A stretch of 64,000 nt of DNA, taken from assembly GCA_026706485.1 (NCBI GenBank), contig JAPOYR010000009.1, positions 62,001 through 126,000 of the forward strand. Reading direction: 5' to 3'. Within the stretch, counting starts at the first letter, position 1. Every line of letters starts with the position of its first letter. The translations under genes and the position numbers were made by a program. The DNA comes from Chloroflexota bacterium. GTDB lineage: Bacteria > Chloroflexota > UBA11872. Below the pieces are notes generated by a model that saw nothing but the letters and a program-made list of their open reading frames with translations, did not search any database and was not told the DNA's origin. This document shows positions 1 to 64,000 of this stretch, in pieces.

Positions 1-1573
1 GACCCTGGGCAGGCTGATTAACCTGAGAGAGTTGGATATCCACGACAATCAGCTCACCGGCGAGATTCCGCCGGACGTGGGCCACCTCTTCCAGCTGCGA
101 GCGCTCAGCCTTGGAGGAAACCAACTCACGGGGTCTATCCCGGCGGAGCTGGGCCGGTTGACCGATTTGGCCGAGCTGCTGCTCGGCAGCAACCAGCTGA
201 CCGGTGCGATTCCGGCGACGCTCGGCAACTTAACAAAACTTTGGTGGCTGTCCCTTGGCCACAATCAGTTGTCTGGCGGCATCCCGGCGGAGTTTGGCCA
301 ACTGGTCAACCTGGCGTGGCTGTACCTTGGCGCAAACCAGCTGACCGGGCCGATTCCACCAGAGCTTGGCGAACTGGTGAAATTGGACGAGCTCTGGCTC
401 TACGACAACCAGTTGACCGGTCCGATCCCGGCGTCGCTAGGACGCCTCACCAAACTGGGGACGCTCTATCTCCACGGAAACCAGTTGTCGGGGCCGATCC
501 CGGCTACGCTGGGCCAGCTGGAAAGGGTGTGGGAGTTCAAGCTCTACGACAACCAGTTGACCGGTCCGATCCCACCCGAATTAGGCGATTTGGCGAATGT
601 GTCGGTTCTCGGACTATCCAACAACCAGTTGACTGGCACCATCCCGCCGGAATTGGGAAATCTGCCGAAGCTGACGGGCCTTGGTCTTGCTTTCAACCGG
701 TTAACGGGGGCTATCCCGCCGGAACTGGGCAACTTGCCGAAGCTGACGGGCCTTGGTCTCGCTTCCAACCAGTTGACTGGGACTATTCCAGCGAACTTGG
801 GCAACTTGGTGAATCTGACGGCGCTGGACCTCTCGAACAACCAACTCACGGGCCCCATCCCAAACGAAATGTCTCGACTGACCCAACTCCACCACCTGAT
901 CCTTCACAACAACCGGCTCACGGGGACGATTCCGACGGAGTTCGGCGAAGTCAGAAGCCTGACGCGGCTGCACCTCGACCACAATCAGTTGACCGGGCCG
1001 ATTCCTGCGGAGTTGGGCACGCTTCGCAATCTTGACGAGTTGCGCCTAGGGGCCAATCAACTCACGGGAACAATTCCCCAGGAGCTTGGCCAGCTGCGAT
1101 CCCTAAGGCGGCTGATGCTTGACGACAACCAATTGACTGGCCCGATCCCCGCAGCACTTGGGCAACTGACTGAACTCAGCGTGCTGGACCTGAGTTCCAA
1201 CCAGTTGATGGGGCCGATTCCGGCGGAGCTGGGCGGGCTGGAAAGGGTGTACGAGCTCCGCCTGGCAAACAATCAGCTCACCGGACCGATTCCAGGTGAG
1301 CTCGGCGAAATGCGGAGCCTTCAATTCCTGCATCTCAACGACAACCAACTGACCGGTGAAATCCCCGTGGAGTTGAGCGGCCTGATCAGCATGAGCAAGC
1401 TGGATCTCAGCTCTAACCAGTTCGAAGGCCCCATTGCGCCCGCGTTGGGGCGGTTGGGCAATCTTCAGTTTCTCCGCGTCGGAAACAATCAGCTCACGGG
1501 CTGCTTGCCGGTGGTCTGGAAAAAGATCCCCGACAACGATGTCGAAGCTGACGGGCTTTCCTTCTGCGGGTAG
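1..1573 (+). CDS. Leucine-rich-repeat protein, N-terminus outside window
   Basis: The reading frame is open from base 2, so the gene begins upstream of the window and only its C-terminal part is visible. The visible protein is an uninterrupted array of 21 LRRs of 24 residues with the consensus LxxLxxLxLxxNQLTGxIPxELGx. This is the plant-receptor-like LRR class also found in secreted bacterial proteins. The array closes with a Cys-bearing last repeat (NQLTGCLPVVW) and a short Cys-containing tail (LSFCG), the usual C-cap. Repeats 10 and 11 (about 661-800) are nearly identical at DNA level, a sign of recent repeat duplication. The 1912-residue protein at 22.8-28.5 kb ends in the same kind of array and cap, so the missing N-terminus here may also carry a signal peptide and propeller domains (inference). 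A role in extracellular binding or adhesion is likely; the ligand is unknown. Confidence 0.9.
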   Translation, partial: TLGRLINLRELDIHDNQLTGEIPPDVGHLFQLRALSLGGNQLTGSIPAELGRLTDLAELLLGSNQLTGAIPATLGNLTKLWWLSLGHNQLSGGIPAEFGQLVNLAWLYLGANQLTGPIPPELGELVKLDELWLYDNQLTGPIPASLGRLTKLGTLYLHGNQLSGPIPATLGQLERVWEFKLYDNQLTGPIPPELGDLANVSVLGLSNNQLTGTIPPELGNLPKLTGLGLAFNRLTGAIPPELGNLPKLTGLGLASNQLTGTIPANLGNLVNLTALDLSNNQLTGPIPNEMSRLTQLHHLILHNNRLTGTIPTEFGEVRSLTRLHLDHNQLTGPIPAELGTLRNLDELRLGANQLTGTIPQELGQLRSLRRLMLDDNQLTGPIPAALGQLTELSVLDLSSNQLMGPIPAELGGLERVYELRLANNQLTGPIPGELGEMRSLQFLHLNDNQLTGEIPVELSGLISMSKLDLSSNQFEGPIAPALGRLGNLQFLRVGNNQLTGCLPVVWKKIPDNDVEADGLSFCG

Positions 1574-1636
1574 CCTAAGCAGTCCCCATCGCTGCTCGGA
1601 CTCTGACCGAGGCGGTCGATTTCGGGCGTGCGCACC

Positions 1637-2569
1637 CTAGCGACGCGCGGCGCCGCTGCCGCCAGCAACCACACCCCCGCCGACGACTCGGCGGTCATGC
1701 ACCGCGACGAGGCCCGGCAGGCGAGTCCGCGCGTGGTGCGCGGCCCAGCCGATGCGGTCGGCGTCGTCCGCGAAGAGCAGCCCCAGCACGGTGCCGCTGT
1801 GCGCGACGTTGACGCCGACGGCTCCGGCGGCCTGTGCCAGCTCGAGCACCGTCGCGAGCTGCGGCTTGGGGAGCACCGCCTGGTTCGCCAGGCTGCTCAG
1901 CGTCGCGCCCTCGCCGACGAGCTTTGCGTCTCCGTCGGCCAATCCGGCTGTGATGAGGTTCAGGGCGTCGCGAAACCGCGAGGCGTGGGATCGAAGCTCG
2001 GCGCGTCGGTCCACCGCGTTGAAGGCCTCGGTATCGACCTCGTCGGCAAACTCCAGCGCGAGGACGCGCATCGGAGGCGGGTCTCCCAGCGACCGGGCCA
2101 CACGACCGCCGCGGTGATCGAAGAGCGCGATGCCGGGCAGCATCACGCCGTCGCTTGGCTCCACGTACAGCGCCAGGTCGGCCTGTTGCCGCGGCGACAC
2201 CGCCGCGCCCAAGGCCGCCGCCGTCGCACCGATGGTCGCCGCCACGTCGGCCGTGCTGCTGGCCATGCCCTTGGCTCGCGGCAGCGACCTCTCCAAGCTC
2301 AGGCGAGCGTCCAGGTCTCGATGCCCGAGAAACTCCAGCGCGAGCGCCACGGCCCGGCGGGCCTTGGGAGCGTTGGCGGGACCGTCGACACATCCGGCGC
2401 CGTCCGATACCTCAACCGTCGCCGTCGAGCCCATGTCGATGGGACAGGTCACCATCACGGTCGTGCCGTCCAACTCGCCCTGGGCTAGCTCGCCGCAGGT
2501 GCCCGGCGCCCAAGCCACGCCGCGCGCGACGACGCCTTCGGCCGGATCAGCGCAGAGCGATGAAGTCAC
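1637..2569 (-). CDS. pduX: L-threonine kinase (GHMP family), cobalamin synthesis
   Basis: A 310-residue GHMP-family kinase. It shows the N-terminal APGTCGEL stretch typical of PduX and the glycine/serine-rich ATP loop LPRAKGMASSTADVAA. PduX phosphorylates L-threonine to L-threonine-O-3-phosphate, which CobD then decarboxylates to supply the aminopropanol linker of cobalamin. The assignment is strengthened by position: it is the last gene of a cbiB-cobD-cobQ-pduX operon, and its GTG start overlaps the cobQ TGA stop (GTGA). The main alternative would be another GHMP kinase such as homoserine kinase, but the cobalamin context argues against it. The end is convergent with the LRR gene, with about 60 bases between them. 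Confidence 0.85.
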   Translation of the reverse strand: MTSSLCADPAEGVVARGVAWAPGTCGELAQGELDGTTVMVTCPIDMGSTATVEVSDGAGCVDGPANAPKARRAVALALEFLGHRDLDARLSLERSLPRAKGMASSTADVAATIGATAAALGAAVSPRQQADLALYVEPSDGVMLPGIALFDHRGGRVARSLGDPPPMRVLALEFADEVDTEAFNAVDRRAELRSHASRFRDALNLITAGLADGDAKLVGEGATLSSLANQAVLPKPQLATVLELAQAAGAVGVNVAHSGTVLGLLFADDADRIGWAAHHARTRLPGLVAVHDRRVVGGGVVAGGSGAARR

Positions 2570-4092
2570 CGCTCGAGACCTGTCAGGCCATAGATCAATC
2601 CCATGTCGAGGTGCTCACGCACCAGCGACGCCAGCTTGTCGTACTCGGCGTTCGGCTCGATGTCGTCATGGTCGGTCGGCAGGCTGAGCCCGCGCCGCGC
2701 GCCGGCGCAGGCCAGAATCGAGCGGCGCACGTCCCGATTGTGAAAGAGGCCGTGCAGATAGGTGCCCAGCGTCAGGCCTTCGGCATCCATTGCCCCGTCC
2801 GAGAAGTCGATGCGTTGTCCAGACTGCTCCTCCACCAAAAAGGGACTGGAACAGTCTGTGGCCGTGGTCACCCCCATGTGGATTTCGTAGGCGACGACCT
2901 GCGCGCCCCTGCACCGGCTCAGTAGACCCTGGCTCCCGGCGACCCGCGCCTTGACCTGATACGTCGCCTTGTCCGAATGAAATCTAGTAGTGGCCGGCAG
3001 GAGCCCCAGGCCCGGCGTCTCTGCTGCCCGCGATTCAACCGAGTCCGGATCCAACAGCCGCTCGCCAAGCATCTGGTAGCCCGCGCAGATGCCGATCACC
3101 GGCATCCCACGGCGACGCGCCTTCGTGATGCGGTCGGCCAGGCCCCGCTCACGCAACCAGCCAAGATCGGCCACCGTGGTCTTGCTCCCGGGGATGACCA
3201 CCAGGTCCGGATCGCCAAACTCAGACGCCCGTGCCACGAGTCGCACCCGCACCCCGGGCTCGTGCCGCAGCGGATCGAAGTCGTCGAAGTTGGCGATTCG
3301 CGGCAGCCGCATCACGGCAACGTCGATTGCCGCCTTGTCGTCGATCGTTGGGTCTGCCACCAGACCGACCGAATCTTCCTCCGGAATGTGGATGTCCGTG
3401 AAATACGGCACCACGCCCACCACCGGTGCGCCGGTGCGTTCGCGCAGGAACTCCAGGCCCGAGTCCAGCAGCGAGGGATCGCCGCGAAACTTATTGATCA
3501 CGTGCCCGCCGACGAGCGCCCGCTCCTCCGGCTCCAGAAGCTCCATCGTCCCGACGAGCTGGGCGAAGATCCCGCCGCGATCAATGTCGCCCACCAGCAG
3601 CACCGGCGCCTGGGCGTGGAGCGCGACCCGCATGTTGACGATGTCGTGCTGCTTGAGGTTGATCTCCGCGGGGCTCCCGGCGCCCTCGATCACCACAACG
3701 TCAAACTCTGCTCGCAACCGATCGAGCGCCGCCGTTACCGTCGACCACATCTCGGGCTTGAGTTGCTGGTACTCGCGCGCCGAGGCGGCGGCCTGCGGCC
3801 GGCCCAGCAGCACCACCTGGGAGCGGCGGTCGCCCTCGGGCTTGAGCAGGATGGGGTTCATGTCCACGCTCGGGGCCGCCAGCGCCGCCGCGGCCTGCAC
3901 CGCCTGGGACCGGCCAATCTCGCCGCCGTCGGGCGTGGCGTAGGAATTCAGGGACATGTTTTGCGCCTTGAAGGGCGCAACCTGAAATCCGTCCTGGGCG
4001 AAGATGCGGCACAAGGCCGTCGCCACGACCGACTTGCCCGCATGCGACGACGTGCCCTGGACCATCAGCACTTTGGCGCGGCGGCTACCCAT
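2566..4092 (-). CDS. cobQ: Cobyric acid synthase
   Basis: A 508-residue CobQ/CbiP. It catalyses ATP- and glutamine-dependent amidation of side chains b, d, e and g of adenosylcobyrinic acid a,c-diamide. The N-terminal domain is dethiobiotin-synthetase-like with the nucleotide loop VQGTSSHAGKS. The C-terminal half is a glutamine-amidotransferase domain with its catalytic Cys in VIGICAGYQMLG and a late His in AYEIHMG. The frame is open further upstream, but the ATG at 4092 (MGSRRAKVLMVQG) matches the family N-terminus and overlaps the end of cobD by only 8 bases. Starts further upstream would intrude into cobD coding sequence. The stop overlaps the pduX start, so the pair is translationally coupled. 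Confidence 0.93.
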   Translation of the reverse strand: MGSRRAKVLMVQGTSSHAGKSVVATALCRIFAQDGFQVAPFKAQNMSLNSYATPDGGEIGRSQAVQAAAALAAPSVDMNPILLKPEGDRRSQVVLLGRPQAAASAREYQQLKPEMWSTVTAALDRLRAEFDVVVIEGAGSPAEINLKQHDIVNMRVALHAQAPVLLVGDIDRGGIFAQLVGTMELLEPEERALVGGHVINKFRGDPSLLDSGLEFLRERTGAPVVGVVPYFTDIHIPEEDSVGLVADPTIDDKAAIDVAVMRLPRIANFDDFDPLRHEPGVRVRLVARASEFGDPDLVVIPGSKTTVADLGWLRERGLADRITKARRRGMPVIGICAGYQMLGERLLDPDSVESRAAETPGLGLLPATTRFHSDKATYQVKARVAGSQGLLSRCRGAQVVAYEIHMGVTTATDCSSPFLVEEQSGQRIDFSDGAMDAEGLTLGTYLHGLFHNRDVRRSILACAGARRGLSLPTDHDDIEPNAEYDKLASLVREHLDMGLIYGLTGLER

Positions 4093-5143
4093 GCGCCAGC
4101 ACGTCCCGCAGCGCCGCCACGAGCCGGGCGCACTCCTCGGGCCGGCGCACGGCAATGCGAATGAAGTCGGGCAGGCCAAACGACGTGCAGTCCCTCACCA
4201 GGATTCGCCGACGCAGCAACGCACGGCGCACACCGGCGGCATCGCCCACCCGCACCAGCATGAAGTTGGCGGCCGAGGGAACCGCCGGCACGCCCAGGGC
4301 GGCAAGCTGTGCCTGAAGCTGGGCCTTGGATTCCGCGATGACCTCCCGCGCGGCGGCCACGTGTGCCGCGTCCGCGAGCGCGGCAAGGCCCACTGCCTGC
4401 GCCACGGCATTCACGCTCCACGACGGCTGGAGATGACGGCTGGCTTCAACCACCGGCGGCGGCGCCGCCATGTAGCCCAGCCGCACGCCGGCCACCGCAT
4501 GGTCCTTGGTCATTGAGTGCAGCAACGCCACATTGCCGCGTTGCAGCAGCGGCAGCGCGTCCCATCCGGCGTCGGCCAGCGGCACGTATGACGTGTCCAG
4601 CGCCAGCAGCCCGTCCGGGCCCACGGCCGCGCACAGCCGCTCCACGGATTCACGATCCAGGTAGACGCCGGTGGGATTGTTCGGGTTGCACAGAAACACC
4701 AGCGCCGGACGCGTTGCCGCGATAGTCTCCACCGCCGCGTCGATGGACCACCGAAATCCATCCGCCGCGGCGGACACCACAAACTCCATGTGCGCGCCGG
4801 TAGCATCCGCCGCCGCTTCGTACTCTCCGAATGTCGGCGCGAACACCAGGCAGGTGGACCAAGGCGGCACATGGGCGTGAGCCAGCAAGTGGATCAGCTC
4901 CGTCGATCCGTTGCCAACCAACAGCTGATCGACGCCGACGCCAAGTCTGACGGCCAGCGCCTCACGCAGAATCAGGCACTCACGATCGGGATAGGCCGAG
5001 AGGTCCGCCTCGGCCGCGGCCTGCCGCACTCGCGGCGACGGTCCCAGCGGATTGATATTGGAGCTGAAGTCCAACACCTGGTCACGCGTCAGGTTCGCGG
5101 CACGCAATTCGGCGGTGTCGAATCCCCCGTGCACCGTGGACAT
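4085..5143 (-). CDS. cobD: Threonine-phosphate decarboxylase (fold-type I PLP)
   Basis: A 352-residue PLP enzyme of the class I/II aminotransferase fold. It has the substrate-binding N-terminal phrase DFSSNINPLGPSP, the cofactor region FLCNPNNPTG and the Schiff-base lysine in LHSMTKDHAVAGVRLGY. CobD decarboxylates L-threonine-O-3-phosphate to (R)-1-amino-2-propanol phosphate. Histidinol-phosphate aminotransferase has the same fold and is the main alternative. Placement between cbiB and cobQ, with the threonine kinase pduX in the same operon, supports the cobalamin role. I chose the ATG at 5143 (MSTVHGGFDTAELR) over the longer frame because HGG after a short leader is typical of CobD. It also leaves a 19-base gap after cbiB. 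Confidence 0.88.
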   Translation of the reverse strand: MSTVHGGFDTAELRAANLTRDQVLDFSSNINPLGPSPRVRQAAAEADLSAYPDRECLILREALAVRLGVGVDQLLVGNGSTELIHLLAHAHVPPWSTCLVFAPTFGEYEAAADATGAHMEFVVSAAADGFRWSIDAAVETIAATRPALVFLCNPNNPTGVYLDRESVERLCAAVGPDGLLALDTSYVPLADAGWDALPLLQRGNVALLHSMTKDHAVAGVRLGYMAAPPPVVEASRHLQPSWSVNAVAQAVGLAALADAAHVAAAREVIAESKAQLQAQLAALGVPAVPSAANFMLVRVGDAAGVRRALLRRRILVRDCTSFGLPDFIRIAVRRPEECARLVAALRDVLAHG

Positions 5144-5162
5144 GTTGGGTGGCGTGGTCCGG

Positions 5163-6119
5163 TCAACCGGTAATCGCGTGGCGCGCGGCCAGCACGCCCA
5201 GCGAAACGACGACGGCAAGCGCCGCCGTCCGATTGACGATCGTCACGGCGCGGCCGATGTCGGTAGCCTCCGGGTCGCGGAACCCCTCGCCCAGTCGGTA
5301 GTGCCCCGGCTTCTCCAAGCAGACTCCCAGCAGCCCCGCCATCGCGCTCATGGTCAATCCCGCATTTGGGCTGGCCGTCGTGCCGCCATCGCGCCGCATT
5401 GTGCGCCAGGCGCGGCCCACCGGATGCCGCGCCAGCCGGCCACTCGCCAGCAGCAGCAACGCGCTCAATCGGGCGGGAATCAGATTCGTCAGGTCGTCCA
5501 GCCGAGCGGCTGCCTTGCCCAGGTACTCGGTCGTCCCGCGGTAGCCCACCATGCTGTCCATGGTGTTCAGCGCCCGATAGGCGATGGCGCCCGGCACGCC
5601 GAAGACCGCAAACGCCAGCCAGGGCCCCACGAAGCTGTCGGAGGTGTTTTCGGCCACGGACTCGATCGCCGCGGCGGCCACCAGCGGCGGGGCAAGCGCG
5701 GCGGCGTTGCGGCTGACCAGGCTGCGCAGGCTCTCCCGCGCGGCATCCAGCCGACCCTCGGCCAGCGCCCGCCTGGTCCGATGCACCGCCGCCGTCAACC
5801 CAGTCACCGCGAACGCCGTGCGCAGCACCACGGCCCCGGCGATCAGGTACGCAATCGGATGTATGGCGGCCAGCGCAGCCAAACCGAACCACGCGGCGGC
5901 GCCCGCACCGCCCACGACTGCGGCCACCATCATGCAGCCGAAGGCAAAGGCGGCGACCGGCTGCTGCGGAGCGACTCGTCGCAGCGCCCCCGTGACCTTC
6001 CCGATCCAGACGACTGGGTGCAACGCGTTGGGCGGTTCCGGCAGCAGCAGGTCCAACAACACGGCAGCCAGAAGGACCGCCGCGTCCCAGATCAAGTTGT
6101 CCAGCCACGGTGAGAGCAT
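5163..6119 (-). CDS. cbiB: Adenosylcobinamide-phosphate synthase (CbiB)
   Basis: A 318-residue integral membrane protein that condenses adenosylcobyric acid with aminopropanol (phosphate), giving adenosylcobinamide (phosphate). Family marks are the N-terminal hydrophobic segment followed by DLLLPEPPNALHPVVWIGK, the central SVAENTSDSFVGPW and the RYRALNTMDSMVGY-type motif (seen as YRALNTMDSMVGYRG). Several hydrophobic helices are evident. It is the first gene of the four-gene cobalamin operon. The sequence upstream shows no B12-box or conserved cobalamin-riboswitch core that I can recognise, so the mode of regulation is unknown. Confidence 0.93.
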   Translation of the reverse strand: MLSPWLDNLIWDAAVLLAAVLLDLLLPEPPNALHPVVWIGKVTGALRRVAPQQPVAAFAFGCMMVAAVVGGAGAAAWFGLAALAAIHPIAYLIAGAVVLRTAFAVTGLTAAVHRTRRALAEGRLDAARESLRSLVSRNAAALAPPLVAAAAIESVAENTSDSFVGPWLAFAVFGVPGAIAYRALNTMDSMVGYRGTTEYLGKAAARLDDLTNLIPARLSALLLLASGRLARHPVGRAWRTMRRDGGTTASPNAGLTMSAMAGLLGVCLEKPGHYRLGEGFRDPEATDIGRAVTIVNRTAALAVVVSLGVLAARHAITG

Positions 6120-6513
6120 GGTGCTACCTCACTCTACGTTGGCGCGCCAAGCACGAATAACGCTCCTGATGTCGGTTGTCTGGCACCACGGTGAAACGCG
6201 GTGCTACTGCCCGTGGAAACCTGCGCGTGATCTTTCGTCATTCCCGCGGAGCCTGTCCCCACGCAGGCGGGGAACGGGAATCTACCCTTCATTGAACCTG
6301 GGGCGAATGGGAAGCGCCGGGTCATCCTCAAGCTTGGCTGGATTCTGCGAAGGTCTCCGTTGGCAGCACACACCCGGCTCTTCGATCGGCACCGCCCTCC
6401 CTGCTCACCGCGCCGGCGATTGACGACTCCCAAAGAAACCGGTGAATTTCCGAAAACCGAGGGAACGATTCGGTCCCCGGCGGCGTAATCTCTTGCGGGG
6501 GAATCCCGTGATC
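6120..6513. other. Divergent intergenic region with dispersed repeat
   Basis: Gap between the divergent cbiB and RCC1-type genes. Positions about 6235-6350 hold a copy of a dispersed repeat: a TTCCCGCGGA start, then a GGGAAT-C-ACCCTTC-TTGAACCTGG core and a CTGGATTCTGCGAAGGTC-like tail. Related copies lie at 14875-14983 and, inverted and shorter, at 57071-57120. No riboswitch or clear promoter was recognised. A GTG at 6442 is in frame with the downstream gene and could be an alternative start. Confidence 0.6.
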
Positions 6514-9500
6514 ATGGGCCAAAAAGGCATGCAGGCGCGCAATCTAGCTCGTGGACGCCGCCGATTGCCTGGGATCGCTGCGCTATTCGCGGTTGCCCTT
6601 GTCGTGGCTGTTGCCGCCGCGGCCGCGCCCACCTTCCGCTCGCCCGCGGCGGCACTTGATTGCGAGGGCGTTGGCCTCGACGACGGCTGCCTCTTCACCA
6701 TCACCGGCGGCGACACCATCGATCCCAATGACGGCTTCGCTGTGACCAACGGTGGCGGCGTGCCGCTGTGGGACTTCGTCCGCGACCGCGACCTCCAGGC
6801 TCTCGGCTATCCCATCAGCCAGCGCTGGGTCAGCGGCCCGTTCACGCTGCAGGCCTTTCAAAAGGCCATCCTCCAGTGGGACCCCGGCAAGTCCCGCATG
6901 AACTACTACAACACCCTCGATGTGCTGGCGAACCGGTACCCCGAGGTCGAGCTACCCAACGTCCCGTCGCACCAGGTGCTCGAGGCCGATCGAGGGGCCA
7001 ACTTCGCCACCATCACCCGCAATCACCTGGCACTGCTGGACCAGAACGCGGCCATCAAGGAGCGGTTCCTCGGCGAGCCCGACTGGCTGAATCTCTACGG
7101 CTTGCCGATTCGCTATGAGGAGCGGGAGGTCAACGGCAATCCCCAAGGCCTTCAGCTGCTGCGCGCCCAGCGCACCGTCTTCGTGATCTGGAACGTACCC
7201 GCGCCCGGGACCACGGTCGGCCGCGTCAACCTGCAGAACGTGCCGGACAAGGTGAAGCGGCTGAGCAACGTGATCATTCCGGACGCCGCCAAGGCGCCCG
7301 TCGCGCGGCACGAGGTCGCGGGATTGCCGGTGTTCACGCTCACGCCGCCCTCGGCTGCCCAGTCCCAACAGACGACGGCCGGCGCGCGGTTCATCGCCAT
7401 CAGCAGCGGCGACTATCACAGCTGCGCGCTGCGGGCCGACGGAGAGCCCGTGTGCTGGGGCGTTCAGGACGGCGCCCAGCGGCCCGGCTTTGGGCAGGTT
7501 GGCTTCGGCCAGTCCAATCCGCCTGAGGGGGAGCGGTTTGCGGCCATTGACTCCGGCGGACAGCACACCTGCGCCTTGCGCCAGGACGGGACCGCGGTCT
7601 GCTGGGGACGCGACAACTGGGGCCAGGCCTCGCCGCCTGACGGCGAACGCTTCGTGTCCATCAGCAGCGGCTCCTACCACACCTGCGGCCTCCGGGCGGA
7701 CGGCAGGGCCGTGTGCTGGGGAAGCGATCAATCCGGTGAGTCCACACCTCCGGAAGGCGAGCGTTTCACCGTCGTCAGCAGCGGCTCCGGTCACACTTGC
7801 GGGCTGCGCGCGGACGGAATCCCCGTGTGCTGGGGGCCCGAGCCGTACTGGGACGGCCACACGGGATGGGAAGCGCCCCCCGAGGTGCCGCTGCTCGTGG
7901 TGGACAGCGCCTATGGCTACACCTGCGGCATTGAGCTCGACGGCTCGCCGATCTGCTGGGGCGCGCGATCGGACGTGGTCTACAGCGGCCAATATCCGCG
8001 CGGCTACCAGCGCCTCACCGCCATCAGCGGGCGTGAAATGGCTGGGCAGGGCGGTTGCGGTCTTTGGACCAACGGCACGGCCGTTTGCTGGGGCTGGGTC
8101 GATCCACCGCCGGAGCGGCAGAAGTTCAGCGCCATCAGCAGTGGTCGGGAGCACACCTGCGGCATTCGCCGCGATGACGGGGCGTTGGTGTGCTGGGGCA
8201 GCGACGAATATGGCGAGTCGTCGCCGCCCGGGGGCGAGCACTTCCAGGGACCCGAGGAATTCCCACCCAAGCCGACCGGTCCCGACGTTCCCCTGAAGTC
8301 GATCAGCAGCGGTGGTGTGCATGTCTGCGGCCTCGATGCCAGCGGCACAGCCTGGTGCTGGGGCGACGATGGGTATGGGCGGTCATCGCCCCCGGTCGGC
8401 CAGAAATTCGCATCCGTCAGCAGCGGCTGGGCCCACACCTGCGGTGTGCGGCTGGACGGCGCCATTGCCTGCTGGGGCGAGGATGACTTCGGCCAGGCGG
8501 CGCCGCCCGCCGGCGGGGGATTCGTCGCCGTCAGCAGCGGCTCGAACCATACTTGCGCCCTGCGGTCCGATGGCGCCGCCGTCTGTTGGGGCAGCGACCG
8601 TGTCGATCAAACCTCGGTGCCCGAAGGCGAGCGATTTACCGCCATCAGCAGCGGCTGGTCCCACACCTGCGGCCTCCGGGCTGACGGCACGGCGGTGTGC
8701 TGGGGCAGCGACCTGTTTGGTCGCGGGTCTCCGCCGGCGGGCGAGACATTCACCGCCATCAGCGGCAGCTGGGTGCACACCTGCGGGCTGCGGCCCGACG
8801 GTACGGCGGTTTGCTGGGGCGACAACGACGAGGGCCAGGCCTCGCCGCCTGCCGGCGAGCGGTTGGTCAGCATCAGCGCCAACGCCTCCCACACCTGCGG
8901 CCTGCGAGCCGACGGCACGCCCGTTTGCTGGGGAGCGATTCAATATTTCTTCGGTTACGCCCAGGACGCCGGCCAGGCGTCCCCGCCACCCGGGGAGCGG
9001 TTCGTCGCCATCAGCAGCGGCTTTCGATTTACCTGCGGACTCCGCGCGGACGGGTCACACCGGTGCTGGCGCTTCGGGCCCGGCACGGAAATCCCCGAAG
9101 GCCTGAGCACCCGCGGTTTCGAGGCGGTCAGCGGTCAGGTGCTCACCTCGATCAGCAACGGCCATCGCTTCACCTGCGCGCTTGATCCAAGCGGCGCCCC
9201 CGTCTGTTGGGGCATGGACGATTACGGCCAAGCGTCGCCGCCGGCCAATGAGCGATTCGTGGCTCTCAGCAGCGGGGAGCGGCATGTCTGCGCCCTGCGG
9301 TCGAACGGCACGCCGGTTTGCTGGGGCGATCCGTCGAGCGGCCGGACGGCGCCGCCGTCCGGCGAGAGCTTCACAACTCTTAGCAGCGGCTTTGCGCACA
9401 CGTGCGCCCTGCGGGCGGACGGCACGCCGGTCTGCTGGGGCTGGAACGGGCAGGGCCAGGCGTCGCCGCCGGACGGCGAGCAGCTTGTCGCCATCAGCAG

Positions 9501-12500
9501 CGGACACGTGCACACGTGCGGCGTGCGCGGGGACGGCGCGGCGGTCTGCTGGGGCGAAAACGAGGACGGCCAGGCCTCACCCCCCGAAGGAGCGCAATTC
9601 GTATCGATCAGCAGCGGCGCCAACCACACCTGCGCCCTGAACGCCGATGGCAGCCCGTTCTGCTGGGGTGATGAGGACGACGCCGTAGCGCGCGCGCCGA
9701 CCGTCGACCAGTACGACTCGATCGCCAGCGCCGCGCGCTACGCCTGCGGCCTGCGGCCGGACGGCACGCTGAATTGCTGGGGCGAGGGCGCGTTGGGAGC
9801 TCCACCGGGCGTCACGCTCTCGGCCGTCAGCTTGGGGTATGTGCACAACTGCGGCCTGCGCCAGGACGGACGACCCGTCTGCTGGGGCGATGGCTACGAA
9901 ACCCCGGTGGCCTCGGCGGGGCGCTCCACCTACGAGATCATCAGCGAGCAGCGGGTTCGCGCGGTCAGCGGCGGCTACGGACACACCTGCGCCCTGCGCG
10001 AGGATGGCCGCCCGGTGTGCTGGACGCTCACCAACGGCTATCCCAACCTCAGCGGCGAGCTCTCGGTGCCCTATGGCGAGCAGTTCACCACCCTCAGTAG
10101 CGGCGGCGGACACACCTGCGCCTTGCGGGACGACGGCACCGTCGTGTGCTGGGGCTCTGACCATGCCGGAGAGTCCACGCCGCCGGCGGGCGACCGCTTC
10201 ACCGCGGTGAGCAGCGGATTCGGGTTCACCTGTGGCCTGCGCCAGGACGGCGTCGCCGTCTGCTGGGGGAGCGATGAGGATGGCCAGTCGTCGCCTCCCG
10301 AAGGCGAGCGATACATCGCCATCAGTAGCGGGATGGGCCTCTACAAGGCGCACACCTGTGCCCTGCGCGAGGACGGGTCCGCCGTCTGCTGGGGCGCCAA
10401 CGACGAAGGGCAGGCTTCGCCGCCGGCCGACGAACGCTTCATGGACATCGCCAGCGGCGCCGTACACACCTGTGGTCTGCGCTTGGACGGCACCGCCGTC
10501 TGTTGGGGTTTCGACTGGGACCGCCAGGCCTCGCCGCCGGCGGGACTCACCTTCACCGCCATCACCGCCGGTCGCGCTCACACCTGCGCCATCCGCGCCG
10601 ACGACAAGACCGCCGTTTGCTGGGGATCGAGCCACGACTTCCTCTACGACTATCAGGGTCAGGCCAGGCCGCCCTATGGAGAGACCTTTTCCGCCATCAG
10701 CGCCGGCCAGGACCAGACCTGCGGCGTGCGGGCGACGGACTCGACCCTGATCTGCTGGGGCGAGGGACCGGGCCACCGATCCGGCTATCCCAAGGAGAAA
10801 CCCTTCGACGACGTTAGCGGCGAATCGTTGGCGTCGATCAGCGCCGGCAACGGCCACATCTGCGGCCTGCGTAACGATGGAACGGCCGTTTGCTGGGGTG
10901 ACAACGAGATTGGTGAGGCCAACCCGCCGCCGGAGACATTTAGCGCCATCAGCGCCGGGGGCGACCACACGTGCGCCCTGCGGGCCTCCGATGGCGAGGC
11001 TATCTGCTGGGGCAGCAACCGTACACCCGAAGGCAAGTTCGCCGGCTATCGCAATCAGGCGCTGCCGCCTCGCGGCGAATCATTCGTCGCCATTGCCAGC
11101 GGTTCATTGCACACCTGCGCCCTCAAGGCCGACGGCCAGGTCGTCTGCTGGGGCGGTTGGTTCGACGATGACGACGCGGAGCCGCCGGCCGGTGAGCGAT
11201 TCACGACCATTGCCAGCGGCGGCGAAAGCACCTGTGCGCTGCGTCAGGACGGCTCGGCGATGTGCTGGAGTGTGGGCTACCGGCTTTGGGAATCGACGCC
11301 GGCGCACGAGCGCTTCGTGGCGCTGGGAATGGGCCAGTCGCACGCGTGCGGCATCCGCGGCGACGGCTCGACGGTGTGCTGGGGCGGCTCCCGACGAGGC
11401 CAATCGATCGCGCCGGACCATGAGCGGCTGGTCGCGGTGACCGGCGGCCACTCCCACACCTGCGGACTGCGGCCCGACGGCACGGCCGTGTGCTGGGGCA
11501 TCAACTACGAACCGTCGTACGGCGCCTGGTACGGCCAGGCGCATCCGCCGCGCGGCGAGCAGTTCACGGCAATCAGCGCCGCCGCCCATTTCACCTGCGC
11601 GTTGCGCCAGGACGGCTCACCCCACTGCTGGGGCGAGGGCTACGACACTCCCGAACCGGAGCGCACGACCTATGCGGACATCGCCAACGAGACCTTCGTG
11701 GCCGTCGACGCCGGCTGGGACTACACCTGCGGCCTGCGTCCGGACGGAACCACGGTTTGCTGGGGCAATCAGCTGCCGGACCCGGAGCAATCGGGGCGCT
11801 GGGGCGACTATGCGCGCGAATGGCCGCCGGAAGGCGAGCGATTCACTGCCATCAGCACCGGCACGTCGTTCACCTGCGGTCTGCGAGCGGACGGCGCCGC
11901 GATTTGCTGGGGCGAAAATACGAACGGCGCGGCCTTCCCCCCGCGGGATGAGACGTTCGTCGCCATCACCTGTGGCAACTCCGACTCGTGCGGCCTGCGG
12001 AGCGACGGGACCGTCGTGTGCTCGGGCTTCGTCAACAGCGTTCGCGGTGGACACTATTTGCCGGCAGAGCTTCAGGGCGAGCGGTTTAATGCAATCAGCT
12101 ACGGCGACTTCCATGTCTGCGCGCTTCGCGCGGACGGATCGCCGGTCTGTTGGGGGAGCAACCGGAACGGTGAGGCGGCGCCACCCGAGGGCGAGCGGTT
12201 CGCGGCAATCAGCGGCGGCTCCAGCCACACCTGCGCCCTGCGAGCCGATGGCTCGCCGGTCTGTTGGGGGAAGGACGACTACGGCCAGGCGGCGCCGCCC
12301 GAGGGCGAACGCTTCACCGCGATCAGCAGCGGCGCGAGCCACACCTGCGCCCTGCGGGCAGACGGCGCCGCCGTCTGCTGGGGCGCGGCGCTGGGCGACA
12401 CCTACGTTCTGTCCGGACGCACCTACGAAGTCGGCTTTGGCCAGGCGGCGCCGCCAGCTGATGAGCGATTCGCTTCCATCAGCAGTGGCGCGAGCCACAC

Positions 12501-12564
12501 CTGCGGCCTGCGATTCGACGGAAAGGTCGTCTGCTGGGGCCAGGGGTACACGGACGCCGGCTAG
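6514..12564 (+). CDS. Giant secreted RCC1-type repeat protein (42 repeats, 6 x 7)
   Basis: A protein of about 2016 residues. The N-terminus is Arg-rich and followed by a hydrophobic stretch (IAALFAVALVVAVAAAAAP), a probable signal peptide. Next comes a domain of roughly 240 residues with phrases such as LGYPISQRWVSGPFTLQAF, which I cannot assign. From 7390 to the end there are 42 RCC1-like repeats of about 38 residues, pattern FxAISSGxxHTCxLRxDGxxVCWGxDxxGQxxPPxGE. Nearly all carry two Cys, suggesting intra-repeat disulfides outside the cell. Every seventh repeat (7, 14, 21, 28, 35) ends in a long atypical linker without the PPxGE turn, and repeat 42 ends the protein. It therefore reads as six seven-bladed propellers starting at 7390, 8293, 9142, 9955, 10828 and 11695. 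The ATG at 6514 is preferred over the in-frame GTG at 6442 because it gives a more normal signal peptide. Function unknown, probably extracellular binding. Confidence 0.88.
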   Translation: MGQKGMQARNLARGRRRLPGIAALFAVALVVAVAAAAAPTFRSPAAALDCEGVGLDDGCLFTITGGDTIDPNDGFAVTNGGGVPLWDFVRDRDLQALGYPISQRWVSGPFTLQAFQKAILQWDPGKSRMNYYNTLDVLANRYPEVELPNVPSHQVLEADRGANFATITRNHLALLDQNAAIKERFLGEPDWLNLYGLPIRYEEREVNGNPQGLQLLRAQRTVFVIWNVPAPGTTVGRVNLQNVPDKVKRLSNVIIPDAAKAPVARHEVAGLPVFTLTPPSAAQSQQTTAGARFIAISSGDYHSCALRADGEPVCWGVQDGAQRPGFGQVGFGQSNPPEGERFAAIDSGGQHTCALRQDGTAVCWGRDNWGQASPPDGERFVSISSGSYHTCGLRADGRAVCWGSDQSGESTPPEGERFTVVSSGSGHTCGLRADGIPVCWGPEPYWDGHTGWEAPPEVPLLVVDSAYGYTCGIELDGSPICWGARSDVVYSGQYPRGYQRLTAISGREMAGQGGCGLWTNGTAVCWGWVDPPPERQKFSAISSGREHTCGIRRDDGALVCWGSDEYGESSPPGGEHFQGPEEFPPKPTGPDVPLKSISSGGVHVCGLDASGTAWCWGDDGYGRSSPPVGQKFASVSSGWAHTCGVRLDGAIACWGEDDFGQAAPPAGGGFVAVSSGSNHTCALRSDGAAVCWGSDRVDQTSVPEGERFTAISSGWSHTCGLRADGTAVCWGSDLFGRGSPPAGETFTAISGSWVHTCGLRPDGTAVCWGDNDEGQASPPAGERLVSISANASHTCGLRADGTPVCWGAIQYFFGYAQDAGQASPPPGERFVAISSGFRFTCGLRADGSHRCWRFGPGTEIPEGLSTRGFEAVSGQVLTSISNGHRFTCALDPSGAPVCWGMDDYGQASPPANERFVALSSGERHVCALRSNGTPVCWGDPSSGRTAPPSGESFTTLSSGFAHTCALRADGTPVCWGWNGQGQASPPDGEQLVAISSGHVHTCGVRGDGAAVCWGENEDGQASPPEGAQFVSISSGANHTCALNADGSPFCWGDEDDAVARAPTVDQYDSIASAARYACGLRPDGTLNCWGEGALGAPPGVTLSAVSLGYVHNCGLRQDGRPVCWGDGYETPVASAGRSTYEIISEQRVRAVSGGYGHTCALREDGRPVCWTLTNGYPNLSGELSVPYGEQFTTLSSGGGHTCALRDDGTVVCWGSDHAGESTPPAGDRFTAVSSGFGFTCGLRQDGVAVCWGSDEDGQSSPPEGERYIAISSGMGLYKAHTCALREDGSAVCWGANDEGQASPPADERFMDIASGAVHTCGLRLDGTAVCWGFDWDRQASPPAGLTFTAITAGRAHTCAIRADDKTAVCWGSSHDFLYDYQGQARPPYGETFSAISAGQDQTCGVRATDSTLICWGEGPGHRSGYPKEKPFDDVSGESLASISAGNGHICGLRNDGTAVCWGDNEIGEANPPPETFSAISAGGDHTCALRASDGEAICWGSNRTPEGKFAGYRNQALPPRGESFVAIASGSLHTCALKADGQVVCWGGWFDDDDAEPPAGERFTTIASGGESTCALRQDGSAMCWSVGYRLWESTPAHERFVALGMGQSHACGIRGDGSTVCWGGSRRGQSIAPDHERLVAVTGGHSHTCGLRPDGTAVCWGINYEPSYGAWYGQAHPPRGEQFTAISAAAHFTCALRQDGSPHCWGEGYDTPEPERTTYADIANETFVAVDAGWDYTCGLRPDGTTVCWGNQLPDPEQSGRWGDYAREWPPEGERFTAISTGTSFTCGLRADGAAICWGENTNGAAFPPRDETFVAITCGNSDSCGLRSDGTVVCSGFVNSVRGGHYLPAELQGERFNAISYGDFHVCALRADGSPVCWGSNRNGEAAPPEGERFAAISGGSSHTCALRADGSPVCWGKDDYGQAAPPEGERFTAISSGASHTCALRADGAAVCWGAALGDTYVLSGRTYEVGFGQAAPPADERFASISSGASHTCGLRFDGKVVCWGQGYTDAG

Positions 12565-12671
12565 ATATTTCCGGCGTCCCGCTCGGATCTCGCGCGATGC
12601 CCTTTACCATCGAAAAGGGCTCGCCCGACCGAGTGGTCGTGCCTGAAGAGGCTTCGGCAGAATCCGCACCC

Positions 12672-13511
12672 ATGCTCGACGAACATCGAAACACCAACCG
12701 CGCCAACTGGGACTCGCGCGTTCCCGCGCACCTGGCTTCGGAGTTCTACGGCGTCGAGGACTTCGTCGCGGGCGCTCGGACGCTCACCCAGGCGGTGGAC
12801 TTCGATCGCGCCCACCTCGGCGAGGTCCGGGGGCAATCCCTGCTCCACCTGCAGTGCCACATCGGCCTCGACACGCTGTCGTGGGCGCGGCTTGGCGCCA
12901 CGGTCACCGGCATCGACTTCTCCGAGCGCTCGATCGAGGCGGCGCGCGATATTGGCCGCCGCAGCGGCGTCCCGGGTCGATTCGTCCTGGCCGACGTCCA
13001 CGAGGCGCCCCAGGTCCTCCCCGAGACGTTCGACATCGTCTATGCCAGCGAGGGCGTGCTTTGCTGGCTGCCCTCGGTGACGGCCTGGGCGCGCGTCGTC
13101 CGACGGTTCACGCGTCCCGGCGGGACCTTCTACATCCGCGATGGGCATCCCCTCGCGCACGCGCTCGACGACGAGCGCTCCGACGGGCGGCTGGTGATCA
13201 CGCAGCCGTACTTCGAGGGTGACGCCATCCGCTACGACGAGCCCGGCACCTACACCGGGGACGATGCCGAGATTAGGGACACCACGACCTACGAGTGGAA
13301 CCACAGCCTGGGTGAGATCGTCAGCGCGATTGCCGCTCAGGGCTTCCGCATCGAGTCGCTGAAGGAATATCCGTTCGCCGGCTACCAGGCGCTGCCCGAA
13401 ATGGTCCAGGGCGACGACGGCTGGTGGCGGCTGCTGGACCGACCCGAACGGCTGCCGTCGCTCTTCGGACTGAAGGCCACGCTGCCGCCCGACGCCGAGC
13501 CGGCGCAGTGA
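12672..13511 (+). CDS. SAM-dependent class I methyltransferase
   Basis: A 279-residue Rossmann-fold methyltransferase. Motif I is represented by LLHLQCHIGLDTLSWARLG, the acidic end of strand beta-2 by VTGIDFSERSIEAAR, and motif IV by FDIVYASEGVLCWL. The SAM-binding Asp of VTGID and the post-I pattern fit the Methyltransf_11/25 group. The substrate is not evident. The chosen ATG at 12672 begins MLDEHRNTNRANWDSRVPAHL, where the NRANWDxRxxxH leader is typical for this subgroup. An in-frame ATG at 12597 would add 25 unstructured residues. It stands alone, about 107 bases after the RCC1 gene. Confidence 0.82.
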   Translation: MLDEHRNTNRANWDSRVPAHLASEFYGVEDFVAGARTLTQAVDFDRAHLGEVRGQSLLHLQCHIGLDTLSWARLGATVTGIDFSERSIEAARDIGRRSGVPGRFVLADVHEAPQVLPETFDIVYASEGVLCWLPSVTAWARVVRRFTRPGGTFYIRDGHPLAHALDDERSDGRLVITQPYFEGDAIRYDEPGTYTGDDAEIRDTTTYEWNHSLGEIVSAIAAQGFRIESLKEYPFAGYQALPEMVQGDDGWWRLLDRPERLPSLFGLKATLPPDAEPAQ

Positions 13512-13803
13512 CGGGAGGTGAGGCGGGCGCGTGGCGCGCGTCGAATTGCCATCCCAGGCGCAGTGATCTGTCATTCCGAGCGCAGCGAGGAATCTAAGGG
13601 GTCAAAAGGAGGCGCCGTGTCGTTAGGATTCCTCATGCCGCTCGGACGGTCGGCTTGGTCCACAGGAATCCCGTTGGAGACCCGTGCATGACCCCTCCAA
13701 CGGAGCTTGGAAAGCAGGTCCGGTTCCCTCTCCCTGGAAGGGTTAGGGTGAGGGTGCTTTAGAGGCTTGGGCGTGGGAGACCGACTTATTTGAAAGATCG
13801 CCA
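13512..13803. repeat. Intergenic region with two short palindromic repeats
   Basis: At 13571-13595 lies a TCATTCCGAGCGCAGCGAGG-type element, also seen at about 15940-15966 (inverted), 18941-18970 and 19001-19030. At 13725-13757 lies a CCCTCTCCC...AGGGTGAGGG-type element, also seen near 14180, 14265, 14370, 16079, 19123 and 63736. Both are short imperfect inverted repeats of a kind scattered between genes in many bacterial genomes. No gene was recognised in this gap. Confidence 0.7.
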
Positions 13804-14826
13804 TTGACTGAACCCGCCGACCTTCTCGATCTGCACCTCGCCGCCCTGTTCACCCAGGACGAGCAGGGAAACCTCGTCGCCACCAACGACCCCGAACCCG
13901 ACCAGGTCGCGGCTCCCCGCCTCTACCTCGGTCGAAGCACCGAACGCTGCGTGCTCCGCTTCCGACGCGGCATGGACGAATCAACCCGAGCCGTCCTGCG
14001 CAACCTGGCGGCCCCGGACTTGACCTCAAACGATCCCAACCGCGAACCGGTCAATCGCGCGGCAATCGAAGCGCTGCTCGCCGCCGAGCAACCGATCCAG
14101 AACATCTACTTCGGCCCGGCATTCAGGTTCCCAGATGTCGAATCAGCTGCGAATACCCTCCGTCATTCCGGTTCAGCCCCCTCCACCTGGAAGGGAGAGG
14201 GCTGGGGAGGGGGTCAGGGCGATGGTGATCCGACTTCTGGCGGGCGGAGGGTGGGCCCGGTCCCCTCTCCCTTGGTGGGAGCGGGTAAGGGTAATCCGGG
14301 CGCCGGGAGTGGATTGCCGACCACCTACGCAAAGGCCCCCGGAAGCCGCAGGTCGGGCGATATCCCCTCTCCCTTGACGGGAGAGGGCCAGGGTGAGGGT
14401 GATCCGGGCAAGGGCAGTGAGCCTCCGGCCAACCACGCAAGAGTCCTCGAAGGCGGAAGTCTTGGGCCGCCCGACCTCATCGAGATCACCCCCTGCACCA
14501 CCAACCGGCTCAGCCCCGAATTCGCCTGGCTGGCCGACGAGCTGACGGTCCGCGACCCCGTCATGGCCGTGGTCGTCGACGGCATGGCGGTATCGGTCTG
14601 CTTCAGCGCCCGCTCGACCTCCGCCGCGTCCGAGGCCGGCGTCGAGACCCTCCCCGGGCACCGCGGCCGCCGCTACGCCGGAGCCGTCACGGCAGCCTGG
14701 GCGGACGCGGTGCGACGCCAGGGCCGCATCCCCCTCTACAGCACCTCGTGGCCCAACAAAGCCTCACGCCGCGTCGCCGCCCGCCTGGGCCTCATCCAAT
14801 ACGCCACCGACTTCCACATCACGTAG
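13804..14826 (+). CDS. GNAT-family acetyltransferase with in-frame repeat insertion
   Basis: A 340-residue open frame. Residues 1 to about 114 and about 222-340 look like one GNAT protein. The C-terminal part has an acetyl-CoA-binding loop (LPGHRGRRYAG), a central helix (VTAAWADAVRRQGRIPLYSTSW) and the late SRRVAARLGL segment typical of the FR47/GNAT fold. Between them (about 14146-14478) the translation becomes Gly/Pro/Ser-rich and consists of three or more copies of the CCCTCTCCC...GAGGG element that otherwise occupies intergenic gaps. The insertion keeps the frame open. Whether the protein is functional, with a disordered loop, or is a pseudogene held open by chance cannot be told from sequence. 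Start: TTG at 13804 (TTGACTGAACCC), so the exact start is uncertain. Confidence 0.7.
   Translation: MTEPADLLDLHLAALFTQDEQGNLVATNDPEPDQVAAPRLYLGRSTERCVLRFRRGMDESTRAVLRNLAAPDLTSNDPNREPVNRAAIEALLAAEQPIQNIYFGPAFRFPDVESAANTLRHSGSAPSTWKGEGWGGGQGDGDPTSGGRRVGPVPSPLVGAGKGNPGAGSGLPTTYAKAPGSRRSGDIPSPLTGEGQGEGDPGKGSEPPANHARVLEGGSLGPPDLIEITPCTTNRLSPEFAWLADELTVRDPVMAVVVDGMAVSVCFSARSTSAASEAGVETLPGHRGRRYAGAVTAAWADAVRRQGRIPLYSTSWPNKASRRVAARLGLIQYATDFHIT
14151..14457. repeat. Cluster of palindromic repeats inside the GNAT gene
   Basis: At least three imperfect copies of the CCCTCTCCC/GGGAGAGGG-type element lie at about 14180-14215, 14265-14300 and 14368-14402. They are separated by further repeated fragments: GCCGACCACCTACGCAA at about 14317 resembles GGCCAACCACGCAAG at about 14427. 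The arrangement suggests stepwise amplification of a repeat-plus-spacer unit of roughly 100 bases. Confidence 0.7.
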
Positions 14827-15173
14827 GCGCTGCAGTCTTCCCTTCCCCCTTCGAGGAGACCCTGGCGTAACCCTCCGTCATTCCCGCGGAGGCGGGAATC
14901 CACCCTTCGTTGAACCTGGGCGCGGGCGGGATGCGGACGGTCATCTCCAAGCCCGGCTGAATTCCGCAAGGTCAACGTCGAGGGGCAAGGTGAGGATGGA
15001 GGTCAATTCGTCAGGTGCGTCACCCCGCCGTCACTCCGGCGTCCGACGCCCTCCCCCGTGGGGAGTGGGAACCGGACCCGGCGGTGGGCCGCCGTGCTCG
15101 ACGCGGGCGGGCACAAGGCCCGTCCCTACATGGCCATGTCGCCGCACGCCCTGCCGCTGTGCGGGGTGTGCTG
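14827..15173. other. Convergent intergenic region, repeats only
   Basis: No gene recognised. Positions 14875-14983 carry the second full copy of the repeat found at 6235-6350 (TTCCCGCGGAGGCGGGAATC core, then CCACCCTTCGTTGAACCTGG). The rest is GC-rich and includes a GGCGGGCACAAGGCCCGTCC motif (about 15108-15127), which recurs at about 16015-16034. Confidence 0.6.
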
Positions 15174-15767
15174 TCACTCGCCGCCCACGGACTTCTCCAT
15201 GCGATGCACGGCAGTTGATCCCGCCACCAGCCGGACCAGGAAGCCGTCCCAGGTTTTGGTGGTGGTGTAGCCGAGCCGCTGGTAGAGGCGGATGGCGCCT
15301 TCGTTTTCGGTGATTACGCCCAGCGACATGGTGTGCTTGCCAATGGTGCGGGCCTTTGCCTCGGCGGCTTGCATCAGGGCGGTGCCGACGCCCAGGCCGC
15401 GGAACGACGGATCGACGGCCAGGGCCTCCACGATGAACTCGTCGGGGCCAACGCCCTCGGACAGTAAGAGCAGGTTGCCCAGCATGCGGAACGCCCGCAC
15501 GGGCGTGAAGCGAAAGAACAAGGCAGTCAGGCTCAGGTGAAAGAACTCCCGGCTGCCCGACCTAAGGGTCAGGATGCCGGCGAAGTGTCCATCCACCGAG
15601 GCCGAGAAGCAGCTGGTCGTGTCGACCGAGTCGTGAAAGAGCCGGATCAGGTCGTCCGCGTCGCGGAAGCCCAGGCGAAACTTCTTGGCGAAGGCGTCGA
15701 AGGCCACCCGCAGGGCGTCGTCGACGAATTCCGTTTCGATGCCCTCGACGATCGCGACATTTCCCAC
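15174..15767 (-). CDS. GNAT-family N-acetyltransferase
   Basis: About 197 residues. The C-terminal half is a clear GNAT domain: motif D/A strand IVEALAVDPSFRGLGVG with the acetyl-CoA loop RGLGVGTAL, then SLGVITENEGAIRLYQRLGY, the usual motif B with the Asn-Ala-Tyr-type pattern. The substrate is unknown; this form resembles the RimI-like group. The frame stays open much further upstream, but that extension translates intergenic palindromic repeats (CHSERSEES) and is not real. I place the start at the GTG at 15767 (VGNVAIVEGIETEF). No convincing Shine-Dalgarno precedes it, so the start is uncertain. Confidence 0.8.
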   Translation of the reverse strand: MGNVAIVEGIETEFVDDALRVAFDAFAKKFRLGFRDADDLIRLFHDSVDTTSCFSASVDGHFAGILTLRSGSREFFHLSLTALFFRFTPVRAFRMLGNLLLLSEGVGPDEFIVEALAVDPSFRGLGVGTALMQAAEAKARTIGKHTMSLGVITENEGAIRLYQRLGYTTTKTWDGFLVRLVAGSTAVHRMEKSVGGE

Positions 15768-16140
15768 GGCTGTTGTGTTTGCGCTCGACGGTTCTCGCAG
15801 CGTCCGTAGCGTAGGGCACCGGGCTGGGAGGTGATCCGGCCGGTGCACGTTGGGCTTCGCTCGTGCTGGTGGCCCACGCTGCGCGCAGCGTGGGCCACCG
15901 GGAAGGCGGTGGGCTGTGGGGCGGAGGTTGCGAACTCTAGATTCCTCGCTGCGCTCGGAATGACAGACTTGGATGGTGGGTCGGGCCGCGCCGGCGGTCC
16001 GCCGAGCCGGAATCGGGCGGGCACAAGGCCCGTCCCTACACCGCCCCACCGCCGCGGGAATGACGGGCCAGTCCGGATCCCCTCACCCCAACCCTCTCCC
16101 ACAGTGGAGAGAGGGGGCCGGATCGGCGGGCGTGGCTGGC
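15768..16140. other. Intergenic region packed with palindromic repeats
   Basis: No gene recognised. In order it holds a 32-base perfect palindrome (15868-15899), an ATTCCTCGCTGCGCTCGGAA element (about 15941-15960), a GGCGGGCACAAGGCCCGTCC motif (about 16015-16034) and a CCCTCTCCC...GAGAGGGGG element (about 16079-16118). The repeats lie between two minus-strand genes, so some may act as transcript-end hairpins (inference). Confidence 0.65.
15868..15899. repeat. 32-base perfect palindrome
   Basis: The half-site GGTGGCCCACGCTGCG is followed at once by its exact reverse complement with no loop. Shorter relatives of the same core occur at about 19086-19107 and at 59803-59822 (CCATGCTGC, two bases, GCAGCATGG). 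It belongs to a dispersed family rather than being a gene-specific operator. Confidence 0.85.
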
Positions 16141-16959
16141 CTATGTATACAGCCCCACCAGCCCGTGGCGGGTGGCGTAGCGGTCGAGGCGGTTGAAGAT
16201 GGCGACGCCGCCGATGCCGGCGACGACGGCGGTGAGGCACAGGATCAAGATCTCGGCCCAGAGGGGGATCAGTGTGGGCGTTCCGAGCAGCGTGTGGCGC
16301 ATGGCATCCAGGGCGTAGGTGTGGGGCAGGCCGTAGCTCAGCCAGCGAATCTCGGCCGGCAGGACGGCGATCGGAAAGGCCGCGCCCGCGAGCAGGAAGG
16401 CGATGCTGTCGAATAGTCGCGGGACCTGCCACTGCCGGACCACCAGTGCCACGCTGCCCCAGGCCAGCCCCATGCCAGCGAATCCGACCAGGCTGAGCAG
16501 AATCACGGGAATGCTAAGGAGGCTCGCTGCCGGAAACCCGCCTGCGACCAGCAACACGGCGACCAGGACGGCGACCGCCAATACAAGCATGGTCGCCAGC
16601 TCAAACAGCGTCACGCCGGCAATCGGCACCCATCGCGCGACTCGAGTGGTACAGAGGTGCGGCAACACGCCAGTCTCATTCCCCCAGCGCAGATAGCTCT
16701 GGGTCCCCGTGGCTGCACTTTGGGCGACATGCAGCGCGAGCCACCCGACGGCGACGAACGCGACGACGTGCTCCCCGCCGCCGCTGGCCGCGAATCCCTC
16801 GCTGCCGAACGCCAGCTGCGCCAACAGCAGGGGGATGAGGAGCGTCGCCACGTTGACCAAGAGGGACAGCAAACGGACCTTGGCGCGTCCGATCTCCTGC
16901 CATCGGCATAGGAACGATGCCCACACCGCCAGCAGCGCGGGTCGAAATTCGTCCGTCAT
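16141..16959 (-). CDS. ABC-2 type transporter permease (second subunit)
   Basis: A 272-residue membrane protein with about six hydrophobic helices, fitting an ABC-2 (drug/polymer exporter) permease. The ABC-2 signature region appears as AFPIAVLPAEIRWLSYGLPHTYALDAMRHTLLG. In this family the helix before the last pair is preceded by a conserved P-x-x-x-x-LP...P pattern. The true start is the ATG at 16959 (MTDEFRPALLAVWASFLCRW), 8 bases after the stop of the preceding permease; the longer open frame upstream is a shadow of that gene. It probably pairs with the 16968-17819 permease and the 17806-18861 ATPase as one exporter. Cargo is unknown. Confidence 0.85.
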   Translation of the reverse strand: MTDEFRPALLAVWASFLCRWQEIGRAKVRLLSLLVNVATLLIPLLLAQLAFGSEGFAASGGGEHVVAFVAVGWLALHVAQSAATGTQSYLRWGNETGVLPHLCTTRVARWVPIAGVTLFELATMLVLAVAVLVAVLLVAGGFPAASLLSIPVILLSLVGFAGMGLAWGSVALVVRQWQVPRLFDSIAFLLAGAAFPIAVLPAEIRWLSYGLPHTYALDAMRHTLLGTPTLIPLWAEILILCLTAVVAGIGGVAIFNRLDRYATRHGLVGLYT

Positions 16960-16967
16960 GGGGCGCC

Positions 16968-17819
16968 TCAAAACGCCTCCAGCAAGCCGCGGCGGCGTGT
17001 GGCGCGGTCGAATCGCGCGAACAGCCACCATCCGACGGCGGCCAGGACGAGGGTCATGCCCAACAACACGGCCGCCGTCAGATACGCCTCCGGGGCGTCG
17101 CCGAAGACCAGCGCGGCCCGGAGTCCGCGGGCAATCCAGGTGAGCGGCAGCGCGTGTCCCACCGCCTGCGCCCACTCCGGGAGGACGGTGGTCGGGTACG
17201 CGATGCCGGCGAAGACTCCCGACGCAACGGTGAACGTGCCGAACAGGATTCCGGCTTCCCGATACCGCATGACGAATCCGGCCATCAACACGCCAACCGC
17301 GATGCTGGCCGTGACGGCAGTGACCAGTACCAACACCAGCGCCGGCGGGACGAGGCTCAATTCGAAGCGAAACAGCAGCCACACGGCCGCGAACATCACG
17401 ACGGCAAAAGCGATCTGCGCCAGCGCTCGGCCCGCGGCATCCGCGGCCAGGATGAGCGTTCGAGGAGTGAGCGAGGTCCAGGCGATCCCGAGCGTGCCCA
17501 TGTGTCGCTCGCTGGAGAGCCCGATCGCGACCGATTGCATGGTCGTCGCGATCCAGACCATGACGACGGTGCCAATGGTGGCGAACGCGAGGTAGTTGTC
17601 GGTGCCCGCCGCGGCCGCGAAGGTCGCGGCCTGCGCCTCGTCCGGTCCGGCCAGCGCGCGAGCGTTGAGCACTACGGGCAGTGCCGTTGTCAACGCGGCG
17701 ACCACGCCAATTTGCCAGAACCATCCCTCGCGCCGCTGGATTCGCGAGGCCTTGCCGGCAACCGCTACGAACGCCGCGAGGTGCGCTAGGGCTCGGCGCC
17801 AGAGCTCAGACGCGCTCAA
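16968..17819 (-). CDS. ABC-2 type transporter permease (first subunit)
   Basis: A 283-residue protein with six hydrophobic segments and the ABC-2 signature region GIAYPTTVLPEWAQAVGHALPLTWIARGLRAAL. Its start (17819) overlaps the end of the ATPase gene by 14 bases and its stop is 8 bases from the next permease, so the three genes form a tight operon. Two different permeases with one ATPase suggest a heterodimeric membrane channel. Cargo unknown. Confidence 0.87.
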   Translation of the reverse strand: MSASELWRRALAHLAAFVAVAGKASRIQRREGWFWQIGVVAALTTALPVVLNARALAGPDEAQAATFAAAAGTDNYLAFATIGTVVMVWIATTMQSVAIGLSSERHMGTLGIAWTSLTPRTLILAADAAGRALAQIAFAVVMFAAVWLLFRFELSLVPPALVLVLVTAVTASIAVGVLMAGFVMRYREAGILFGTFTVASGVFAGIAYPTTVLPEWAQAVGHALPLTWIARGLRAALVFGDAPEAYLTAAVLLGMTLVLAAVGWWLFARFDRATRRRGLLEAF

Positions 17820-18861
17820 ACGGATCCTCCAGGCGGGCGCCCGTGAGCTTGATGAAGGCGTCCTCGAGCGTGGCGTCGCGCAGACGGGCGTCCTCGATGG
17901 TCACGCCGTCCCGGCGCAGCCGTTCATCGAGATCGTGGGCCGTGCGCCATCCGTCCGCCGCCCGCACCGCCGCCTCGATGGACCCATCGTCCGCCGCGTC
18001 GCCCCACCACAGCGCCTGGTCGCCTAGGGCCGTCCGGGCGGCCTGGAGGTCGCCGCTGAGGCGCAGCTCGAGTCGCGGCTCCAGACCAGCTTCGCGGATC
18101 AGCTCCCGCGGGGCGCCCTCGGCCACCAGCGCGCCGCGGTGAATGATGCCGACGCGGTCACAAATCTCTTCGGCCTCGTGCATGCTGTGCGTGGTGAGCA
18201 AAACGGCTTTGCCCTCGCCGCTCAGCTCGCGAATCAGCCGGCGCGTCCCGCGCGCGGCGGACGGGTCCAGCGCCGCGGTGGGCTCGTCCAGCATGAGCAC
18301 CGGCGGGTCGTGGAGCAGCGTGCGGGCCAGGTTGAGGCGCTGCTTCATGCCCGTGCTGTAAGTCTCAACCAGCTGATCGGCGCGATCCGCCAGCCCCAGG
18401 TGGTCCAGCAGGCGCTTGGTGCGCTCGCGGATGGCCGACCCGGTCATGTACTCCATGCGACCGAATAGCTCGAGGTTCTCGCGTCCGGTCAGCCGCCAGT
18501 AGAGCCCGCGCTCGCCGGCGAACATGACGCCGATGCTGCCGCGCACGTCTGAACCGTGACGCACAGTGTCGTAGCCGCAGACGAGCGCGGCGCCGGCGGT
18601 GGGCTCCAGCAGGGTGGAGAGCATCTTGACGGTCGTCGTCTTGCCCGCGCCGTTCGGGCCCAGCAGGCCATAGCACTCGCCCGCCGGAATCCGCAGGTTC
18701 AGGTCGCATACCGCTACGATCGGTTCGCCGGAAACGTTGGGCGCTCGCCGCCGCACGATCTCCCACGGACGGCTGCGGGGGACGCGCGGCTCGAAGTGCT
18801 TGGTGAGTCCCTGCGTTTCGATCAGGTGCGTGGGTTCGCGCTCCATGCTGCTTATAGCCAA
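17806..18861 (-). CDS. ABC transporter ATP-binding protein
   Basis: A 351-residue ABC ATPase of the NatA/DrrA type. Walker A is GPNGAGKTTT, the Q-loop region FAGERGLYWRLTGRENL, and the signature is STGMKQRL in place of LSGGQ, a variant common in ABC-2 exporters. Walker B is VLMLDEPTAALDP and the H-loop is TTHSMHEAEE. After the ATPase core comes a C-terminal domain of about 90 residues (LELRLSGDL...LEDAFIKLTG) typical of DrrA-like proteins. An in-frame ATG at 18846 (MEREPTHLIETQGL) is an equally plausible start. It is the first gene of the exporter operon. Confidence 0.93.
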   Translation of the reverse strand: MAISSMEREPTHLIETQGLTKHFEPRVPRSRPWEIVRRRAPNVSGEPIVAVCDLNLRIPAGECYGLLGPNGAGKTTTVKMLSTLLEPTAGAALVCGYDTVRHGSDVRGSIGVMFAGERGLYWRLTGRENLELFGRMEYMTGSAIRERTKRLLDHLGLADRADQLVETYSTGMKQRLNLARTLLHDPPVLMLDEPTAALDPSAARGTRRLIRELSGEGKAVLLTTHSMHEAEEICDRVGIIHRGALVAEGAPRELIREAGLEPRLELRLSGDLQAARTALGDQALWWGDAADDGSIEAAVRAADGWRTAHDLDERLRRDGVTIEDARLRDATLEDAFIKLTGARLEDPFERV

Positions 18862-19225
18862 CCGCGTCTGTGGCTCGGCGTCAATCGAAGTCAGAGGCGC
18901 CCGAGCCTAGGATGAAGTGCAACGTCTGGCTGCGCCATCTGTCACCCCGAGCGAAGCGAGGAGTCTCAGATCCACGACTCCGGCCGCGAGGCCGGGCACT
19001 CTAGATTCCGCACGTTCGTTCGGAATGACCAGTCAAGTGCGGTGGCGTATGCCCCGCAGCATGGGTGATTCATCCAAGGCCGATCCCACGCTGCACGCAG
19101 CGCGGGCCACTGGGCGGACCCTCCTCACCCCCACCCTCTCCCACGGTGGGGAGAGGGAGCCGGACGTGCCCGCGAAGGGCTACCGGTCAACTCCCAGTAG
19201 GGATGCCCCTACACGACGGTGGTGG
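18862..19225. other. Intergenic region with four palindromic repeats
   Basis: No gene recognised. It contains a CACCCCGAGCGAAGCGAGGA element (about 18943-18962), an ATTCCGCACGTTCGTTCGGA element (about 19005-19024), a CCCACGCTGCACGCAGCGCG element (about 19086-19105) and a CCCTCTCCC...GGGAGAGGG element (about 19133-19162). It lies between the HAD operon end and the start of the ABC exporter operon. Any promoter for the exporter should lie near 18870-18940, but I saw no convincing boxes. Confidence 0.6.
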
Positions 19226-19966
19226 TCAATTGGCCGCGGCGGATCCTGAGGCGGTGATTAGACCGGGAAGCTCGCCCAGCGCGTCGATCGACTCTCCCCG
19301 CCACGACTCTTGTTCCGAAAGCTCCGGAGCGGGCCTGCCCGGCGTCGTGATGAGAAGGACTCGCATGCCGACACGCTGTGCACCCGTGAGCTCACCTTGC
19401 GCGCCGTCACCCACGTACATGCAGTCCGTTGGATCAACTCTCAGGCGCTCGCACGCGCGCAAGTAGATGGCCGGATCGGGCTTGGTCAGCCCCTCCGCGC
19501 AGGAAAATAGCGGCACGTCGATCGCGTCGGCGTAGGGCATTGCGGGCCATAGGAGCGGGACCTCTGGAATGCAGTTGCTGACGAGGGCTGTCCGGAGGCC
19601 CAGCGCGCGCAGCCGAGCCAGCGTGGTCAGCGCGTCTGGTCGCGGTTGCAAGACGCGCCGCGTGCAATCGACGCGAATTCGTGACGCCTCGTCAATGGCC
19701 GCGGCACTGGCTCGCACTCCGATTGCTTCACAGACGCCTCGCACGCACGCCTGGACGGTCGGAAATGTGCCGTCATATCGCTCCTGCCAAAGGTCGGACC
19801 ATGATTGCGAGAAGGCGTGGGGTTCCGCGCCGACGGCACGGGCCATCTCGATGCTCGCCGCCCTAAACGCTGCGTCGTCGACCGGCGGCGTCAGCGTATT
19901 GAAGAGATCGAAGACCACCGCCCGCACCGATGCACCGCCGTTCCACCCTCGGCGACGGTCGGCCAT
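19226..19966 (-). CDS. HAD-superfamily hydrolase, paralogue 1
   Basis: A 246-residue haloacid-dehalogenase-like hydrolase. Motif I is VVFDLFNTLT (nucleophile Asp in DLF; the usual DxD second Asp is replaced by Asn in FDLFNTL, as in dehalogenase- and Epoxide-hydrolase-N-like HADs). Motif II is TALVSNC, motif III the Lys of GLTKPDPAIY, motif IV CMYVGDGAQGEL. The ATG at 19966 is preceded by a good Shine-Dalgarno (GGGAGG), which decides the start; the longer frame is not used. It is a tandem paralogue of the gene at 20002-20703. The substrate is unknown, probably a small phosphorylated metabolite. Confidence 0.88.
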   Translation of the reverse strand: MADRRRGWNGGASVRAVVFDLFNTLTPPVDDAAFRAASIEMARAVGAEPHAFSQSWSDLWQERYDGTFPTVQACVRGVCEAIGVRASAAAIDEASRIRVDCTRRVLQPRPDALTTLARLRALGLRTALVSNCIPEVPLLWPAMPYADAIDVPLFSCAEGLTKPDPAIYLRACERLRVDPTDCMYVGDGAQGELTGAQRVGMRVLLITTPGRPAPELSEQESWRGESIDALGELPGLITASGSAAAN

Positions 19967-20001
19967 GTCGTCCTCCCGTCCTTCGAGGACGCTGCGCGGC
20001 G

Positions 20002-20703
20002 TCAATCGGCAGCGGCGATTCCCGCTCGAATGATGAGCTCGGGAAGCTCGCCGAGCGCGTCGATCGCTTCGCCCGGCCACGAGGTTCGCTCCGAATCATA
20101 GGCAGCGGAAGTCGCGGGCGTCCGGATAAGAATCGCGCGCATGCCGACGCGCTCGGCGCCGCTGAGTTCGCCATTGCCGCCATCGCCCACGTAGACGCAG
20201 GCCCCCGGGGCCACCGCGAGTCGCTCACATGCCCGCAGGTAGAGAGCGGGATCGGGCTTGATCAGCCCCTCCGCACAGGAGAACAGGGGCTCCTCGATCC
20301 ACTGGGCGAACGGCGTCGCCGACCAGAGGGCCGGGACTGGGGGCGAGCAGTCACTGATCAGCGCGGTGCGGAGGTCCAATGAGCGCAGCCGAACCAGCGT
20401 GGCGACCGCGTCGGCCCGCGGCCGAAGGGTGCGCCGCGCGAACTCGGCGCGGATTTGCGATGCCCGGCGTATTCCCTCGGTATCAATGTGTAAGCCAATC
20501 ACGGTGCATACGCTCCGAACATCGGCTTCGGCCGTTGGATATGCGCGGCTGAATCGCTCCCGCCACGTGTCGGACCAGGCTTGTGCGAAAGCATCGGGCT
20601 CCGCGCCGACGGCGCAGGCCATCTCCGTCAGCGAGGCGCGGAACATCGACCGATCGACCGGCAGGGTGAGGGTGTTGAACAGATCGAAGACCACCGCCGC
20701 CAC
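20002..20703 (-). CDS. HAD-superfamily hydrolase, paralogue 2
   Basis: A 233-residue HAD hydrolase closely related to its downstream neighbour over the full length: VVFDLFNTLTLPVD, EMACAVGAEPDAF, FSCAEGLIKPDPALYLRACERL, CVYVGDGGNGELSGAERVGM. The same catalytic motifs are present (nucleophile Asp of FDLF, Ser of LISDC, Lys of IKPDP, Asp of VGDG). It arose by tandem duplication. The start is taken as the GTG at 20703. The frame just upstream is GC-rich and without a clear Shine-Dalgarno, so the start is tentative. It lies 31 bases after the MFS transporter stop and is probably co-transcribed with it. Confidence 0.86.
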   Translation of the reverse strand: MAAVVFDLFNTLTLPVDRSMFRASLTEMACAVGAEPDAFAQAWSDTWRERFSRAYPTAEADVRSVCTVIGLHIDTEGIRRASQIRAEFARRTLRPRADAVATLVRLRSLDLRTALISDCSPPVPALWSATPFAQWIEEPLFSCAEGLIKPDPALYLRACERLAVAPGACVYVGDGGNGELSGAERVGMRAILIRTPATSAAYDSERTSWPGEAIDALGELPELIIRAGIAAAD

Positions 20704-20734
20704 CGGCGTGTCGCCGCTTGATCCGCGGCGCTGG

Positions 20735-22360
20735 TCAGTCGTGTCGCGCTCCCGGCCGCTGCGTGCGCAACGGGATCTCCTTGAGAAACATCGTCACCAC
20801 GAAGGCAATGGCCAGCGCCGCGGTCACCAGCAGGAACACGTCGCCAATGGCCGTTGTCAGCGTCTCGCGCAGCGTGGCGAGAAGTTGATCCAGCATTTTG
20901 GCGCCCTGCGGCCCACGGCCCGCGAACCCGGCCTGCAGCTGATCCAGCGCCTCCGGATTCACCAGCGCTTGCGGGTTGTTGGACATCTCCGCGAGTTGGC
21001 CCTCGGGCAGCGCCTGCCGGATCGGCGGTGGCAGCGCGTCGTAGAGTCCGGTGGCGAACCGGTTGGCCATGTATGAGCCGAGCACCGCCAGGCCCAAGGC
21101 GCCGCCCACGGAGCGATAGAACTGGGTCGCCGAAGTCGCGGCGCCGAGCAGATTGGGCGGAACCGCGTTCTGCACCGCAATGGTGAAGCTCGGAAATGTG
21201 ATTCCGAGACCGATGCCCGTGATGACGACGCCGGCGACCGCCTGGCCGAACGACGTTTCGGCGGTCATTCGCGACATCAACGCCACCCCGACCCCCATGA
21301 CGACGATGCCGATCAGGCCTTGGATGCGGTAGTGCCCGCCCAGGCGCGACAGGGTCTGCCCGGCCAGCCCCGCCGCCACCACCATGCCCAGCATCATTGG
21401 CGTGAGGAACGAGCCGCTGCTGGTCGCTGACGCTCCGAGCACGCCTTGGAAGAACAGCGGAATGAAGATGATGGACCCGAACATGCCGAATCCGGTGAGG
21501 AAGACGGCGACGAGCGACACGCTCACCGTGCGGTTGGAGTAGATGCTCAGCGGCATGATGGGGTCGCTGGCCCGCCGTTCCACCGCCACGAAGACCAGGA
21601 TCATGACGGCGGCGAAGGCGAGGATGCCAATGATCTGGGGCGAGAGCCACTCGTACTGAATGCCGCCCAGCGACAAGCCGATGAGCAGCGGCACCACGAT
21701 CAGCGCGAGCAGCGCCATGCCCGCGTAGTCCAGGCGGTGAATCCGTCCCACGGGCCTGATGTTGGGGAAGAAGCGAATAAACAGGGCGACCACCGGCAGG
21801 CCCACGGGCAGGTTGACGTAGAAGACCCAGTTCCAGGACAGGCTGTCGGTGATGAATCCGCCGAGGGTGGGGCCAATCACCGATGAGAGGCCGTACACCC
21901 CGGCCACCACGCCTTGGTATTTGCCGCGCTCCGCGGGGGAGAACAGATCGCCGATGGTGGTCAAGGACATGGCCATGATGCCGCCGCCGCCGATGCCCTG
22001 AATCGCGCGGAAGGCGATGAGCTGGTCCATGGACTGGCTCAGGCCGGCGAGGATCGATCCAACAAGGAAAACGCAGATGCCGCCGAGGAAGAAGGCCTTG
22101 CGCCCGTAGAGGTCCGACAGCCGCCCGGCGATGGGCACCACCGTGGTGGACGCGACCAGATAGGCCGTGGTGACCCAGGTGAACCGGTCGAACCCGCCCA
22201 GGTCGGCGACGATGCGCGGCATGGCCGTGCTCACGATCGTCTGGTCCAGCGAGGCCAGGAACATGGCGAGCATGAGCCCGCCCATGGTCAAGACGATGTG
22301 CCGGCGTGGGAGCGGTTCGGCGTCCGCCGGGTGGGCGGAGTCCGGGGCGCTGCTCGTCAT
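20735..22360 (-). CDS. MFS drug exporter, DHA2 (14-helix) family
   Basis: A 541-residue major-facilitator transporter of the EmrB/QacA DHA2 class. It has motif D-like LASLDQTIVSTAMP in helix 1, motif A GRLSDLYGRK between helices 2 and 3, and motif C GPTLGGFITDSLSWNWVFYV in helix 5. Length and number of hydrophobic segments fit 14 helices. A large soluble loop near the C-terminus (about residues 430-490, rich in Gln/Ala/Pro) precedes the last helix. Its ATG overlaps the stop of the small RHH gene (ATGA), so the regulator-like protein and transporter are coupled. The substrate is probably a lipophilic drug or toxin. Confidence 0.92.
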   Translation of the reverse strand: MTSSAPDSAHPADAEPLPRRHIVLTMGGLMLAMFLASLDQTIVSTAMPRIVADLGGFDRFTWVTTAYLVASTTVVPIAGRLSDLYGRKAFFLGGICVFLVGSILAGLSQSMDQLIAFRAIQGIGGGGIMAMSLTTIGDLFSPAERGKYQGVVAGVYGLSSVIGPTLGGFITDSLSWNWVFYVNLPVGLPVVALFIRFFPNIRPVGRIHRLDYAGMALLALIVVPLLIGLSLGGIQYEWLSPQIIGILAFAAVMILVFVAVERRASDPIMPLSIYSNRTVSVSLVAVFLTGFGMFGSIIFIPLFFQGVLGASATSSGSFLTPMMLGMVVAAGLAGQTLSRLGGHYRIQGLIGIVVMGVGVALMSRMTAETSFGQAVAGVVITGIGLGITFPSFTIAVQNAVPPNLLGAATSATQFYRSVGGALGLAVLGSYMANRFATGLYDALPPPIRQALPEGQLAEMSNNPQALVNPEALDQLQAGFAGRGPQGAKMLDQLLATLRETLTTAIGDVFLLVTAALAIAFVVTMFLKEIPLRTQRPGARHD

Positions 22361-22590
22361 CGAGGCTCGATTTCCCGAAGCATGTCCTCAACATCGGCGG
22401 TCGGGAACTCGTGGCGGGACGCCCTGGCGATGGCGCGCAGCTTGGCATCGACCGTCCATTGACGACTGCCGCTCGCCCGACGCAAGGCCCGGCGGACCCA
22501 CTCCGCAATGGTCACTCGTTTCCGTCGGGCAATGCCCGGCAGTGCTCGAATCGTGTATTCGTGCAGGATCAGGCGGAGTCGGCGGCGCAT
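22357..22590 (-). CDS. Small ribbon-helix-helix-like protein
   Basis: About 77 residues. The N-terminus alternates Arg and hydrophobic residues (RRRLRLILHEY) as a DNA-contacting beta strand. It is followed by ALPGIARRKRVTIAEWVRRALRRA, the loop and second helix of CopG/RHH proteins. The tail EFPTADVEDMLREIEPR is like that of VapB/CopG-type antitoxins. No toxin gene follows; instead the stop overlaps the ATG of an MFS exporter. A local repressor of that exporter or an orphan antitoxin are both possible. An ATG at 22596 two codons upstream is an alternative start. Confidence 0.65.
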   Translation of the reverse strand: MRRRLRLILHEYTIRALPGIARRKRVTIAEWVRRALRRASGSRQWTVDAKLRAIARASRHEFPTADVEDMLREIEPR

Positions 22591-22791
22591 GCGCACAGGC
22601 TAGGTGACTGAAGTCGCGCAAGTCGATTCGAGTTTTGACCGAAAAACGACCATCGAAACCGGGCAGTCGCTGCCGTTGCCTTCGCCTTCACTCCGTGACT
22701 GGTCGATAACCTGCGAGCATGGCACTCCGTCTGCGCTCGCTGCCCTAGAATGCGCGGCCTGCCAGGTGCAGGCTCCGGTGAGTGCGAGCAA

Positions 22792-25700
22792 ATGCGAGCA
22801 TGGTGGCGGCGGGCGGCTCTCGCGGGCCTCGTGGTCCTTGCCGTGGGCGCCACGTACGGTGCCGTGGAGTCCAAGCCTGCCGTTTCGCCGCCTGCGGCGC
22901 GTGCGGTCGTCGAGCCGAGCCCGGCGCCGGTCTCGGCCCCAGAGGCAACCGGCGGCGCGACGCCGCAAGCCACGCCCACGCCCACTGCGACGCCGTCGCC
23001 CACTCCGCCCTCCAGCCAAACGGCGCTCTTCCTGGGTCTGCAGCCCGGCGTTGGCACGCGGGACGATGCCTTCGGTCAGTTCCTCCAAACCAGTTGGCGC
23101 ACCGTCTTCGAAGCGTTAACGACGGCTGAGCAAACGTGCATTCGGGGCGAACTGGGAGTCACGCAGTTGGCGTCGGCCCTCCGCGGAGTATTGCTTCAAT
23201 TCATCTCCCCGCTGGCGCCCTGGCACGCGGACTTCTTTCGCTGTCTCGAGCCGGAGACAGCCCTGCGCGTGTTCATCTTTTGGTGGGGCGAGGGCTGGCA
23301 CGACGTCAGCGAAAACAGCCTCAGCTGCGCCCGGGAGTTTCTGGGCCCAACGGATATTGCGGACTTCTTGGCTGGAGAGCTTCCGGACGCCACTTCCGAA
23401 AGCGCCGAAGTCTCGCGGCGCGTCTATCGCGGTCTCCTCGCCTGCAACATTCAGCCGCTGCGTGGCTCGTTGGTCAATTCGATCTCGGGAAACAGCGAGG
23501 AAGAGGGCTTGTGCTTCCACACCAAGGTTAGTGAGGCGGTGATCGCGTCACTCCTGGGACGGGCGACCGCGGCTGACGCTCCCCCGTGGCAGGAGCAGAT
23601 GTTGAGCTGTTTGACGGACTCAACGGTCGGCAGCTTGCTATTCGACCTGCTTCCCACCGCGTCCGGCGGGGTCTTCAGAGACGAAGAAGATTGCGTTCGC
23701 CGGGAGTTCACCGAGGCCCAGATCGCGAGCGGGATGCCGTCGAGGACGAGTTCGGATCATGCCGCGGCCCGCCAAGCCTTGGTCGATCGGCTGCGGACCT
23801 GCATTCCCGATCTGGAGCTCGCGGGCGAAGACGCGCACCCCGTGGAGCGCCGGCTTGGAATGTGGGGCGACTCGGATAGCTCGTGCATCAACATTGAGAT
23901 CGGAGAAGCGTTTCTAGGGTTGGTGCTCGGCAAGCCCTATCGGCCAAATCCCGAATTGGTGATGAAGGCGCAGGGCTGCCTGCATCCCAGGCTAGGGGCG
24001 GCAGCGTTTCTGGCATTGCTATCGCGGGAAATCGACGGGCTGACCGGCGACCACCAATCCTGTGTGCGGTCGCATCTCGCCGATTCGCGATTTGGAATCT
24101 TCCTGCTCCCCGACGCGAGCCCCGGGAGCGCCCCCGCATTCCAGGAATTCGTTGCCGGCCATCGCGCCTGCCTGTCGGATGTGATTTCGTCAGACGGTGA
24201 CGGCATTGGACGAGCGAATCGCAGTCCCGCTCCGCTTTGGCAGTCTTCGACCGGCGGTTCCGTCGTTCCGGCTCCGACCGTCAGCGGCGGCGTGCTCTAC
24301 GCCGGATCGGATGACGCCCACGTTTACGCTCTCGACACGGGCACCGGCGAGCTGCGGTGGAGCTTTGCCACCGGCGGCGCCGTCAGATCCTCGCCGACGG
24401 TAGCCGACGGAGTCGTCTACGCGGGATCCGACGACGCCCACCTTTACGCGCTGGACGCCGGCACCGGCGAGTTGCGGTGGAAGTTCGACACCGGAGATCC
24501 GGTGAAATCTCGACCCACCGTCAGCGGTGGAATGGTCTTTCTCAGTGCGCGAGATCAGGGGGTGCACAAGCTGCATGCCGTCAATGCGGCATCGGGCGAG
24601 CGAGTCTGGGTCGCAGCGATTCCAATTGCGTTCGATCCCGGAATCGCGCCAACCGTTTCGGGGTCTCGGGTGTTCGTGGCCAGCGTTGACGGCGACCTTT
24701 ACGCGCTGCATGCGTCGACCGGCGAAGTCGCCTGGACGTTTGACACGCCATCGCCCCCAGCAGCCCAACCGGTTACCGCCGGGGGAAGGGTCTTCCTCAT
24801 GACGGCCGGCGATGTCTACGCCGTCGATGAGGACGACGGTCGGATGATCTGGAGCGACTATTTCTGGTCGGTCGACTACGAACGTCAACCACTTCCGCCG
24901 CTCGTCGTCGAAGACGTCGTCTATGTGTCAAGCGGCCGGCAACTCTTTGGCCGCGATGCCGCCACCGGCCAGACGGTCATGGTGTTGGGGGCGGACGGCT
25001 TCATCGACACGCTGCCCGCGCTTCATGAGGGGCTCGTGTTCATCGGTTCCGATGGAGGCCAGCTCTATGCGAGGGATCCGCTGGGGGAGGGCGTCGTCTC
25101 CGATCAACTGATCTGGGGGGTCGACATCGGCCCTCGGACGCTACGCCATCCCGTGGTTGCCAATGGCATCCTCTACGCCCAATCCAACGATGGACGGCTC
25201 GAGGCCTTCAACGCCGCCAATGGGCAGCTGATCTGGTCACTTGATCTGGGCGAGCGAAGGGGTCGGCGATCCTTCACCGTCGTTGAGAACACGGTATATG
25301 TCGGATCTGCCGACGGCAGCGTCTATGCCCTGAAAACCGAGACGCCCGAAGTCGTGGAAGTGACGCCCACGCCGGTTCCCGCGGAGACACCGACACCGCG
25401 GGAATCCGTCGTTGTCACGGAAATCCAGTCGGTCCCTATTCAGACCTCTTCGATGACCTCCAACGACGAACGGGCCGAAATCAGCGTCGGCGGTGGCGAC
25501 TCTGGTCTCACGCTTCGTGCGCGATGGGAATTGCCCGACAACTCGTTGATCTGGGGCCCGAAAGACTCGAATAGTATCTATTTCATTGTCGGCTCACGCG
25601 TATATCGAATTGGGACCGACGGTTCGTCGGTCGAGTTCGTGGTGGATGCCGCCACGGAGATGCGCCGGTTGGCCGGTCGGGAGTATCAACACTGGGCCTT

Positions 25701-28530
25701 TCATGCGGTAGAAATGTCCCGGGATGGCGCGAGCCTCGTCTATTCGACATTCGAGCATCTCGACCGAGCGAGGCGAGGCGATTTGCCCGGCGCGTTCGCC
25801 TACGAGATCGGCTCGTTGCAACTCGACGGCTCAGGGCGGCGACAGCTCACGACGAACCAAGACTACGACGACTATCCGGCATGGTCGCCTGACGGCTCGC
25901 AGGTGGCGTTTGTCCAGTGGGACTACGACTCGGGATACGGAGTCGCCGTCGTCGATGTGGCTAGCGGTCAGGAGACGGTGGTTGCCTCGGGTCCGCTGCT
26001 GCCGCGCGAGGCAATTCGCCGACAGACGCCGGTGTGGTCACCGGACGGCGGGCACATCGCCTTCGTGGGCTACGACCGGACCGAGGTGCGAGGACCGGCG
26101 ATCTACGCGGTCGGCAGTGACGGATCGAATCTCCGGTTGCTCACGGTGGCCAATAGCCGTCCGGCGTGGACACCGGACGGGAAGCGACTGGCATTCGCCA
26201 AACCTGATGGCGACGAGTTGGCGCTCTTCACAATCGCCGCCGACGGCTCGGACCTCCAGCGGGTAACCAAGATCGAGCTGTCCAGCGGCCGAGCATCCTA
26301 CGGCAACGTCAACGTGGAACGGGATGAACCAGGTTCGTCCGGATACGCGACGAGCGGCGGCGGCATCTCGACGGACTATGAGGCCATGGATCCGAAGGAC
26401 ATTTGGGTGGACACCCTGACTTGGTCGCCCGACGGGTCGATGATCATGTACGGCTGCGGTGCGCTCATATGCGTCGCCAAAGCCGACGGAACGCAGATCG
26501 GAACGTCCCCCCTTGGACTGAGAAGGGGCATGACAGGCGCCTGGTCGCCCGATGGGACTCGCATCGCCATCGGACGACTCGAACTCAGGCGGCCGGCGTG
26601 GGACGACGGCGTTGCCCTCTACACCATGGCGCCCGACGGGTCCGACCTGGAGCTCCTGGTGCGCCACGACTCGGAAGGCGATCTCCACCGGCTGGGCGTC
26701 CGTCCGACAGTTGACCAGGTGTCCACCGCCGGCTGCGCAGACGGTACTGCTGTCGCCAATCCGGCCGACAACCCAGGATTGGTGCGCGACTGCGAGACGT
26801 TGCTCAGCATCCGGGACGTGCTTGCCGCGTCCCCACCCTTGGACTGGGCGGACGACCGTCCGATCACGAGCTGGGAGGGTGTGGCGATTGGCGGCACTCC
26901 GCCGCGCGTGCGAGGTCTAGACGTAAGGCATCGCGGGCTCTCGGGCGTGTTTCCAATCGAGTTGACGGCGCTCACGCAGCTGAGGGAGCTGGACCTCAGC
27001 TGGAACAAGCTGAGCGGAACAATTCCACCGGAAATCGGCGCCCTGACCAGCCTCACGCTTCTCGATCTCTTTGCCAACAATCTCACCGGGGTCATCCCAA
27101 AGGAAATCGGCAATCTCAGCAACCTCACCTTCCTCAAGCTGGACTCCATGTATCTCCAGGGAACCATTCCTGTAGAACTTGGCCAACTGACCCAGCTGGG
27201 GTTGCTCAACCTCGAAAACAATCATTTGACGGGACCCATTCCCCTGGAGCTCACCCAACTTCCGAATCTTCGGTATCTCTCACTGGGAACCAACCGGTTG
27301 ACGGGACCAATCCCGCCCGAACTCGGAAACCTGAGAAGCCTCACGGGCCTTAACCTCGAGTGGAATCGGCTGTCGGGTGGAATACCCGCGGAGCTTGGTC
27401 AGATCAGCGGCCTTGACAGGCTCCGACTCAGCGGCAACCAGCTGACCGGCGCGATTCCTTCGGAGCTCGGCGCGCTCAGCCTGATGCGTGACCTATTTCT
27501 GGCGTACAACCAGTTGTCGGGACCGATTCCCGAGACGTTTGGACAGTTTCGGCATCTTTGGTATCTGCATCTCAATGACAATCAATTGACCGGTCCGATT
27601 CCGAGCTCGCTCGGTAATTTGAGTGAGATGTCCGAGTTGTATCTCTACAACAATCAGTTGGAAGGACCGATTCCACCAGAGATCGGTCGGCTCAAGAATC
27701 TTCTGTACTTCGTTGCCCACAACAATCGACTGACGGGGCCGATTCCCGCGGAACTCAGCGGGCTCGAGTCACTCTGGACTCTGAGTCTAAGCGACAATCT
27801 CATTGACGGACCCATTCCACCGGAGCTTGGACAGATGCCGAGTCTCAGGAGTCTGGCTCTCGGCAATAACCGGCTTTCAGGTTCCATTCCGCCGGAGCTC
27901 GCGCAACTCCCGAACGGATACCGTATTAATCTCCAAGACAACCAGCTCACGGGAACAATCCCGGCTGAGCTTGGTCAGATGTCCATGCTTGAATGGCTCT
28001 ATCTTGGAGGTAATCAGCTCACTGGAGAAATCCCTGCCGAGATCGGAAATCTTTTTGTGCTTTGGGAATTGGACTTGTCTGGGAATCAACTTACTGGATC
28101 GATTCCTTTTGAGCTTGGAGAAATGGGGAGATTGAATATGATCGATCTCTCAGACAATCTGCTGACTGGAACGATTCCTATCAGTCTGTTTGGGGTGCTC
28201 ATGGACCATGTGGATTTGTCAAATAATCAGTTGACTGGTCCGATACCGCCGGAGGTGGGCGAAAATTTCGGACTCAGGCGGCTCGATCTGTCCAACAATG
28301 AGCTGACGGGACCAATTCCGGTCAGCCTCGGTGGCGTGTCCTATCTGCAGGCGCTCTTGCTCCACGGAAACAACCTAACGGGCGAGGTCCCCCAGGAATT
28401 CGCGGGGCTTTTCCGGCTTGAGGAAATCAATCTGGCCGGGAATCAACTGTCGGGCTGCATCCCGCCGGCGTTGCGGTTCGCGGTGATCCATGAGTTCGAG
28501 CGCCTTGGGCTGGCCTACTGCGAGAACTAG
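22792..28530 (+). CDS. Secreted mosaic protein: Cys repeats, PQQ propeller, TolB propeller, LRRs
   Basis: About 1912 residues. The ATG at 22792 gives a classic signal peptide (MRAWWRRAALAGLVVLAVGA), then a Thr/Pro linker. Residues about 100-470 hold six repeats of roughly 60-70 residues, each with two Cys (e.g. TCIRGELG...FRCLEPE; SCAREFLG...LACNIQP), a domain I do not recognise. Residues about 484-848 form a PQQ/BamB-like propeller of about eight blades (VYAGSDDAHLYALDAGTGEL). A second TP-rich linker follows, then about 904-1304 with five PD40/TolB-type motifs (AWSPDGSQVAF). After a Cys-containing LRR cap, about 22 LRRs of 24 residues end in LSGCIPPALRF and a Cys tail. DNA of the later LRRs (about 27.5-28.25 kb) is more A/T-rich. 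It is likely anchored outside the cell for binding; no catalytic site seen. Confidence 0.9.
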   Translation: MRAWWRRAALAGLVVLAVGATYGAVESKPAVSPPAARAVVEPSPAPVSAPEATGGATPQATPTPTATPSPTPPSSQTALFLGLQPGVGTRDDAFGQFLQTSWRTVFEALTTAEQTCIRGELGVTQLASALRGVLLQFISPLAPWHADFFRCLEPETALRVFIFWWGEGWHDVSENSLSCAREFLGPTDIADFLAGELPDATSESAEVSRRVYRGLLACNIQPLRGSLVNSISGNSEEEGLCFHTKVSEAVIASLLGRATAADAPPWQEQMLSCLTDSTVGSLLFDLLPTASGGVFRDEEDCVRREFTEAQIASGMPSRTSSDHAAARQALVDRLRTCIPDLELAGEDAHPVERRLGMWGDSDSSCINIEIGEAFLGLVLGKPYRPNPELVMKAQGCLHPRLGAAAFLALLSREIDGLTGDHQSCVRSHLADSRFGIFLLPDASPGSAPAFQEFVAGHRACLSDVISSDGDGIGRANRSPAPLWQSSTGGSVVPAPTVSGGVLYAGSDDAHVYALDTGTGELRWSFATGGAVRSSPTVADGVVYAGSDDAHLYALDAGTGELRWKFDTGDPVKSRPTVSGGMVFLSARDQGVHKLHAVNAASGERVWVAAIPIAFDPGIAPTVSGSRVFVASVDGDLYALHASTGEVAWTFDTPSPPAAQPVTAGGRVFLMTAGDVYAVDEDDGRMIWSDYFWSVDYERQPLPPLVVEDVVYVSSGRQLFGRDAATGQTVMVLGADGFIDTLPALHEGLVFIGSDGGQLYARDPLGEGVVSDQLIWGVDIGPRTLRHPVVANGILYAQSNDGRLEAFNAANGQLIWSLDLGERRGRRSFTVVENTVYVGSADGSVYALKTETPEVVEVTPTPVPAETPTPRESVVVTEIQSVPIQTSSMTSNDERAEISVGGGDSGLTLRARWELPDNSLIWGPKDSNSIYFIVGSRVYRIGTDGSSVEFVVDAATEMRRLAGREYQHWAFHAVEMSRDGASLVYSTFEHLDRARRGDLPGAFAYEIGSLQLDGSGRRQLTTNQDYDDYPAWSPDGSQVAFVQWDYDSGYGVAVVDVASGQETVVASGPLLPREAIRRQTPVWSPDGGHIAFVGYDRTEVRGPAIYAVGSDGSNLRLLTVANSRPAWTPDGKRLAFAKPDGDELALFTIAADGSDLQRVTKIELSSGRASYGNVNVERDEPGSSGYATSGGGISTDYEAMDPKDIWVDTLTWSPDGSMIMYGCGALICVAKADGTQIGTSPLGLRRGMTGAWSPDGTRIAIGRLELRRPAWDDGVALYTMAPDGSDLELLVRHDSEGDLHRLGVRPTVDQVSTAGCADGTAVANPADNPGLVRDCETLLSIRDVLAASPPLDWADDRPITSWEGVAIGGTPPRVRGLDVRHRGLSGVFPIELTALTQLRELDLSWNKLSGTIPPEIGALTSLTLLDLFANNLTGVIPKEIGNLSNLTFLKLDSMYLQGTIPVELGQLTQLGLLNLENNHLTGPIPLELTQLPNLRYLSLGTNRLTGPIPPELGNLRSLTGLNLEWNRLSGGIPAELGQISGLDRLRLSGNQLTGAIPSELGALSLMRDLFLAYNQLSGPIPETFGQFRHLWYLHLNDNQLTGPIPSSLGNLSEMSELYLYNNQLEGPIPPEIGRLKNLLYFVAHNNRLTGPIPAELSGLESLWTLSLSDNLIDGPIPPELGQMPSLRSLALGNNRLSGSIPPELAQLPNGYRINLQDNQLTGTIPAELGQMSMLEWLYLGGNQLTGEIPAEIGNLFVLWELDLSGNQLTGSIPFELGEMGRLNMIDLSDNLLTGTIPISLFGVLMDHVDLSNNQLTGPIPPEVGENFGLRRLDLSNNELTGPIPVSLGGVSYLQALLLHGNNLTGEVPQEFAGLFRLEEINLAGNQLSGCIPPALRFAVIHEFERLGLAYCEN

Positions 28531-28543
28531 CGGCTCGCGGGTC

Positions 28544-28621
28544 ATGCGAGCGCGATGGCTGCGGACGGCTTGGGCGGGACTCATGCTGCTTGCCCTGGCT
28601 GTACCGACCACGGAGGTGTGA
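28544..28621 (+). pseudogene. Orphan signal-peptide fragment of a secreted paralogue
   Basis: A 25-codon frame just after the mosaic gene encodes MRARWLRTAWAGLMLLALAV and stops five codons later. It resembles the signal peptide of the preceding gene (MRAWWRRAALAGLVVLAVGA). The body of the gene is missing: the next gene is on the opposite strand. This looks like the remnant of a deleted paralogue. Confidence 0.55.
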
Positions 28622-28721
28622 GACGCGGCTGACGGGAATTCCGACGGATCCCCGACACCGGGCTCGCGAGTGGTTCAGGGTCGAGTTCGGCGCCGTTCAC
28701 CCATGACGCCGGCGTACTCGG

Positions 28722-30281
28722 TCACCGGCGCCGGCCCGGCAGCTGCGGCAGCGCGATGTCTCCCAGAACTTTCGCTCGCACGCGACGCGAGTTGCCGGGC
28801 AGGTACGCCAGCGGCAGATCCTCGACCTCCACGACCTCCAGCGTGTCGGGATCGGCGCCCGCCGCGATGGCGTCCGTTCGGGCGGCCGTGGTCGCCGCTG
28901 CGATGGCCTCGTCGCGCGGCACGTCGCGATAAACCCGGTCGGATTCGCCACTGACTTGGGCCATCGCGGCCCCCACGGCATTGGCAACCGCGGCATGCGG
29001 CACCCGCACCGTCTCGCCCGCGCCGGCGAGTCCGTCCGGCACCAGGAACGCCGCGCCGCCGACGGCAATCACCGGCCGCCGCTCCGCGTCGGGCTTCATG
29101 CGATCGATGGCGTCCTCGAGCGTGGCGCGAACCATCGCCATCGCGTCGCCGACCAAACCGTCCGGCAGGTCGGCCACGCGACGCGGATCGCCCAGCGACG
29201 CTGCTCCGGCGGCAACCGCCACATCGGTGACTGTGGTGACGTTCCCGCCGAACACGCGGCCAAGCTCGGTCAGCCGAAAGCCCACGCTCTCCGGTCCGAT
29301 GGCCAGTGGCGCTGCCGTAACCCTCGACCCGCCGCCGAGCGGCAGCGACAGCAGATCCGGCATCTGGAACAGCGTGCGCACGCCGCCGATCTCGACTACG
29401 CGGTTGGCCTGGCGGGGGAGACCGTGCCGGAGATAGCCGACATCAGTCGTCGTGCCGCCCACGTCGATGACCAACGCGTTGGCCATGCCCGACAGGAATG
29501 CCGCGCCTCGCATGCTGTTGGTGGGGCCGCACGCCACGCCCAGGATTGGCAGCTCCGCCGCCTGCTCCATTCGCGCGATGGTCCCGTCGTTCTGCGTCAG
29601 ATAGACGGGCGCGTCGATCCCGACCCTCCGGAGACCGTCGGCAAACGCGGCGGTCGTGGTGCGTGCCAGGTCGACCAGGCTGGCGTTGAGGATGGTCACG
29701 TTTTCGCGCGGCAGCAGGCCGATGCGCCCCAGGCGATGCGACAGCGTGACTCTGGCCTCGGGACACGCATTGCGCACGATCCGGCCGGCGCGCTGTTCCA
29801 GCGTCGCGTCGAGCGGCGAGAAGACGGACGTGATCGCCACGGCGCGGATTCCGGCGTCGCGAATCTCGCGTGCCGCCGACTCCACCGCGGCTGCGTCGAA
29901 CGGCACGATCGGGCGCCCGTCGTATTCGTGGCCGCCCCGCACCATGAAATGCCGCGCGCGGACGGCCGCGGCAAGTTCGCGCGGCCAGTCGGCGAAGGGC
30001 TCCAGAAAGGCGGTCGCCGGCAGGCCGATGCGGATTGCGGCGGTTGGCGTGAGCCCGCGCCGCTCCACGATGGCGTTGGTGAAGTGCGTCGTGCCCAGCA
30101 TGACGGCGTCGACGCTTCTTGCGTCCGGCCCGGCCATCGCCAGCAGTGCATCGAGCGCCGCCGCTATGCCCGAACTCACATCGGCCGTAGTCGCCGTCTT
30201 GACATAATGAAGCACCTCGCGCTCATGCAGCAATACGGCGTCGGTGCTGGTCCCGCCAACGTCGATGCCGATGACTCTCAC
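28722..30281 (-). CDS. Hydantoinase A / oxoprolinase family protein
   Basis: A 519-residue protein of the hydantoinase-A/ActA ATPase family. The N-terminal GIDVGGTSTDAVLL is the phosphate-1 loop of the actin-like fold, and ALVIDVGGTTTDVGYL the second. In between is the Hydant_A_N region with VMLGTTHFTNAIVERR. Related proteins hydrolyse 5-membered cyclic amides with ATP. The start is the GTG at 30281, 4 bases after the DUF917 stop, giving the usual family N-terminus; the longer frame runs into the neighbour. It pairs with the DUF917 gene, a common partner. There is no hydantoinase B gene in the window. Confidence 0.87.
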   Translation of the reverse strand: MRVIGIDVGGTSTDAVLLHEREVLHYVKTATTADVSSGIAAALDALLAMAGPDARSVDAVMLGTTHFTNAIVERRGLTPTAAIRIGLPATAFLEPFADWPRELAAAVRARHFMVRGGHEYDGRPIVPFDAAAVESAAREIRDAGIRAVAITSVFSPLDATLEQRAGRIVRNACPEARVTLSHRLGRIGLLPRENVTILNASLVDLARTTTAAFADGLRRVGIDAPVYLTQNDGTIARMEQAAELPILGVACGPTNSMRGAAFLSGMANALVIDVGGTTTDVGYLRHGLPRQANRVVEIGGVRTLFQMPDLLSLPLGGGSRVTAAPLAIGPESVGFRLTELGRVFGGNVTTVTDVAVAAGAASLGDPRRVADLPDGLVGDAMAMVRATLEDAIDRMKPDAERRPVIAVGGAAFLVPDGLAGAGETVRVPHAAVANAVGAAMAQVSGESDRVYRDVPRDEAIAAATTAARTDAIAAGADPDTLEVVEVEDLPLAYLPGNSRRVRAKVLGDIALPQLPGRRR

Positions 30282-30285
30282 CGGG

Positions 30286-31404
30286 TCACCGCGTGAAGAG
30301 CGGGTGGAAGTCGAGATCGTGGCCGAACGCCCGTGGCCCCGTGAGCTCGAGCCCGCGCGCAGTAAGCAGCATCTCCGGCGCGGGCAATGCGACGACCGCG
30401 ACCCGCTGCCCAAACCTGACCACCTCCGTCCCGACGGCTTCGCCGGAATCCTGGTCCAGCACGCAGATCAGATCGGGTGTGGTCGCGCAAGGTTTCTCGT
30501 CCAGCCAGGCGACCGTGAACTCGTTCTGAAACGCGATGCGCATGGTGGCGCCGGCGTCGCCACCAAGACCCGCGACGTCGAGCCGTCCGCGCAGGTAGCC
30601 GCCGGTGGTCTGCCGCTCCACGTCCGTCACCTTGCCGCGCAGCAGCTCCACGCCGCCCTCTTGATGCAGCAGAGCGGCCACCGGATCGCGATGCTCCGCA
30701 TGGGCGCGCCGGATGGTCCGGCCGATCCGCAGCGCCTTGCCGACCGTGTAGAGATGGGAGCCGGTCTTCACCTCGCGTCCCGTCCGCGGCGGGTTGCAGG
30801 TGGCGGCTACGGCGCCCAACTCGGTGCAGGCGCGGCGGCGCAGGCGCTCGAGCCACTTCCAGTCCACCGCCTCCGAGATGATCACCGTGTTCGGCCGGAT
30901 GTCGGCCATCACCAGCGGATGGCAGGTGAAGTCCATGACCGCGAAGCTCGTCATTTGCGCTTCGGGGAAGGCCCGGCCCATGGCGTCGGCGTCCACCACC
31001 GGCAAACCCAGCATGGCCGCCGCCAGCAGCGGTTGAAACGCGTTCCCGCCGCCAATCTCCCAGGGCATCACGGCCGTGAACTGGATGCCGGCGTAGGCTT
31101 CCATCTCGCGGATCGCCCGGGTCACCGTCGCCGGATCGGTCAGCCGCTCCTCCGCCGGCAGCGGCGACCCCATCTGATTGACCGCAGCGACATGGGCGTC
31201 GTCCGGCAGGTCCATCGGGTCGATGACATCGACCACGCGGCCCTGCGCATAGAGATTCTTCAGGCAGAGGTACCCGTAGGTGGGATCGCCGCCGCCGCCG
31301 GTCCCGAGAATCCAGGCGCCGACGCGCAGGTCGTCGATGTCGGACTCGGTCAGGGTCGTCCGCGCGACGCCCTTGAGGTCGTGGGGAACCGGGCCGCTGC
31401 TCAC
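30286..31404 (-). CDS. DUF917 (S-methyl-thiohydantoin desulfurase-like) protein
   Basis: A 372-residue DUF917 protein. Family marks are the N-terminal TESDIDDLRVGAWILGTGGG, then MGSPLPAEERL, the PWEIGGGNAFQPLLAA region and VVDADAMGRAFPEAQM. The family has been linked to S-methyl-thiohydantoin desulfurase. Whether that activity applies here is inference, but pairing with a hydantoinase-A-like ATPase suggests joint action on a hydantoin-like ring compound. GTG start at 31404. It is transcribed divergently from the PhyH genes, with about 195 bases between start codons. Confidence 0.87.
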   Translation of the reverse strand: MSSGPVPHDLKGVARTTLTESDIDDLRVGAWILGTGGGGDPTYGYLCLKNLYAQGRVVDVIDPMDLPDDAHVAAVNQMGSPLPAEERLTDPATVTRAIREMEAYAGIQFTAVMPWEIGGGNAFQPLLAAAMLGLPVVDADAMGRAFPEAQMTSFAVMDFTCHPLVMADIRPNTVIISEAVDWKWLERLRRRACTELGAVAATCNPPRTGREVKTGSHLYTVGKALRIGRTIRRAHAEHRDPVAALLHQEGGVELLRGKVTDVERQTTGGYLRGRLDVAGLGGDAGATMRIAFQNEFTVAWLDEKPCATTPDLICVLDQDSGEAVGTEVVRFGQRVAVVALPAPEMLLTARGLELTGPRAFGHDLDFHPLFTR

Positions 31405-31553
31405 AATGCACCGGATCGTACTGCGGACGCCCGCTCATGACCCGAGCGCGGGTTCCCCAACCGGCCCTCCAGCCGAGGCCGCAGGTCGGCTCATCAGAAG
31501 TGGCTGAACGTTCTGGGCCACGTGGCTGGTTACGGCACGCGCCGTGGGCCATA

Positions 31554-31571
31554 CTCACGCATCAGCGTGAG
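31554..31571. promoter_or_regulatory. Inverted repeat in phyH leader, copy 1
   Basis: CTCACGC, four bases (ATCA), GCGTGAG: a perfect 7-base inverted repeat 28 bases upstream of the phyH ATG, followed by AAGGA as ribosome binding site. The same sequence and spacing precede the second phyH (33213-33230). It may be an operator or a leader hairpin. Confidence 0.55.
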
Positions 31572-31599
31572 GGCATCACCCACACAAGGACCGGATCAC

Positions 31600-32679
31600 A
31601 TGCCAGCGTCCGCCCCAACCGTCCCCCAGGCCGCCCGCCTCACCGAGAGCCAGATCGCCCAGTTCAAGCGCACCGGCTACCTCGTGCTCCCGGGCGCCGT
31701 CGACGCCGATCTCTGCCGCCAGGCCCGCGATCAAATGTGGGAGACCATCGCCGAGAGCCGGCCCAGCATGAAACGCGACGACCCCTCCACCTGGGTCCCG
31801 TTCACCGACGAGGAGAAAGAAAGCTACGCTCGGCCCGAGGTCGGTGGGGATCCCTATTTTTCCGGCGGCGGCCACCGCATGATCATTCGCAACGGCGCGG
31901 AGGATCTGTTGCTCGACATCGGCGCCCGCGCGGTGTGGGACATCGCCGAGCAGCTGCTGGGCAAGGGCGAGGTGGTTTTCCCCGGCGGGGTCGACGATGC
32001 CGGCTGCACCACCGGTCCCTGCTTCATGACCCAGAAGATCGCCGAGGGCATGGAAGTCCACATGGGCCCCCGGCGCGAGGAGTGGACCGGCAAGGGCTCG
32101 GGCGAAACGGAATACCTGCGCCTGCCCAGCACCGGCCCCCACTGGATGACCGCGCAGGGCACGCGCGGCATGTACTGCACCCTGCCGAACAGTCCGGTCT
32201 CGACCGCGCCCGACTGGCGCGGGGCTCACGCCGGCGAGGGCCTCTACAACACGCGTCAGCTGCTGCAAACCGCGGTCTACTTCGACGACGTGCCGCCGGG
32301 CGCGGGCGGGCTGATGCTCTTTCCGGGCAGCCACCACCGCATCTGGGACTACTGGGAGACCACGAACCACGGGGCGACGGCCGTTGCCAACGGCGAGGAC
32401 GCGCCCAGGTTCGTGGGCTACACCGATCCCCCGATCGGCGCCATCAAGGACGACACGGAACCCGTGATGACCGCCGGACCCGCCGGGTCGGTGGTCCTCT
32501 GGCACACGATCATGCTGCACCTGGCCGGGTGGAACGAACACCCCGACATCATTCGCCAGGCCACGCTCTACGGCTTCCACAAGAAGCCCGACACCTGGCC
32601 CGACGATCGCCTGGCCGCCGGCCCCAAGGGCAGCATCTGGACCGACTGGTCGGAGGAAGTTCGCGCGGTGGAGGTGTAG
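31600..32679 (+). CDS. PhyH-family (phytanoyl-CoA dioxygenase-like) protein, copy 1
   Basis: A 359-residue protein of the PhyH 2-oxoglutarate/Fe(II) oxygenase superfamily. It has the N-terminal TESQIAQFKRTGYLVLPGAV with early helix, FPGSHHRIWDYWE in the core, and a late WHTIMLHLAGWNEHP providing candidate distal metal and 2-oxoglutarate ligands. The usual HxD motif is not obvious (a GPHWMT stretch lies about where it is expected), so catalytic competence is uncertain. The ATG at 31600 is preceded by AAGGA. Copy 2 (33259-34338) is nearly identical in the first ~75 and last ~160 residues but clearly different in between. It is followed by a palindromic repeat and a nitrile hydratase beta fragment. 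Confidence 0.85.
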   Translation: MPASAPTVPQAARLTESQIAQFKRTGYLVLPGAVDADLCRQARDQMWETIAESRPSMKRDDPSTWVPFTDEEKESYARPEVGGDPYFSGGGHRMIIRNGAEDLLLDIGARAVWDIAEQLLGKGEVVFPGGVDDAGCTTGPCFMTQKIAEGMEVHMGPRREEWTGKGSGETEYLRLPSTGPHWMTAQGTRGMYCTLPNSPVSTAPDWRGAHAGEGLYNTRQLLQTAVYFDDVPPGAGGLMLFPGSHHRIWDYWETTNHGATAVANGEDAPRFVGYTDPPIGAIKDDTEPVMTAGPAGSVVLWHTIMLHLAGWNEHPDIIRQATLYGFHKKPDTWPDDRLAAGPKGSIWTDWSEEVRAVEV

Positions 32680-32708
32680 GCGCGGTCTCAGTCAGTCGAT
32701 GGGACTGT

Positions 32709-32754
32709 TCCAATCCGTTCGCCCTGAGCTTGTCGAAGGGCCGAGCGGATTGGA
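32709..32754. repeat. Palindromic repeat after phyH copy 1
   Basis: TCCAATCCG ... CGGATTGGA inverted repeat enclosing a CCCTGAGCTTGTCGAAGGG core. The matching copy after phyH 2 is at 34368-34413. It could fold as a strong hairpin and end or stabilise the phyH transcript. Confidence 0.7.
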
Positions 32755-32824
32755 CCGTAAGGATCGACGCTGATCGCGTGAGATAGAGGCGGGCCGACCG
32801 ATCGAGATCAGCGGTATCCACGAC

Positions 32825-33229
32825 ATGGGCGGCGTGCTGGGCTACGGATGCGTCGAGCCCGAGGCGGATGAGCCGGTCTTCCACAGCGGGTGGGAGGGGC
32901 GGGTGTTCGGGCTGGTAATCGCGGTCAAGGACGGCCTCTCGCGCCCGAGACTGGAGAGCCTCGACCCGGGTGAATACCCCTCCGGCTACTACGAGCGGTG
33001 GATGCTCGCCTTGGAGCGCGGGCTCATGGCGCGGGGCGCACTCAGCGCCGAGGAGTTGGACGCAACGACCGACTACTTTCGCAGCAATCCGGCAGCGGGC
33101 CCGACGCGGCGCGTCGACCCGGAGCTGACGGAGCGTGTCCGCCGGGACATGAATCGGCAGCGGGACGTTCGCAAGACGCCGTCACTGGTGACCGGCCGCG
33201 CCGTGGGCCATACTCACGCATCAGCGTGA
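32825..33229 (+). pseudogene. Truncated nitrile hydratase beta subunit
   Basis: Encodes DMGG...[19 protein letters not shown]..., nearly identical to the first ~120 residues of the intact beta subunit at 34485-35153. It is then cut off: after RQRDVRKTP the frame runs into the leader DNA of the second phyH copy and ends 30 bases before its ATG. The C-terminal SH3-like domain that contacts the metal-bearing alpha subunit is missing, and no alpha gene follows. It is a by-product of the tandem duplication. Coding similarity extends upstream of the ATG (ISGIHD before DMGG). Confidence 0.85.
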
Positions 33230-33230
33230 G
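33213..33230. promoter_or_regulatory. Inverted repeat in phyH leader, copy 2
   Basis: Identical CTCACGC/GCGTGAG inverted repeat to that at 31554-31571, again 28 bases before a phyH ATG and followed by AAGGA. The conserved block begins at about 33189 (GCGCCGTGGGCCATA), which marks the left edge of the duplicated unit. Confidence 0.55.
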
Positions 33231-33258
33231 GGCAGCACCCACACAAGGACCGGATCCC

Positions 33259-34338
33259 ATGCCAGCGCCCGCCCCAACCGTTCCCCAGGCCGCCCGCCTC
33301 ACCGAGAGCCAGATCGCCCAGTTCAAGCGCACCGGCTACCTCGTGCTTCCGGGCGTCGTCGACGCCGATCTCTGCCGCCAGGCCCGCGATCAAATGTGGG
33401 AAACCATCGCCGAGAGCCGGCCCAGCATGAAACGCGACGACCCCGCCACCTGGGTCCCGTTCACCGACGAGGAGAACGCCAGCTATACCCGCGAAGTGAC
33501 GGGCGGCGACCCCTACTTCGGCGGTAGGGGGCACCGGTTCTACATCCGCAACGGGGCCGAGGACCTGCTGCTGGACATCGGCGCCCGCGTGGTGTGGGAC
33601 GTCGCCGAGCAGCTGTTGGGCGAGGGCGAGGTGGTCTACCCCGCGGGCCTGGACGCCACCGGCCACACCACGGGGCCGTGCTACTTGACCGAAGGCGCAG
33701 TAAAGGGCATGGAGTCTCACCTGGGCGACAAGACGAGGGAATGGACCGGTCCGCCGACCAATAGGACCGGACCGCTGCGGCTGCCGACGACCGGTCCCCA
33801 CTGGGTGACGGGCCAGGGCACCCGCGGCATGTACTGCACGCTGCCGAACAGCCCGGTCTCGACTCCGCCCGACTGGCGCGGGGCCCACGCGGGCGAGGGG
33901 CTCTACAACAGGCGCCAGCTGCTGCAGACGGCGGTCTACTTCGACGACGTGCCGCCGGGCGCGGGCGGGCTGATGCTCTTTCCCGGGAGCCACCACCGCA
34001 TCTGGGACTACTGGGAGACCACGAACCACGGGGCGACGGCCATTGCCAACGGCGAGGACGCGCCCAGGTTCGTGGGCTACACCGATCCCCCGATCGGCGC
34101 CATCAAGGACGACACGGAACCCGTGATGACCGCCGGACCCGCCGGGTCGGTGGTCCTCTGGCACACGATCATGCTGCACCTGGCCGGGTGGAACGAACAC
34201 CCCGACATCATTCGCCAGGCCACGCTCTACGGCTTCCACAAGAAGCCCGACACCTGGCCCGACGATCGCCTGGCCGCCGGCCCCAAGGGCAGCATCTGGA
34301 CCGACTGGTCGGAGGAAGTTCGCGCGGTGGAGGTGTAG
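33259..34338 (+). CDS. PhyH-family (phytanoyl-CoA dioxygenase-like) protein, copy 2
   Basis: A 359-residue paralogue of the 31600-32679 gene with the same length, leader and 3' flank. Residues about 1-73 and from about 200 to the end are almost unchanged, at DNA level too. Residues about 74-195 differ strongly (e.g. NASYTREVTGGDPYFGGRGH, GMESHLGDKTREWTGPPTN). That central part would form much of the active-site face, so the copies may differ in substrate (inference). The late WHTIMLHLAGW is kept, and again no clear HxD. It probably sits in one transcript with the intact nitrile hydratase genes. Confidence 0.85.
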   Translation: MPAPAPTVPQAARLTESQIAQFKRTGYLVLPGVVDADLCRQARDQMWETIAESRPSMKRDDPATWVPFTDEENASYTREVTGGDPYFGGRGHRFYIRNGAEDLLLDIGARVVWDVAEQLLGEGEVVYPAGLDATGHTTGPCYLTEGAVKGMESHLGDKTREWTGPPTNRTGPLRLPTTGPHWVTGQGTRGMYCTLPNSPVSTPPDWRGAHAGEGLYNRRQLLQTAVYFDDVPPGAGGLMLFPGSHHRIWDYWETTNHGATAIANGEDAPRFVGYTDPPIGAIKDDTEPVMTAGPAGSVVLWHTIMLHLAGWNEHPDIIRQATLYGFHKKPDTWPDDRLAAGPKGSIWTDWSEEVRAVEV

Positions 34339-34367
34339 GCGCGGTCTCAGTCAGTCGATGGGACTGT

Positions 34368-34413
34368 TCCAATCCGTTCGCCCTGAGCTTGTCGAAGGGG
34401 CGAGCGGATTGGA
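34368..34413. repeat. Palindromic repeat after phyH copy 2
   Basis: Second copy of the TCCAATCCG ... CGGATTGGA inverted repeat seen at 32709-32754, with the same CCCTGAGCTTGTCGAAGGG core, between phyH and the nitrile hydratase beta gene. Confidence 0.7.
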
Positions 34414-34484
34414 CCCTAGGGATCGACGCTGATCGCGTGAGATAGAAGCGGGGCCGACCCATCGAGATCAGCGGCATACACGAC

Positions 34485-35153
34485 ATGGGCGGCGCGCCGG
34501 GCTACGGGCGCGTCGAACCTGAACTGGACGAGCCGGTCTTCCACAGCGAATGGGAGGGCCGGGTGTTCGGGCTGGTAATCGCGGTCAAGGACGGCCTTTC
34601 GCGCCCGAGGCTGGAGAGTCTCGACCCGGACGAGTACCTCTCCGGCTACTACGAGCGGTGGATGCTCGCCTTAGAGCGCGGGCTCATGGCGCGGGGCGCG
34701 CTCAGCGCCGAGGAGTTGGACGCAAAGAGCGACTACTTTCGCCGGAACCCGGGAGCGAGCCCGACGCGGCGCGTCGACCCGGAGCTGACGGAACGTGTTC
34801 GCCAGGGCATGTATCGGCAGCGGGACGTTCGCAGGACGCCCGCACGGGCGCCGGCCTTCGACGTGGGGGATCGCGTGCGAGCCCGCCGAATCCGGCACGG
34901 CGGGCACACCCGCTTGCCCGGATATGCGCAGGGAAAGCGCGGCGTCATTCACGCCGTCTATGCCGCCTACGACCTGCCCGACGACAGCCGAGAGAACGAC
35001 TCCGCTCCGGCACAGCAGCTCTACAGCGTCAGGTTCGAGGGAACCGAGCTCTGGGGAGCGTCGACGGAGCCGGGCACGGCCGTCCACGTCGACATGTGGG
35101 AGGGCTACCTGGAGCCACTGGGCTCGGGCGTCGCTGAAGGTACGGACGCATGA
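34485..35153 (+). CDS. nthB: Nitrile hydratase beta subunit
   Basis: A 222-residue beta subunit. The N-terminal helical domain starts [14 protein letters not shown] and includes [16 protein letters not shown]. The C-terminal SH3-like domain contains [11 protein letters not shown] and [14 protein letters not shown], the family's typical GHTRLPxYxRxxxG motif. Together with the alpha subunit it hydrates nitriles to amides. Family members normally begin MxGIHDMGG; here SGIHD is encoded in frame just before this ATG (34461-34484), but no ATG, GTG or TTG precedes it up to an in-frame TAG at 34443. Translation may therefore start at this internal ATG or at a rare AUC/AUA codon. The stop overlaps the alpha-subunit ATG (ATGA). 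Beta-before-alpha order is usual for cobalt-type enzymes. Confidence 0.92.
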
Positions 35154-35773
35154 GCGGCGACCACGACGTCGATCACCACGCCGAGGCTGAATCGTACGCC
35201 GCGCTCCGCGCCAGGGCGCTGGAGTCGCTGCTGGTCGAAAAGGGCCTGGTGACCACGGACGCCATCGACGAGATCGTGCGGACGTACGAGCAGGACATCG
35301 GCCCGCTGAACGGCGCCAAGGTGGTGGCTCGGGCGTGGGTCGATCCCGACTACAAGCGACGCTTGCTAACGAACGGCACCGAGGCAATCGCCGAGCTCGG
35401 CTTTGGCGGCGCCGAGGGAGCCGAGATCGTGGTGCTGGAGAGCACGCCTGCGGTGCACAACGTCGTCGTGTGCACGCTCTGCTCATGCTACCCCTGGCCG
35501 GTGCTCGGCCTGCCGCCCAGCTGGTACAAGGACGCCGCCTACCGATCCCGCGTAGTCCGCGAGCCTCGCGCGGTGCTCCGTGAATTCGGCCTCACCGTTG
35601 ACGAGTCGAAGGAGATCCGGGTGTGGGACAGCACCGCGTCGCTGCGCTACATGGTGCTGCCGGAGCGGCCCCACGGCACCGCCGACTTGCCGGAGGAAGA
35701 GCTGGCTGAGCTCGTGACGCGCGACTCGATGATCGGCGTGGCACTGGCGCGGTCGAGGTCCGAGGTCGCATAG
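35150..35773 (+). CDS. nthA: Nitrile hydratase alpha subunit, cobalt type
   Basis: A 207-residue alpha subunit. The metal-binding loop is VCTLCSC, residues C108-T-L-C111-S112-C113. Thr at the second position is typical of cobalt enzymes, while iron enzymes have Ser. C111 and C113 are the cysteines normally oxidised to sulfinic and sulfenic acid. It is flanked by the family regions [18 protein letters not shown] and [15 protein letters not shown]. Translationally coupled to the beta gene. No P14K/NhlE-type activator gene follows; instead a fragment of a glycosidase-like gene begins directly at the next base. Confidence 0.95.
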
Positions 35774-35872
35774 ATGCCTGGCTCCATTCGCCGCAGCCCA
35801 TACGGCGACGTGCAGCTTGGCGCGAGAGGATCTTTCGAACACGATGATCTACAGACACCCTTGATCGGATAA
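35774..35872 (+). pseudogene. 5' fragment of a glycosidase-like gene at island edge
   Basis: A 32-codon frame starting immediately after the nthA stop. It encodes [17 protein letters not shown] and then diverges to an unrelated tail and stop. [12 protein letters not shown] is identical to the start of the intact gene at 39123-40178; the matching DNA (36 bases) differs at a few positions, all synonymous. Similarity stops at GGCGCG (about 35824). It is the left-hand copy of a duplicated or replaced gene start bracketing the methyltransferase/nuclease island. Confidence 0.7.
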
Positions 35873-35964
35873 GTAACGACGTCGTAGTCGGCGGCGGCAA
35901 AAAGGGCTAATGCTGATCCCCGCGTATACTGGCCGTGTGCACACAGCCGGTGGGGTGGACTGAA

Positions 35965-36642
35965 ATGCAGGCAAACAGCCAGGGACCCGTCGACGAGAGA
36001 GTTCCGAGCACGCTCGCCAACCACAATTCATTCACACTGCTGGGAGATCTGACCAGATCGGTCAATGGGTCGTTTGGGACGATTCTGGCCGACCCGCCTT
36101 GGAGGTTCAATAATCGAACCGGGCGAGTGGCCCCTGAGTACAGACGGCTACCGAGGTACGCGTCTCTATCAATCTCGGAAATCAAATCCCTCCCGGTCGC
36201 AGATCTTGCTCTCGAGAGAAGCCATCTGTACCTGTGGGTTCCAAATGCGCTCATCCAAGAGGGTCTTGCAGTGATGAAGCACTGGGGATTCGAGTACAAG
36301 ACGAATCTCGTCTGGTATAAGATTCGCAAAGACGGTGGCCCAGACGGTCGCGGGGTTGGATTCTACTTTCGAAATGTCACCGAGCTCGTTCTGTTCGGCG
36401 TCCGGGGGTCTATTCGTACCTTTCAACCCGGACGGAGACAGGTAAACATAATGTCCACTCGGAAACGTGAGCACTCACGAAAACCGGACGAATTGTACGA
36501 CGTTATTGAGCAGTGTAGTCCTGGACCTTATCTTGAGCTTTTTGCGCGGCACGATCGGTCAGGCTGGTCGCAGTGGGGCAATGAACTCAACCGTGAGATA
36601 TTGAATCACGAAATTCGGCCCCAGTCGCGACTTCACTCTTGA
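35965..36642 (+). CDS. MT-A70-family adenine methyltransferase
   Basis: 225 residues from the ATG at 35965; an in-frame GTG at 35935 would add 10. The N-terminal catalytic motif TILADPPWRFNNR has the DPPW (residues 43-46) of N6-adenine methyltransferases of the MT-A70 class. Following regions are RYASLSISEIKSLPVADLA, HLYLWVPNALIQEGLAVMKHWGFEY and the SAM-site-like KPDELYDVIEQCSPGPYLELFAR near the C-terminus, all standard for bacterial MT-A70 enzymes such as M.MunI. In bacteria these usually methylate DNA. The next gene starts 10 bases downstream and encodes a nuclease-DGQHR-HEPN-like protein, which suggests a modification partner. A TATACT at 35925-35930 could be a -10 box. Confidence 0.9.
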   Translation: MQANSQGPVDERVPSTLANHNSFTLLGDLTRSVNGSFGTILADPPWRFNNRTGRVAPEYRRLPRYASLSISEIKSLPVADLALERSHLYLWVPNALIQEGLAVMKHWGFEYKTNLVWYKIRKDGGPDGRGVGFYFRNVTELVLFGVRGSIRTFQPGRRQVNIMSTRKREHSRKPDELYDVIEQCSPGPYLELFARHDRSGWSQWGNELNREILNHEIRPQSRLHS

Positions 36643-36652
36643 GACGGATTCC

Positions 36653-38953
36653 TTGAATTCCGACGCAGAAGATCTCACAGAGGAGCTCCCTGGACTAGTC
36701 ACGGGAGCTGAAATCCAACGGGAGCTCCGAAAGCGTCGCCGTGCGTTCCTTGAGCGGACGGTTCCGGCTGCGCAAGAAGACTGCTATATCGCTGAAGGCT
36801 GGCAGATTGTCCGGCGTAACAAACGAACTATTCGGATTCGCAAGCCAAAACCTCAAGGTCAGATGCTTGAAGATGAAGTGTGGACTCTCCTTGCCAGAAT
36901 GGGGTTTCAGCAGTTGAGCGGAGGTCGTCAGTTCAGGATTCCGCTCAGTGGAATGGACCCGACAGTGCCTCCGAAGCAGGTTGACGTGCTGGCGATCGAT
37001 GGTGAGACGGCTGTGGTCGTGGAATGTAAGGCATCGCAGAATAGCCGCGCGAGATCGTTGCAAAAGGACCTAAATGAGACGCGCGGATTGCAAGATTCAA
37101 TTCGGCAGTCTATTCACGACTGGTTTCCGGATCGTCCTAGGGTTTGCTTCTTATATGTAACAAGGAATATAAGGTGGAGCAGAAATGATGTCGAGCGGGC
37201 AAAAGCGCACCATATATCTACGATAACTGACAGGCAGCTTGACTACTATTCTAGGCTAGTTAATATTATCGGTCCCGCATCAAGGCATCAGCTTCAAGCA
37301 GACCTTTTGCAGGACTCGCCTGTCCAGGGTTTGCGGGGTACCGTACCTGCTCTTCGGGGGACTTTCGGCGGCAAGACGTTTTATCAGTTCGCGATCGAAC
37401 CGGACCGCCTATTGAAGCTATGCTACGTGAGTCACCGTGCAAAGATCGATGCTGCTGCTGTCGGTACCTATCAGCGTCTATTGCGCAAGAAACGGCTAAG
37501 GGATATTGCTGGCCACATCAATCAAACCGGCGGGATATTCCCGACCAATATCGTTGTGAATTTTCGGCACTCGAGGCGTTTGCGCTTTGATATCGCGGGT
37601 CCAACATCGGATGAGCCCACAACGTTGGGCACTCTACATTTGCCGAATACATACAAATGCGCCTGGGTAATCGACGGTCAGCACCGATTGTACGGCTTCT
37701 CGCTTAGCGAGTGGGGACGCCGTGGCCGTGTGCCAGTGCTAGCCTTCGAAGGCCTCGATCCTTTGGAAGAGGTGAAATTGTTTGTCGACATCAATAGTAA
37801 ACAGGTGAGAGTGCCGAGAAGTTTGCTTGTCGAATTGGAGCCGGAACTTACGACCGAGGACTCCTCGCCGGAAGTGATGTTGCGTAGCCTCCAATCTCAG
37901 ATCGCTCTTGATTTGTCGGAGAATCTGGACTCGCCCTTATTCGATCTCGTCGCCACGGAGTGGGATACCGATGGTAAGACCAGGCCCCTCACTCTGCCGG
38001 AGCTCGCAACGGCGATAAGCGGCAGTCGCTTGGTGGGGCAGGTCCGGGGCGGTGTGTTTTACCCGGGATATCTTTACCAACGCGACTATGACACTACGCG
38101 ATCCCGGGCCTCGGCGACTATTGGAAAGTTCATTCATCTGTTTGGCGAGGGAGCTCCCCAGCAATGGGAGAAAGCTCGATCGGCAGGTGGATTCTTATGT
38201 ACAAATCGAGGTGTGGCGGCGCTGCTTCGGTTATTTCATGCAGCCTTGCAGCATAACGACAGCGGTGCGGAGGGCGCGGGTTTAGGACAGTTATCGGCTG
38301 ACGCATTGGTTGGCTCAGTGAACACGTTGGTAGAGCCGGTTGTGGGGTGGTTTGCTGGCGCCTCGGACGTGGATTTGAACCGATTTAAGGGACACTACGG
38401 AAGCGGTGCAGCGCTGGCCTATGGATTCGAGCTCATGGCAATAGCGCATGAGGCCAATAGTGAGTTCAATCCGTCGGGTCTCGAGGAGCACATTAGGCAG
38501 CATAGCGATCAGGCTTTGGGCTACGCCCGTGAACTCATTGCCGAGATTGAAGATTGCATCAGAATGGTGACTTTCTCTATTCTGAAATCGCAATATGGAA
38601 GTGATGGGAACGACTGGTGGAGATTGGGCGTTCCTCAAGGGGTTCGCGGTAACGCAGCTCAAAAGGCAGAAGTTAGCGAAGAGGGCGGGGAGCCACATCA
38701 GTTTCTAGAACTACTCGACTACAAGAGAATAGCTGAGCTCCCTAGGAATTGGCGGAGCTTTGAATCGTCTTGGACATTTGATCGGTCGGCACGATCCAAG
38801 AGTAAGAGACTAGCCTGGATGGATCGTCTAAATATGATACGAAATCGTGTTTTCCATTCAGGAAGACGAAGTGTTACCAGCGAAGAAATATCGTTTCTCG
38901 AAGATGTGTGGCAGCATGTAGAAACCAAGCGCAAGGATGCGGTGAAGCAGTAA
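36653..38953 (+). CDS. PD-(D/E)xK-like nuclease / DGQHR-domain / HEPN-like fusion
   Basis: A 766-residue protein with a TTG start, preceded by GAGACGGA. Residues about 75-180 show a restriction-endonuclease-like core: VDVLAIDGETAVVVECKAS with D111 and E124-x-K126, followed by a conserved-looking helix with Gln/Asp. At residues 341-345 is DGQHR in WVIDGQHRLYGFS, and FVDINSKQVRVPRSL follows; both are hallmarks of DGQHR/DndB-type proteins, which take part in DNA modification and phage defence. The C-terminus (WMDRLNMIRNRVFHSG) has R730-x4-H735, fitting the R-x4-6-H motif of HEPN domains, often RNases in defence systems. The HEPN and nuclease calls are from motifs only. Together with the upstream MT-A70 methyltransferase it may form a modification-guided defence system. 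I know of no named system with exactly this fusion. Confidence 0.75.
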   Translation: MNSDAEDLTEELPGLVTGAEIQRELRKRRRAFLERTVPAAQEDCYIAEGWQIVRRNKRTIRIRKPKPQGQMLEDEVWTLLARMGFQQLSGGRQFRIPLSGMDPTVPPKQVDVLAIDGETAVVVECKASQNSRARSLQKDLNETRGLQDSIRQSIHDWFPDRPRVCFLYVTRNIRWSRNDVERAKAHHISTITDRQLDYYSRLVNIIGPASRHQLQADLLQDSPVQGLRGTVPALRGTFGGKTFYQFAIEPDRLLKLCYVSHRAKIDAAAVGTYQRLLRKKRLRDIAGHINQTGGIFPTNIVVNFRHSRRLRFDIAGPTSDEPTTLGTLHLPNTYKCAWVIDGQHRLYGFSLSEWGRRGRVPVLAFEGLDPLEEVKLFVDINSKQVRVPRSLLVELEPELTTEDSSPEVMLRSLQSQIALDLSENLDSPLFDLVATEWDTDGKTRPLTLPELATAISGSRLVGQVRGGVFYPGYLYQRDYDTTRSRASATIGKFIHLFGEGAPQQWEKARSAGGFLCTNRGVAALLRLFHAALQHNDSGAEGAGLGQLSADALVGSVNTLVEPVVGWFAGASDVDLNRFKGHYGSGAALAYGFELMAIAHEANSEFNPSGLEEHIRQHSDQALGYARELIAEIEDCIRMVTFSILKSQYGSDGNDWWRLGVPQGVRGNAAQKAEVSEEGGEPHQFLELLDYKRIAELPRNWRSFESSWTFDRSARSKSKRLAWMDRLNMIRNRVFHSGRRSVTSEEISFLEDVWQHVETKRKDAVKQ

Positions 38954-39122
38954 ATCTATGGTAGGACGAAGTCGGAATATATTCGTAATGTCATGGTAGT
39001 GGCGATTGGTGATCGGACATTGTGACCGAGATGTTGCATGGTAGGTTAGCTTCGAGCTCCGGAGTTAGGTGGAGGCTCACAAGTTGGCTACCATTGTCGA
39101 AATCGGTTGTGCACTAGTGTCT

Positions 39123-40178
39123 ATGGCCCAGCGGTCCACCCGCCGCAGTCCCTACGGTGACGTGCAGCTTGGCGCGTTTCGGGAGGTGCTCACCTATCCG
39201 GGCCGCTATCTCAACGACCACTGCCTGATCCGGCATGACGGCCTTTGGCACTTCTTCGGCATCATCGGCGACGTGACCGGTCCGGGCGAGATGCACGGCG
39301 TCGAAGACTCGCTCGCCCACGCCACCTCCGATGACCTGATGCAGTGGACCGTGCATCCGCCGGCGCTCACGGCCACCGGTGTCTGGCCGGAAGAGGTGAC
39401 CTGCTTTGCGCCCTACGTCATCGAGCACGAGGGTTGTTTCTACATGCTCTACTGCGTGACCGATGTGCACCGCACGCAGCGCATCTGCCTCGCCACGTCG
39501 ACTGATCTGTTCAACTGGGAGCGCTTTCCGGGCAATCCCGTCATCGTGCCCTCGGTCTCCTGGGCCAAGTGGCCGGGATTCGGTCTGCCGCGGCCCGACG
39601 AGGTGGAGCGCATGCACCGCGACGCGGGCGGCGACTTCCTCTCCGTCGCCCGCCGCCTCGGCGGCTCCTACGGCGGCTGCCGCGATCCGCACATCATCCG
39701 GCTCGACGACGGGACCTTCGTGGCCTACTGGGTGGCGCGCGTGCAAGAGAAGTTCGGCCACAACCTGGTATGCGTGGCCGCCTCCATGTCGCACGACCTC
39801 ATGCACTGGCAGGAGATTGGGCCGGTGTTCACCATGAAGGCGTGGCCCTTCGACGAGGAGCCCACGCTGGAGGTCGAGTCGCCCTGCGTGGTGCCCAAAG
39901 ACGGCAAGTTCTGGCTCTTCTTCAAGCACGGCTGGTGGACGCATTTCGTCGCCTCCGACTCGCCCTACGACTTCCACGGCTACGAGCCGCAGCGGCTGGG
40001 CTTTTGCCACGCCTCGGAGGTGTTTCATTGGGAGGGCCAGTGGTGGATCACCCACTGCTCCGCCGACCCCGAGGACTTCCGCTACCGCGAGTCCAACCGC
40101 ACTCGCGGCCTGTTCGTGGGACACCTGGACTGGCCTGACGGGGCTCAGCCACGCCTGATCGCGCCCGAGGTTCCTTAG
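39123..40178 (+). CDS. Five-bladed propeller glycosidase-like protein (GH32/43/130-like)
   Basis: 351 residues from [19 protein letters not shown]. Repeated blade-like motifs support a five-bladed propeller: [107 protein letters not shown]. Acidic residues in CRDPHI and in the ESP strand match the positions of catalytic acids in the GH43/GH32 clan. The exact activity is unknown. The start is the ATG at 39123; the frame extends to 39069 in A/T-richer island DNA, where similarity is lost. The leader is not native-looking (no clear Shine-Dalgarno). The 3' end overlaps hisF (convergent) by 4 bases. Confidence 0.8.
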
Positions 40179-40981
40179 CTGCCGTTGAGGGCTGAGCCGC
40201 TGTTGGCGAAGGGATCCATGCGCATCGGCAGCCCTGCGGCTACCAACTCGCGCTTGACGCGCTCGATGCTGATCATCTTGAAGTGAAAGATCGACGCCGC
40301 CAGCGCGGCATGGGCGCGGCCTTCGACCAACGCCGCGCGGATGTGCTCGATCGACCCGGCGCCCCCCGAGGCGACGACCGGCACCGGCACGGCGTCGCAC
40401 ACGGCGCGCAGCTGGTCCAGGTCATATCCGGCGCGCGTGCCGTCGGCGTCGATGCTGTTCATCACGATCTCGCCCGCGCCAAGCTCGACGCCGCGCTCGG
40501 CGACCTCGATGGCATCGAGTCCGGTGGGCGTGCGCCCGCCGTCCAGCACCACCTCCCACCACGGCTCGGCGCGGTCGCTGCGAAGCTGCGCGTCGATGGA
40601 GAGCACGATGCACTGCGACCCAAACCGGTCGGCGCCGATCCGAATCAAGTCGGGATCGCGATGGGCGGCGCTGTTGATCGACACTTTCTCCGCCCCGCGC
40701 CGCAGCATGGCGTACATGTCGTCGGCGTTGCGCAGGCCGCCGCCCACGGTTAGCGGAATGAAGACCTCCGACGCCACCCGCTCCACGAGATCGCTCATGA
40801 TGTCGCGGCCCTCGGCGGAGGCCGTGATGTCGTAGAAGACCAGCTCGTCGGCGCCCTCCCGGTCGTAGCGCGCGGCCAGCTCGACGGGATCGCCGGCGTC
40901 CACGTCGGCTGAGAATTTCACGCCGCGCACGTTGCGGCCGTTCTTGACGTCGAGGCAGGGGATGATTCGGCGGGTCAGCAT
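40175..40981 (-). CDS. hisF: Imidazole glycerol phosphate synthase, cyclase subunit
   Basis: A 268-residue TIM barrel. It uses ammonia from HisH to convert PRFAR to imidazole glycerol phosphate and AICAR. Catalytic Asp11 is in [11 protein letters not shown] and the second catalytic Asp (about 130) in CIVLSIDAQ. Phosphate-binding turns are FIPLTVGGG and VVASGGAGS. The last gene of the long minus-strand block, overlapping hisA by 7 bases. Confidence 0.96.
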
Positions 40982-41715
40982 CGGGCTTCACCGGCGGCCG
41001 CTTGGATGGCCTCGGCAAGCGTGAACGCCCCGCGATACAGGGCGCTGCCGATGATGACGCCGGACGCTCCGGCGTCGCGCAGCCGGGCAATATCGTCAAG
41101 CGAGGCCACGCCGCCCGAGGCGACGACCGGCAGGTGTGCCCCGACCTGCTCGACCAGATCGCGCGTGCCCGCGACGTTCGGTCCCTCGAGCATGCCCTCG
41201 ACCACCACGTCGGTGTACATGATGGCTGCGGCCCCAGCGTCCACCGCCCGCGCCGCCAGTTCAGCGACGGTCAGCGTGGATTCCTTCGCCCAGGCGTCGG
41301 TGACCGCCATGCCCTGGCGTCCCTCCACCGCCACGGCAATCCGGCCGGGGTGAGCGGCGGCGGCGCGCGCCAGCATTTCGGGATCGCGCACGGCGGCAGT
41401 TCCCAGCACGATCCTCGCGGCTCCATGCCCCAGCACCCGCTCGATGTCGGCCGGCGAACGGAGGCCGCCCGCGACCTGCACCGGGACATCACCCGCTACC
41501 TTGATGATGTCCTCGATGATCGCGGCATTCGTGCTGACGCCGTCGCGGGCTCCGTTGAGATCGACGACGTGCAGCCAAGCGGCGCCCTGCGCCATCCAAT
41601 GCCGGGCCGCCTCCACCGGATCGTCGTAGAAGACCGTCTCTCGATTGAAGTCACCCTGCACGAGTTGCACGCAGCGACCGCCGCGGATATCGACGGGCGG
41701 ATAGACCTCCATCAC
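40975..41715 (-). CDS. hisA: ProFAR isomerase
   Basis: A 246-residue TIM barrel, N'-formimino-5-aminoimidazole carboxamide ribonucleotide isomerase. The first catalytic Asp is in [15 protein letters not shown]. The second is in the [16 protein letters not shown] region, and the phosphate sites are VQVAGGLRS and VVASGGVAS. The start overlaps the end of hisH by 4 bases, so synthesis is coupled. The order hisH-hisA-hisF is the classical core of histidine operons. Confidence 0.96.
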
Positions 41716-42344
41716 GGGCCGGCGTCGTCAGGCGGGTGCTGTCCCGCCGAGCGCGCGAAGTTGGCGTAGAGCCGCAAGCCCGCGGCGCCGCTCTTCTCCG
41801 GGTGGAACTGTGTGGCGAAGATGTTGTCGCGCAGCAGCGCGCTGGTGAAGGTGACGCTGTAGTCGGTGGTCGCGGCCACGTGCGCATCGCCGTCAATCGG
41901 CGCGAAGTACGAGTGCACGAAGTAGAAGTTGGCGTCCTGCGGGATTCCCGCGAACAGCGGCGACTCGACCTGCTGGTGGACCTGGTTCCAGCCCATGTGC
42001 GGCACGTGCTGGCTGGGTGGGAAGCGCACCACGCGTCCCGGCGCCACGCCCAGGCAGGTCGTGCCGCCGTCCTCGTCGCTGGCCTCGTAGAGCACCTGGA
42101 GCCCCATGCAGATGCCCAGGTAGGGCACGCCGCGGTCGATCGCGTCCAGGATGGCCGGGATCACGCCGGCACGCTCGAGGCCGCGCATGGTATCCGCGGC
42201 GGCCCCGACGCCGGGCAGGACGACGCCGGCGGCGTCCGCAATCTCCGACGGATCGTGGGTCACGGTGATCTCGGCGCCGACGTGCCGCAGCGCGCGCTCC
42301 ACGCTGTGCAGATTGCCGGCCCCGTAGTCGACGACCGCGATCAT
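41712..42344 (-). CDS. hisH: Imidazole glycerol phosphate synthase, glutaminase subunit
   Basis: A 210-residue class I glutamine amidotransferase that feeds ammonia to HisF. The nucleophile Cys is in YLGICMGLQVLYEAS, and the His and Glu are in FATQFHPEKSGAAG. The true start is the ATG at 42344 (MIAVVDYGAGNLHSVERAL), overlapping the hisS stop as ATGA; the longer frame is a shadow of hisS. Confidence 0.96.
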   Translation of the reverse strand: MIAVVDYGAGNLHSVERALRHVGAEITVTHDPSEIADAAGVVLPGVGAAADTMRGLERAGVIPAILDAIDRGVPYLGICMGLQVLYEASDEDGGTTCLGVAPGRVVRFPPSQHVPHMGWNQVHQQVESPLFAGIPQDANFYFVHSYFAPIDGDAHVAATTDYSVTFTSALLRDNIFATQFHPEKSGAAGLRLYANFARSAGQHPPDDAGP

Positions 42345-43636
42345 GCGTCGCTCGCGGCTGCCGTATCGGCCAGAACCGCCTGCGTGGACGACACGACGTC
42401 GTCCAGCGCCACGTCGACTTGGTCGCCGCCGTCGAGGGGCTTGAGGGACACACGCCCGGCCTCCACCTCTCGATTGCCGACGATTAGCGCCACGCGCGCG
42501 CCGACGGCGTTGGCGCGGCGCAGGTGGGACCGGGGGCTCGCGGCGGCGTAGCCGACCTCGGTAGCGACGCCCGCCTGCCGCAGTCCCGCGGCGACTGTGG
42601 TCACGACCGTCAGCGCCGCATCGGCCAGGGGCGCCACATACACCTCGGGCGGTGGCGGCGACGCTTCCTCGAGCCCGACGCGCTCGCGATTGAGCAGGAT
42701 GCGCTCGATGCCGCTGCCGAACCCGACGCCCGGCAGATGCGAGCCGCCGAGCGTCTCGGCCAGGTAGTCGTAGCGCCCACCGCCGCCGACGGTGCTCTGC
42801 GCGCTGCCGTCGGGCGGCACGATCTCGAACACGGTGCGGTTGTAGTAGTCCAGGCCGCGGGCCAGCCGGTGGTCCAGGGTGCACGGAATATCCAGCGCCC
42901 CAAGGAGGCTCCGCAGCGTGTCAAAGTGCTCGCGCGCGGCGTCGCCAAGGTAGTCGAGCGAACGCGGCGCGTCGGCGCTCACGCGCTCGCACGGCGGCTT
43001 CTTGCAATCGAGCAGCCGCAACGGGTTCTGCGTCAGCCGCTGCTGGCAATCGGCGCACATCTTGTCCGTGTGCGGCGCGAAGAAGGCCACCAGCGCGGCG
43101 CGGTACTCCGGCCGCGACTCGGGATCGCCGAGTGAGTTGACGTGCAGCGCAAGGTCCGAGATCCCCAGCGCGCGAAGCGTGCTCCAGAGCAGGTCGATCA
43201 CCTCGGCGTCCACTGCCGGGTTGGGGTCGCCCAAGGCCTCCGCCCCGATCTGGTGGTGCTCGCGCAAGCGGCCGGCCTGCGGCCGGTCGTAGCGGAACAC
43301 CGGCAGGACGTAGTACAGCTTCACCGGCTGCGGCAGCACGTGCATGCCGTGCTGCTGGTAGGCGCGCACGATGGACGGCGTGCCCTCCGGCCGCAGGGTC
43401 AGCGAGTCGCCCCCGCGGTCGTCGAAGGTGTACATCTCCTTCTGCACGATGTCCGTGGTGGCGCCGGTGCCCTTGTCGAACAGCTCGGTGGTCTCGAAGG
43501 TCGGCGTGCTGATGGGCTGAAAGTTGCGCAGCCGGCACTCGCGCGCGAAGGCGCGCAGGACGCCGTCCCACGCGGGCGCGTCGGCCGGCAGGCGGTCGGC
43601 CGTACCGCGCGGTCGCTGGAGGCCCGAGCTAGGCAC
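42341..43636 (-). CDS. hisS: Histidyl-tRNA synthetase
   Basis: A 431-residue class II aminoacyl-tRNA synthetase. It has motif 1 around FQPISTPTFETTELFDKG, motif 2 as PVFRYDRPQAGRLREHHQIG, the two HisRS-specific regions LDHRLARGLDYYNRTVFEI and GGGGRYDYLAETLGG, and motif 3 as PGVGFGSGIERILL. The C-terminal anticodon-binding domain begins near VYVAPLADAALT. Motif 2 has FRYDRPQ where FRYERPQ or FRRERPQ is usual. It lies in front of hisH-hisA-hisF, with 120 bases from yggT that may hold a promoter of its own. Confidence 0.96.
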   Translation of the reverse strand: MPSSGLQRPRGTADRLPADAPAWDGVLRAFARECRLRNFQPISTPTFETTELFDKGTGATTDIVQKEMYTFDDRGGDSLTLRPEGTPSIVRAYQQHGMHVLPQPVKLYYVLPVFRYDRPQAGRLREHHQIGAEALGDPNPAVDAEVIDLLWSTLRALGISDLALHVNSLGDPESRPEYRAALVAFFAPHTDKMCADCQQRLTQNPLRLLDCKKPPCERVSADAPRSLDYLGDAAREHFDTLRSLLGALDIPCTLDHRLARGLDYYNRTVFEIVPPDGSAQSTVGGGGRYDYLAETLGGSHLPGVGFGSGIERILLNRERVGLEEASPPPPEVYVAPLADAALTVVTTVAAGLRQAGVATEVGYAAASPRSHLRRANAVGARVALIVGNREVEAGRVSLKPLDGGDQVDVALDDVVSSTQAVLADTAAASDA

Positions 43637-43757
43637 TGGCGAAGCGCGTCGCCTGGGTGCGGCGGGGAATCATCCGGGTGATACCAAGCCGAGGCGCAGG
43701 CAGGGGCATCCGGGCCGCACAAACGGCGTCAGGCAGCACGGAAGCAACGCCACTGCG

Positions 43758-44021
43758 TTACTGCTGCGTTGCGATCGCCACAATCAATTGCCAGACGATC
43801 TGAATGACCAGGATCGCGATCAACGGTGACAGATCGATCATCCAGGACGAGGGCAGTCGATTGCGGATCGGCGCCAAAATCGGCTCGGTGACGTCGATGA
43901 GCAGACGCATCAGCGGATGGCTCGGGTCCTGGACGAACCAGGACAGCAGCGCCCGGCCCACAATCGCGAACACCAGGATCGTGACCAGAATGTTCAAGAA
44001 GTCGAGGAGACCGGTCAGCAT
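43758..44021 (-). CDS. yggT: YggT-family membrane protein
   Basis: An 87-residue protein with two hydrophobic segments (LLDFLNILVTILVFAIVGRALLSWF and LSPLIAILVIQIVWQLIVAIA). Between them is the family motif DPSHPLMRLLIDVTEPILAPIRNRLP. YggT/Ylm proteins sit in dcw clusters near ftsZ and sepF and affect division or osmotic tolerance. The ATG at 44021 overlaps the end of yggS by 7 bases. Confidence 0.92.
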   Translation of the reverse strand: MLTGLLDFLNILVTILVFAIVGRALLSWFVQDPSHPLMRLLIDVTEPILAPIRNRLPSSWMIDLSPLIAILVIQIVWQLIVAIATQQ

Positions 44022-44761
44022 GGCGAGTCCATTGACGGTGGCGCGGGCACCGCGGTTGCGGCCGCAGGGCGACCGCCAAAGATAGCCCGTCCCACGCGAA
44101 TCATCGTTGAGCCCTCGGCAATCGCCGCGCCGAAATCGTCCGTCATACCCATCGACAGCTCGGTCAGCGGTTGGTTGGGGAGCTGCGCCCGCAGCGCGTC
44201 GCGCACCTCGCGCAGCTCGCGGAAGCAGGCGCGCAGCGCGGCGAGATCGCCCCCTAGCGGACCGATGGTCATCAGGCCACGCAGGGTCAGACCGGTCTCG
44301 CGGTCGATCACCGCGCACAACCCATCCAGGTCCGCCGGCGCCACGCCCTCTTGCGTCGACGCGCCGGTGAGGTTCACCTGGGCCAGCACGTCCACGGACC
44401 GGTCCTCGCGCACCGCATCAAGCCGGCGCGCCAGTCGCGGGGAGTCCACGCTCTGGATGCAGGCGAAGCGCTGGACCGCCGTGCGCGCCTTGTTGCGTTG
44501 CAGGTGCCCGATGAGATGCCACGTCCCGCCGCCCACCTCGGGAATCTTGGCGTCGGCCTCCTGGACTCGATTCTCACCGAACGTCGTCAGTCCCGCGGCG
44601 AGCGCCGCGCGCACCACGTCGGCGGGCACGGTCTTGGTCACCGCCACCAACTCAACGGACTCGGGCGAACGGCCGGCCGCGACGCACGCTGCCGCGATCT
44701 CCTGCCGCACCGACGCGATGCGCAGGCGTAGTCCGTCATCGACCGTAGGGGCCCCCTGCAT
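44015..44761 (-). CDS. yggS: PLP homeostasis protein, YggS/PLPBP family
   Basis: A 248-residue single-domain fold-type III PLP-binding protein. The PLP lysine is in VELVAVTKTVPADVV. Other conserved regions are TTFGENRVQEADAKI, WHLIGHLQRNKAR, GLMTIGPLGGD and LSMGMTDDFGAAIAEGSTMIRVGRAIFG. It maintains PLP balance rather than catalysing a defined reaction. The order ftsZ-yggS-yggT is common across bacteria. Confidence 0.95.
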   Translation of the reverse strand: MQGAPTVDDGLRLRIASVRQEIAAACVAAGRSPESVELVAVTKTVPADVVRAALAAGLTTFGENRVQEADAKIPEVGGGTWHLIGHLQRNKARTAVQRFACIQSVDSPRLARRLDAVREDRSVDVLAQVNLTGASTQEGVAPADLDGLCAVIDRETGLTLRGLMTIGPLGGDLAALRACFRELREVRDALRAQLPNQPLTELSMGMTDDFGAAIAEGSTMIRVGRAIFGGRPAAATAVPAPPSMDSPC

Positions 44762-44816
44762 CCCGCCATTCTAGGCGCGGACGAGCGCCGGCGGCGGTTG
44801 GCGGCCGGTCGTGCGC

Positions 44817-45968
44817 CTATCCGGCGGACCGGCGCCGCAGGAATGCCGGAATCTCGATCTCGGGCTGGTCCTCGGGACCGGGTGAGAAGTCCAGCTCGCG
44901 CACGCGGGGCGAGGCGGGCGTTCGCACGCGCGACCGCGTGGCGGGTCGCACTTCCTTGCGCTCGAGTTGAAACCCCGTCGCGATCACGGTGACGTGAATG
45001 CGGCCTTCGAGCGACTCGTCGACCACGGTGCCGAAGATGATGTTGGCGTTCGGATCGGCGGTCTTGGCCACGATCTCCGCCGCCTCGTTCACCTCGTACA
45101 GCGTCATGTCGGAGCCGCCCGTGAAGTTCAGCAGCACGCCGCGCGCGCCGTCCATGGAGGTGTCCAGCAGCGGGCTGTTGAGGGCTTGGGTGATGGCGTC
45201 GGTGGCGCGGGTCTCGCCCTGGCCCTCGCCCATGGCCATGAGCGCGGTGCCGGCGTCGGTCATGACGGCCCGCACGTCGTTGAAGTCCAGGTTGATAAGG
45301 CCAGGCATGGTGATGAGGTCGGAGACGCCCTGGATCGCCTGTCGCAGCACGTCGTCGGCCAGCGCAAAGGCCTCGCTGATCGTGGATTTGGCGTCGGCCA
45401 CGTTGAGCAGGCGGTCGTTGGGAATCACCACCAGCGTGTCGACGCGCTCGCCAAGGTCTTGGATGCCTTCATCGGCCACGCGCGCGCGCGCCGTGCCCTC
45501 GAAGGCGAAGGGACGGGTGACGACGCCCACGGTCAGCGCGTCGCTTTCCTGCGCGATTTCGGCCACGACCGGAGCGCCGCCCGTGCCCGTGCCGCCGCCC
45601 ATGCCGGCGGCGATGAAGATCATGTCGGCCCCTTCGAGCGACTGGCGCAGATCCTCGGCAGATTCTTCCGCCGCCTTGTGGCCCAGCGCCGGGTTGCCGC
45701 CGGATCCGAGCCCGCGGGTGGCCTTTTCACCAATGTGCACGCGCACCGACGCTTGCGAGCGCATCAGCGCCTGCGCGTCGGTGTTGACGGTGATGAAATC
45801 CACGCCGCTGACGTCCACGTCGATCATCCGGTCGACGGCATTGCTCCCGCCCCCGCCCACGCCGACCACCTTGATGGTGGCGGATTGCTCGCTGGGAGGC
45901 TCGGATGCCCCGCGCCGCGGCGTCGTGAGTCGTGTAATGCGGCCCGTGCTGCCGGTATCGTCGTTCAT
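44817..45968 (-). CDS. ftsZ: Cell division protein FtsZ
   Basis: A 383-residue tubulin-like GTPase that polymerises into the division ring. An N-terminal extension of about 30 residues precedes KVVGVGGGGSNAVDRM. The tubulin signature loop GGGTGTG lies at residues 124-130. The T7 loop region LINLDFNDVRAVM supplies catalytic acids. The last residues IEIPAFLRRR are the conserved C-terminal peptide that binds FtsA and other partners, consistent with the ftsA gene just upstream. The 108-base gap to ftsA could hold an additional promoter, but I could not identify one securely. Confidence 0.98.
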   Translation of the reverse strand: MNDDTGSTGRITRLTTPRRGASEPPSEQSATIKVVGVGGGGSNAVDRMIDVDVSGVDFITVNTDAQALMRSQASVRVHIGEKATRGLGSGGNPALGHKAAEESAEDLRQSLEGADMIFIAAGMGGGTGTGGAPVVAEIAQESDALTVGVVTRPFAFEGTARARVADEGIQDLGERVDTLVVIPNDRLLNVADAKSTISEAFALADDVLRQAIQGVSDLITMPGLINLDFNDVRAVMTDAGTALMAMGEGQGETRATDAITQALNSPLLDTSMDGARGVLLNFTGGSDMTLYEVNEAAEIVAKTADPNANIIFGTVVDESLEGRIHVTVIATGFQLERKEVRPATRSRVRTPASPRVRELDFSPGPEDQPEIEIPAFLRRRSAG

Positions 45969-46076
45969 GTCTTGGTCCCCTGTCGCCGGAGTCCAGCGCT
46001 GGCGGACGTCATGCGGTCAGCTCGCGCGTTCGGCTTCTCATTATGCACAACAGTAAAGCGTCTGTGGGACATTTCA

Positions 46077-47372
46077 TCAGGCTGCGGCCGGCGCGACCAG
46101 GCCGCGCAGCCACGACCCGAAGCTGGTGAGCACCCCGCCGGCCCGTCGCACCGGCCGCTGATCCAGCCACCCGTGATCCGGGCGCGGCGTCGCGCCCATG
46201 AGCGTGAGGCCGATGGCGGTGCTGAACTGCGGCTCGCGCATGCCCTCGTCCAGACCCCAGAGCGCCTGCGGCCGGCCCAGCGTGACGGGCAGCTCCAGAA
46301 TCTCCGACGCCTTGGCCGCCAGACCCGGGATCAGCGACCCGCCGCCCGTCAAGGCGACGCCGGCCGTGAGCACGTCGTAGTACCCGCTGCGCACGATTTC
46401 ATCCTTCACGTGGGAGAAGATTTCCTCCATGCGCGCGTCGATGACCTGGGCCAGGTCGCGGCGGCGAACCGCGACCGGCGCGCCGTAGTCGAAGCCCGGC
46501 ACCTCGACGGCCGACTCGTCGGCATCGACGTAGGGATCGGCCCGACCATGCTGGATCTTGAGGGCCTCGGCCACTCGCAGCGGCAGGCGCAGTCCGCGCG
46601 CGATGTCGGACGTGACCAGCGCGCCGCCCATGGGCAGCACGGCAATGTGCCAGCAGGCGTCGCCCACGTAAATCGCCACGTCGGTCGTGCCGCCGCCGAT
46701 GTCGACCACCGCCGCGCCTTCCCGCCGCTGGTCCTCGGTGAGACAGGACGCGGCCGACGCCAGCGGTTGCAGGACGCGGTCGCGGACCTCGCAGCCGGCC
46801 CCCGTCACGCAGCGCTCCAGGTTGGTCATGGCGTTGGTGGCGCCCGTCACCACGTGGGCCTCGACCTTCAGGCACCGCCCGGTGAGCCCGCGCGGGTCCA
46901 GCACGTCGGTCAGGTGGTCCACGCTGAAGGTCTTGGGAATCACGGCGGCGATTTCGCGCTCGGCCGGCAGCGAGATAGCCGCCGCCGTGCGCACGATGCT
47001 GTTCATGTGACGCGGCCGGACCGTCGGATCGTCGGCGCCGAGCCGCAGCTCGGCGTGCTGGCTATGGGACTGCAGGTGCCCCCCGGCGATGCCGGCCACC
47101 ACGTGACGCACCCGCGTCTCCGATGCCTCCTCGGCACGCATCACCGCGTCGTCGATCGCCTTGATCGTCTGCACGATGTCGACCACTTGCCCTCCCTTGA
47201 GACCAAGCGAAGGCGCCGTGCCGATGCCCAGCACATGCAGCTGCGTGTCCCGATATTCCCGACCAACGACCACACAGGTCTTGGTCGTGCCTACGTCCAA
47301 CCCGACGACCGTTCGATTACGTGCCAACGTCTGTCTCTCCAGTGCCCCCCGGATGTCTGCTGACTCAGCCAA
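46077..47372 (-). CDS. ftsA: Cell division protein FtsA
   Basis: A 431-residue actin-like protein that anchors FtsZ to the membrane. The phosphate-1 loop is VVGLDVGTTKTCVVVG, phosphate-2 is GAAVVDIGGGTTDVAIY, and the adenosine motif is AGVALTGGGSLIPGL. The C-terminal segment GGVLTSFGSWLRGLVAPAAA looks like the amphipathic membrane-targeting helix. It lies 16 bases downstream of ftsQ. Confidence 0.97.
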   Translation of the reverse strand: MAESADIRGALERQTLARNRTVVGLDVGTTKTCVVVGREYRDTQLHVLGIGTAPSLGLKGGQVVDIVQTIKAIDDAVMRAEEASETRVRHVVAGIAGGHLQSHSQHAELRLGADDPTVRPRHMNSIVRTAAAISLPAEREIAAVIPKTFSVDHLTDVLDPRGLTGRCLKVEAHVVTGATNAMTNLERCVTGAGCEVRDRVLQPLASAASCLTEDQRREGAAVVDIGGGTTDVAIYVGDACWHIAVLPMGGALVTSDIARGLRLPLRVAEALKIQHGRADPYVDADESAVEVPGFDYGAPVAVRRRDLAQVIDARMEEIFSHVKDEIVRSGYYDVLTAGVALTGGGSLIPGLAAKASEILELPVTLGRPQALWGLDEGMREPQFSTAIGLTLMGATPRPDHGWLDQRPVRRAGGVLTSFGSWLRGLVAPAAA

Positions 47373-47388
47373 CCCCAGCGCCGCTATC

Positions 47389-48156
47389 TCACGGGGAGTC
47401 CCCGATCGTGCTGATCAGCGGCGGGGCGTTGGTGGTGCGATAGGTGGGGCGGTCCACGGGTCGCAGGTCCACGGATGCGATGCGCTCGCCGCGGCGGTTG
47501 GCTCGCTCGAGCACGGCCTGCAGCGCCACGAGCTTCGGCTCGAGCCGCTCGATGCCGCCGAATTGCAGCTCGCGGCCGGAGTGATCGATGACCGTCAGAT
47601 TGCCGGCCGCATATTGGATCCGGTTCGGAAACACCCGCAGCAGCGGCAGGTTGCTCTGCAGCTGATGGGCGGCGAGCAAGGCGGGCAGATTGACGTGCTC
47701 GCCCGGAGCGGTCTCGCGCGCGCCGGTGTCCTCGATGGTCAGCTCGAGGTCAGGCCGATAGCGCGCGGCCAATATCTGGCCGTCGGCGTCAACCAGGTAG
47801 CTCTGCCCGCCGACAATCCAGTTCGCCACGGGCGCGTCGTAGGCGATAGTCACCGTCAGATGGCCGTCGACGGCAACGTCGACCAACGCGTCGGCCACGC
47901 CCGGAATCTCCAACAGCTCGCCGCGGATGGCAGCGGTGTCGACGCGAAACACGCTGGCCCCGACGTACTGGCCGACCAGTGACTCGATCTGCTCCGCGCT
48001 CACCACCGGCGGCGGTGACGACGCGGCGCGGTGCACGGTGATGTTGCGCACCTTCAGCACCGGCGACGTGAGCATCCAGACCAGCAAGATGGTGGTCAGG
48101 CCGGCAATGCCCAGCGACAGCAGATGGACGTGCCACGGACGAGGGTCGGTCGTCAT
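47389..48156 (-). CDS. ftsQ: Cell division protein FtsQ/DivIB
   Basis: A 255-residue bitopic membrane protein. It has a short cytoplasmic N-terminus, one membrane span (HLLSLGIAGLTTILLVWML) and then a POTRA domain beginning VLKVRNITVHRA. The C-terminal beta domain runs to the end, including ERIASVDLRPVDRPTY. The ATG at 48156 overlaps the murB stop as ATGA; the upstream extension of the frame is a murB shadow. It links the FtsL/FtsI/FtsW synthase to the Z ring. Confidence 0.93.
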   Translation of the reverse strand: MTTDPRPWHVHLLSLGIAGLTTILLVWMLTSPVLKVRNITVHRAASSPPPVVSAEQIESLVGQYVGASVFRVDTAAIRGELLEIPGVADALVDVAVDGHLTVTIAYDAPVANWIVGGQSYLVDADGQILAARYRPDLELTIEDTGARETAPGEHVNLPALLAAHQLQSNLPLLRVFPNRIQYAAGNLTVIDHSGRELQFGGIERLEPKLVALQAVLERANRRGERIASVDLRPVDRPTYRTTNAPPLISTIGDSP

Positions 48157-49076
48157 GCCATCAGCTCCGAGACGGCGGCCTCCCAGCGACCCAGCACGCG
48201 AACTTCGGGCTCCAGTCGAATTCCGTGCCGCTGCTGGACGGTGGTCTGCACGTGCAACGCCAGCGCCAGGATGTCCGCCGCCGTGGCGGTGCCGTCGTTG
48301 CTGATGAAGTTGGCGTGCATCGGCGACACGAAGGCCCCGCCGCGAGCGCATCCCTTGAGTCCCGAAGACTCGATGAGGCGCCCCGCGTAGTCACCGCTCG
48401 GGTTCTTGAAGAACGAGCCGGCGTTTTGGCCGCGCGGCTGGGTATCCAATCGACGGCGCGCGAAGGTCTCCAGCTGCGCCTGCAGCGCGTCGGGGTCGCC
48501 AGGCTGGATGGCGAGGGACGCGCTCAGCACCACCGGCGCTTGAGGATCGTTCTGCAAGGCGCTGTGCCGATAGGCGAACGCCAGGTCGTCCGGGCCAAGC
48601 TGTCGCACGCCGTCGGGATACCAGACCTCGGCTGACGTCAGCACCGCCGCGATATCGCTGCCCCAGGCGCCGGCGTTGCCAAACACGGCGCCGCCAACCG
48701 TTCCGGGCACCCCGATCGCGAACCCGAGCCCCGCGTGCCCGCCTGCGGCGGCCTGCCGGGCAAGCCGCGCCATCGTGTGTCCCGATTCGACGCGCGCCAG
48801 GCCGGCGGCCGCGTCAAACGACAATCCGACGCAGTTGTTGCTGATCACCAGGCCCTCGATGCCGGCGTCGGCGACCAGCAGGTTCGTGCCGTGTCCCACC
48901 ACCGTGCGCGGCGCCCCGGCCGCCTCGGCGGCATCGAGAACCGCCACGAAGTCATCCACCGCGTGCACTTCGACCCAGAGGTCTGCCGGTCCGCCCACGC
49001 CGAAGGTGGAGTGGCGCGCCAGCGGCTCGCGCTCGCGCACGGCGAGGTGCTCCGGGAGCGCCGGCGACGCGCTCAT
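48153..49076 (-). CDS. murB: UDP-N-acetylenolpyruvoylglucosamine reductase
   Basis: A 307-residue FAD enzyme that reduces UDP-GlcNAc-enolpyruvate to UDP-MurNAc. Conserved parts are LARHSTFGVGGPADLW, VVGHGTNLLVADAGIEGLVI, GFAIGVPGTVGGAVFGNAGAWG, the proton-donor region NAGSFFKNP, and the late GLKGCARGGAFVSPMHANFI. It is a type II enzyme of short length. The ATG at 49076 overlaps murC by 4 bases. Confidence 0.96.
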   Translation of the reverse strand: MSASPALPEHLAVREREPLARHSTFGVGGPADLWVEVHAVDDFVAVLDAAEAAGAPRTVVGHGTNLLVADAGIEGLVISNNCVGLSFDAAAGLARVESGHTMARLARQAAAGGHAGLGFAIGVPGTVGGAVFGNAGAWGSDIAAVLTSAEVWYPDGVRQLGPDDLAFAYRHSALQNDPQAPVVLSASLAIQPGDPDALQAQLETFARRRLDTQPRGQNAGSFFKNPSGDYAGRLIESSGLKGCARGGAFVSPMHANFISNDGTATAADILALALHVQTTVQQRHGIRLEPEVRVLGRWEAAVSELMA

Positions 49077-50464
49077 GCCGCGGCCCGCGTGTCGACCCAA
49101 ACGCTGATGCGATCGGCCAGCGGGGTCACGGAGTCGGGACCCATTACCAGGATCACGTCGCCGTCGGCCGCGTCGGCGGCCACTAGGTCGGCGATGGCGT
49201 CGAAGGACGGGAGGAAGCATGCGTCGGAATGTCGCACCCGGGCGGCCAGCAGCGCCGAGCTGGCATCGATTCCGTGTTCGCGGCCGGGTGGCGAATAGAT
49301 TTCGGCAAAGGTGACGCGGTCGGCGCCCGCAAACGCATCGACAAAGTCGTCCAGCAGGTCGAGCGTGCGGCTGCGGAGCAGCGGCTGGTAGATCGCCCAC
49401 AGCCGCCGATGGGTGAACTCGCGCGCGGCCGCGATGGTGGCGCGCACGGCGGTCGGATGATGGGCGTAGTCCTCCAGCACCCGCACGCCGCCGCCGCAGG
49501 CGCGCAGCTGCAAGCGGCGCTCCACCCCGCCGAACGACTCGAGCGCGCACGCGGCCTCGTCCACGGGCACCCCGGCCAGCGTGCAGGCCGTCAGCGCCGC
49601 CAGCGCGTTCCAGGCGTTGTGACGCCCGCGCAGCGGCAGCCGGCAGGCCATCGGCCCGTGCGGCGTGCGGAACGCCACCTCGCTTCCGCCGGCCGCCGGC
49701 GTGTAGGTCTCGACATCCCACGCCTCGTCCGGTCCGAACCACAGCGCCGGCGTGGGTGCGCCGGCCGCGACACGGCGCAAGTGAGCCACATCGCCGCGGG
49801 CGATCAGTCGGGCGTCGGCGGGAAGTCCGGCTGCGAAGGCCGCGAAGGCCTCCACCATGCGCGCCTCGGTCCCAAAGTAATCCAGGTGATCGCGCTCTAG
49901 GTTGGTGATCACGGCAATCTCGGGCCGATAGGCGAGGAACGCCGAGTCGAACTCGTCGGCTTCCACCACCATCCAGCTGTCCCGGCGGTAGCGCCCGTTG
50001 GCGTGATCGAGCGAGGGGCTGGCGGCGCCGAGGAGAAAGCTGGGATCGCGGCCGGTCTGCCGCAGCACCGCCGCGATCATGGCGCTCGTGGTGGACTTGC
50101 CATGCGTGCCGGCGACGGCGATGCCGCGAGACGCGTTGAAGAGCTCGGCGATGATCGCCGCGCGCGAGGCCACCGGCACGCCGCGGGTCCGGGCCTCGAC
50201 AAGCTCCGGATTGTCGGCGGGAACGGCGGCGGAATGCACCACCAGGTCGGCGCCGGCCACGTTACCCGCGTCGTGGCCGCGATGAATCCGCGCGCCGCGC
50301 GCCTGCAGCTGTTCCGTCGCGGCCGTGGCGCGCAGGTCGCTGCCGCTGACCCGAAGCTCGAGATCGAGCAGCGCGGCCGCCACGCCGGACATGCCCGCGC
50401 CGGCAATGCCGACCACGTGCACGCGGCGCACGTCCGCTCCGAGCAGCCGGCCGGCGGCGCTCAT
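49073..50464 (-). CDS. murC: UDP-N-acetylmuramate-L-alanine ligase
   Basis: A 463-residue ATP-dependent Mur ligase. The N-terminal UDP-binding motif is VHVVGIAGAGMSGVA, the ATP loop IAVAGTHGKSTTSAM, then VVEADEFDSAFL, NLERDHLDYFG, RLPLRGRHNAWNALAA and VLEDYAHHPTAVRA. It adds the first stem-peptide residue. Translationally coupled to murG and murB by 4-base overlaps. MurD, MurE and MurF, which add the later residues, are not in this cluster. Confidence 0.97.
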   Translation of the reverse strand: MSAAGRLLGADVRRVHVVGIAGAGMSGVAAALLDLELRVSGSDLRATAATEQLQARGARIHRGHDAGNVAGADLVVHSAAVPADNPELVEARTRGVPVASRAAIIAELFNASRGIAVAGTHGKSTTSAMIAAVLRQTGRDPSFLLGAASPSLDHANGRYRRDSWMVVEADEFDSAFLAYRPEIAVITNLERDHLDYFGTEARMVEAFAAFAAGLPADARLIARGDVAHLRRVAAGAPTPALWFGPDEAWDVETYTPAAGGSEVAFRTPHGPMACRLPLRGRHNAWNALAALTACTLAGVPVDEAACALESFGGVERRLQLRACGGGVRVLEDYAHHPTAVRATIAAAREFTHRRLWAIYQPLLRSRTLDLLDDFVDAFAGADRVTFAEIYSPPGREHGIDASSALLAARVRHSDACFLPSFDAIADLVAADAADGDVILVMGPDSVTPLADRISVWVDTRAAA

Positions 50465-51585
50465 GCCGGGGCCGCCTGCCAGGTCGGATCGGCGAGCCCG
50501 ATCGCGAGCCGGGCCACGGCATCCGCGGCGTCCGGTCGACCGCGCTTGGCCGAGGCGCCACGCATCTGCTCCAACCGCGGCGTGTCGGCCAAGAGATCGG
50601 TGATGGTCGACGCCAGCTTGCCGCGGGCCAGGTCATCCTCCAACAGAATGACCGCCGAGCCGGACGCCGCGACGGCGTTTGCCGTGGCGATTTGGTGTCC
50701 GGCCCCGAACGCGCCGGGCGCGATCACGGCCGGGGCGCCGACGGCGCCGAGCTCCGCCACCGCCGTCGCGCCGGAGCGCGTCACGATCAGGTCGGCCGCG
50801 GCCATAAGGTCGGCGAAGCCCTCATTGATGAAGGCGTGGACGTGATAGCGCGCGCGCCGGTCCGGGGAAAGGCGCTCACGCACCGACGCGAGCCACTCGA
50901 AATCGCCCCGCCCGGTGACGTGCACGATGACGGCGCGGTCGAGCAATTGGGTGAGATCCCGGGCGATGGCGGCGTTGACCGCATGCGCGCCCTGGCTGCC
51001 GCCCACCACCAGCACCAATGGCTCGTCCAACGCCACGCCGACGCGAGCCCGGCCCGCGTCGCGATCGGGATGGGCAAAGGCTTCCCGCAGGGGATACCCG
51101 GTGAACTCGACGCGCGTGCCGCGCAGCTGCCCTACCGCCTCGCGGAATGCCACCGTGGCGACGGTGGCCAATGGGGCCAGCGCCTTGGTGGCCCATCCCA
51201 GCTGCGCGTCGCCCGAGAAGATCAGGCGGGGAATGCCCCGCAGCCACCCGGCCAGCATGACGGGCACGCTGACGTAGCCGCCGCTCAGGACGATCGCGTC
51301 GGGCGGTCGGGCGCCAAGGTCGCGCCACACGGCAACCGTCGAGACGCCCAGGCGCCACAGCCGTGCCGGGAGCCGGGCCAACCCCACACCCACGATGCCG
51401 CGGACGCGAATCGGAAAGAGGTCGAACTCCACGCCGCGATATAGCTCGCGGTCGAGTTCACGCGCCCCGCACACGATGGTGAGGTCGGCCTCCGCGTCGC
51501 CCAGCAGCTTGCGCAAGCGCCGCGCGACGGCCAGGGTCGGGAAGATATGTCCGGCGGTGCCGCCGCCGGCCAGCACGATTCTCAT
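50461..51585 (-). CDS. murG: UDP-GlcNAc:lipid I GlcNAc transferase
   Basis: A 374-residue GT28 glycosyltransferase that makes lipid II on the inner membrane face. The N-terminal Gly-rich loop is LAGGGTAGHIFPTLAVA, with IVLSGGYVSVPVMLAG in the first domain. In the C-terminal domain are LVVGGSQGAHAVNAAI and ITRSGATAVAELGAVGAPAV, the donor-sugar site (seen here as VTRSGATAVAELG). The ATG at 51585 overlaps the ftsW stop as ATGA; the upstream frame extension is an ftsW shadow. Confidence 0.96.
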   Translation of the reverse strand: MRIVLAGGGTAGHIFPTLAVARRLRKLLGDAEADLTIVCGARELDRELYRGVEFDLFPIRVRGIVGVGLARLPARLWRLGVSTVAVWRDLGARPPDAIVLSGGYVSVPVMLAGWLRGIPRLIFSGDAQLGWATKALAPLATVATVAFREAVGQLRGTRVEFTGYPLREAFAHPDRDAGRARVGVALDEPLVLVVGGSQGAHAVNAAIARDLTQLLDRAVIVHVTGRGDFEWLASVRERLSPDRRARYHVHAFINEGFADLMAAADLIVTRSGATAVAELGAVGAPAVIAPGAFGAGHQIATANAVAASGSAVILLEDDLARGKLASTITDLLADTPRLEQMRGASAKRGRPDAADAVARLAIGLADPTWQAAPA

Positions 51586-52718
51586 TCGCGCCGCTGCAAG
51601 GCGGATTTTCGCGCCACGTTGAGCAAAATGCCCATCATCAACAGCGAGGCGAGCAGCGACGACCCGCCCAGGCTCACGAATGGCAGCGTAAGGCCCGTGA
51701 CCGGAATCAATCCCGTGACCACGCCCATGTTCACGAACGCCTGAAACGTGAGCTGGGTGACGATGCCGACGGCCAGCAAGCGGCCGAATGGATCCTCGGT
51801 CGATCCCGCGATCTGAATGCCGCGCACGAACAACGCGAGAAAGAGCACCAGCACGAGGCCGGTGCCGACGAGGCCGAACTCTTCGCCAATCACGGCGAAA
51901 ATGGAGTCCGAATCGGGCACCGGCAGCAGGAACTTTTGCGTGCCGGCGCCCAGGCCGCGGCCGGTAACCCCGCCGGCGCCGAGGGCGATCTTGGCCTGCG
52001 CGGCCTGATAGCCGGTATTGGTGACCTCGGGGTCGCGCGTGAGAAACGCCACCACGCGTGCCCGCTGGTACTCGTGCACGGCGATGGAGATGGCGCCGGC
52101 CGCGAGCGCGCCGAGCGGCAGCACCGCCAGGTGCCGCAGCCGGACGCCGGCCACGAACAGCATGGCCAGACCCACCGCCGCCATCGTGACGGCCGTACCC
52201 AGGTCGGGCTCGGCCACCACCGGCAGCACCACCGCCGCGAGCAGCCCGCCGCCGCCCAGCAGGCCAATGCGCCAATCGCGCACGCGGTTGCCGAAGAGCT
52301 TGGCCAGCTTCGCCAGCGCCAGAATCAGGGCCAGCTTGGCGAACTCGCTGGGCTGCAGTGTGAAGTCGCCGATGACGAACCAGCGTCGGGCCGCCAACTG
52401 CGGCGGCGCGTTCGAGAAAAAGTAGACCCCAAGCAGCAGCAGCCAGGCGATGCCCAGGGCAGGAAGGGCGAGCCGCTCGTAGCGCTGGTAGTCCACGGCG
52501 CTCAGGCCCAATGCGAGCACCAGGCCCGTGATGCCGAAGATCATCTGCTGAATCGTGTCGGCGTCGAGGGGCGCCCCCTCGCCGAGAACCGCCGGAATGC
52601 GCGCACTGGCAACCATGACCGCGCCGCCCAACGGCAACAGCACCGTGAGCAGGAGCAGAATCGGGTCCTGCGGGGGCCAGCGGAGCCCACGCGCGGCGGG
52701 CTGTGCCTGCGTCGCCAT
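51582..52718 (-). CDS. ftsW: SEDS peptidoglycan polymerase FtsW
   Basis: A 378-residue polytopic SEDS glycosyltransferase that polymerises lipid II at the septum with its cognate class B PBP. It has about ten hydrophobic segments. Conserved regions are AARRWFVIGDFTLQPSEFAKLAL, VVAEPDLGTAVTM (with the catalytic Asp-region), YQAAQAKIALGAGGVTGRGLG and GLTLPFVSLGGSSLLASLLMMGILLN near the C-terminus. It starts 4 bases after the ftsI stop. Confidence 0.97.
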   Translation of the reverse strand: MATQAQPAARGLRWPPQDPILLLLTVLLPLGGAVMVASARIPAVLGEGAPLDADTIQQMIFGITGLVLALGLSAVDYQRYERLALPALGIAWLLLLGVYFFSNAPPQLAARRWFVIGDFTLQPSEFAKLALILALAKLAKLFGNRVRDWRIGLLGGGGLLAAVVLPVVAEPDLGTAVTMAAVGLAMLFVAGVRLRHLAVLPLGALAAGAISIAVHEYQRARVVAFLTRDPEVTNTGYQAAQAKIALGAGGVTGRGLGAGTQKFLLPVPDSDSIFAVIGEEFGLVGTGLVLVLFLALFVRGIQIAGSTEDPFGRLLAVGIVTQLTFQAFVNMGVVTGLIPVTGLTLPFVSLGGSSLLASLLMMGILLNVARKSALQRRE

Positions 52719-52722
52719 CAGT

Positions 52723-54510
52723 TCAGGCAGCCCGCGCCGGGATTCGCAGGTACGAAAAAACCCGGGTCATGATGCGCTGGAACGTCGGCGACGCCACGAA
52801 GGCGCCGAAATAGCCCTCTTGGGGCCGGTTGATGACCACCAGCGTGAGCAGCTGGGGATCCTCCAGCGGGCCGAATCCCACGTAGGACGCGATCGAGAGG
52901 TCGGATTGAAAGCGCCCGCCGACCGGGATTTCCGAGGTGCCGGTCTTGCCGGCGGTGCGATATCCGGCCACGGTCGCGGGATTGTTCGGAATGCCGCCTT
53001 CGGCGCTCTCCATCATCCGCATGAGCTCGTGCGCCGCTTCGACTGAAACGACCCGTCGCACCTCCTGCGGCTGCACGAAGCCTCGCCGGCCGTCCGGGTG
53101 CTCAACCGCCCGCACGATGTGGGGACGCATGAGCACGCCGTCGTTGGCGATCGCGCCGATGGCGGCGGCGATCTGGAGCGCGGTTACCCCGATCCCATGG
53201 CCGAACGAGTTGGCCGCCAGGTCGGCCTGGAACCACCCACGGTCGCCGCGCCGGCGCACGATGCCCGGCACCTCGCCGCTGAGGTCCACGCCGCTGATCT
53301 CACCGAAGCCAAACTTGTCGATGTACCTGTAAAAGCGGTCCGGACCAGTCTTGTCCGCCACGAAGATGGCGCCGGTATTGCTCGAATGACGCAGGACGCT
53401 CGTCATGTTTTGGTCGGGATAGGTCTGCAAGTCCCAGTTCTTGAACTCCTCGCCGAAGTAGCGAATGGTTCCCGGCAGGTCATGGGTCGATTCGGTCGTG
53501 ATGGACTTGCTGTCCAGGCCGGCGGCCATGGTGACGAGCTTGAACGTGCTGCCCGGCTCGTAGACGTGGCTCAGCGCGCGGTTGGCGAACTCCGGGCCGA
53601 AGGACTGGTATTCGTGCACCCGCGCCGGGTCATAGTCCGGCACGTTGGCCAGCGCGAGGATCGCCCCGGTGCGCGGGTCCAGCATGATCACCGAGCCCGA
53701 CGCCGCGCTGAAGCGCTCGACCGCGACCTCGAGCTCTTCCTCCACGATGTGCTGAATGGTGCGATTGAGGGTGAGCGTGAGATGCGACCCGTGGCGGGCC
53801 GGCAGCAAGTTGTGACGCCCGATCGGGATCTCGCGGCCCAGACGGTCAAGGTCCGACGTGCGCAGGCCGGGGCTGCCGGACAGCAGGTCGTCGTAGTGCG
53901 CCTCCACCCCGGCCTGTCCCACAACATCGCCGGGTCGATCGACGCGCTCGCCGAGAAAGCCCAGCACGTGGGAGCCGAGCCGGCCGTTGGGGTAGACGCG
54001 CACGCGATCCGGCTCGAGTCTGATGCCCGGCAGCTCATCGGCCGCGACGGCGCTCCGCAACCGCCGATGCTCGTCGTCCAAGATGCCGCGCGCCAGCAGC
54101 GCATAGCGGGATCGCGGGTTGCTGATCGCGTTGGCAACCGAAATAGGATCGAGACCCAGGATGTCCTCGAGGCGGTTGGCGATGTCGAAGGGGGCGCTCT
54201 CCTCGTGCACCACGCTTGGGTCCGCCACCACGCTGATCGCGCTGCGCTCGATGGCCAGCACGTCGCCGGAAATGTCGAAGATCGTGCCTCGTCGCGGGTG
54301 CAGCTCGGTCCGTGCCAGCAGCTCACCGGCGCCGCGGGCGGCCAGATCCGCCGCCTGGTTGACATGCCAGTCGTACAGGCGCCAACCGAGGACGCTAGCC
54401 CCAAGCGCGGCGCCCCCGAGCATCACCGCCAGACGCCGGCTCGGGTCGGCGGGCGCGCCGGCGCGGTCGGTGACCGGGCGCCTACTCGCGGAGGCTGGTG
54501 ATCTTGGCAC
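52723..54510 (-). CDS. ftsI: Class B penicillin-binding protein (FtsI/PBP2-like)
   Basis: About 595 residues: a basic N-terminus, one membrane anchor (LAVMLGGAALGASVLGW), a dimerisation/pedestal domain from RRGTIFDISGDVLA, then the transpeptidase domain. With the start used here the catalytic S321-T-F-K lies in YEPGSTFK, S376-S-N378 in RHSSNTGA and K522-T-G in AGKTGTSE. It cross-links septal peptidoglycan with FtsW. No C-terminal PASTA domains are present. The start is uncertain: no ATG/GTG lies at the ftsL stop. The GTG at 54510 (overlapping ftsL by 29 bases) keeps the usual basic leader, while GTG 54426 or ATG 54423 would begin at the membrane segment. Confidence 0.95.
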   Translation of the reverse strand: MPRSPASASRRPVTDRAGAPADPSRRLAVMLGGAALGASVLGWRLYDWHVNQAADLAARGAGELLARTELHPRRGTIFDISGDVLAIERSAISVVADPSVVHEESAPFDIANRLEDILGLDPISVANAISNPRSRYALLARGILDDEHRRLRSAVAADELPGIRLEPDRVRVYPNGRLGSHVLGFLGERVDRPGDVVGQAGVEAHYDDLLSGSPGLRTSDLDRLGREIPIGRHNLLPARHGSHLTLTLNRTIQHIVEEELEVAVERFSAASGSVIMLDPRTGAILALANVPDYDPARVHEYQSFGPEFANRALSHVYEPGSTFKLVTMAAGLDSKSITTESTHDLPGTIRYFGEEFKNWDLQTYPDQNMTSVLRHSSNTGAIFVADKTGPDRFYRYIDKFGFGEISGVDLSGEVPGIVRRRGDRGWFQADLAANSFGHGIGVTALQIAAAIGAIANDGVLMRPHIVRAVEHPDGRRGFVQPQEVRRVVSVEAAHELMRMMESAEGGIPNNPATVAGYRTAGKTGTSEIPVGGRFQSDLSIASYVGFGPLEDPQLLTLVVINRPQEGYFGAFVASPTFQRIMTRVFSYLRIPARAA

Positions 54511-54946
54511 TGATCGCTCGCAGGAATTCTTCCCACCACGGCATCGCGTACAGCCGCTGGCTCGGCGCCGCCCAGACCGGCAGGTCCAGCGACACGCCAG
54601 GCGGCAGGGCCTGACTGCTGACGTAGAGCGGATTGGTCGGTTCGCGCATGTCCAGGTCCCTGAAGGCCACCCGCTGCACGGTTGGCAGATCGTTTTCGGT
54701 GGCCAGCTGCGCGCGAAGGTCCTGTTGGGTCTGGAGGAGCCCTTCGAGCCGCCGTTCCAGCGACTGCACCTCGCCGCCCACGCGCACGATCGCCTGCGTC
54801 TGCTGCACCCAGACCATGGCGAGCACGAAGGCTGCCACGATGAGCGCCAGCACCAGGCGCGACGGGCTGATCGGCCGCAGGACCACCTGCACGAATTGCG
54901 CCGGCATCGCCACGCGGCGCTGGATCCGCGCCTCACGGACGGCCAT
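54482..54946 (-). CDS. ftsL: FtsL/DivIC-like septum protein
   Basis: A 154-residue bitopic protein. A basic N-terminus is followed by one membrane span (LVLALIVAAFVLAMVWV). A heptad-like coiled coil follows (VGGEVQSLERRLEGLLQTQQDLRAQLATENDL), and a longer C-terminal tail ends WWEEFLRAISAKITSLRE. Position between rsmH and ftsI together with this layout identifies it as FtsL-type; sequence conservation in this family is low. It would form the FtsQLB-like complex with FtsQ. Confidence 0.82.
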   Translation of the reverse strand: MAVREARIQRRVAMPAQFVQVVLRPISPSRLVLALIVAAFVLAMVWVQQTQAIVRVGGEVQSLERRLEGLLQTQQDLRAQLATENDLPTVQRVAFRDLDMREPTNPLYVSSQALPPGVSLDLPVWAAPSQRLYAMPWWEEFLRAISAKITSLRE

Positions 54947-54970
54947 GGCGTACCTCGGTGGGAGTGGCCA

Positions 54971-55897
54971 TCAGTGGGGCAGCGTCAGAAGCGCGGCGCG
55001 CAGCTTGGCGCTGCGCGCCCGCCGATTGGCTGTCACTTCGGCGGCGTCGGCGCGCAGCGGCGAGCGCGTGAGAATCTCGGCGGTTCCCGCGTCGGCCCAG
55101 GCGCGGAACCGGTGCTTGACGATGCGGTCCTCGTGGCTGTGGAACGCGATTACCGCCACGCGGCCATCCGGGGCGGCCAGATCGTGCGCGGCCTGCAGGC
55201 CGGCCGTCAGGGCGCCCATCTCGTCGTTGACGGCCATGCGCAACGCCTGAAACGTGCGGGTGGCCGGATGGATTCGCTGGCGACCGGGGATGGCGCGCTT
55301 CACCGTCGCCGCCAGCACCGCGGTGGTGGTGATCGGCCGGCGCTGCACGATGCGGCGGGCAATGCGCCCAGCGCGTCGCTCGTCGCCATAGCGGCGCAGC
55401 AGCTCCGCCAGCTCGGGTTCCGGCAGGTGGTTGACGAGGTCCAGGGCGGGTCGGCCGTCGTTCGGATCGAAGCGCATGTCGAGCGGCCCGTCGTGCTGAA
55501 ATGAGAATCCGCGCGACGGATCGTCGAGCTGATCGCTGGACAGTCCGAGGTCGAAAATCACCCCGTCGGCGCGGTCGAAGCCGTGGGCCGGGGCGACGCG
55601 CGCCAGGTCACGGAAGTTCGCCTGCACGGGCGACACGCGGGAATCGTGAGCGAATCTGTCGCGAAGCCGCTCCACCGCGTCGGGATCGGCATCGAGGGCC
55701 AGGACGCGTGCGGCTCCGGCGGTTAGGAGTGCTTGGGTGTGCCCCCCGGCGCCGGCCGTCGCGTCCACGTAGCTCCCCCCGCGTGAAACTCCCGTGAGAT
55801 CAATGACCGCCGCAACGAGCACTGGAGCGTGAACTGCCGACGCTCCCTTCGGAGATTTGGTGTATGGGGGACGCAGGGGAGGCACTGCGTCCCCCAT
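54971..55897 (-). CDS. rsmH: 16S rRNA m4C1402 methyltransferase RsmH
   Basis: A 308-residue RsmH/MraW that methylates N4 of C1402 in 16S rRNA. The family N-terminus is seen as VHAPVLVAAVIDL, then the SAM site YVDATAGAGGHTQALL, GVIFDLGLSSDQLDDPSRGFSF, ATRTFQALRMAVNDE and VIAFHSHEDRIVKHRF. The ATG at 55897 adds about 20 residues before VHAPV. A good Shine-Dalgarno-like AAGGGAG lies inside this extension, 8 bases before the GTT of VHAP, so the extension is questionable. It follows mraZ by 14 bases. Confidence 0.95.
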   Translation of the reverse strand: MGDAVPPLRPPYTKSPKGASAVHAPVLVAAVIDLTGVSRGGSYVDATAGAGGHTQALLTAGAARVLALDADPDAVERLRDRFAHDSRVSPVQANFRDLARVAPAHGFDRADGVIFDLGLSSDQLDDPSRGFSFQHDGPLDMRFDPNDGRPALDLVNHLPEPELAELLRRYGDERRAGRIARRIVQRRPITTTAVLAATVKRAIPGRQRIHPATRTFQALRMAVNDEMGALTAGLQAAHDLAAPDGRVAVIAFHSHEDRIVKHRFRAWADAGTAEILTRSPLRADAAEVTANRRARSAKLRAALLTLPH

Positions 55898-55911
55898 AGA
55901 ACACCCGAAAG

Positions 55912-56352
55912 TTAGTGTGGGGCGCCTCCACCGGCTCGCCGCATGATCGCGACGGCGTCCGCGTCGATACGGTCGCGCTGATCGCGCCAGGTATCGGCGT
56001 CCCAGATTTCAATGACATCGCCAGTGCCAATCACGGCGACTTTCTTTGCCAGTCCAGCGAAGTCGATGAGATGCGACGGAATGTTGATCCGTCCCTGCCC
56101 ATCGAAGTCCACGCGCTCGGCCATGCCGAAGACGCGTCGTTTGGTGTCGCGCACGTCGGGGTCGAGGGGATCCATGTCCCCCAGACGTTCCTCGATCTGG
56201 CGCCAGCGCTCGCTCGGATAAAATGTGAGGCACCGCTCGGCGCCCACCGTGAGCACGCCGCCGCCGGGAAGCAAGGCGCGAAACTTGCTGGGGAAGGCCA
56301 AACGCCCCTTGGCGTCGAGCTGGTGGACTCGAAGTCCGGTGATGCCGTGCAT
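55912..56352 (-). CDS. mraZ: Transcriptional regulator MraZ
   Basis: A 146-residue protein with two SpoVT/AbrB-like half-domains: HQLDAKGRLAFPSKFRALL and VDFDGQGRINIPSHLIDFAGL, each with the DxxGR motif. It binds repeated boxes ahead of its own gene and controls the dcw operon. It is the first gene of the 16-kb division/histidine block. Matching boxes lie just upstream (56397-56421). Confidence 0.96.
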   Translation of the reverse strand: MHGITGLRVHQLDAKGRLAFPSKFRALLPGGGVLTVGAERCLTFYPSERWRQIEERLGDMDPLDPDVRDTKRRVFGMAERVDFDGQGRINIPSHLIDFAGLAKKVAVIGTGDVIEIWDADTWRDQRDRIDADAVAIMRRAGGGAPH

Positions 56353-56396
56353 TGCTCATGACGTTCGCGAGATCGCTTGCGGCTCGCGGTCATCCT

Positions 56397-56421
56397 CCCC
56401 ACGTTCCCCCACAAATCACCA
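56397..56421 (-). promoter_or_regulatory. Candidate MraZ boxes ahead of mraZ
   Basis: Reading on the minus strand, TGGTG, TGGGG and TGGGG occur one after another with exactly five bases between them (56421-56417, 56411-56407, 56401-56397). In E. coli, MraZ binds TGGGN repeats separated by 5 bases upstream of mraZ. Two boxes match fully and one is degenerate. They lie between the candidate promoter and the mraZ ATG (45 bases upstream of it), a position suited to autorepression. Confidence 0.7.
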
Positions 56422-56445
56422 CTTCAGTAGTGATTCAACGGCGGA

Positions 56446-56474
56446 AGTAAACCATAGACCCCACCCGGCGTCAA
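56446..56474 (-). promoter_or_regulatory. Candidate sigma-70-type promoter of the dcw operon
   Basis: On the minus strand: TTGACG (56474-56469), 17 bases, TTTACT (56451-56446). The -35 box matches 5 of 6 and the -10 box 4 of 6. It would start transcription near 56438, about 17 bases before the first MraZ box. Confidence 0.5.
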
Positions 56475-56536
56475 GTGATTTGCCGAAAATTCCTTGAGAA
56501 TTTTGGGCGGCCGCCGCCTGCGCGTCCGCGCCGCCG

Positions 56537-57028
56537 CTAGCCCGGCGTGGCGTCTGCCGGATCGATGCGGTCCAGCGCCCAGTTGGCCAGCCGGTCCGCC
56601 AAGACGTTGGCCTCTCGGCTGACATGGGCGTAGCGCACCCGCGCCCCGTCCGGCTGGGCGGCCCGGACGCGTTCCGCCAGCGGGCGCAGACCGGCGTGCT
56701 TGATGCGCCATTCGCCGCTGAGCTGCCGCACCACCAACTCGCTGTCCAACCGGAACTCGACCTCCGTGGCCCCGAGCTGCCCGGCCAGCTGCATGCCGGT
56801 CCACACGGCGTGATACTCGGCCTGGTTGTTGGTCATCACGCCCAGCCGCACCGCGGCCCGGGCCACGATCTCGTACTGCTCGTCAAGCGCAACCACGCCG
56901 GCAGCCGCCGGTCCCGGGTTGCCGCGGCTGGCGCCGTCGCAATGAATCGTGAGCTTGATCGTCGCCCTCGCCAATCGTGCGTGGCTCGCGGGCGTGATCG
57001 TACCTATCGGCGTGGGAGTCCTTTGCAA
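56537..57028 (-). CDS. Ribonuclease HI-family protein
   Basis: A 163-residue RNase H fold protein. Catalytic acids are visible as Asp in IHCDGASRGNPGPA, Glu in NNQAEYHAVW, Asp in FRLDSELVVRQLSGEWR and a final Asp in HVSREANVLADRLAN. The form with NNQAEYxA and no basic protrusion is the archaeal/Sto-like type 1 RNase H. It should degrade RNA in RNA-DNA hybrids. The first ~23 residues look non-conserved, so the real start may be a little later. It is upstream of, and in the same direction as, mraZ, but separated by the mraZ promoter region. Confidence 0.87.
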   Translation of the reverse strand: MQRTPTPIGTITPASHARLARATIKLTIHCDGASRGNPGPAAAGVVALDEQYEIVARAAVRLGVMTNNQAEYHAVWTGMQLAGQLGATEVEFRLDSELVVRQLSGEWRIKHAGLRPLAERVRAAQPDGARVRYAHVSREANVLADRLANWALDRIDPADATPG

Positions 57029-57070
57029 CGTCCAGTCAGCCGAAGGACGGCCGTGCGGGTTCCACCTGCC

Positions 57071-57120
57071 TCCAGATTCAGTGAAGGGTGGATTCCCGCC
57101 TTCGCGGGAATGACGAATGG
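57071..57120. repeat. Dispersed repeat, inverted short copy
   Basis: Contains GTGAAGGGTGGATTCCCGCC and TTCGCGGGAATGACGAATGG, the reverse complement of the core seen at 6235-6350 and 14875-14983. Translation of it (SRLRGNDE) gives the false N-terminus of the frame that runs into the next gene. Confidence 0.7.
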
Positions 57121-57153
57121 GTTACCCAAAGATCTTCGTGGCGGGGCTCGGCG

Positions 57154-57891
57154 ATGACGGATCACGCGCCGCTGCACGCCGCCCGGCCATTCGAGCGATA
57201 TCGGGCCGAGCTGGCTCTCGGCGCGCATTGGTACCTGGCGGCGCTCCGCGCGGCCGGCGTGTGGACGCTTCGCTCCGAGATTGTGCGGCAGCGGCGGCTG
57301 GTGTATCTCATCGACGGGCAGGCGCTGGACCTGTTGCTGGTCATCGAACGCCTGGTCGCCGCGGGCGGCGGCGCCAAGCGCAACGAGCTCGATCGGCTCC
57401 TTTTCGCCGCTGAGCCGCCGATTCCGCTCACTGAGGCCGAGTTTCGCGACGCCCTGGGGCCGGATGGTTATTCCGCCTACCTCAACTACTTCTACGGCGT
57501 CACCGTTGAGGAGGCGCTTCACTGCGCCGTCGAGCTCGAGGCGGCGAAGGCTCATGCGTTGGACGCGTCCGCGAGCCTCGGAATCTACGAGCGGATCTAC
57601 GGTCGCTCGCTGTCGGACCTGTTGGCCGCCTACGCGGAGGAGCGTGGCGACGACCCGCCGCGGCGGCTGGCGTGGCCGGGCTATAAGTCGTTTACCTACT
57701 GGCTGTTTCGCCTGCGGGTGCGGACTTCGGTCGCTCCGCGCATCGCCAGCGATACGCGCAAGGCTCTTGACTATCTGCGCCGGCTGCGCGGACCCGGCGG
57801 ATCGCCGGACCCGCTGCGTCCGGATGCGGACGCAAGCTCCGATCCCACGGCGGCGCCGCCGACCATCATCGACATCAGGCGGCCCGCCTAG
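57154..57891 (+). CDS. Conserved-looking hypothetical protein, mostly helical
   Basis: 245 residues from the ATG at 57154 (MTDHAPLHAARPFERYRAEL). I do not recognise the family. It is rich in Leu, Ala, Arg and Tyr with several predicted helices, has no signal peptide or membrane span, and ends in a Pro/Asp-rich tail (PDPLRPDADASSDPTAAPPT) before IIDIRRPA. Coding character is strong (regular codon pattern, no competing frame). The frame open from 57088 is rejected because it translates an intergenic repeat. It is convergent with the MFS gene, the ends overlapping by 17 bases. Confidence 0.75.
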   Translation: MTDHAPLHAARPFERYRAELALGAHWYLAALRAAGVWTLRSEIVRQRRLVYLIDGQALDLLLVIERLVAAGGGAKRNELDRLLFAAEPPIPLTEAEFRDALGPDGYSAYLNYFYGVTVEEALHCAVELEAAKAHALDASASLGIYERIYGRSLSDLLAAYAEERGDDPPRRLAWPGYKSFTYWLFRLRVRTSVAPRIASDTRKALDYLRRLRGPGGSPDPLRPDADASSDPTAAPPTIIDIRRPA

Positions 57892-59314
57892 AAGATTCGG
57901 CCGATGAATCCGCGTCGGCGCCACCCGGCCCGCGGGCCAGCGAGGCGACCAGCGCCAGCAGGGTGACGGCCGCGGCCGCCGTCCACGTCACGCGAAAGGC
58001 GTCAAAGGCAGTGTCCAGCGGCTGATCGCCGACGACCGCGACGCCCAGAAGTGCCGCCGCAAGCACGCCCCACAGCGTGCCCCACAGTGCCTGTCCCACC
58101 GACTGCCCAGTGTTCCGCGCGAGCGACATGGTGGCGCTGGCCTGTCCGCGATGGCGCGGCGCGGCGGCGCCCATGAGCGAGCTGGCGTTGGCGCTGTTGA
58201 ACAGGGCGAGCCCCACGCCCGTCACCAGGGTCCGAACGATGACGTCTACCGGTCCGGCCGCGTCGCCAAGCGTGGCCATTAGGGCGAGCCCGATTGCCGT
58301 GAGCGCCACGCCCACCGAGGCGACGGGGCGCGGCCCCAGGCGATCGGCGAGCGCCCCGGATGGCGGCCCCAGCAATCCCATGAGCGCCGGAATCGTCGCC
58401 AGCACCAGACCGACCTGCACCGGTGCCAGCCCAAGACCGCGCTGCAGATAGAACGGCAGCAGCAAGACGAGCGACGACAGCCCGGCGAACGCCAGGAAGG
58501 CCGACAGCGTGGCCGCGCTCAGCTCGCGCACGCGGAACATCGCGAGGTCGACCGTCGGCGCCGGCGAGCGGCGCTGCCACGCCAGGAACCCGCCGAGCAG
58601 CACAATCCCCGTCAGCAACGGCGCCAGCACCAGCGGCGCCGCCACACCCGCGACTTGCACCCGATTGAGCCCGAACAGCACCAGCATGACGCCGGCCACC
58701 AGCGACGCCGCCCCGGCGAAGTCGAACCGCCGAGGTCCAACGGGCGCGGCGTAGGGAAGCGACCGCAGCCCCAACGCCAGGCTGATGAGGCCGACCGGAA
58801 CGTTGAGGTAGAAGATCCAGCGCCAGCCGATGGTGCCCACGAGCACACCTCCGGCCAGCGGCCCGGTGATGAGACCCGCCGACACCGCGCTGAGCACCCA
58901 TCCCATGGCGCGGCCGCGCTCGTTTTCTGGGAACGCGTCGATCACCAGCGCCGCGCCGATGGCCTGCGTGGCGGCGCTGCCAAGGCCTTGGAGGACCCGA
59001 CACGCCACCAGCATCCACACGTTGATCGCCATGCCCGACAGCAACGAGCCGACCACGAAGATCGCGAGTCCGGCCACGAAAAACCGCCGCCGCCCCAGCA
59101 CGTCGGCGGCGCGGCCAAACGGCAGCAGCAGCCCGGTGATGACCAACAGGTAGGCCAGCACCACCCACTGCAGCGCGTCGAACGTTGCGTCCAACTCGAC
59201 GGCCAACGTGGGCAGCGTGATGTTGACGGCGCTGGAGTCGAGCGTGGCCATGAACACACTGGTCATGACCACGACGAGCGTGGTCCACTTGCGTGAGCGA
59301 GGTATCCGGTTCAT
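57875..59314 (-). CDS. MFS transporter, DHA2 (14-helix) family
   Basis: A 479-residue exporter. Motif D-like MATLDSSAVNITLP is in helix 1, motif A as GRAADVLGRRR, and motif C as GPLAGGVLVGTIGWRWIFYLNVPVG. The remaining hydrophobic pattern fits 14 helices. The ATG at 59314 (MNRIPRSRKWTTLVVVM) is used rather than the upstream start. It belongs to the same broad family as the 20735-22360 exporter but is clearly diverged. It follows the unknown gene at 59328-59762 by 13 bases, so the two are probably one operon. Substrate unknown. Confidence 0.92.
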   Translation of the reverse strand: MNRIPRSRKWTTLVVVMTSVFMATLDSSAVNITLPTLAVELDATFDALQWVVLAYLLVITGLLLPFGRAADVLGRRRFFVAGLAIFVVGSLLSGMAINVWMLVACRVLQGLGSAATQAIGAALVIDAFPENERGRAMGWVLSAVSAGLITGPLAGGVLVGTIGWRWIFYLNVPVGLISLALGLRSLPYAAPVGPRRFDFAGAASLVAGVMLVLFGLNRVQVAGVAAPLVLAPLLTGIVLLGGFLAWQRRSPAPTVDLAMFRVRELSAATLSAFLAFAGLSSLVLLLPFYLQRGLGLAPVQVGLVLATIPALMGLLGPPSGALADRLGPRPVASVGVALTAIGLALMATLGDAAGPVDVIVRTLVTGVGLALFNSANASSLMGAAAPRHRGQASATMSLARNTGQSVGQALWGTLWGVLAAALLGVAVVGDQPLDTAFDAFRVTWTAAAAVTLLALVASLARGPGGADADSSAESSRRAA

Positions 59315-59327
59315 GACGCGCCGCGGG

Positions 59328-59762
59328 TCAGCTGAGCGAACGTGCAAACTGCACCAGCGCGCCCGCGAGCCGCTCGGCGTCTTCCGTTGAAAGCGAGCTT
59401 GTGATCGTCACGGTCGCGAGGCCCGCGGCGCTCTCGGCGTCCACATAGTGATCCAGGCGCTCGCGCAGCGCTTCGAGATCCTCCGCCGGCACGCCGCGAC
59501 GGCGCAGCAGGTCCAGGGCAACCTCCAGGCGCGGCTCGCGATGCCGGGCGTCGGGCGCGTAGACCCACACAATGCTCTGCAGCCGTTCCTCCAGCGGCGC
59601 CTGCAGGGCGAAGCCCCGCGCGGTCGGCCGCAGCGGCAAGCCCGCGTCCTGCCAGCGGCCCAGCAGGTGCACGCAGGTGGGGAACAGCTCAGACGGCATC
59701 CGGCGCTGGAACGCCCGCACCTCGTTGTCGTCGCTGCGGTAGACGCGAAACTCAGCCTCCAC
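59328..59762 (-). CDS. Hypothetical protein
   Basis: 144 residues with a GTG start. I do not recognise the family. It has no signal peptide or membrane span and begins MEAEFRVYRSDDNEVRAFQRR. The C-terminal half alternates charged helix (ALRERLDHYVDAESAAG) and strand (LATVTITSSLS). It is directly upstream of the MFS exporter gene. Confidence 0.65.
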   Translation of the reverse strand: MEAEFRVYRSDDNEVRAFQRRMPSELFPTCVHLLGRWQDAGLPLRPTARGFALQAPLEERLQSIVWVYAPDARHREPRLEVALDLLRRRGVPAEDLEALRERLDHYVDAESAAGLATVTITSSLSTEDAERLAGALVQFARSLS

Positions 59763-59802
59763 CAGCCGCCTCCAGGATTGACTGATCCGGTGAGCCGGTG
59801 GT

Positions 59803-59822
59803 CCATGCTGCGTGCAGCATGG
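59803..59822. repeat. Short palindromic repeat
   Basis: CCATGCTGC, two bases, GCAGCATGG: a near-perfect inverted repeat related to the 32-base palindrome at 15868-15899. It lies in the gap between two minus-strand genes and may end the upstream transcript. Confidence 0.65.
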
Positions 59823-59889
59823 GGGTCCAAGACTTCATCCAGGCGAATCCGCTTCCCGACGACGTGCTATCCAGGGTAGCGGCGCGGCT

Positions 59890-60366
59890 CTACTTCAGCA
59901 GCCGCCCGATCAGGCGCGCCGCCAGCGTCGACAGCCCCAGGGCCACGCCGAAGGCCACGGCCGCTCGCGGGCCGAACAGCGCCCGCACGTTGCCCTGGAT
60001 GTTGGCGCCCACCACGGCCAGCGTCAGCACCCGGTCGGCCTGCACGTTGCCCGCCACGACCCACGACGCCGCCACATTCTCCAGCTTCGCGTTGGCGGTC
60101 AGGGCGCCCGCGACGGCGCTGTTGCGCACGGTGGCCTCCCGCGCCGCCACGCCCCCCACCAACGTTTGTCCGGTGGCGAGGGCATCGGCCCGCGCAACGC
60201 CGATGGCCGACGCGTCACTCTGGAGGACGTCGGTCTGAATGCGACGCACCGACCCGCCGCGCACGATGGCGTTTTCGGCGCGCACCACGCCCACCGGCTG
60301 GCGGTTCAGGCGCACGGTCTCGCCGTGGGTCTGCTGCAGCGGCTGGTGATCGTCACGATCGGTCAT
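59890..60366 (-). CDS. Repetitive beta-solenoid-like protein with C-terminal membrane segment
   Basis: 158 residues from the ATG at 60366 (MTDRDDHQPLQQTHGETVRL). From about residue 20 to 125 the sequence repeats short strand-turn units with Val/Ala/Gly/Asn (VRAENAIVRGGSVRRIQTDV, VGGVAAREATVRNSAVAGAL, KLENVAASWVVAGNVQADRV). That is reminiscent of bactofilin-like or other beta-solenoid scaffolds. The last ~25 residues (AVAFGVALGLSTLAARLIGRLL) form a hydrophobic or amphipathic segment suited to membrane attachment. The start overlaps the larC end by 14 bases. Function unknown. Confidence 0.65.
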   Translation of the reverse strand: MTDRDDHQPLQQTHGETVRLNRQPVGVVRAENAIVRGGSVRRIQTDVLQSDASAIGVARADALATGQTLVGGVAAREATVRNSAVAGALTANAKLENVAASWVVAGNVQADRVLTLAVVGANIQGNVRALFGPRAAVAFGVALGLSTLAARLIGRLLK

Positions 60367-61572
60367 CTGGGCCTCCCAATGCCGGCTGAGTCGGGGGCGC
60401 GGCCTCCCATGCGGCAGCCCGAGCCGCATCGTAAACCGTCTGCAAGCGAACGTCGTGCTCGCGCGCCGCGCGGGCGCAGTCGTCGGCCTCCGGCGCCACG
60501 TCGCGCAGGCGTCCGTCGACGTACGAAGCCTTGACCCCAATCGCCCCGTAGGGCGTGTCGACGCGCAGCGAATGCCGGGGCACCTTCACGCGTCGCGCGT
60601 CGTGCAGCCGTACTCCCAGCGTCGAGGTCTCGCGCAGCAGGATGTCGACCGCGGCGTCGGTCGTTTCCGGCGGCGCCAGCACGCGGATCAGCGTCCCCGG
60701 TCGCCCCTTCTTCATCACCAGCGGCGTGAGGGTGACGTCCAACACGCCGGCCTCAAACAGCCGCTCGCTGACCGACGGATAGTGCTCCGGGTTCATGTCG
60801 TCCACGTTCGCCTCGATCACGGTCACCACGTCCGTGCCGAGCGTGCTTCCGGCCTCTCCCAGCGTGACCCGCAGCACGTTGGGGATGGCGAGGTCGGCGG
60901 TGCCCGCGCCGTATCCGGTCGCCGTCACGCGCATGGCGGGCGCGTGGCCGGCGTCCGTGGTGAACTCGGTCAGCACCAGGGCTCCGGTCGGCGTGAGCAG
61001 CTCCGCGACAACGTCGGTCGCGTAGATCTCCAGTGGCGACCGCTCGAGGAGTTGCAGCGTCGCCGGGGCCGGAACCGGCAGCACGCCGTGGGAGGTCTTG
61101 ACCGTTCCCGTGCCCGCATTGATGGCCGACGTGCTCATGCCGGTGATGCCCAGCAGATCCATGGCCGCGCACGCGCCCACGATGTCGAGCACCGCGTCCA
61201 CCGCACCGAGCTCGTGGAAGTGCGCCTCGTTCACATTCACGCCGTGAACCGCCGCCTCGGCCTCGGCCAGCCGCCGCACCATCCCCTGCGCCCGGTCCCT
61301 GATGGGCGCTCTCAGCCCACTCGCTCCGATGACCGCCGCCATCGACGCGGGGTCGCTCAGCGTTCCATGCCCGGCGGCGGCCTCGATCTCGAAGTCCATG
61401 CGCGTCGCCGCGATCGGCCCCTTGCGCACCGACTGGCGGATCAGGCGCCACGGCGGCAGATCGAGCGTGCGCAGCTCGGTCTCCAGCGCGGCCTGGTCCA
61501 GCCCCGCATCGAGCAGCGCGCCCAGGAACATGTTGCCGCTGGCGCCCGACGGGCAATCGACGCGGGCGATGG

Positions 61573-61576
<4 letters not shown>
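60353..61576 (-). CDS. larC: Nickel-pincer cofactor nickel chelatase LarC, single-frame
   Basis: A 407-residue LarC, which inserts nickel into the pyridinium-3,5-bisthiocarboxylic acid mononucleotide cofactor in a CTP-dependent reaction. The N-terminal part has ARVDCPSGASGNMFLGALLDAG (usually DxxxGxSGDM; here SGNM), and EAHFHELGAVDAVLDIVGA, whose His and Glu are candidate metal ligands. The C-terminal part has IEANVDDMNPE and MKKGRPGTLIRVLAPP. In Lactobacillus plantarum LarC is made by programmed frameshifting of two frames; here both parts are one frame. The ATG at 61576 overlaps the larB stop. Confidence 0.92.
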
Positions 61577-63789
<2,213 letters not shown>

Positions 63790-64000
63790 CTAGACCACTT
63801 CAACGTCGATCACGATCCGCCGGATCGACTGCGTCGGCAGCTCGTTCGTGCCCAGCTCGCGCGTGAAGTCCGAGTGCGAGTACGCCACGTGCAGCTGGTT
63901 GCCCCGCTGAATCACCGAGGTGTACGAGCAACCGGGACCGGTGTGAAAGGCGAACGGGTACTCCCAATGCTCGCCGGTGCCGTCCAGGCTGAGCATCACG
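63790..64000 (-). CDS. C-terminus of a probable sialidase/BNR-propeller protein
   Basis: The last ~69 residues of a gene that continues beyond the right end of the window. GPGCSYTSVIQRGNQLHVAY followed by SIRRIVIDVEVV fits the final blade of sialidase-like propellers, where SYPxxIQxxDGxLHVxYT and IKHVxID are typical. With so little sequence the family call is tentative. Confidence 0.5.
   Translation of the reverse strand, partial: VMLSLDGTGEHWEYPFAFHTGPGCSYTSVIQRGNQLHVAYSHSDFTRELGTNELPTQSIRRIVIDVEVV

Follow-up and report, generated by a model that had tools for sequence, protein, structure and literature searches.

A Chloroflexota protein of 42 RCC1-type repeats, probably six tandem seven-bladed propellers, from a family with repeat counts mostly in multiples of seven

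A single open frame in the window, the stretch of 64,000 nucleotides of Chloroflexota DNA that was analysed here, encodes a protein of 2040 aa with exactly 42 repeats of the RCC1_2/crinkly type. In all likelihood, this is an exported protein in which an N-terminal module is followed by six directly joined seven-bladed rings, and which changes by whole rings. A wider reading, in which a natural counting rule allows whole-ring changes only and the 42- and 49-blade proteins are polyvalent surface binders carried on a payload-swapping Chloroflexota N-terminal module, is put forward more tentatively, with chances somewhat below even. The propeller fold and the repeat are already known. What appears to be new is the direct joining of six or seven RCC1-type rings in tandem, together with the step-of-seven rule over a diverged family: the open literature searched yielded neither, and no open-licence paper describing bacterial arrays of tandem RCC1 or crinkly repeats was found.

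Gene, repeats and linkers

The source genome comprises 3.37 Mb in 13 contigs, and the relatives of the protein belong to Chloroflexota bins. The Chloroflexota lineage of the window is best known for sponge symbionts. Among the orthologues of the protein, L056 and L062 share 91% identity with it and L057 shares 88%. Two other ORFs of the window encode an LRR protein (32-1573) and a 1926-aa PQQ/PD40/LRR protein (22750-28530). The features of the gene are as follows.

6442..12564, + strand: whole protein-coding ORF, with the GTG start as listed; an internal ATG near 6514 or 6529 is an alternative start
6529..6657, + strand: basic stretch and hydrophobic segment RRRLPGIAALFAVALVVAVAAAAAPTFRSPAAALD, taken from the translation; probably a Sec signal peptide
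6634..7359, + strand: N-terminal module (~240 aa, residues ~65-306), with no assigned name
7381..8283, + strand: putative propeller 1, 903 bp; repeats 1-7 and a proline-rich linker
8284..9132, + strand: putative propeller 2, 849 bp; repeats 8-14 and a linker with the strand-1-like end GFEAVS
9133..9945, + strand: putative propeller 3, 813 bp; repeats 15-21 and a linker with the end TYEIIS
9946..10818, + strand: putative propeller 4, 873 bp; repeats 22-28 and a linker with the end PFDDVS; closed in model A2
10819..11685, + strand: putative propeller 5, 867 bp; repeats 29-35 and a linker with the end TYADIA
11686..12561, + strand: putative propeller 6, 876 bp; repeats 36-42, CWGQGYTDAG being the end of the protein

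The basic-then-hydrophobic stretch at the N-terminus is of the signal-peptide type and is consistent with export of the protein. A Pfam scan of all 2040 aa returned RCC1-type matches only, without a transmembrane or kinase domain as in CRINKLY4, and the C-terminus is formed by repeat 42. The curated model RCC1_2 matches the protein in 39 stretches with an E value of 1.3e-234; a search against NCBIfam gave no match.

The preliminary description had counted 42 repeats, and this number was recovered by two methods that agree, a regular expression for the paired Cys and an HMM derived from the repeats of the protein itself. The repeats extend from residue 314 to residue 2036 and measure ~38 aa each, with the approximate consensus GERFxAISSGxxHTCGLRADGTxVCWGxxxxGQASPP. 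Both Cys are present in all 42, separated by nine residues in 38 repeats and by ten in the other 4, and W follows in nearly all. The mutual identity of the repeats is only ~50%. The grouping into six sets of seven, similar in length (813-903 bases) and with repeat 42 at the protein end, had also been described and was borne out, as can be seen from the lengths listed above.

Repeats 7, 14, 21, 28 and 35 had been said to carry a long linker and to lack the PPxGE turn; the first of these marks stood, and the second did not. The spacings across the junctions after these five repeats are 56, 47, 46, 47 and 44 aa, compared to a median of 38. On average, the every-seventh junction is the longest of all phases, with 48.0 aa versus 38.7-42.8 aa (permutation p = 0.005, all phases considered), and the same phase is the longest in three orthologues (permutation p 5e-5 to 1.5e-4). 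The exact PPxGE motif was rejected as a boundary marker: it occurs at 17 of the 41 junctions and is present in repeat 7 (SSPPGGE), where a proline-rich insert follows it. A looser P-turn, defined as P-P or A-P before the next repeat, is absent from all five boundaries versus six of the 36 other junctions (Fisher p 6e-4). Long loops are also found inside the sets, in repeats 1, 13, 27, 30, 34, 36 and 41, usually after CWG and with the P-turn kept. Four of the five inter-ring linkers end like strand 1 of a repeat, and such ends may help ring closure.

No trace of period seven was detected in the sequences of the repeats themselves. Repeats of the same phase in the window protein resemble each other no more than they do the rest (0.504 v 0.503, p 0.45), and no signal was obtained across five proteins (p 0.29-0.79). 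As there is no sequence memory of this period, whole-ring duplication is not seen directly, and the step of seven is visible in the counts only. Moreover, in many relatives with 14 or 21 repeats the spacing at the 7/8 junction is not increased, which indicates that linkers are not required and are no proof of the boundaries.

Repeat counts among relatives

The comparative repeat counts are the strongest evidence for sets of seven blades. In the main set of 61 non-redundant complete ORFs (80% clusters), 50 have a repeat count that is an exact multiple of seven (binomial p ~4e-32), distributed as 7 repeats in 23 proteins, 14 in 19, 21 in four, 28 in one, 42 in one and 49 in two. When the proteins with ten or more repeats are taken separately, 27 out of 35 fall on multiples of seven (p 1e-16). 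Moduli 4-6 and 8-12 gave no excess in the relatives' counts. The window protein, with 42 = 6 x 7, consists of a whole number of such sets; its same-genus orthologues have 42 (L056 and L057) or 49 repeats (L049), all complete copies in the sister genus have 49, and a paralogue in the window genome (L011) has 14.

Several irregular counts can be traced to damaged or divided repeats. The more distant L067 has 33 repeats in frame and 2 after a frame change, giving 35, and split or weak repeats bring the counts of L131, L114 and L119 to 28, 14 and 7. In a second set, drawn from other Chloroflexota families, the raw counts of 24 out of 43 proteins are multiples of seven (p 2.6e-10). Some of the 8s and 24s in this set result from split half-repeats, and L151 contains three rings that are each composed of a half, six and a half. 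The true exceptions that remain are L084 with 8 full repeats and L098 and L164 with 15. Additionally, one more repeat, in degenerate form, separates sets 2 and 3 of L049.

Each of sets 1-4 of the window protein has its counterpart in the set of the same number in the 49-repeat orthologues; the identities to L049 are 59.8, 59.9, 74.9 and 54.3%, set 3 (75%) being the best conserved. In repeat-level alignments, the extra seven repeats of the 49-repeat proteins appear as a net gap after repeats 28-34, the place of which varies with gap cost, and L067 has a seven-repeat gap near its start (repeats 5-11). Across the relatives, the repeat number shifts almost exclusively by sevens, so that whole propellers, rather than single blades, appear to be gained and lost. 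Under the simplest explanation, only rings of seven blades would close and other blade numbers would be removed by selection; if only such rings close, changes in repeat number would survive mainly as multiples of seven.

Fold, structure models and alternative arrangements

A sequence search of the PDB gave the CRINKLY4 ectodomains 7a0j and 7a0k as the best matches (E 4e-26), followed by BLIP-II (2e-22) and then UVR8 and RCC1. Two AlphaFold2 runs of ~1200 aa each covered residues 306-1472 (A2) and 841-2040 (A3), and CRINKLY4 was the best Foldseek match. Their confidence is low (mean pLDDT 59.6 and pTM 0.35 for A2, 61.1 and 0.38 for A3), probably because the alignments had only 11-12 sequences. 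In both of these low-confidence models, each repeat mostly takes the form of a three-stranded meander.

In A2, whose pLDDT is ~60, a ring is formed by positions 858-1151 of the fragment, corresponding to residues 1163-1456, that is, repeats 22-28 and the preceding strand. This ring matches BLIP-II with Z 28.2 and an rmsd of 2.0 Å over 243 residues, and CRINKLY4 with Z 25.9-26.7; the 22-28 register is favoured here by the end of the fragment, which lies directly behind set 4. The sole well-matched ring of A3 covers approximately residues 1290-1602, or repeats 25-31, across the 28/29 linker. The models support a seven-bladed ring without settling its boundaries.

Seven blades per ring is well supported by the fold relatives together with the repeat counts. 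The chain would therefore be read, from its N-terminal module onward, as six propellers of the RCC1/BLIP-II/crinkly type in which one ~38-aa repeat gives one three-stranded blade. Ring n would consist of repeats 7n+1 to 7n+7 (n counted from 0), with the exact boundaries placed by the count, the flush ends and the linker phase, not by the models. The preliminary description had proposed six seven-bladed propellers and structure prediction as a check that the rings close at the linkers. Its blade number agrees with the CRINKLY4/BLIP-II fold and the multiples of seven. Its boundaries are backed by 42 = 6 x 7, the linker phase, the orthologues and the closure of set 4 in A2, but the low-confidence model A3, with its ring across the 28/29 linker, is the type of outcome that the description had named as speaking against them.

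The A3 ring (Z 22, rmsd 3.4 Å), along with the loops of similar length within sets, is what would be expected if the seven-bladed rings stood in another register, the partial end sets staying open or pairing mutually or with a second chain, and the linkers being plain surface loops. Such a shift is unlikely: repeat 1 abuts the N-terminal module and the last repeat is the protein end, so that any shift would create partial rings; in four proteins, it is at every seventh repeat that the junctions are longest; relatives with a single ring have precisely seven repeats; and the closure of 22-28 in A2 has the better geometry. An arrangement with no separate rings, in which the repeats form an extended structure, a very large ring or a superhelix, is very improbable. 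The models are of low confidence, and there are 14-repeat relatives with a uniform 37-aa spacing and no linker, but all close solved relatives found are seven-bladed rings, and a superhelix would show no preference for multiples of seven.

It is also hardly credible that misassembly accounts for the number 42, through near-identical repeats that were collapsed or expanded in a metagenome bin. Draft bins are common in the clade, and L073, with a hybrid repeat, resembles a repeat collapse or an internal deletion. Collapse of short reads is unlikely, however, for repeats that are ~50% identical; 42 repeats are also present in two other assemblies of the genus, and a 49-repeat set with near-identical spacing occurs in six complete bins.

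Among known systems, the window protein has its best PDB sequence match and best Foldseek match in CRINKLY4/ACR4 (7a0j, 7a0k), which has ~39-aa repeats, two Cys before CWG and seven repeats per ring. CRINKLY4 is a plant receptor kinase with one ring, a TNFR-like domain and a kinase, whereas the window protein is bacterial, would have six rings and no kinase, and has usually nine (in four repeats ten) residues between the Cys. The CRINKLY4 repeats, with the pattern C(X10)CWG, to which those of the window protein come near without being the same, were modelled with one extracellular disulfide per blade (PMC4617170). The paired Cys and this literature are consistent with one disulfide per repeat, most likely between the two Cys of each. 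In the family, 745 of 746 repeats have both Cys and one has neither, which is a weak test since the HMM selects for Cys. BLIP-II (1jtd, 3qhy), a template structure without the crinkly Cys (PMC4617170), lacks a Cys pair per blade and is a single ring with a known function as a beta-lactamase inhibitor. Like the rings proposed for the window protein, it is an exported bacterial seven-bladed ring with repeats of ~38-40 aa.

The RCC1-like domains of RCC1, UVR8 and HERC proteins belong to the same fold superfamily, and HERC proteins have more than one ring; they differ in their longer repeats, intracellular location, at most few rings and other domains in between. Many propellers in one extracellular chain are also seen in LRP-type receptors (e.g. 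LRP2), which are built from another blade family, with six-bladed YWTD rings separated by EGF-like modules. Long single-chain blade arrays, with RCC1/BLIP-II among the groups, were described by Pereira and Lupas 2022 (PMC9218822); the maximum, also the highest published number found, was 47 near-identical WD40 blades of unclear ring assignment, and the authors emphasise that blade amplification lacks a counting system and that very long arrays do not always allow their blades to be assigned to rings. In contrast to those arrays, the diverged 42- and 49-blade arrays of the present family keep to multiples of seven. A diverged family of 7 to 49 blades on multiples of seven makes ring closure, as a unit of selection, testable from sequence.

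N-terminal module and possible role

The N-terminal module gave no match in Pfam, NCBIfam or the PDB. It is matched in 17 places of the window genome, ahead of differing payloads, namely LRR arrays, the 14-repeat propeller paralogue, an M23 peptidase and a CAP domain; metallopeptidase-like and glycoside hydrolase-like proteins were added to these by eye. The module was found in 47 of 201 sampled Chloroflexota genomes. Its presence on exported enzymes as well as on binding repeats suggests that it directs proteins to the surface. One orthologue, L062, is without the module: window positions 6639-7370 are unmatched and both flanks match.

A role as a polyvalent protein- or glycan-binding surface scaffold, held by the N-terminal module, has roughly even chances. 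The targets proposed are an animal host (probably a sponge), neighbouring microbes or the matrix of the cell's own envelope. Sponge Chloroflexi are known for eukaryote-like repeat proteins (PMC6306507); these proteins, the sharing of the module, the many relatives in sponge bins and the LRR proteins of the window together favour a scaffold of this kind. An inward function, as an envelope-matrix or S-layer-like component or as an enzyme inhibitor of the BLIP-II kind rather than in host interaction, is plausible enough to be taken seriously but is probably not the answer. It would fit the fusion of the same module to M23 peptidase, CAP-domain and GH-like proteins, its distribution (47/201 genomes), which is wider than the sponge niche, and BLIP-II as the nearest bacterial structure. 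Against it, the largest arrays occur in sponge or sponge-similar bins, beside LRR and eukaryote-like repeat proteins.

More generally, the family hints at a large class of multi-propeller proteins of the disulfide type in Chloroflexota, sponge-associated members among them, which together with their shared N-terminal module are candidate scaffolds for the cell surface or for host interaction. The jk18x relatives are from bins of Ircinia sponges (PMC9531527), and the COS and RHO bins, judging from their names, are probably those of Coscinoderma and Rhopaloeides in PMC8163846.

The N-terminal module and its distribution

The 2040-aa propeller ORF (window 6442-12564, + strand) carries an N-terminal module that also occurs elsewhere:
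window 6634-7359, N-terminal module, ~240 aa, RWVSGPFTLQAFQKAILQW ... LDQNAAIKERF
G000, contigs C4, C8, C11, C12 and C2, other copies of the module (L176-L192)

As seen in L062, an orthologue 91% identical to the window ORF, the module is absent as a clean-cassette gap (window 6639-7370 versus L062 9558-10348), and the DNA on either side of it matches the window flanks. Seventeen copies were found in the window's genome, unrelated payloads follow the module, and 47 of the 201 sampled Chloroflexota genomes carry it. No match to the module was found in Pfam or the PDB.

Irregular repeats in the relatives

L049, a same-genus orthologue, has an unusually long linker of 94 aa between sets 2 and 3, within which lies a degenerate fiftieth repeat (residues ~678-700), possibly a decaying blade. 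In the relative L073, sets 1 and 2 are fused through a hybrid repeat (residues 131-219), hence its total of 15 repeats; the hybrid is most likely an internal deletion or an assembly collapse. A different arrangement was displayed by:
L151, - strand, ORF of 2943 aa, Cys-poor RCC1 protein

Each of its three rings is composed of a half-repeat, 6 repeats and a half-repeat, and ~85-aa stretches of Ig-like appearance separate the rings. Strand-swapped closure is visible in the L151 sequence.

Additionally, tandem ~45-60-aa modules (NVGIYQRxF...AEAACxSDHRDDVRxVFAWAF) precede the propeller arrays of L051, L054 and L121. L081 has 21 repeats in 1288 aa; its record, titled Bifidobacterium breve, is probably a mislabelled metagenome bin.

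Neighbouring genes

Two more large eukaryote-like repeat proteins lie near the propeller ORF, and cobalamin genes lie directly upstream on the opposite strand:
32-1573, LRR protein
2566-6119, opposite strand, CobQ/CbiA-type amidotransferase, class I/II aminotransferase and CobD/CbiB
22750-28530, 1926-aa protein, PQQ/BamB-like and PD40 propeller repeats, then LRRs

Follow-up and report, generated by a model that had tools for sequence, protein, structure and literature searches.

The window, a stretch of 64,000 nucleotides of DNA from a Chloroflexota bacterium, contains a two-gene cassette with both open reading frames on the + strand, spaced 10 bases apart. The first gene, P0001 (35965, ATG, to 36642, +; the frame opens with a GTG at 35935), encodes a DNA N6-adenine methyltransferase of the MT-A70 family, as judged from its Pfam MT-A70 match, a DPPW motif and its identity to M.Nph3I. 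The second, P0002 (36653-38953, +, TTG start), encodes a 766-aa fusion of a PD-(D/E)XK nuclease, a DGQHR/ParB-like domain and a HEPN domain, with full-length homologues at 29-67% identity. A previous sequence-only reading had pointed out the two frames together with DPPW, D111, E124-C-K126, DGQHR at 341-345 and R730-x4-H735, all of which we recovered at the positions it gave. Its description of the DNA as A/T-rich holds relative to the host, as G+C is 53-58% at 36-40 kb against about 67-70% in the flanks, but not in absolute terms.

The cassette is an insertion, since the site is uninterrupted in four of the five other genomes of the genus that we compared (G042, G051, G101 and G125). An imperfect direct repeat surrounds it. 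The left copy (35783..35824, +) corresponds to the 5' beginning of the glycoside-hydrolase-like gene that lies downstream and represents an insertion remnant, while the right copy (39135..39176, +) lies within the intact 5' end of that gene. The two copies are 88% identical over 42 bp, and the corresponding region of G141 extends over 111 bp at 86%. Between G000 and G141, identity amounts to 67% for the effector, 87% for the methyltransferase and 93% for the downstream gene; we counted the apparent diversification of the effector in favour of a defence role.

The Pfam MT-A70 profile matches P0001 over residues 47-217 at 1e-28, with 100.8 bits against a curated cut-off of 23.9, which together with the DPPW motif confirms the first gene as an MT-A70 methyltransferase. 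The nearest characterised enzyme found is M.Nph3I, with 66% identity over 187 aa; M.MunI was dropped as the closest relative in its favour. M.Nph3I has been demonstrated in vitro to produce RG(6mA)TCY (PMC10734518), and the predicted mark of P0001 is probably m6A in RGATCY/GATC. Identities of ~65% are usual inside this MT-A70 subfamily. Relatives of P0001 adjoin BglII-fold endonucleases (PF09195) at 8 Chloroflexota loci and at least 7 plasmid or phage loci, and we found no such enzyme as an additional methyltransferase partner in the host or in the cassette-bearing sister genome. A single MT-A70 lineage travelling with the fusion was rejected, as the MT-A70 tree intermixes fusion-linked and BglII-linked members.

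The domain boundaries of P0002 rest on profiles, AlphaFold models and conservation in an alignment of 89 full-length sequences, from which all residue counts were taken. Scanning the genome and viral contigs with the single P0002 sequence gave no matches, and relatives there were detected with alignment A1 as query. A PDB sequence search returned no match for P0002 and nothing meaningful with the A2 profile. Foldseek searches with both models likewise gave no match below E 1e-3, so the fold assignments rest on re-examination of the Foldseek list with VIA-align.

The N-terminal region of P0002 (residues 67-223, 36851..37321, +) is assigned to the PD-(D/E)XK nucleases by profiles and VIA-align, with the fold match covering residues 68-204. 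VIA-align gave Z 12.5 to AF1548 (1y88) over 119 residues and Z 10-11 to Can2, Cdn1, FokI and Nt.BspD6I. The Hjc profile reaches E 0.004 in P0002 and values down to 1e-4 in relatives, where Card1_endonuc reaches 3e-6. The catalytic-type aspartate D111 (36983..36985, +) is kept in 88 of the 89 aligned sequences; in the ExK element E124-C125-K126 (37022..37030, +), the glutamate is kept in 84, the cysteine in 89 and the lysine in 64. On their own, D..ExK and Rx4H carry little weight, because shuffled sequences contain the former in 85% and the latter in 26% of trials; their conservation in homologues makes them real. The restriction-nuclease-like site suggested from the sequence thus stands, being conserved in homologues and placed in a PD-(D/E)XK fold in the predicted structure.

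The middle of the protein forms a DGQHR core of the DndB/ParB-like, NTPase type (residues 231-400, 37343..37852, +), supported by TIGR03187, Pfam DndB and VIA-align. TIGR03187 scores 1e-38 and 133.7 bits against a cut-off of 58.9, and Pfam DndB 7e-12. The motif itself (residues 341-345, 37673..37687, +) is present in 89/89 aligned sequences. Over residues 236-385, VIA-align gave Z 9.0 to the ParB-CDP structure 6sdk, 8.7 to PadC and 8.6 to Noc, in agreement with the anticipated ParB-like fold.

The C-terminal HEPN domain (residues 620-766, 38510..38950, +) is recognised by the HEPN_Swt1 profile, which matches 11 of 63 relatives, and by its predicted structure (C-terminal AlphaFold model, pLDDT 92.7). 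Csm6', AF_0298, AbiF, Swt1-CTD and HepT are among the top VIA-align matches, with Z of 5-8.4, modest for a helical domain. Both residues of the RNase-type motif R730-x4-H735 (38840..38857, +) are kept in 88/89 sequences, and Rx4H occurs in 82/83 effectors, so that structure and motif both agree with the expected HEPN fold. A model of the PADLOC candidate PDC-M34, PDC-M34B, partially matches the C-terminus (E 6.5e-5 for P0002; below 1e-3 in 25/63 relatives).

About 80 relatives of the fusion occur in bacteria and archaea, almost all of them beside a DNA-marking enzyme. At 61 of 87 distinct loci this is an adenine methyltransferase, which belongs to D12 in 54 cases and to MT-A70 in 7; the remainder comprise 21 loci with a radical-SAM/GHKL-ATPase set, 2 with only a second DGQHR protein and 3 on short contigs with nothing. 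The methyltransferase is nearly always adjacent, and D12 genes lie on the same strand as the fusion, mostly overlapping it or at most 30 bp away. As the loci were collected with the effector alone as query, the pairing is not a selection artefact, and the proposed co-occurrence of homologues with DNA methyltransferases is upheld. The family also appears in mobile settings, namely on plasmids and IMG/VR contigs. Enrichment in defence islands is seen weakly: a raw tally of 124 neighbour proteins at 15 loci contains a few defence-type matches (DRT UG20, PDC-S41, IetA, mads and a type I methyltransferase), but most copies sit amid ordinary genes.

Two unrelated methyltransferase classes have been exchanged several times among the effectors. 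The MT-A70 label requires 4 changes on the effector tree, all forced by starred branches. The MT-A70-linked effector L050 is 66% identical to the D12-linked L057, and the MT-A70-linked L072 is 69-70% identical to the D12-linked L059 (from the cultured Devosia sp. Root685), L051 and L069, indicating that the same effector is served by two unrelated enzymes. With the D12 profile, matches were obtained to DpnM (3e-87) and Dam (3e-63), and this family resemblance suggests that the D12 partners probably target GATC. Residues corresponding to Dam R124 and P134 are conserved in 49/49 D12 partners; where Dam has Y138, most of these carry Lys, hence the outer part of the target site may differ. Because unrelated methyltransferases with a probable common GATC core have replaced each other repeatedly, GATC m6A is predicted to serve as the self mark.

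The radical-SAM-linked effectors follow a different pattern. Their nuclease site is mostly degenerate while HEPN is retained: D..ExK is intact in 51/58 methyltransferase-linked homologues but in 2/20 of those linked to radical-SAM/HATPase genes. These 21 loci, which have no adenine methyltransferase, indicate that nuclease action is not the sole conserved function, and the clade, whose carriers include Sphingomonas and Novosphingobium, hints at a possible additional DNA mark.

We favour, with moderate confidence, an R-M-like two-gene defence cassette in which the fusion would check GATC-core sites for m6A, coupling its nuclease to NTP and using HEPN as second effector. The methyltransferase, of clear family membership, would add N6-methyladenine to host GATC-core sites, here probably RGATCY. 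The DGQHR/ParB-like domain, with its evident fold and motif, would bind DNA and a nucleoside triphosphate and read the methylation of the site. Unmarked DNA would then license nicking or cutting by the N-terminal PD-(D/E)XK domain, in which the active site is preserved. Finally, the HEPN domain, carrying its fold and R-x4-H, may become activated to cleave RNA, which would slow or kill the cell if DNA cutting fails against the invader. The NTPase-type domain speaks against NTP-independent cutting of the Type II R-M kind. A Type IV enzyme cutting methylated DNA is unlikely, as the adjacent methyltransferase would expose the host.

The co-directional methyltransferase is also compatible with a modification complex or a regulator. 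In such an epigenetic rather than restrictive arrangement, the fusion would assist or regulate the modifying enzyme, with nuclease and HEPN as safety devices. The DGQHR proteins DndB and DpdB do take part in modification or its regulation (PMC4507180, PMC10853773, PMC12839542), and most radical-SAM-linked effectors lack an intact nuclease site. However, the intact D..ExK of the methyltransferase-linked majority and the near-invariant HEPN motif favour effector activities, and one effector family beside unrelated methyltransferases is unexpected for an intimate enzyme subunit; we regard this arrangement as quite improbable. The persistence of HEPN where the nuclease site is degenerate, and the stronger conservation of R730 and H735 than of K126, would also suit an abortive toxin guarded by methylation, its REase domain merely binding DNA and its HEPN RNase being the sole effector. 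This is very improbable in our estimate, as D111 and E124 are conserved nearly like the HEPN residues in the methyltransferase-linked majority.

The roles of mark and nuclease might also be inverted, by analogy with SspE, a DGQQR-type NTPase-nuclease that requires host phosphorothioate marks (PMC9646914, PMC13251355). Host m6A would then recruit and stimulate the fusion, and NTP hydrolysis would release an activated nickase to damage phage DNA that lacks the mark. If the host mark were lost, the system would fall silent, with no self-cleavage. The DGQHR domain and the NTPase-nuclease fusion are analogous to SspE, but SspE has DUF262 and HNH instead of a DndB-type domain and PD-(D/E)XK, and we consider this inversion unlikely.

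Returning to the R-M-like reading, the methyltransferase and the fusion appear to form a restriction system that is widespread, as yet undescribed and probably centred on methylated GATC sites. We found no named system in the literature that matches a nuclease-DGQHR-HEPN fusion with a methyltransferase; across the 5.39 million papers searched, DGQHR was named in just 6 and never together with MT-A70, and PDC-M34 was absent. The family has so far been labelled merely 'DGQHR domain-containing protein'. Tentatively, it may represent an unnamed class of immunity, in which the REase-DGQHR NTPase-HEPN protein reads a self mark and cuts DNA, then RNA, beside interchangeable marking enzymes. The Dam/DpnM-like and MT-A70 enzymes would converge on m6A in a GATC core, and the radical-SAM/GHKL-ATPase set of one clade may produce a novel mark. 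If true, a methylation-paired nuclease, an NTP-driven mark reader of the DndB/SspE type and a suicidal HEPN RNase would be joined in one chain. The family also bears on the general role of the DGQHR domain, that of DndB and DpdB included.

One member has probably been sighted before. Anantharaman et al. 2013 (PMC3710099) listed Saro_3948 of Novosphingobium aromaticivorans as a HEPN (Swt1-like)-ParB fusion, and plasmid pNL1 of this species carries a member of the present family (L010/L100); that listing covers HEPN-ParB only, without the nuclease domain, the methyltransferase pairing or the GATC link. With Dnd (DndB) and Dpd (DpdB), the cassette has a homologous DGQHR domain in common (TIGR03187, PF14072). 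Unlike in those systems, the domain is fused to added nuclease and HEPN domains and partnered by an adenine methyltransferase. P0002 scores far below the equivalog cut-offs (DndB 17 bits vs 328, DpdB 72.4 vs 300), and no DndCDE genes were recognised beside the cassette. DndB has been studied most among the DGQHR-type proteins, and it reportedly acts as a repressor that depends on ATP (PMC4507180, PMC10853773).

Among R-M systems, linkage of a methyltransferase to a putative restriction gene, as in Type II systems, is found at the 61 of 87 loci with an adenine methyltransferase. GATC systems of the DpnII/Dam type (DpnM) come closest to the commonest partner, D12, but the restriction component is composed unlike that of the DpnII/MboI type. 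The Nph3I type II system of Nitratiruptor phage NrS-3 (M.Nph3I with the BglII-fold R.Nph3I; PMC10734518), to which BglII/BstYI-family systems are related, has the MT-A70 subfamily, the predicted RG(6mA)TCY mark and two adjacent genes in common with the cassette; its partner is a BglII-fold enzyme of ~200-290 aa, in contrast to the 766-aa REase-DGQHR-HEPN fusion. SspABCD-SspE, GmrSD and BrxU likewise combine a DGQ[QH]R NTPase-type domain and a DNA nuclease in a single chain and are mark-dependent, as predicted here. They use DUF262 and HNH/DUF1524, for which Pfam DUF262 and DUF1524 (HNH) gave no match in any of 63 members, whereas the present fusion has a DndB-type domain, PD-(D/E)XK and an added HEPN; their partners are phosphorothioation genes or none, instead of an adenine methyltransferase. 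By analogy, the logic of the cassette would resemble that of SspE, with mark recognition, NTP hydrolysis and nuclease activation, while relying on m6A, another nuclease and HEPN.

The cassette consists of an MT-A70 methyltransferase gene (P0001, 35965-36642) and, after a gap of 10 bases on the same + strand, the gene of a 766-residue fusion protein (P0002, 36653-38953), the putative effector. Its DNA has a G+C content of 53-58%, against 67-70% in the surrounding region. Every residue that the sequence-only reading had named in the two proteins lies where it was placed. Shuffling reproduces the nuclease pattern in 85% of sequences and the HEPN pattern in 26%, so both are weak when taken alone; DGQHR and DPPW are not what chance would give. 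The reality of the nuclease and HEPN patterns is settled, at the level of sequence, by the homologues. Elsewhere in the window, a nitrile-hydratase-beta-like gene was seen by eye to occur twice, the first copy truncated, on either side of a phytanoyl-CoA-dioxygenase-like gene, with an alpha-like subunit carrying CTLCSC after the second copy (32825-33229, 34485-35153, 35150-35773). ARAGORN places a tRNA-like gene at 142-223, its two-base anticodon given as undetermined.

The cassette is an insertion. In both the host and its cassette-bearing sister genome (G141), it lies immediately upstream of a glycoside-hydrolase-like gene, with a partial copy of that gene's 5' end to its left, and the site is unbroken in four further genomes of the genus (G042, G051, G101, G125). 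The flanking imperfect direct repeats consist of this 5' end in both carriers (35783-35824 and 39135-39176 in the window, 42 bp, 88% identity; 2043-2153 and 5361-5471 of L115 in the sister, 111 bp, 86% identity), and no recombinase gene is encoded within either cassette. Between the carriers, the effector is 67% identical, compared to 87% for the methyltransferase and 93% for the downstream gene, indicating that the effector is the fastest-changing part of the cassette; by region, its identity is 86% in the DGQHR core, 71% in the nuclease and 61% in the HEPN domain.

Profile searches matched the middle of P0002 to DGQHR (TIGR03187, 1e-38) and DndB (PF14072, 7e-12) and its N-terminus weakly to Hjc; among 63 relatives, DGQHR was matched in 63, Card1_endonuc in 9, Hjc in 7 and HEPN_Swt1 in 11. 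An AlphaFold2 model built from 63 sequences (pLDDT 88.2, pTM 0.71) bears out the three folds that had been proposed, as judged with VIA-align. Residues 68-204 superpose on PD-(D/E)XK enzymes (best 1y88, Z 12.5, rmsd 2.4, 119 aligned; Can2, Cdn1, FokI and Nt.BspD6I, Z 10-11), and ParB-type CTPases align with residues 236-385 (Z 9.0 for CDP-bound 6sdk, 8.7 for PadC and 8.6 for Noc). Residues 620-765 match Csm6 HEPN with Z 6.2, and the C-terminal 215 residues, modelled separately (pLDDT 92.7), have mainly HEPN domains as top matches (Csm6' 8.4, AF_0298 8.0, AbiF 7.9, Csm6 7.2, Swt1 6.7), values that are modest for a helical domain. Foldseek returned zero matches under E 1e-3 for the full and the C-terminal model. 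A HEPN C-terminus is predicted from three observations combined: the repeated appearance of HEPN proteins among the structural matches, the Swt1-like hits in Pfam, and the invariance of R-x4-H.

Homologous loci were collected by an alignment-guided scan, and the best 80 of 152 candidates span many bacterial and several archaeal groups, plasmids and viral contigs. Loci were chosen by the effector alone and their neighbours clustered without prior choice. The anticipated co-occurrence with a methyltransferase is borne out: across 87 distinct loci, the partner is a D12 adenine methyltransferase in 54 and an MT-A70 enzyme in 7. A radical SAM protein and/or GHKL ATPase accompanies 21, a second DGQHR protein alone 2, and the 3 with no partner are all on short contigs. 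Counted before removal of near-copies, D12 genes on the effector's strand lie downstream in 43 cases and upstream in 15, mostly overlapping the effector gene or within 30 bp of it. The suggested defence-island context holds only in small part; the outer neighbours are mostly ordinary genes and include a few defence genes. By eye, a 318-aa protein resembling Mrr-like restriction endonucleases adjoins the D12-fusion pair of L003 on the opposite strand (346-1302), and is present in L085 too.

On a tree of 84 effectors (LG+G4, quick method), the MT-A70 label requires 4 changes, each forced by well-supported branches. Close effectors have different partners, with 66% identity between those of L050 (MT-A70) and L057 (D12), and 69-70% between that of L072 (MT-A70) and those of L059, L051 and L069 (D12). 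The methyltransferase gene lies upstream, downstream or convergent relative to the effector. These label changes, close pairs and differing gene orders show that a single effector lineage accepts two unrelated adenine methyltransferases.

By sequence comparison, both partner classes resemble GATC-core enzymes. For the D12 partners, the nearest enzymes are DpnM, at 3e-87, and Dam, at 3e-63. Among the residues that we take from Dam structures to have a role in GATC reading (K9, R124, P134, Y138), the equivalents of R124 and P134 are present in 49/49 D12 partners and that of K9 in 39/49, with Arg in 8; the Y138 position is mostly Lys. The subfamily of P0001 reaches at least 62% identity in plasmids, below which identity falls to about 40%. 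Its members elsewhere adjoin BglII-fold endonucleases: in eight Chloroflexota loci the neighbour matches PF09195 (3e-24 to 4e-46), and at least 7 plasmid or phage loci have such a gene. M.Nph3I of phage NrS-3, the closest characterised relative found (66% over 187 aa), produces RG(6mA)TCY in vitro, a mark that blocks its partner R.Nph3I (PMC10734518), and an Acinetobacter BglII/BstYI-type system with m6A in RGATCY is blocked by Dam methylation (PMC10287943). This RGATCY mark and the DpnM/Dam resemblance of the D12 partners suggest that the fusion would read m6A in a GATC core, although the flanking requirement may differ. The host and sister genomes have no BglII-fold gene (positive controls G077 and G093), so no alternative restriction partner for P0001 is evident; two weak matches aside, the host genome has no D12 gene. 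G077 and G093, which belong to the same family as the host, each have an additional and more divergent BglII-fold gene next to the MT-A70/BglII pair (C5:10575-11000 and C8:23722-24117, respectively). On actinobacterial plasmids (L152, L157, L159, L160), the same MT-A70 subfamily lies beside an AAA-family ATPase of ~550-600 aa, and some of these loci also encode a large hypothetical protein; they may represent another type of restriction that uses the same mark.

The D..ExK motif is intact in 51 of 58 methyltransferase-linked effectors versus 2 of 20 linked to radical SAM or HATPase proteins, where the Lys is replaced mainly by Thr (ECT); R-x4-H is retained in both groups. Since the radical-SAM-linked effectors mostly form one clade of 17 loci on the 84-effector tree, this loss represents largely one event rather than many. 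In this clade, which includes L010 (plasmid pNL1, 7896-16424) and L011 (4323-14711), the nuclease Lys is almost always lost, and the fusion occurs with a radical-SAM protein, whose N-terminal region looks B12-binding by eye, together with a GHKL ATPase (HATPase_c_3) or two of them. Many of its loci also have a short DGQHR protein of the DpdB-like kind, and one plasmid has PIN_8; the clade is possibly an undescribed DNA-mark system.

A probable member of the family had been noticed before. The HEPN-ParB fusion Saro_3948, listed in 2013 (PMC3710099) without nuclease, methyltransferase or GATC, very likely belongs to it. No PADLOC model fits the whole of P0002, PDC-M34B giving a partial match at its C-terminus, and no paper on the methyltransferase/fusion pair was found among the open-access papers searched, from which many journals are absent. 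Alongside the observed domain make-up, conservation, pairing and partner exchange of the family, we propose that the methyltransferase would methylate host GATC-core sites and that the fusion would read this mark in an NTP-dependent manner, its nuclease being licensed on unmarked DNA and its HEPN domain acting as a second effector. By analogy, the nearest mechanistic model is SspE, where mark recognition leads to NTP hydrolysis and then to nuclease activation (PMC9646914, PMC13251355); the DGQQR of GmrS and DGQHR were connected by Machnicka et al. (PMC4619093). HEPN domains are recurrently fused to restriction rather than modification subunits (PMC3710099), and in the cassette, too, the HEPN domain sits on the restriction-side protein. 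We rate the cassette as restriction-modification-like logic combined with an unusual three-domain effector.
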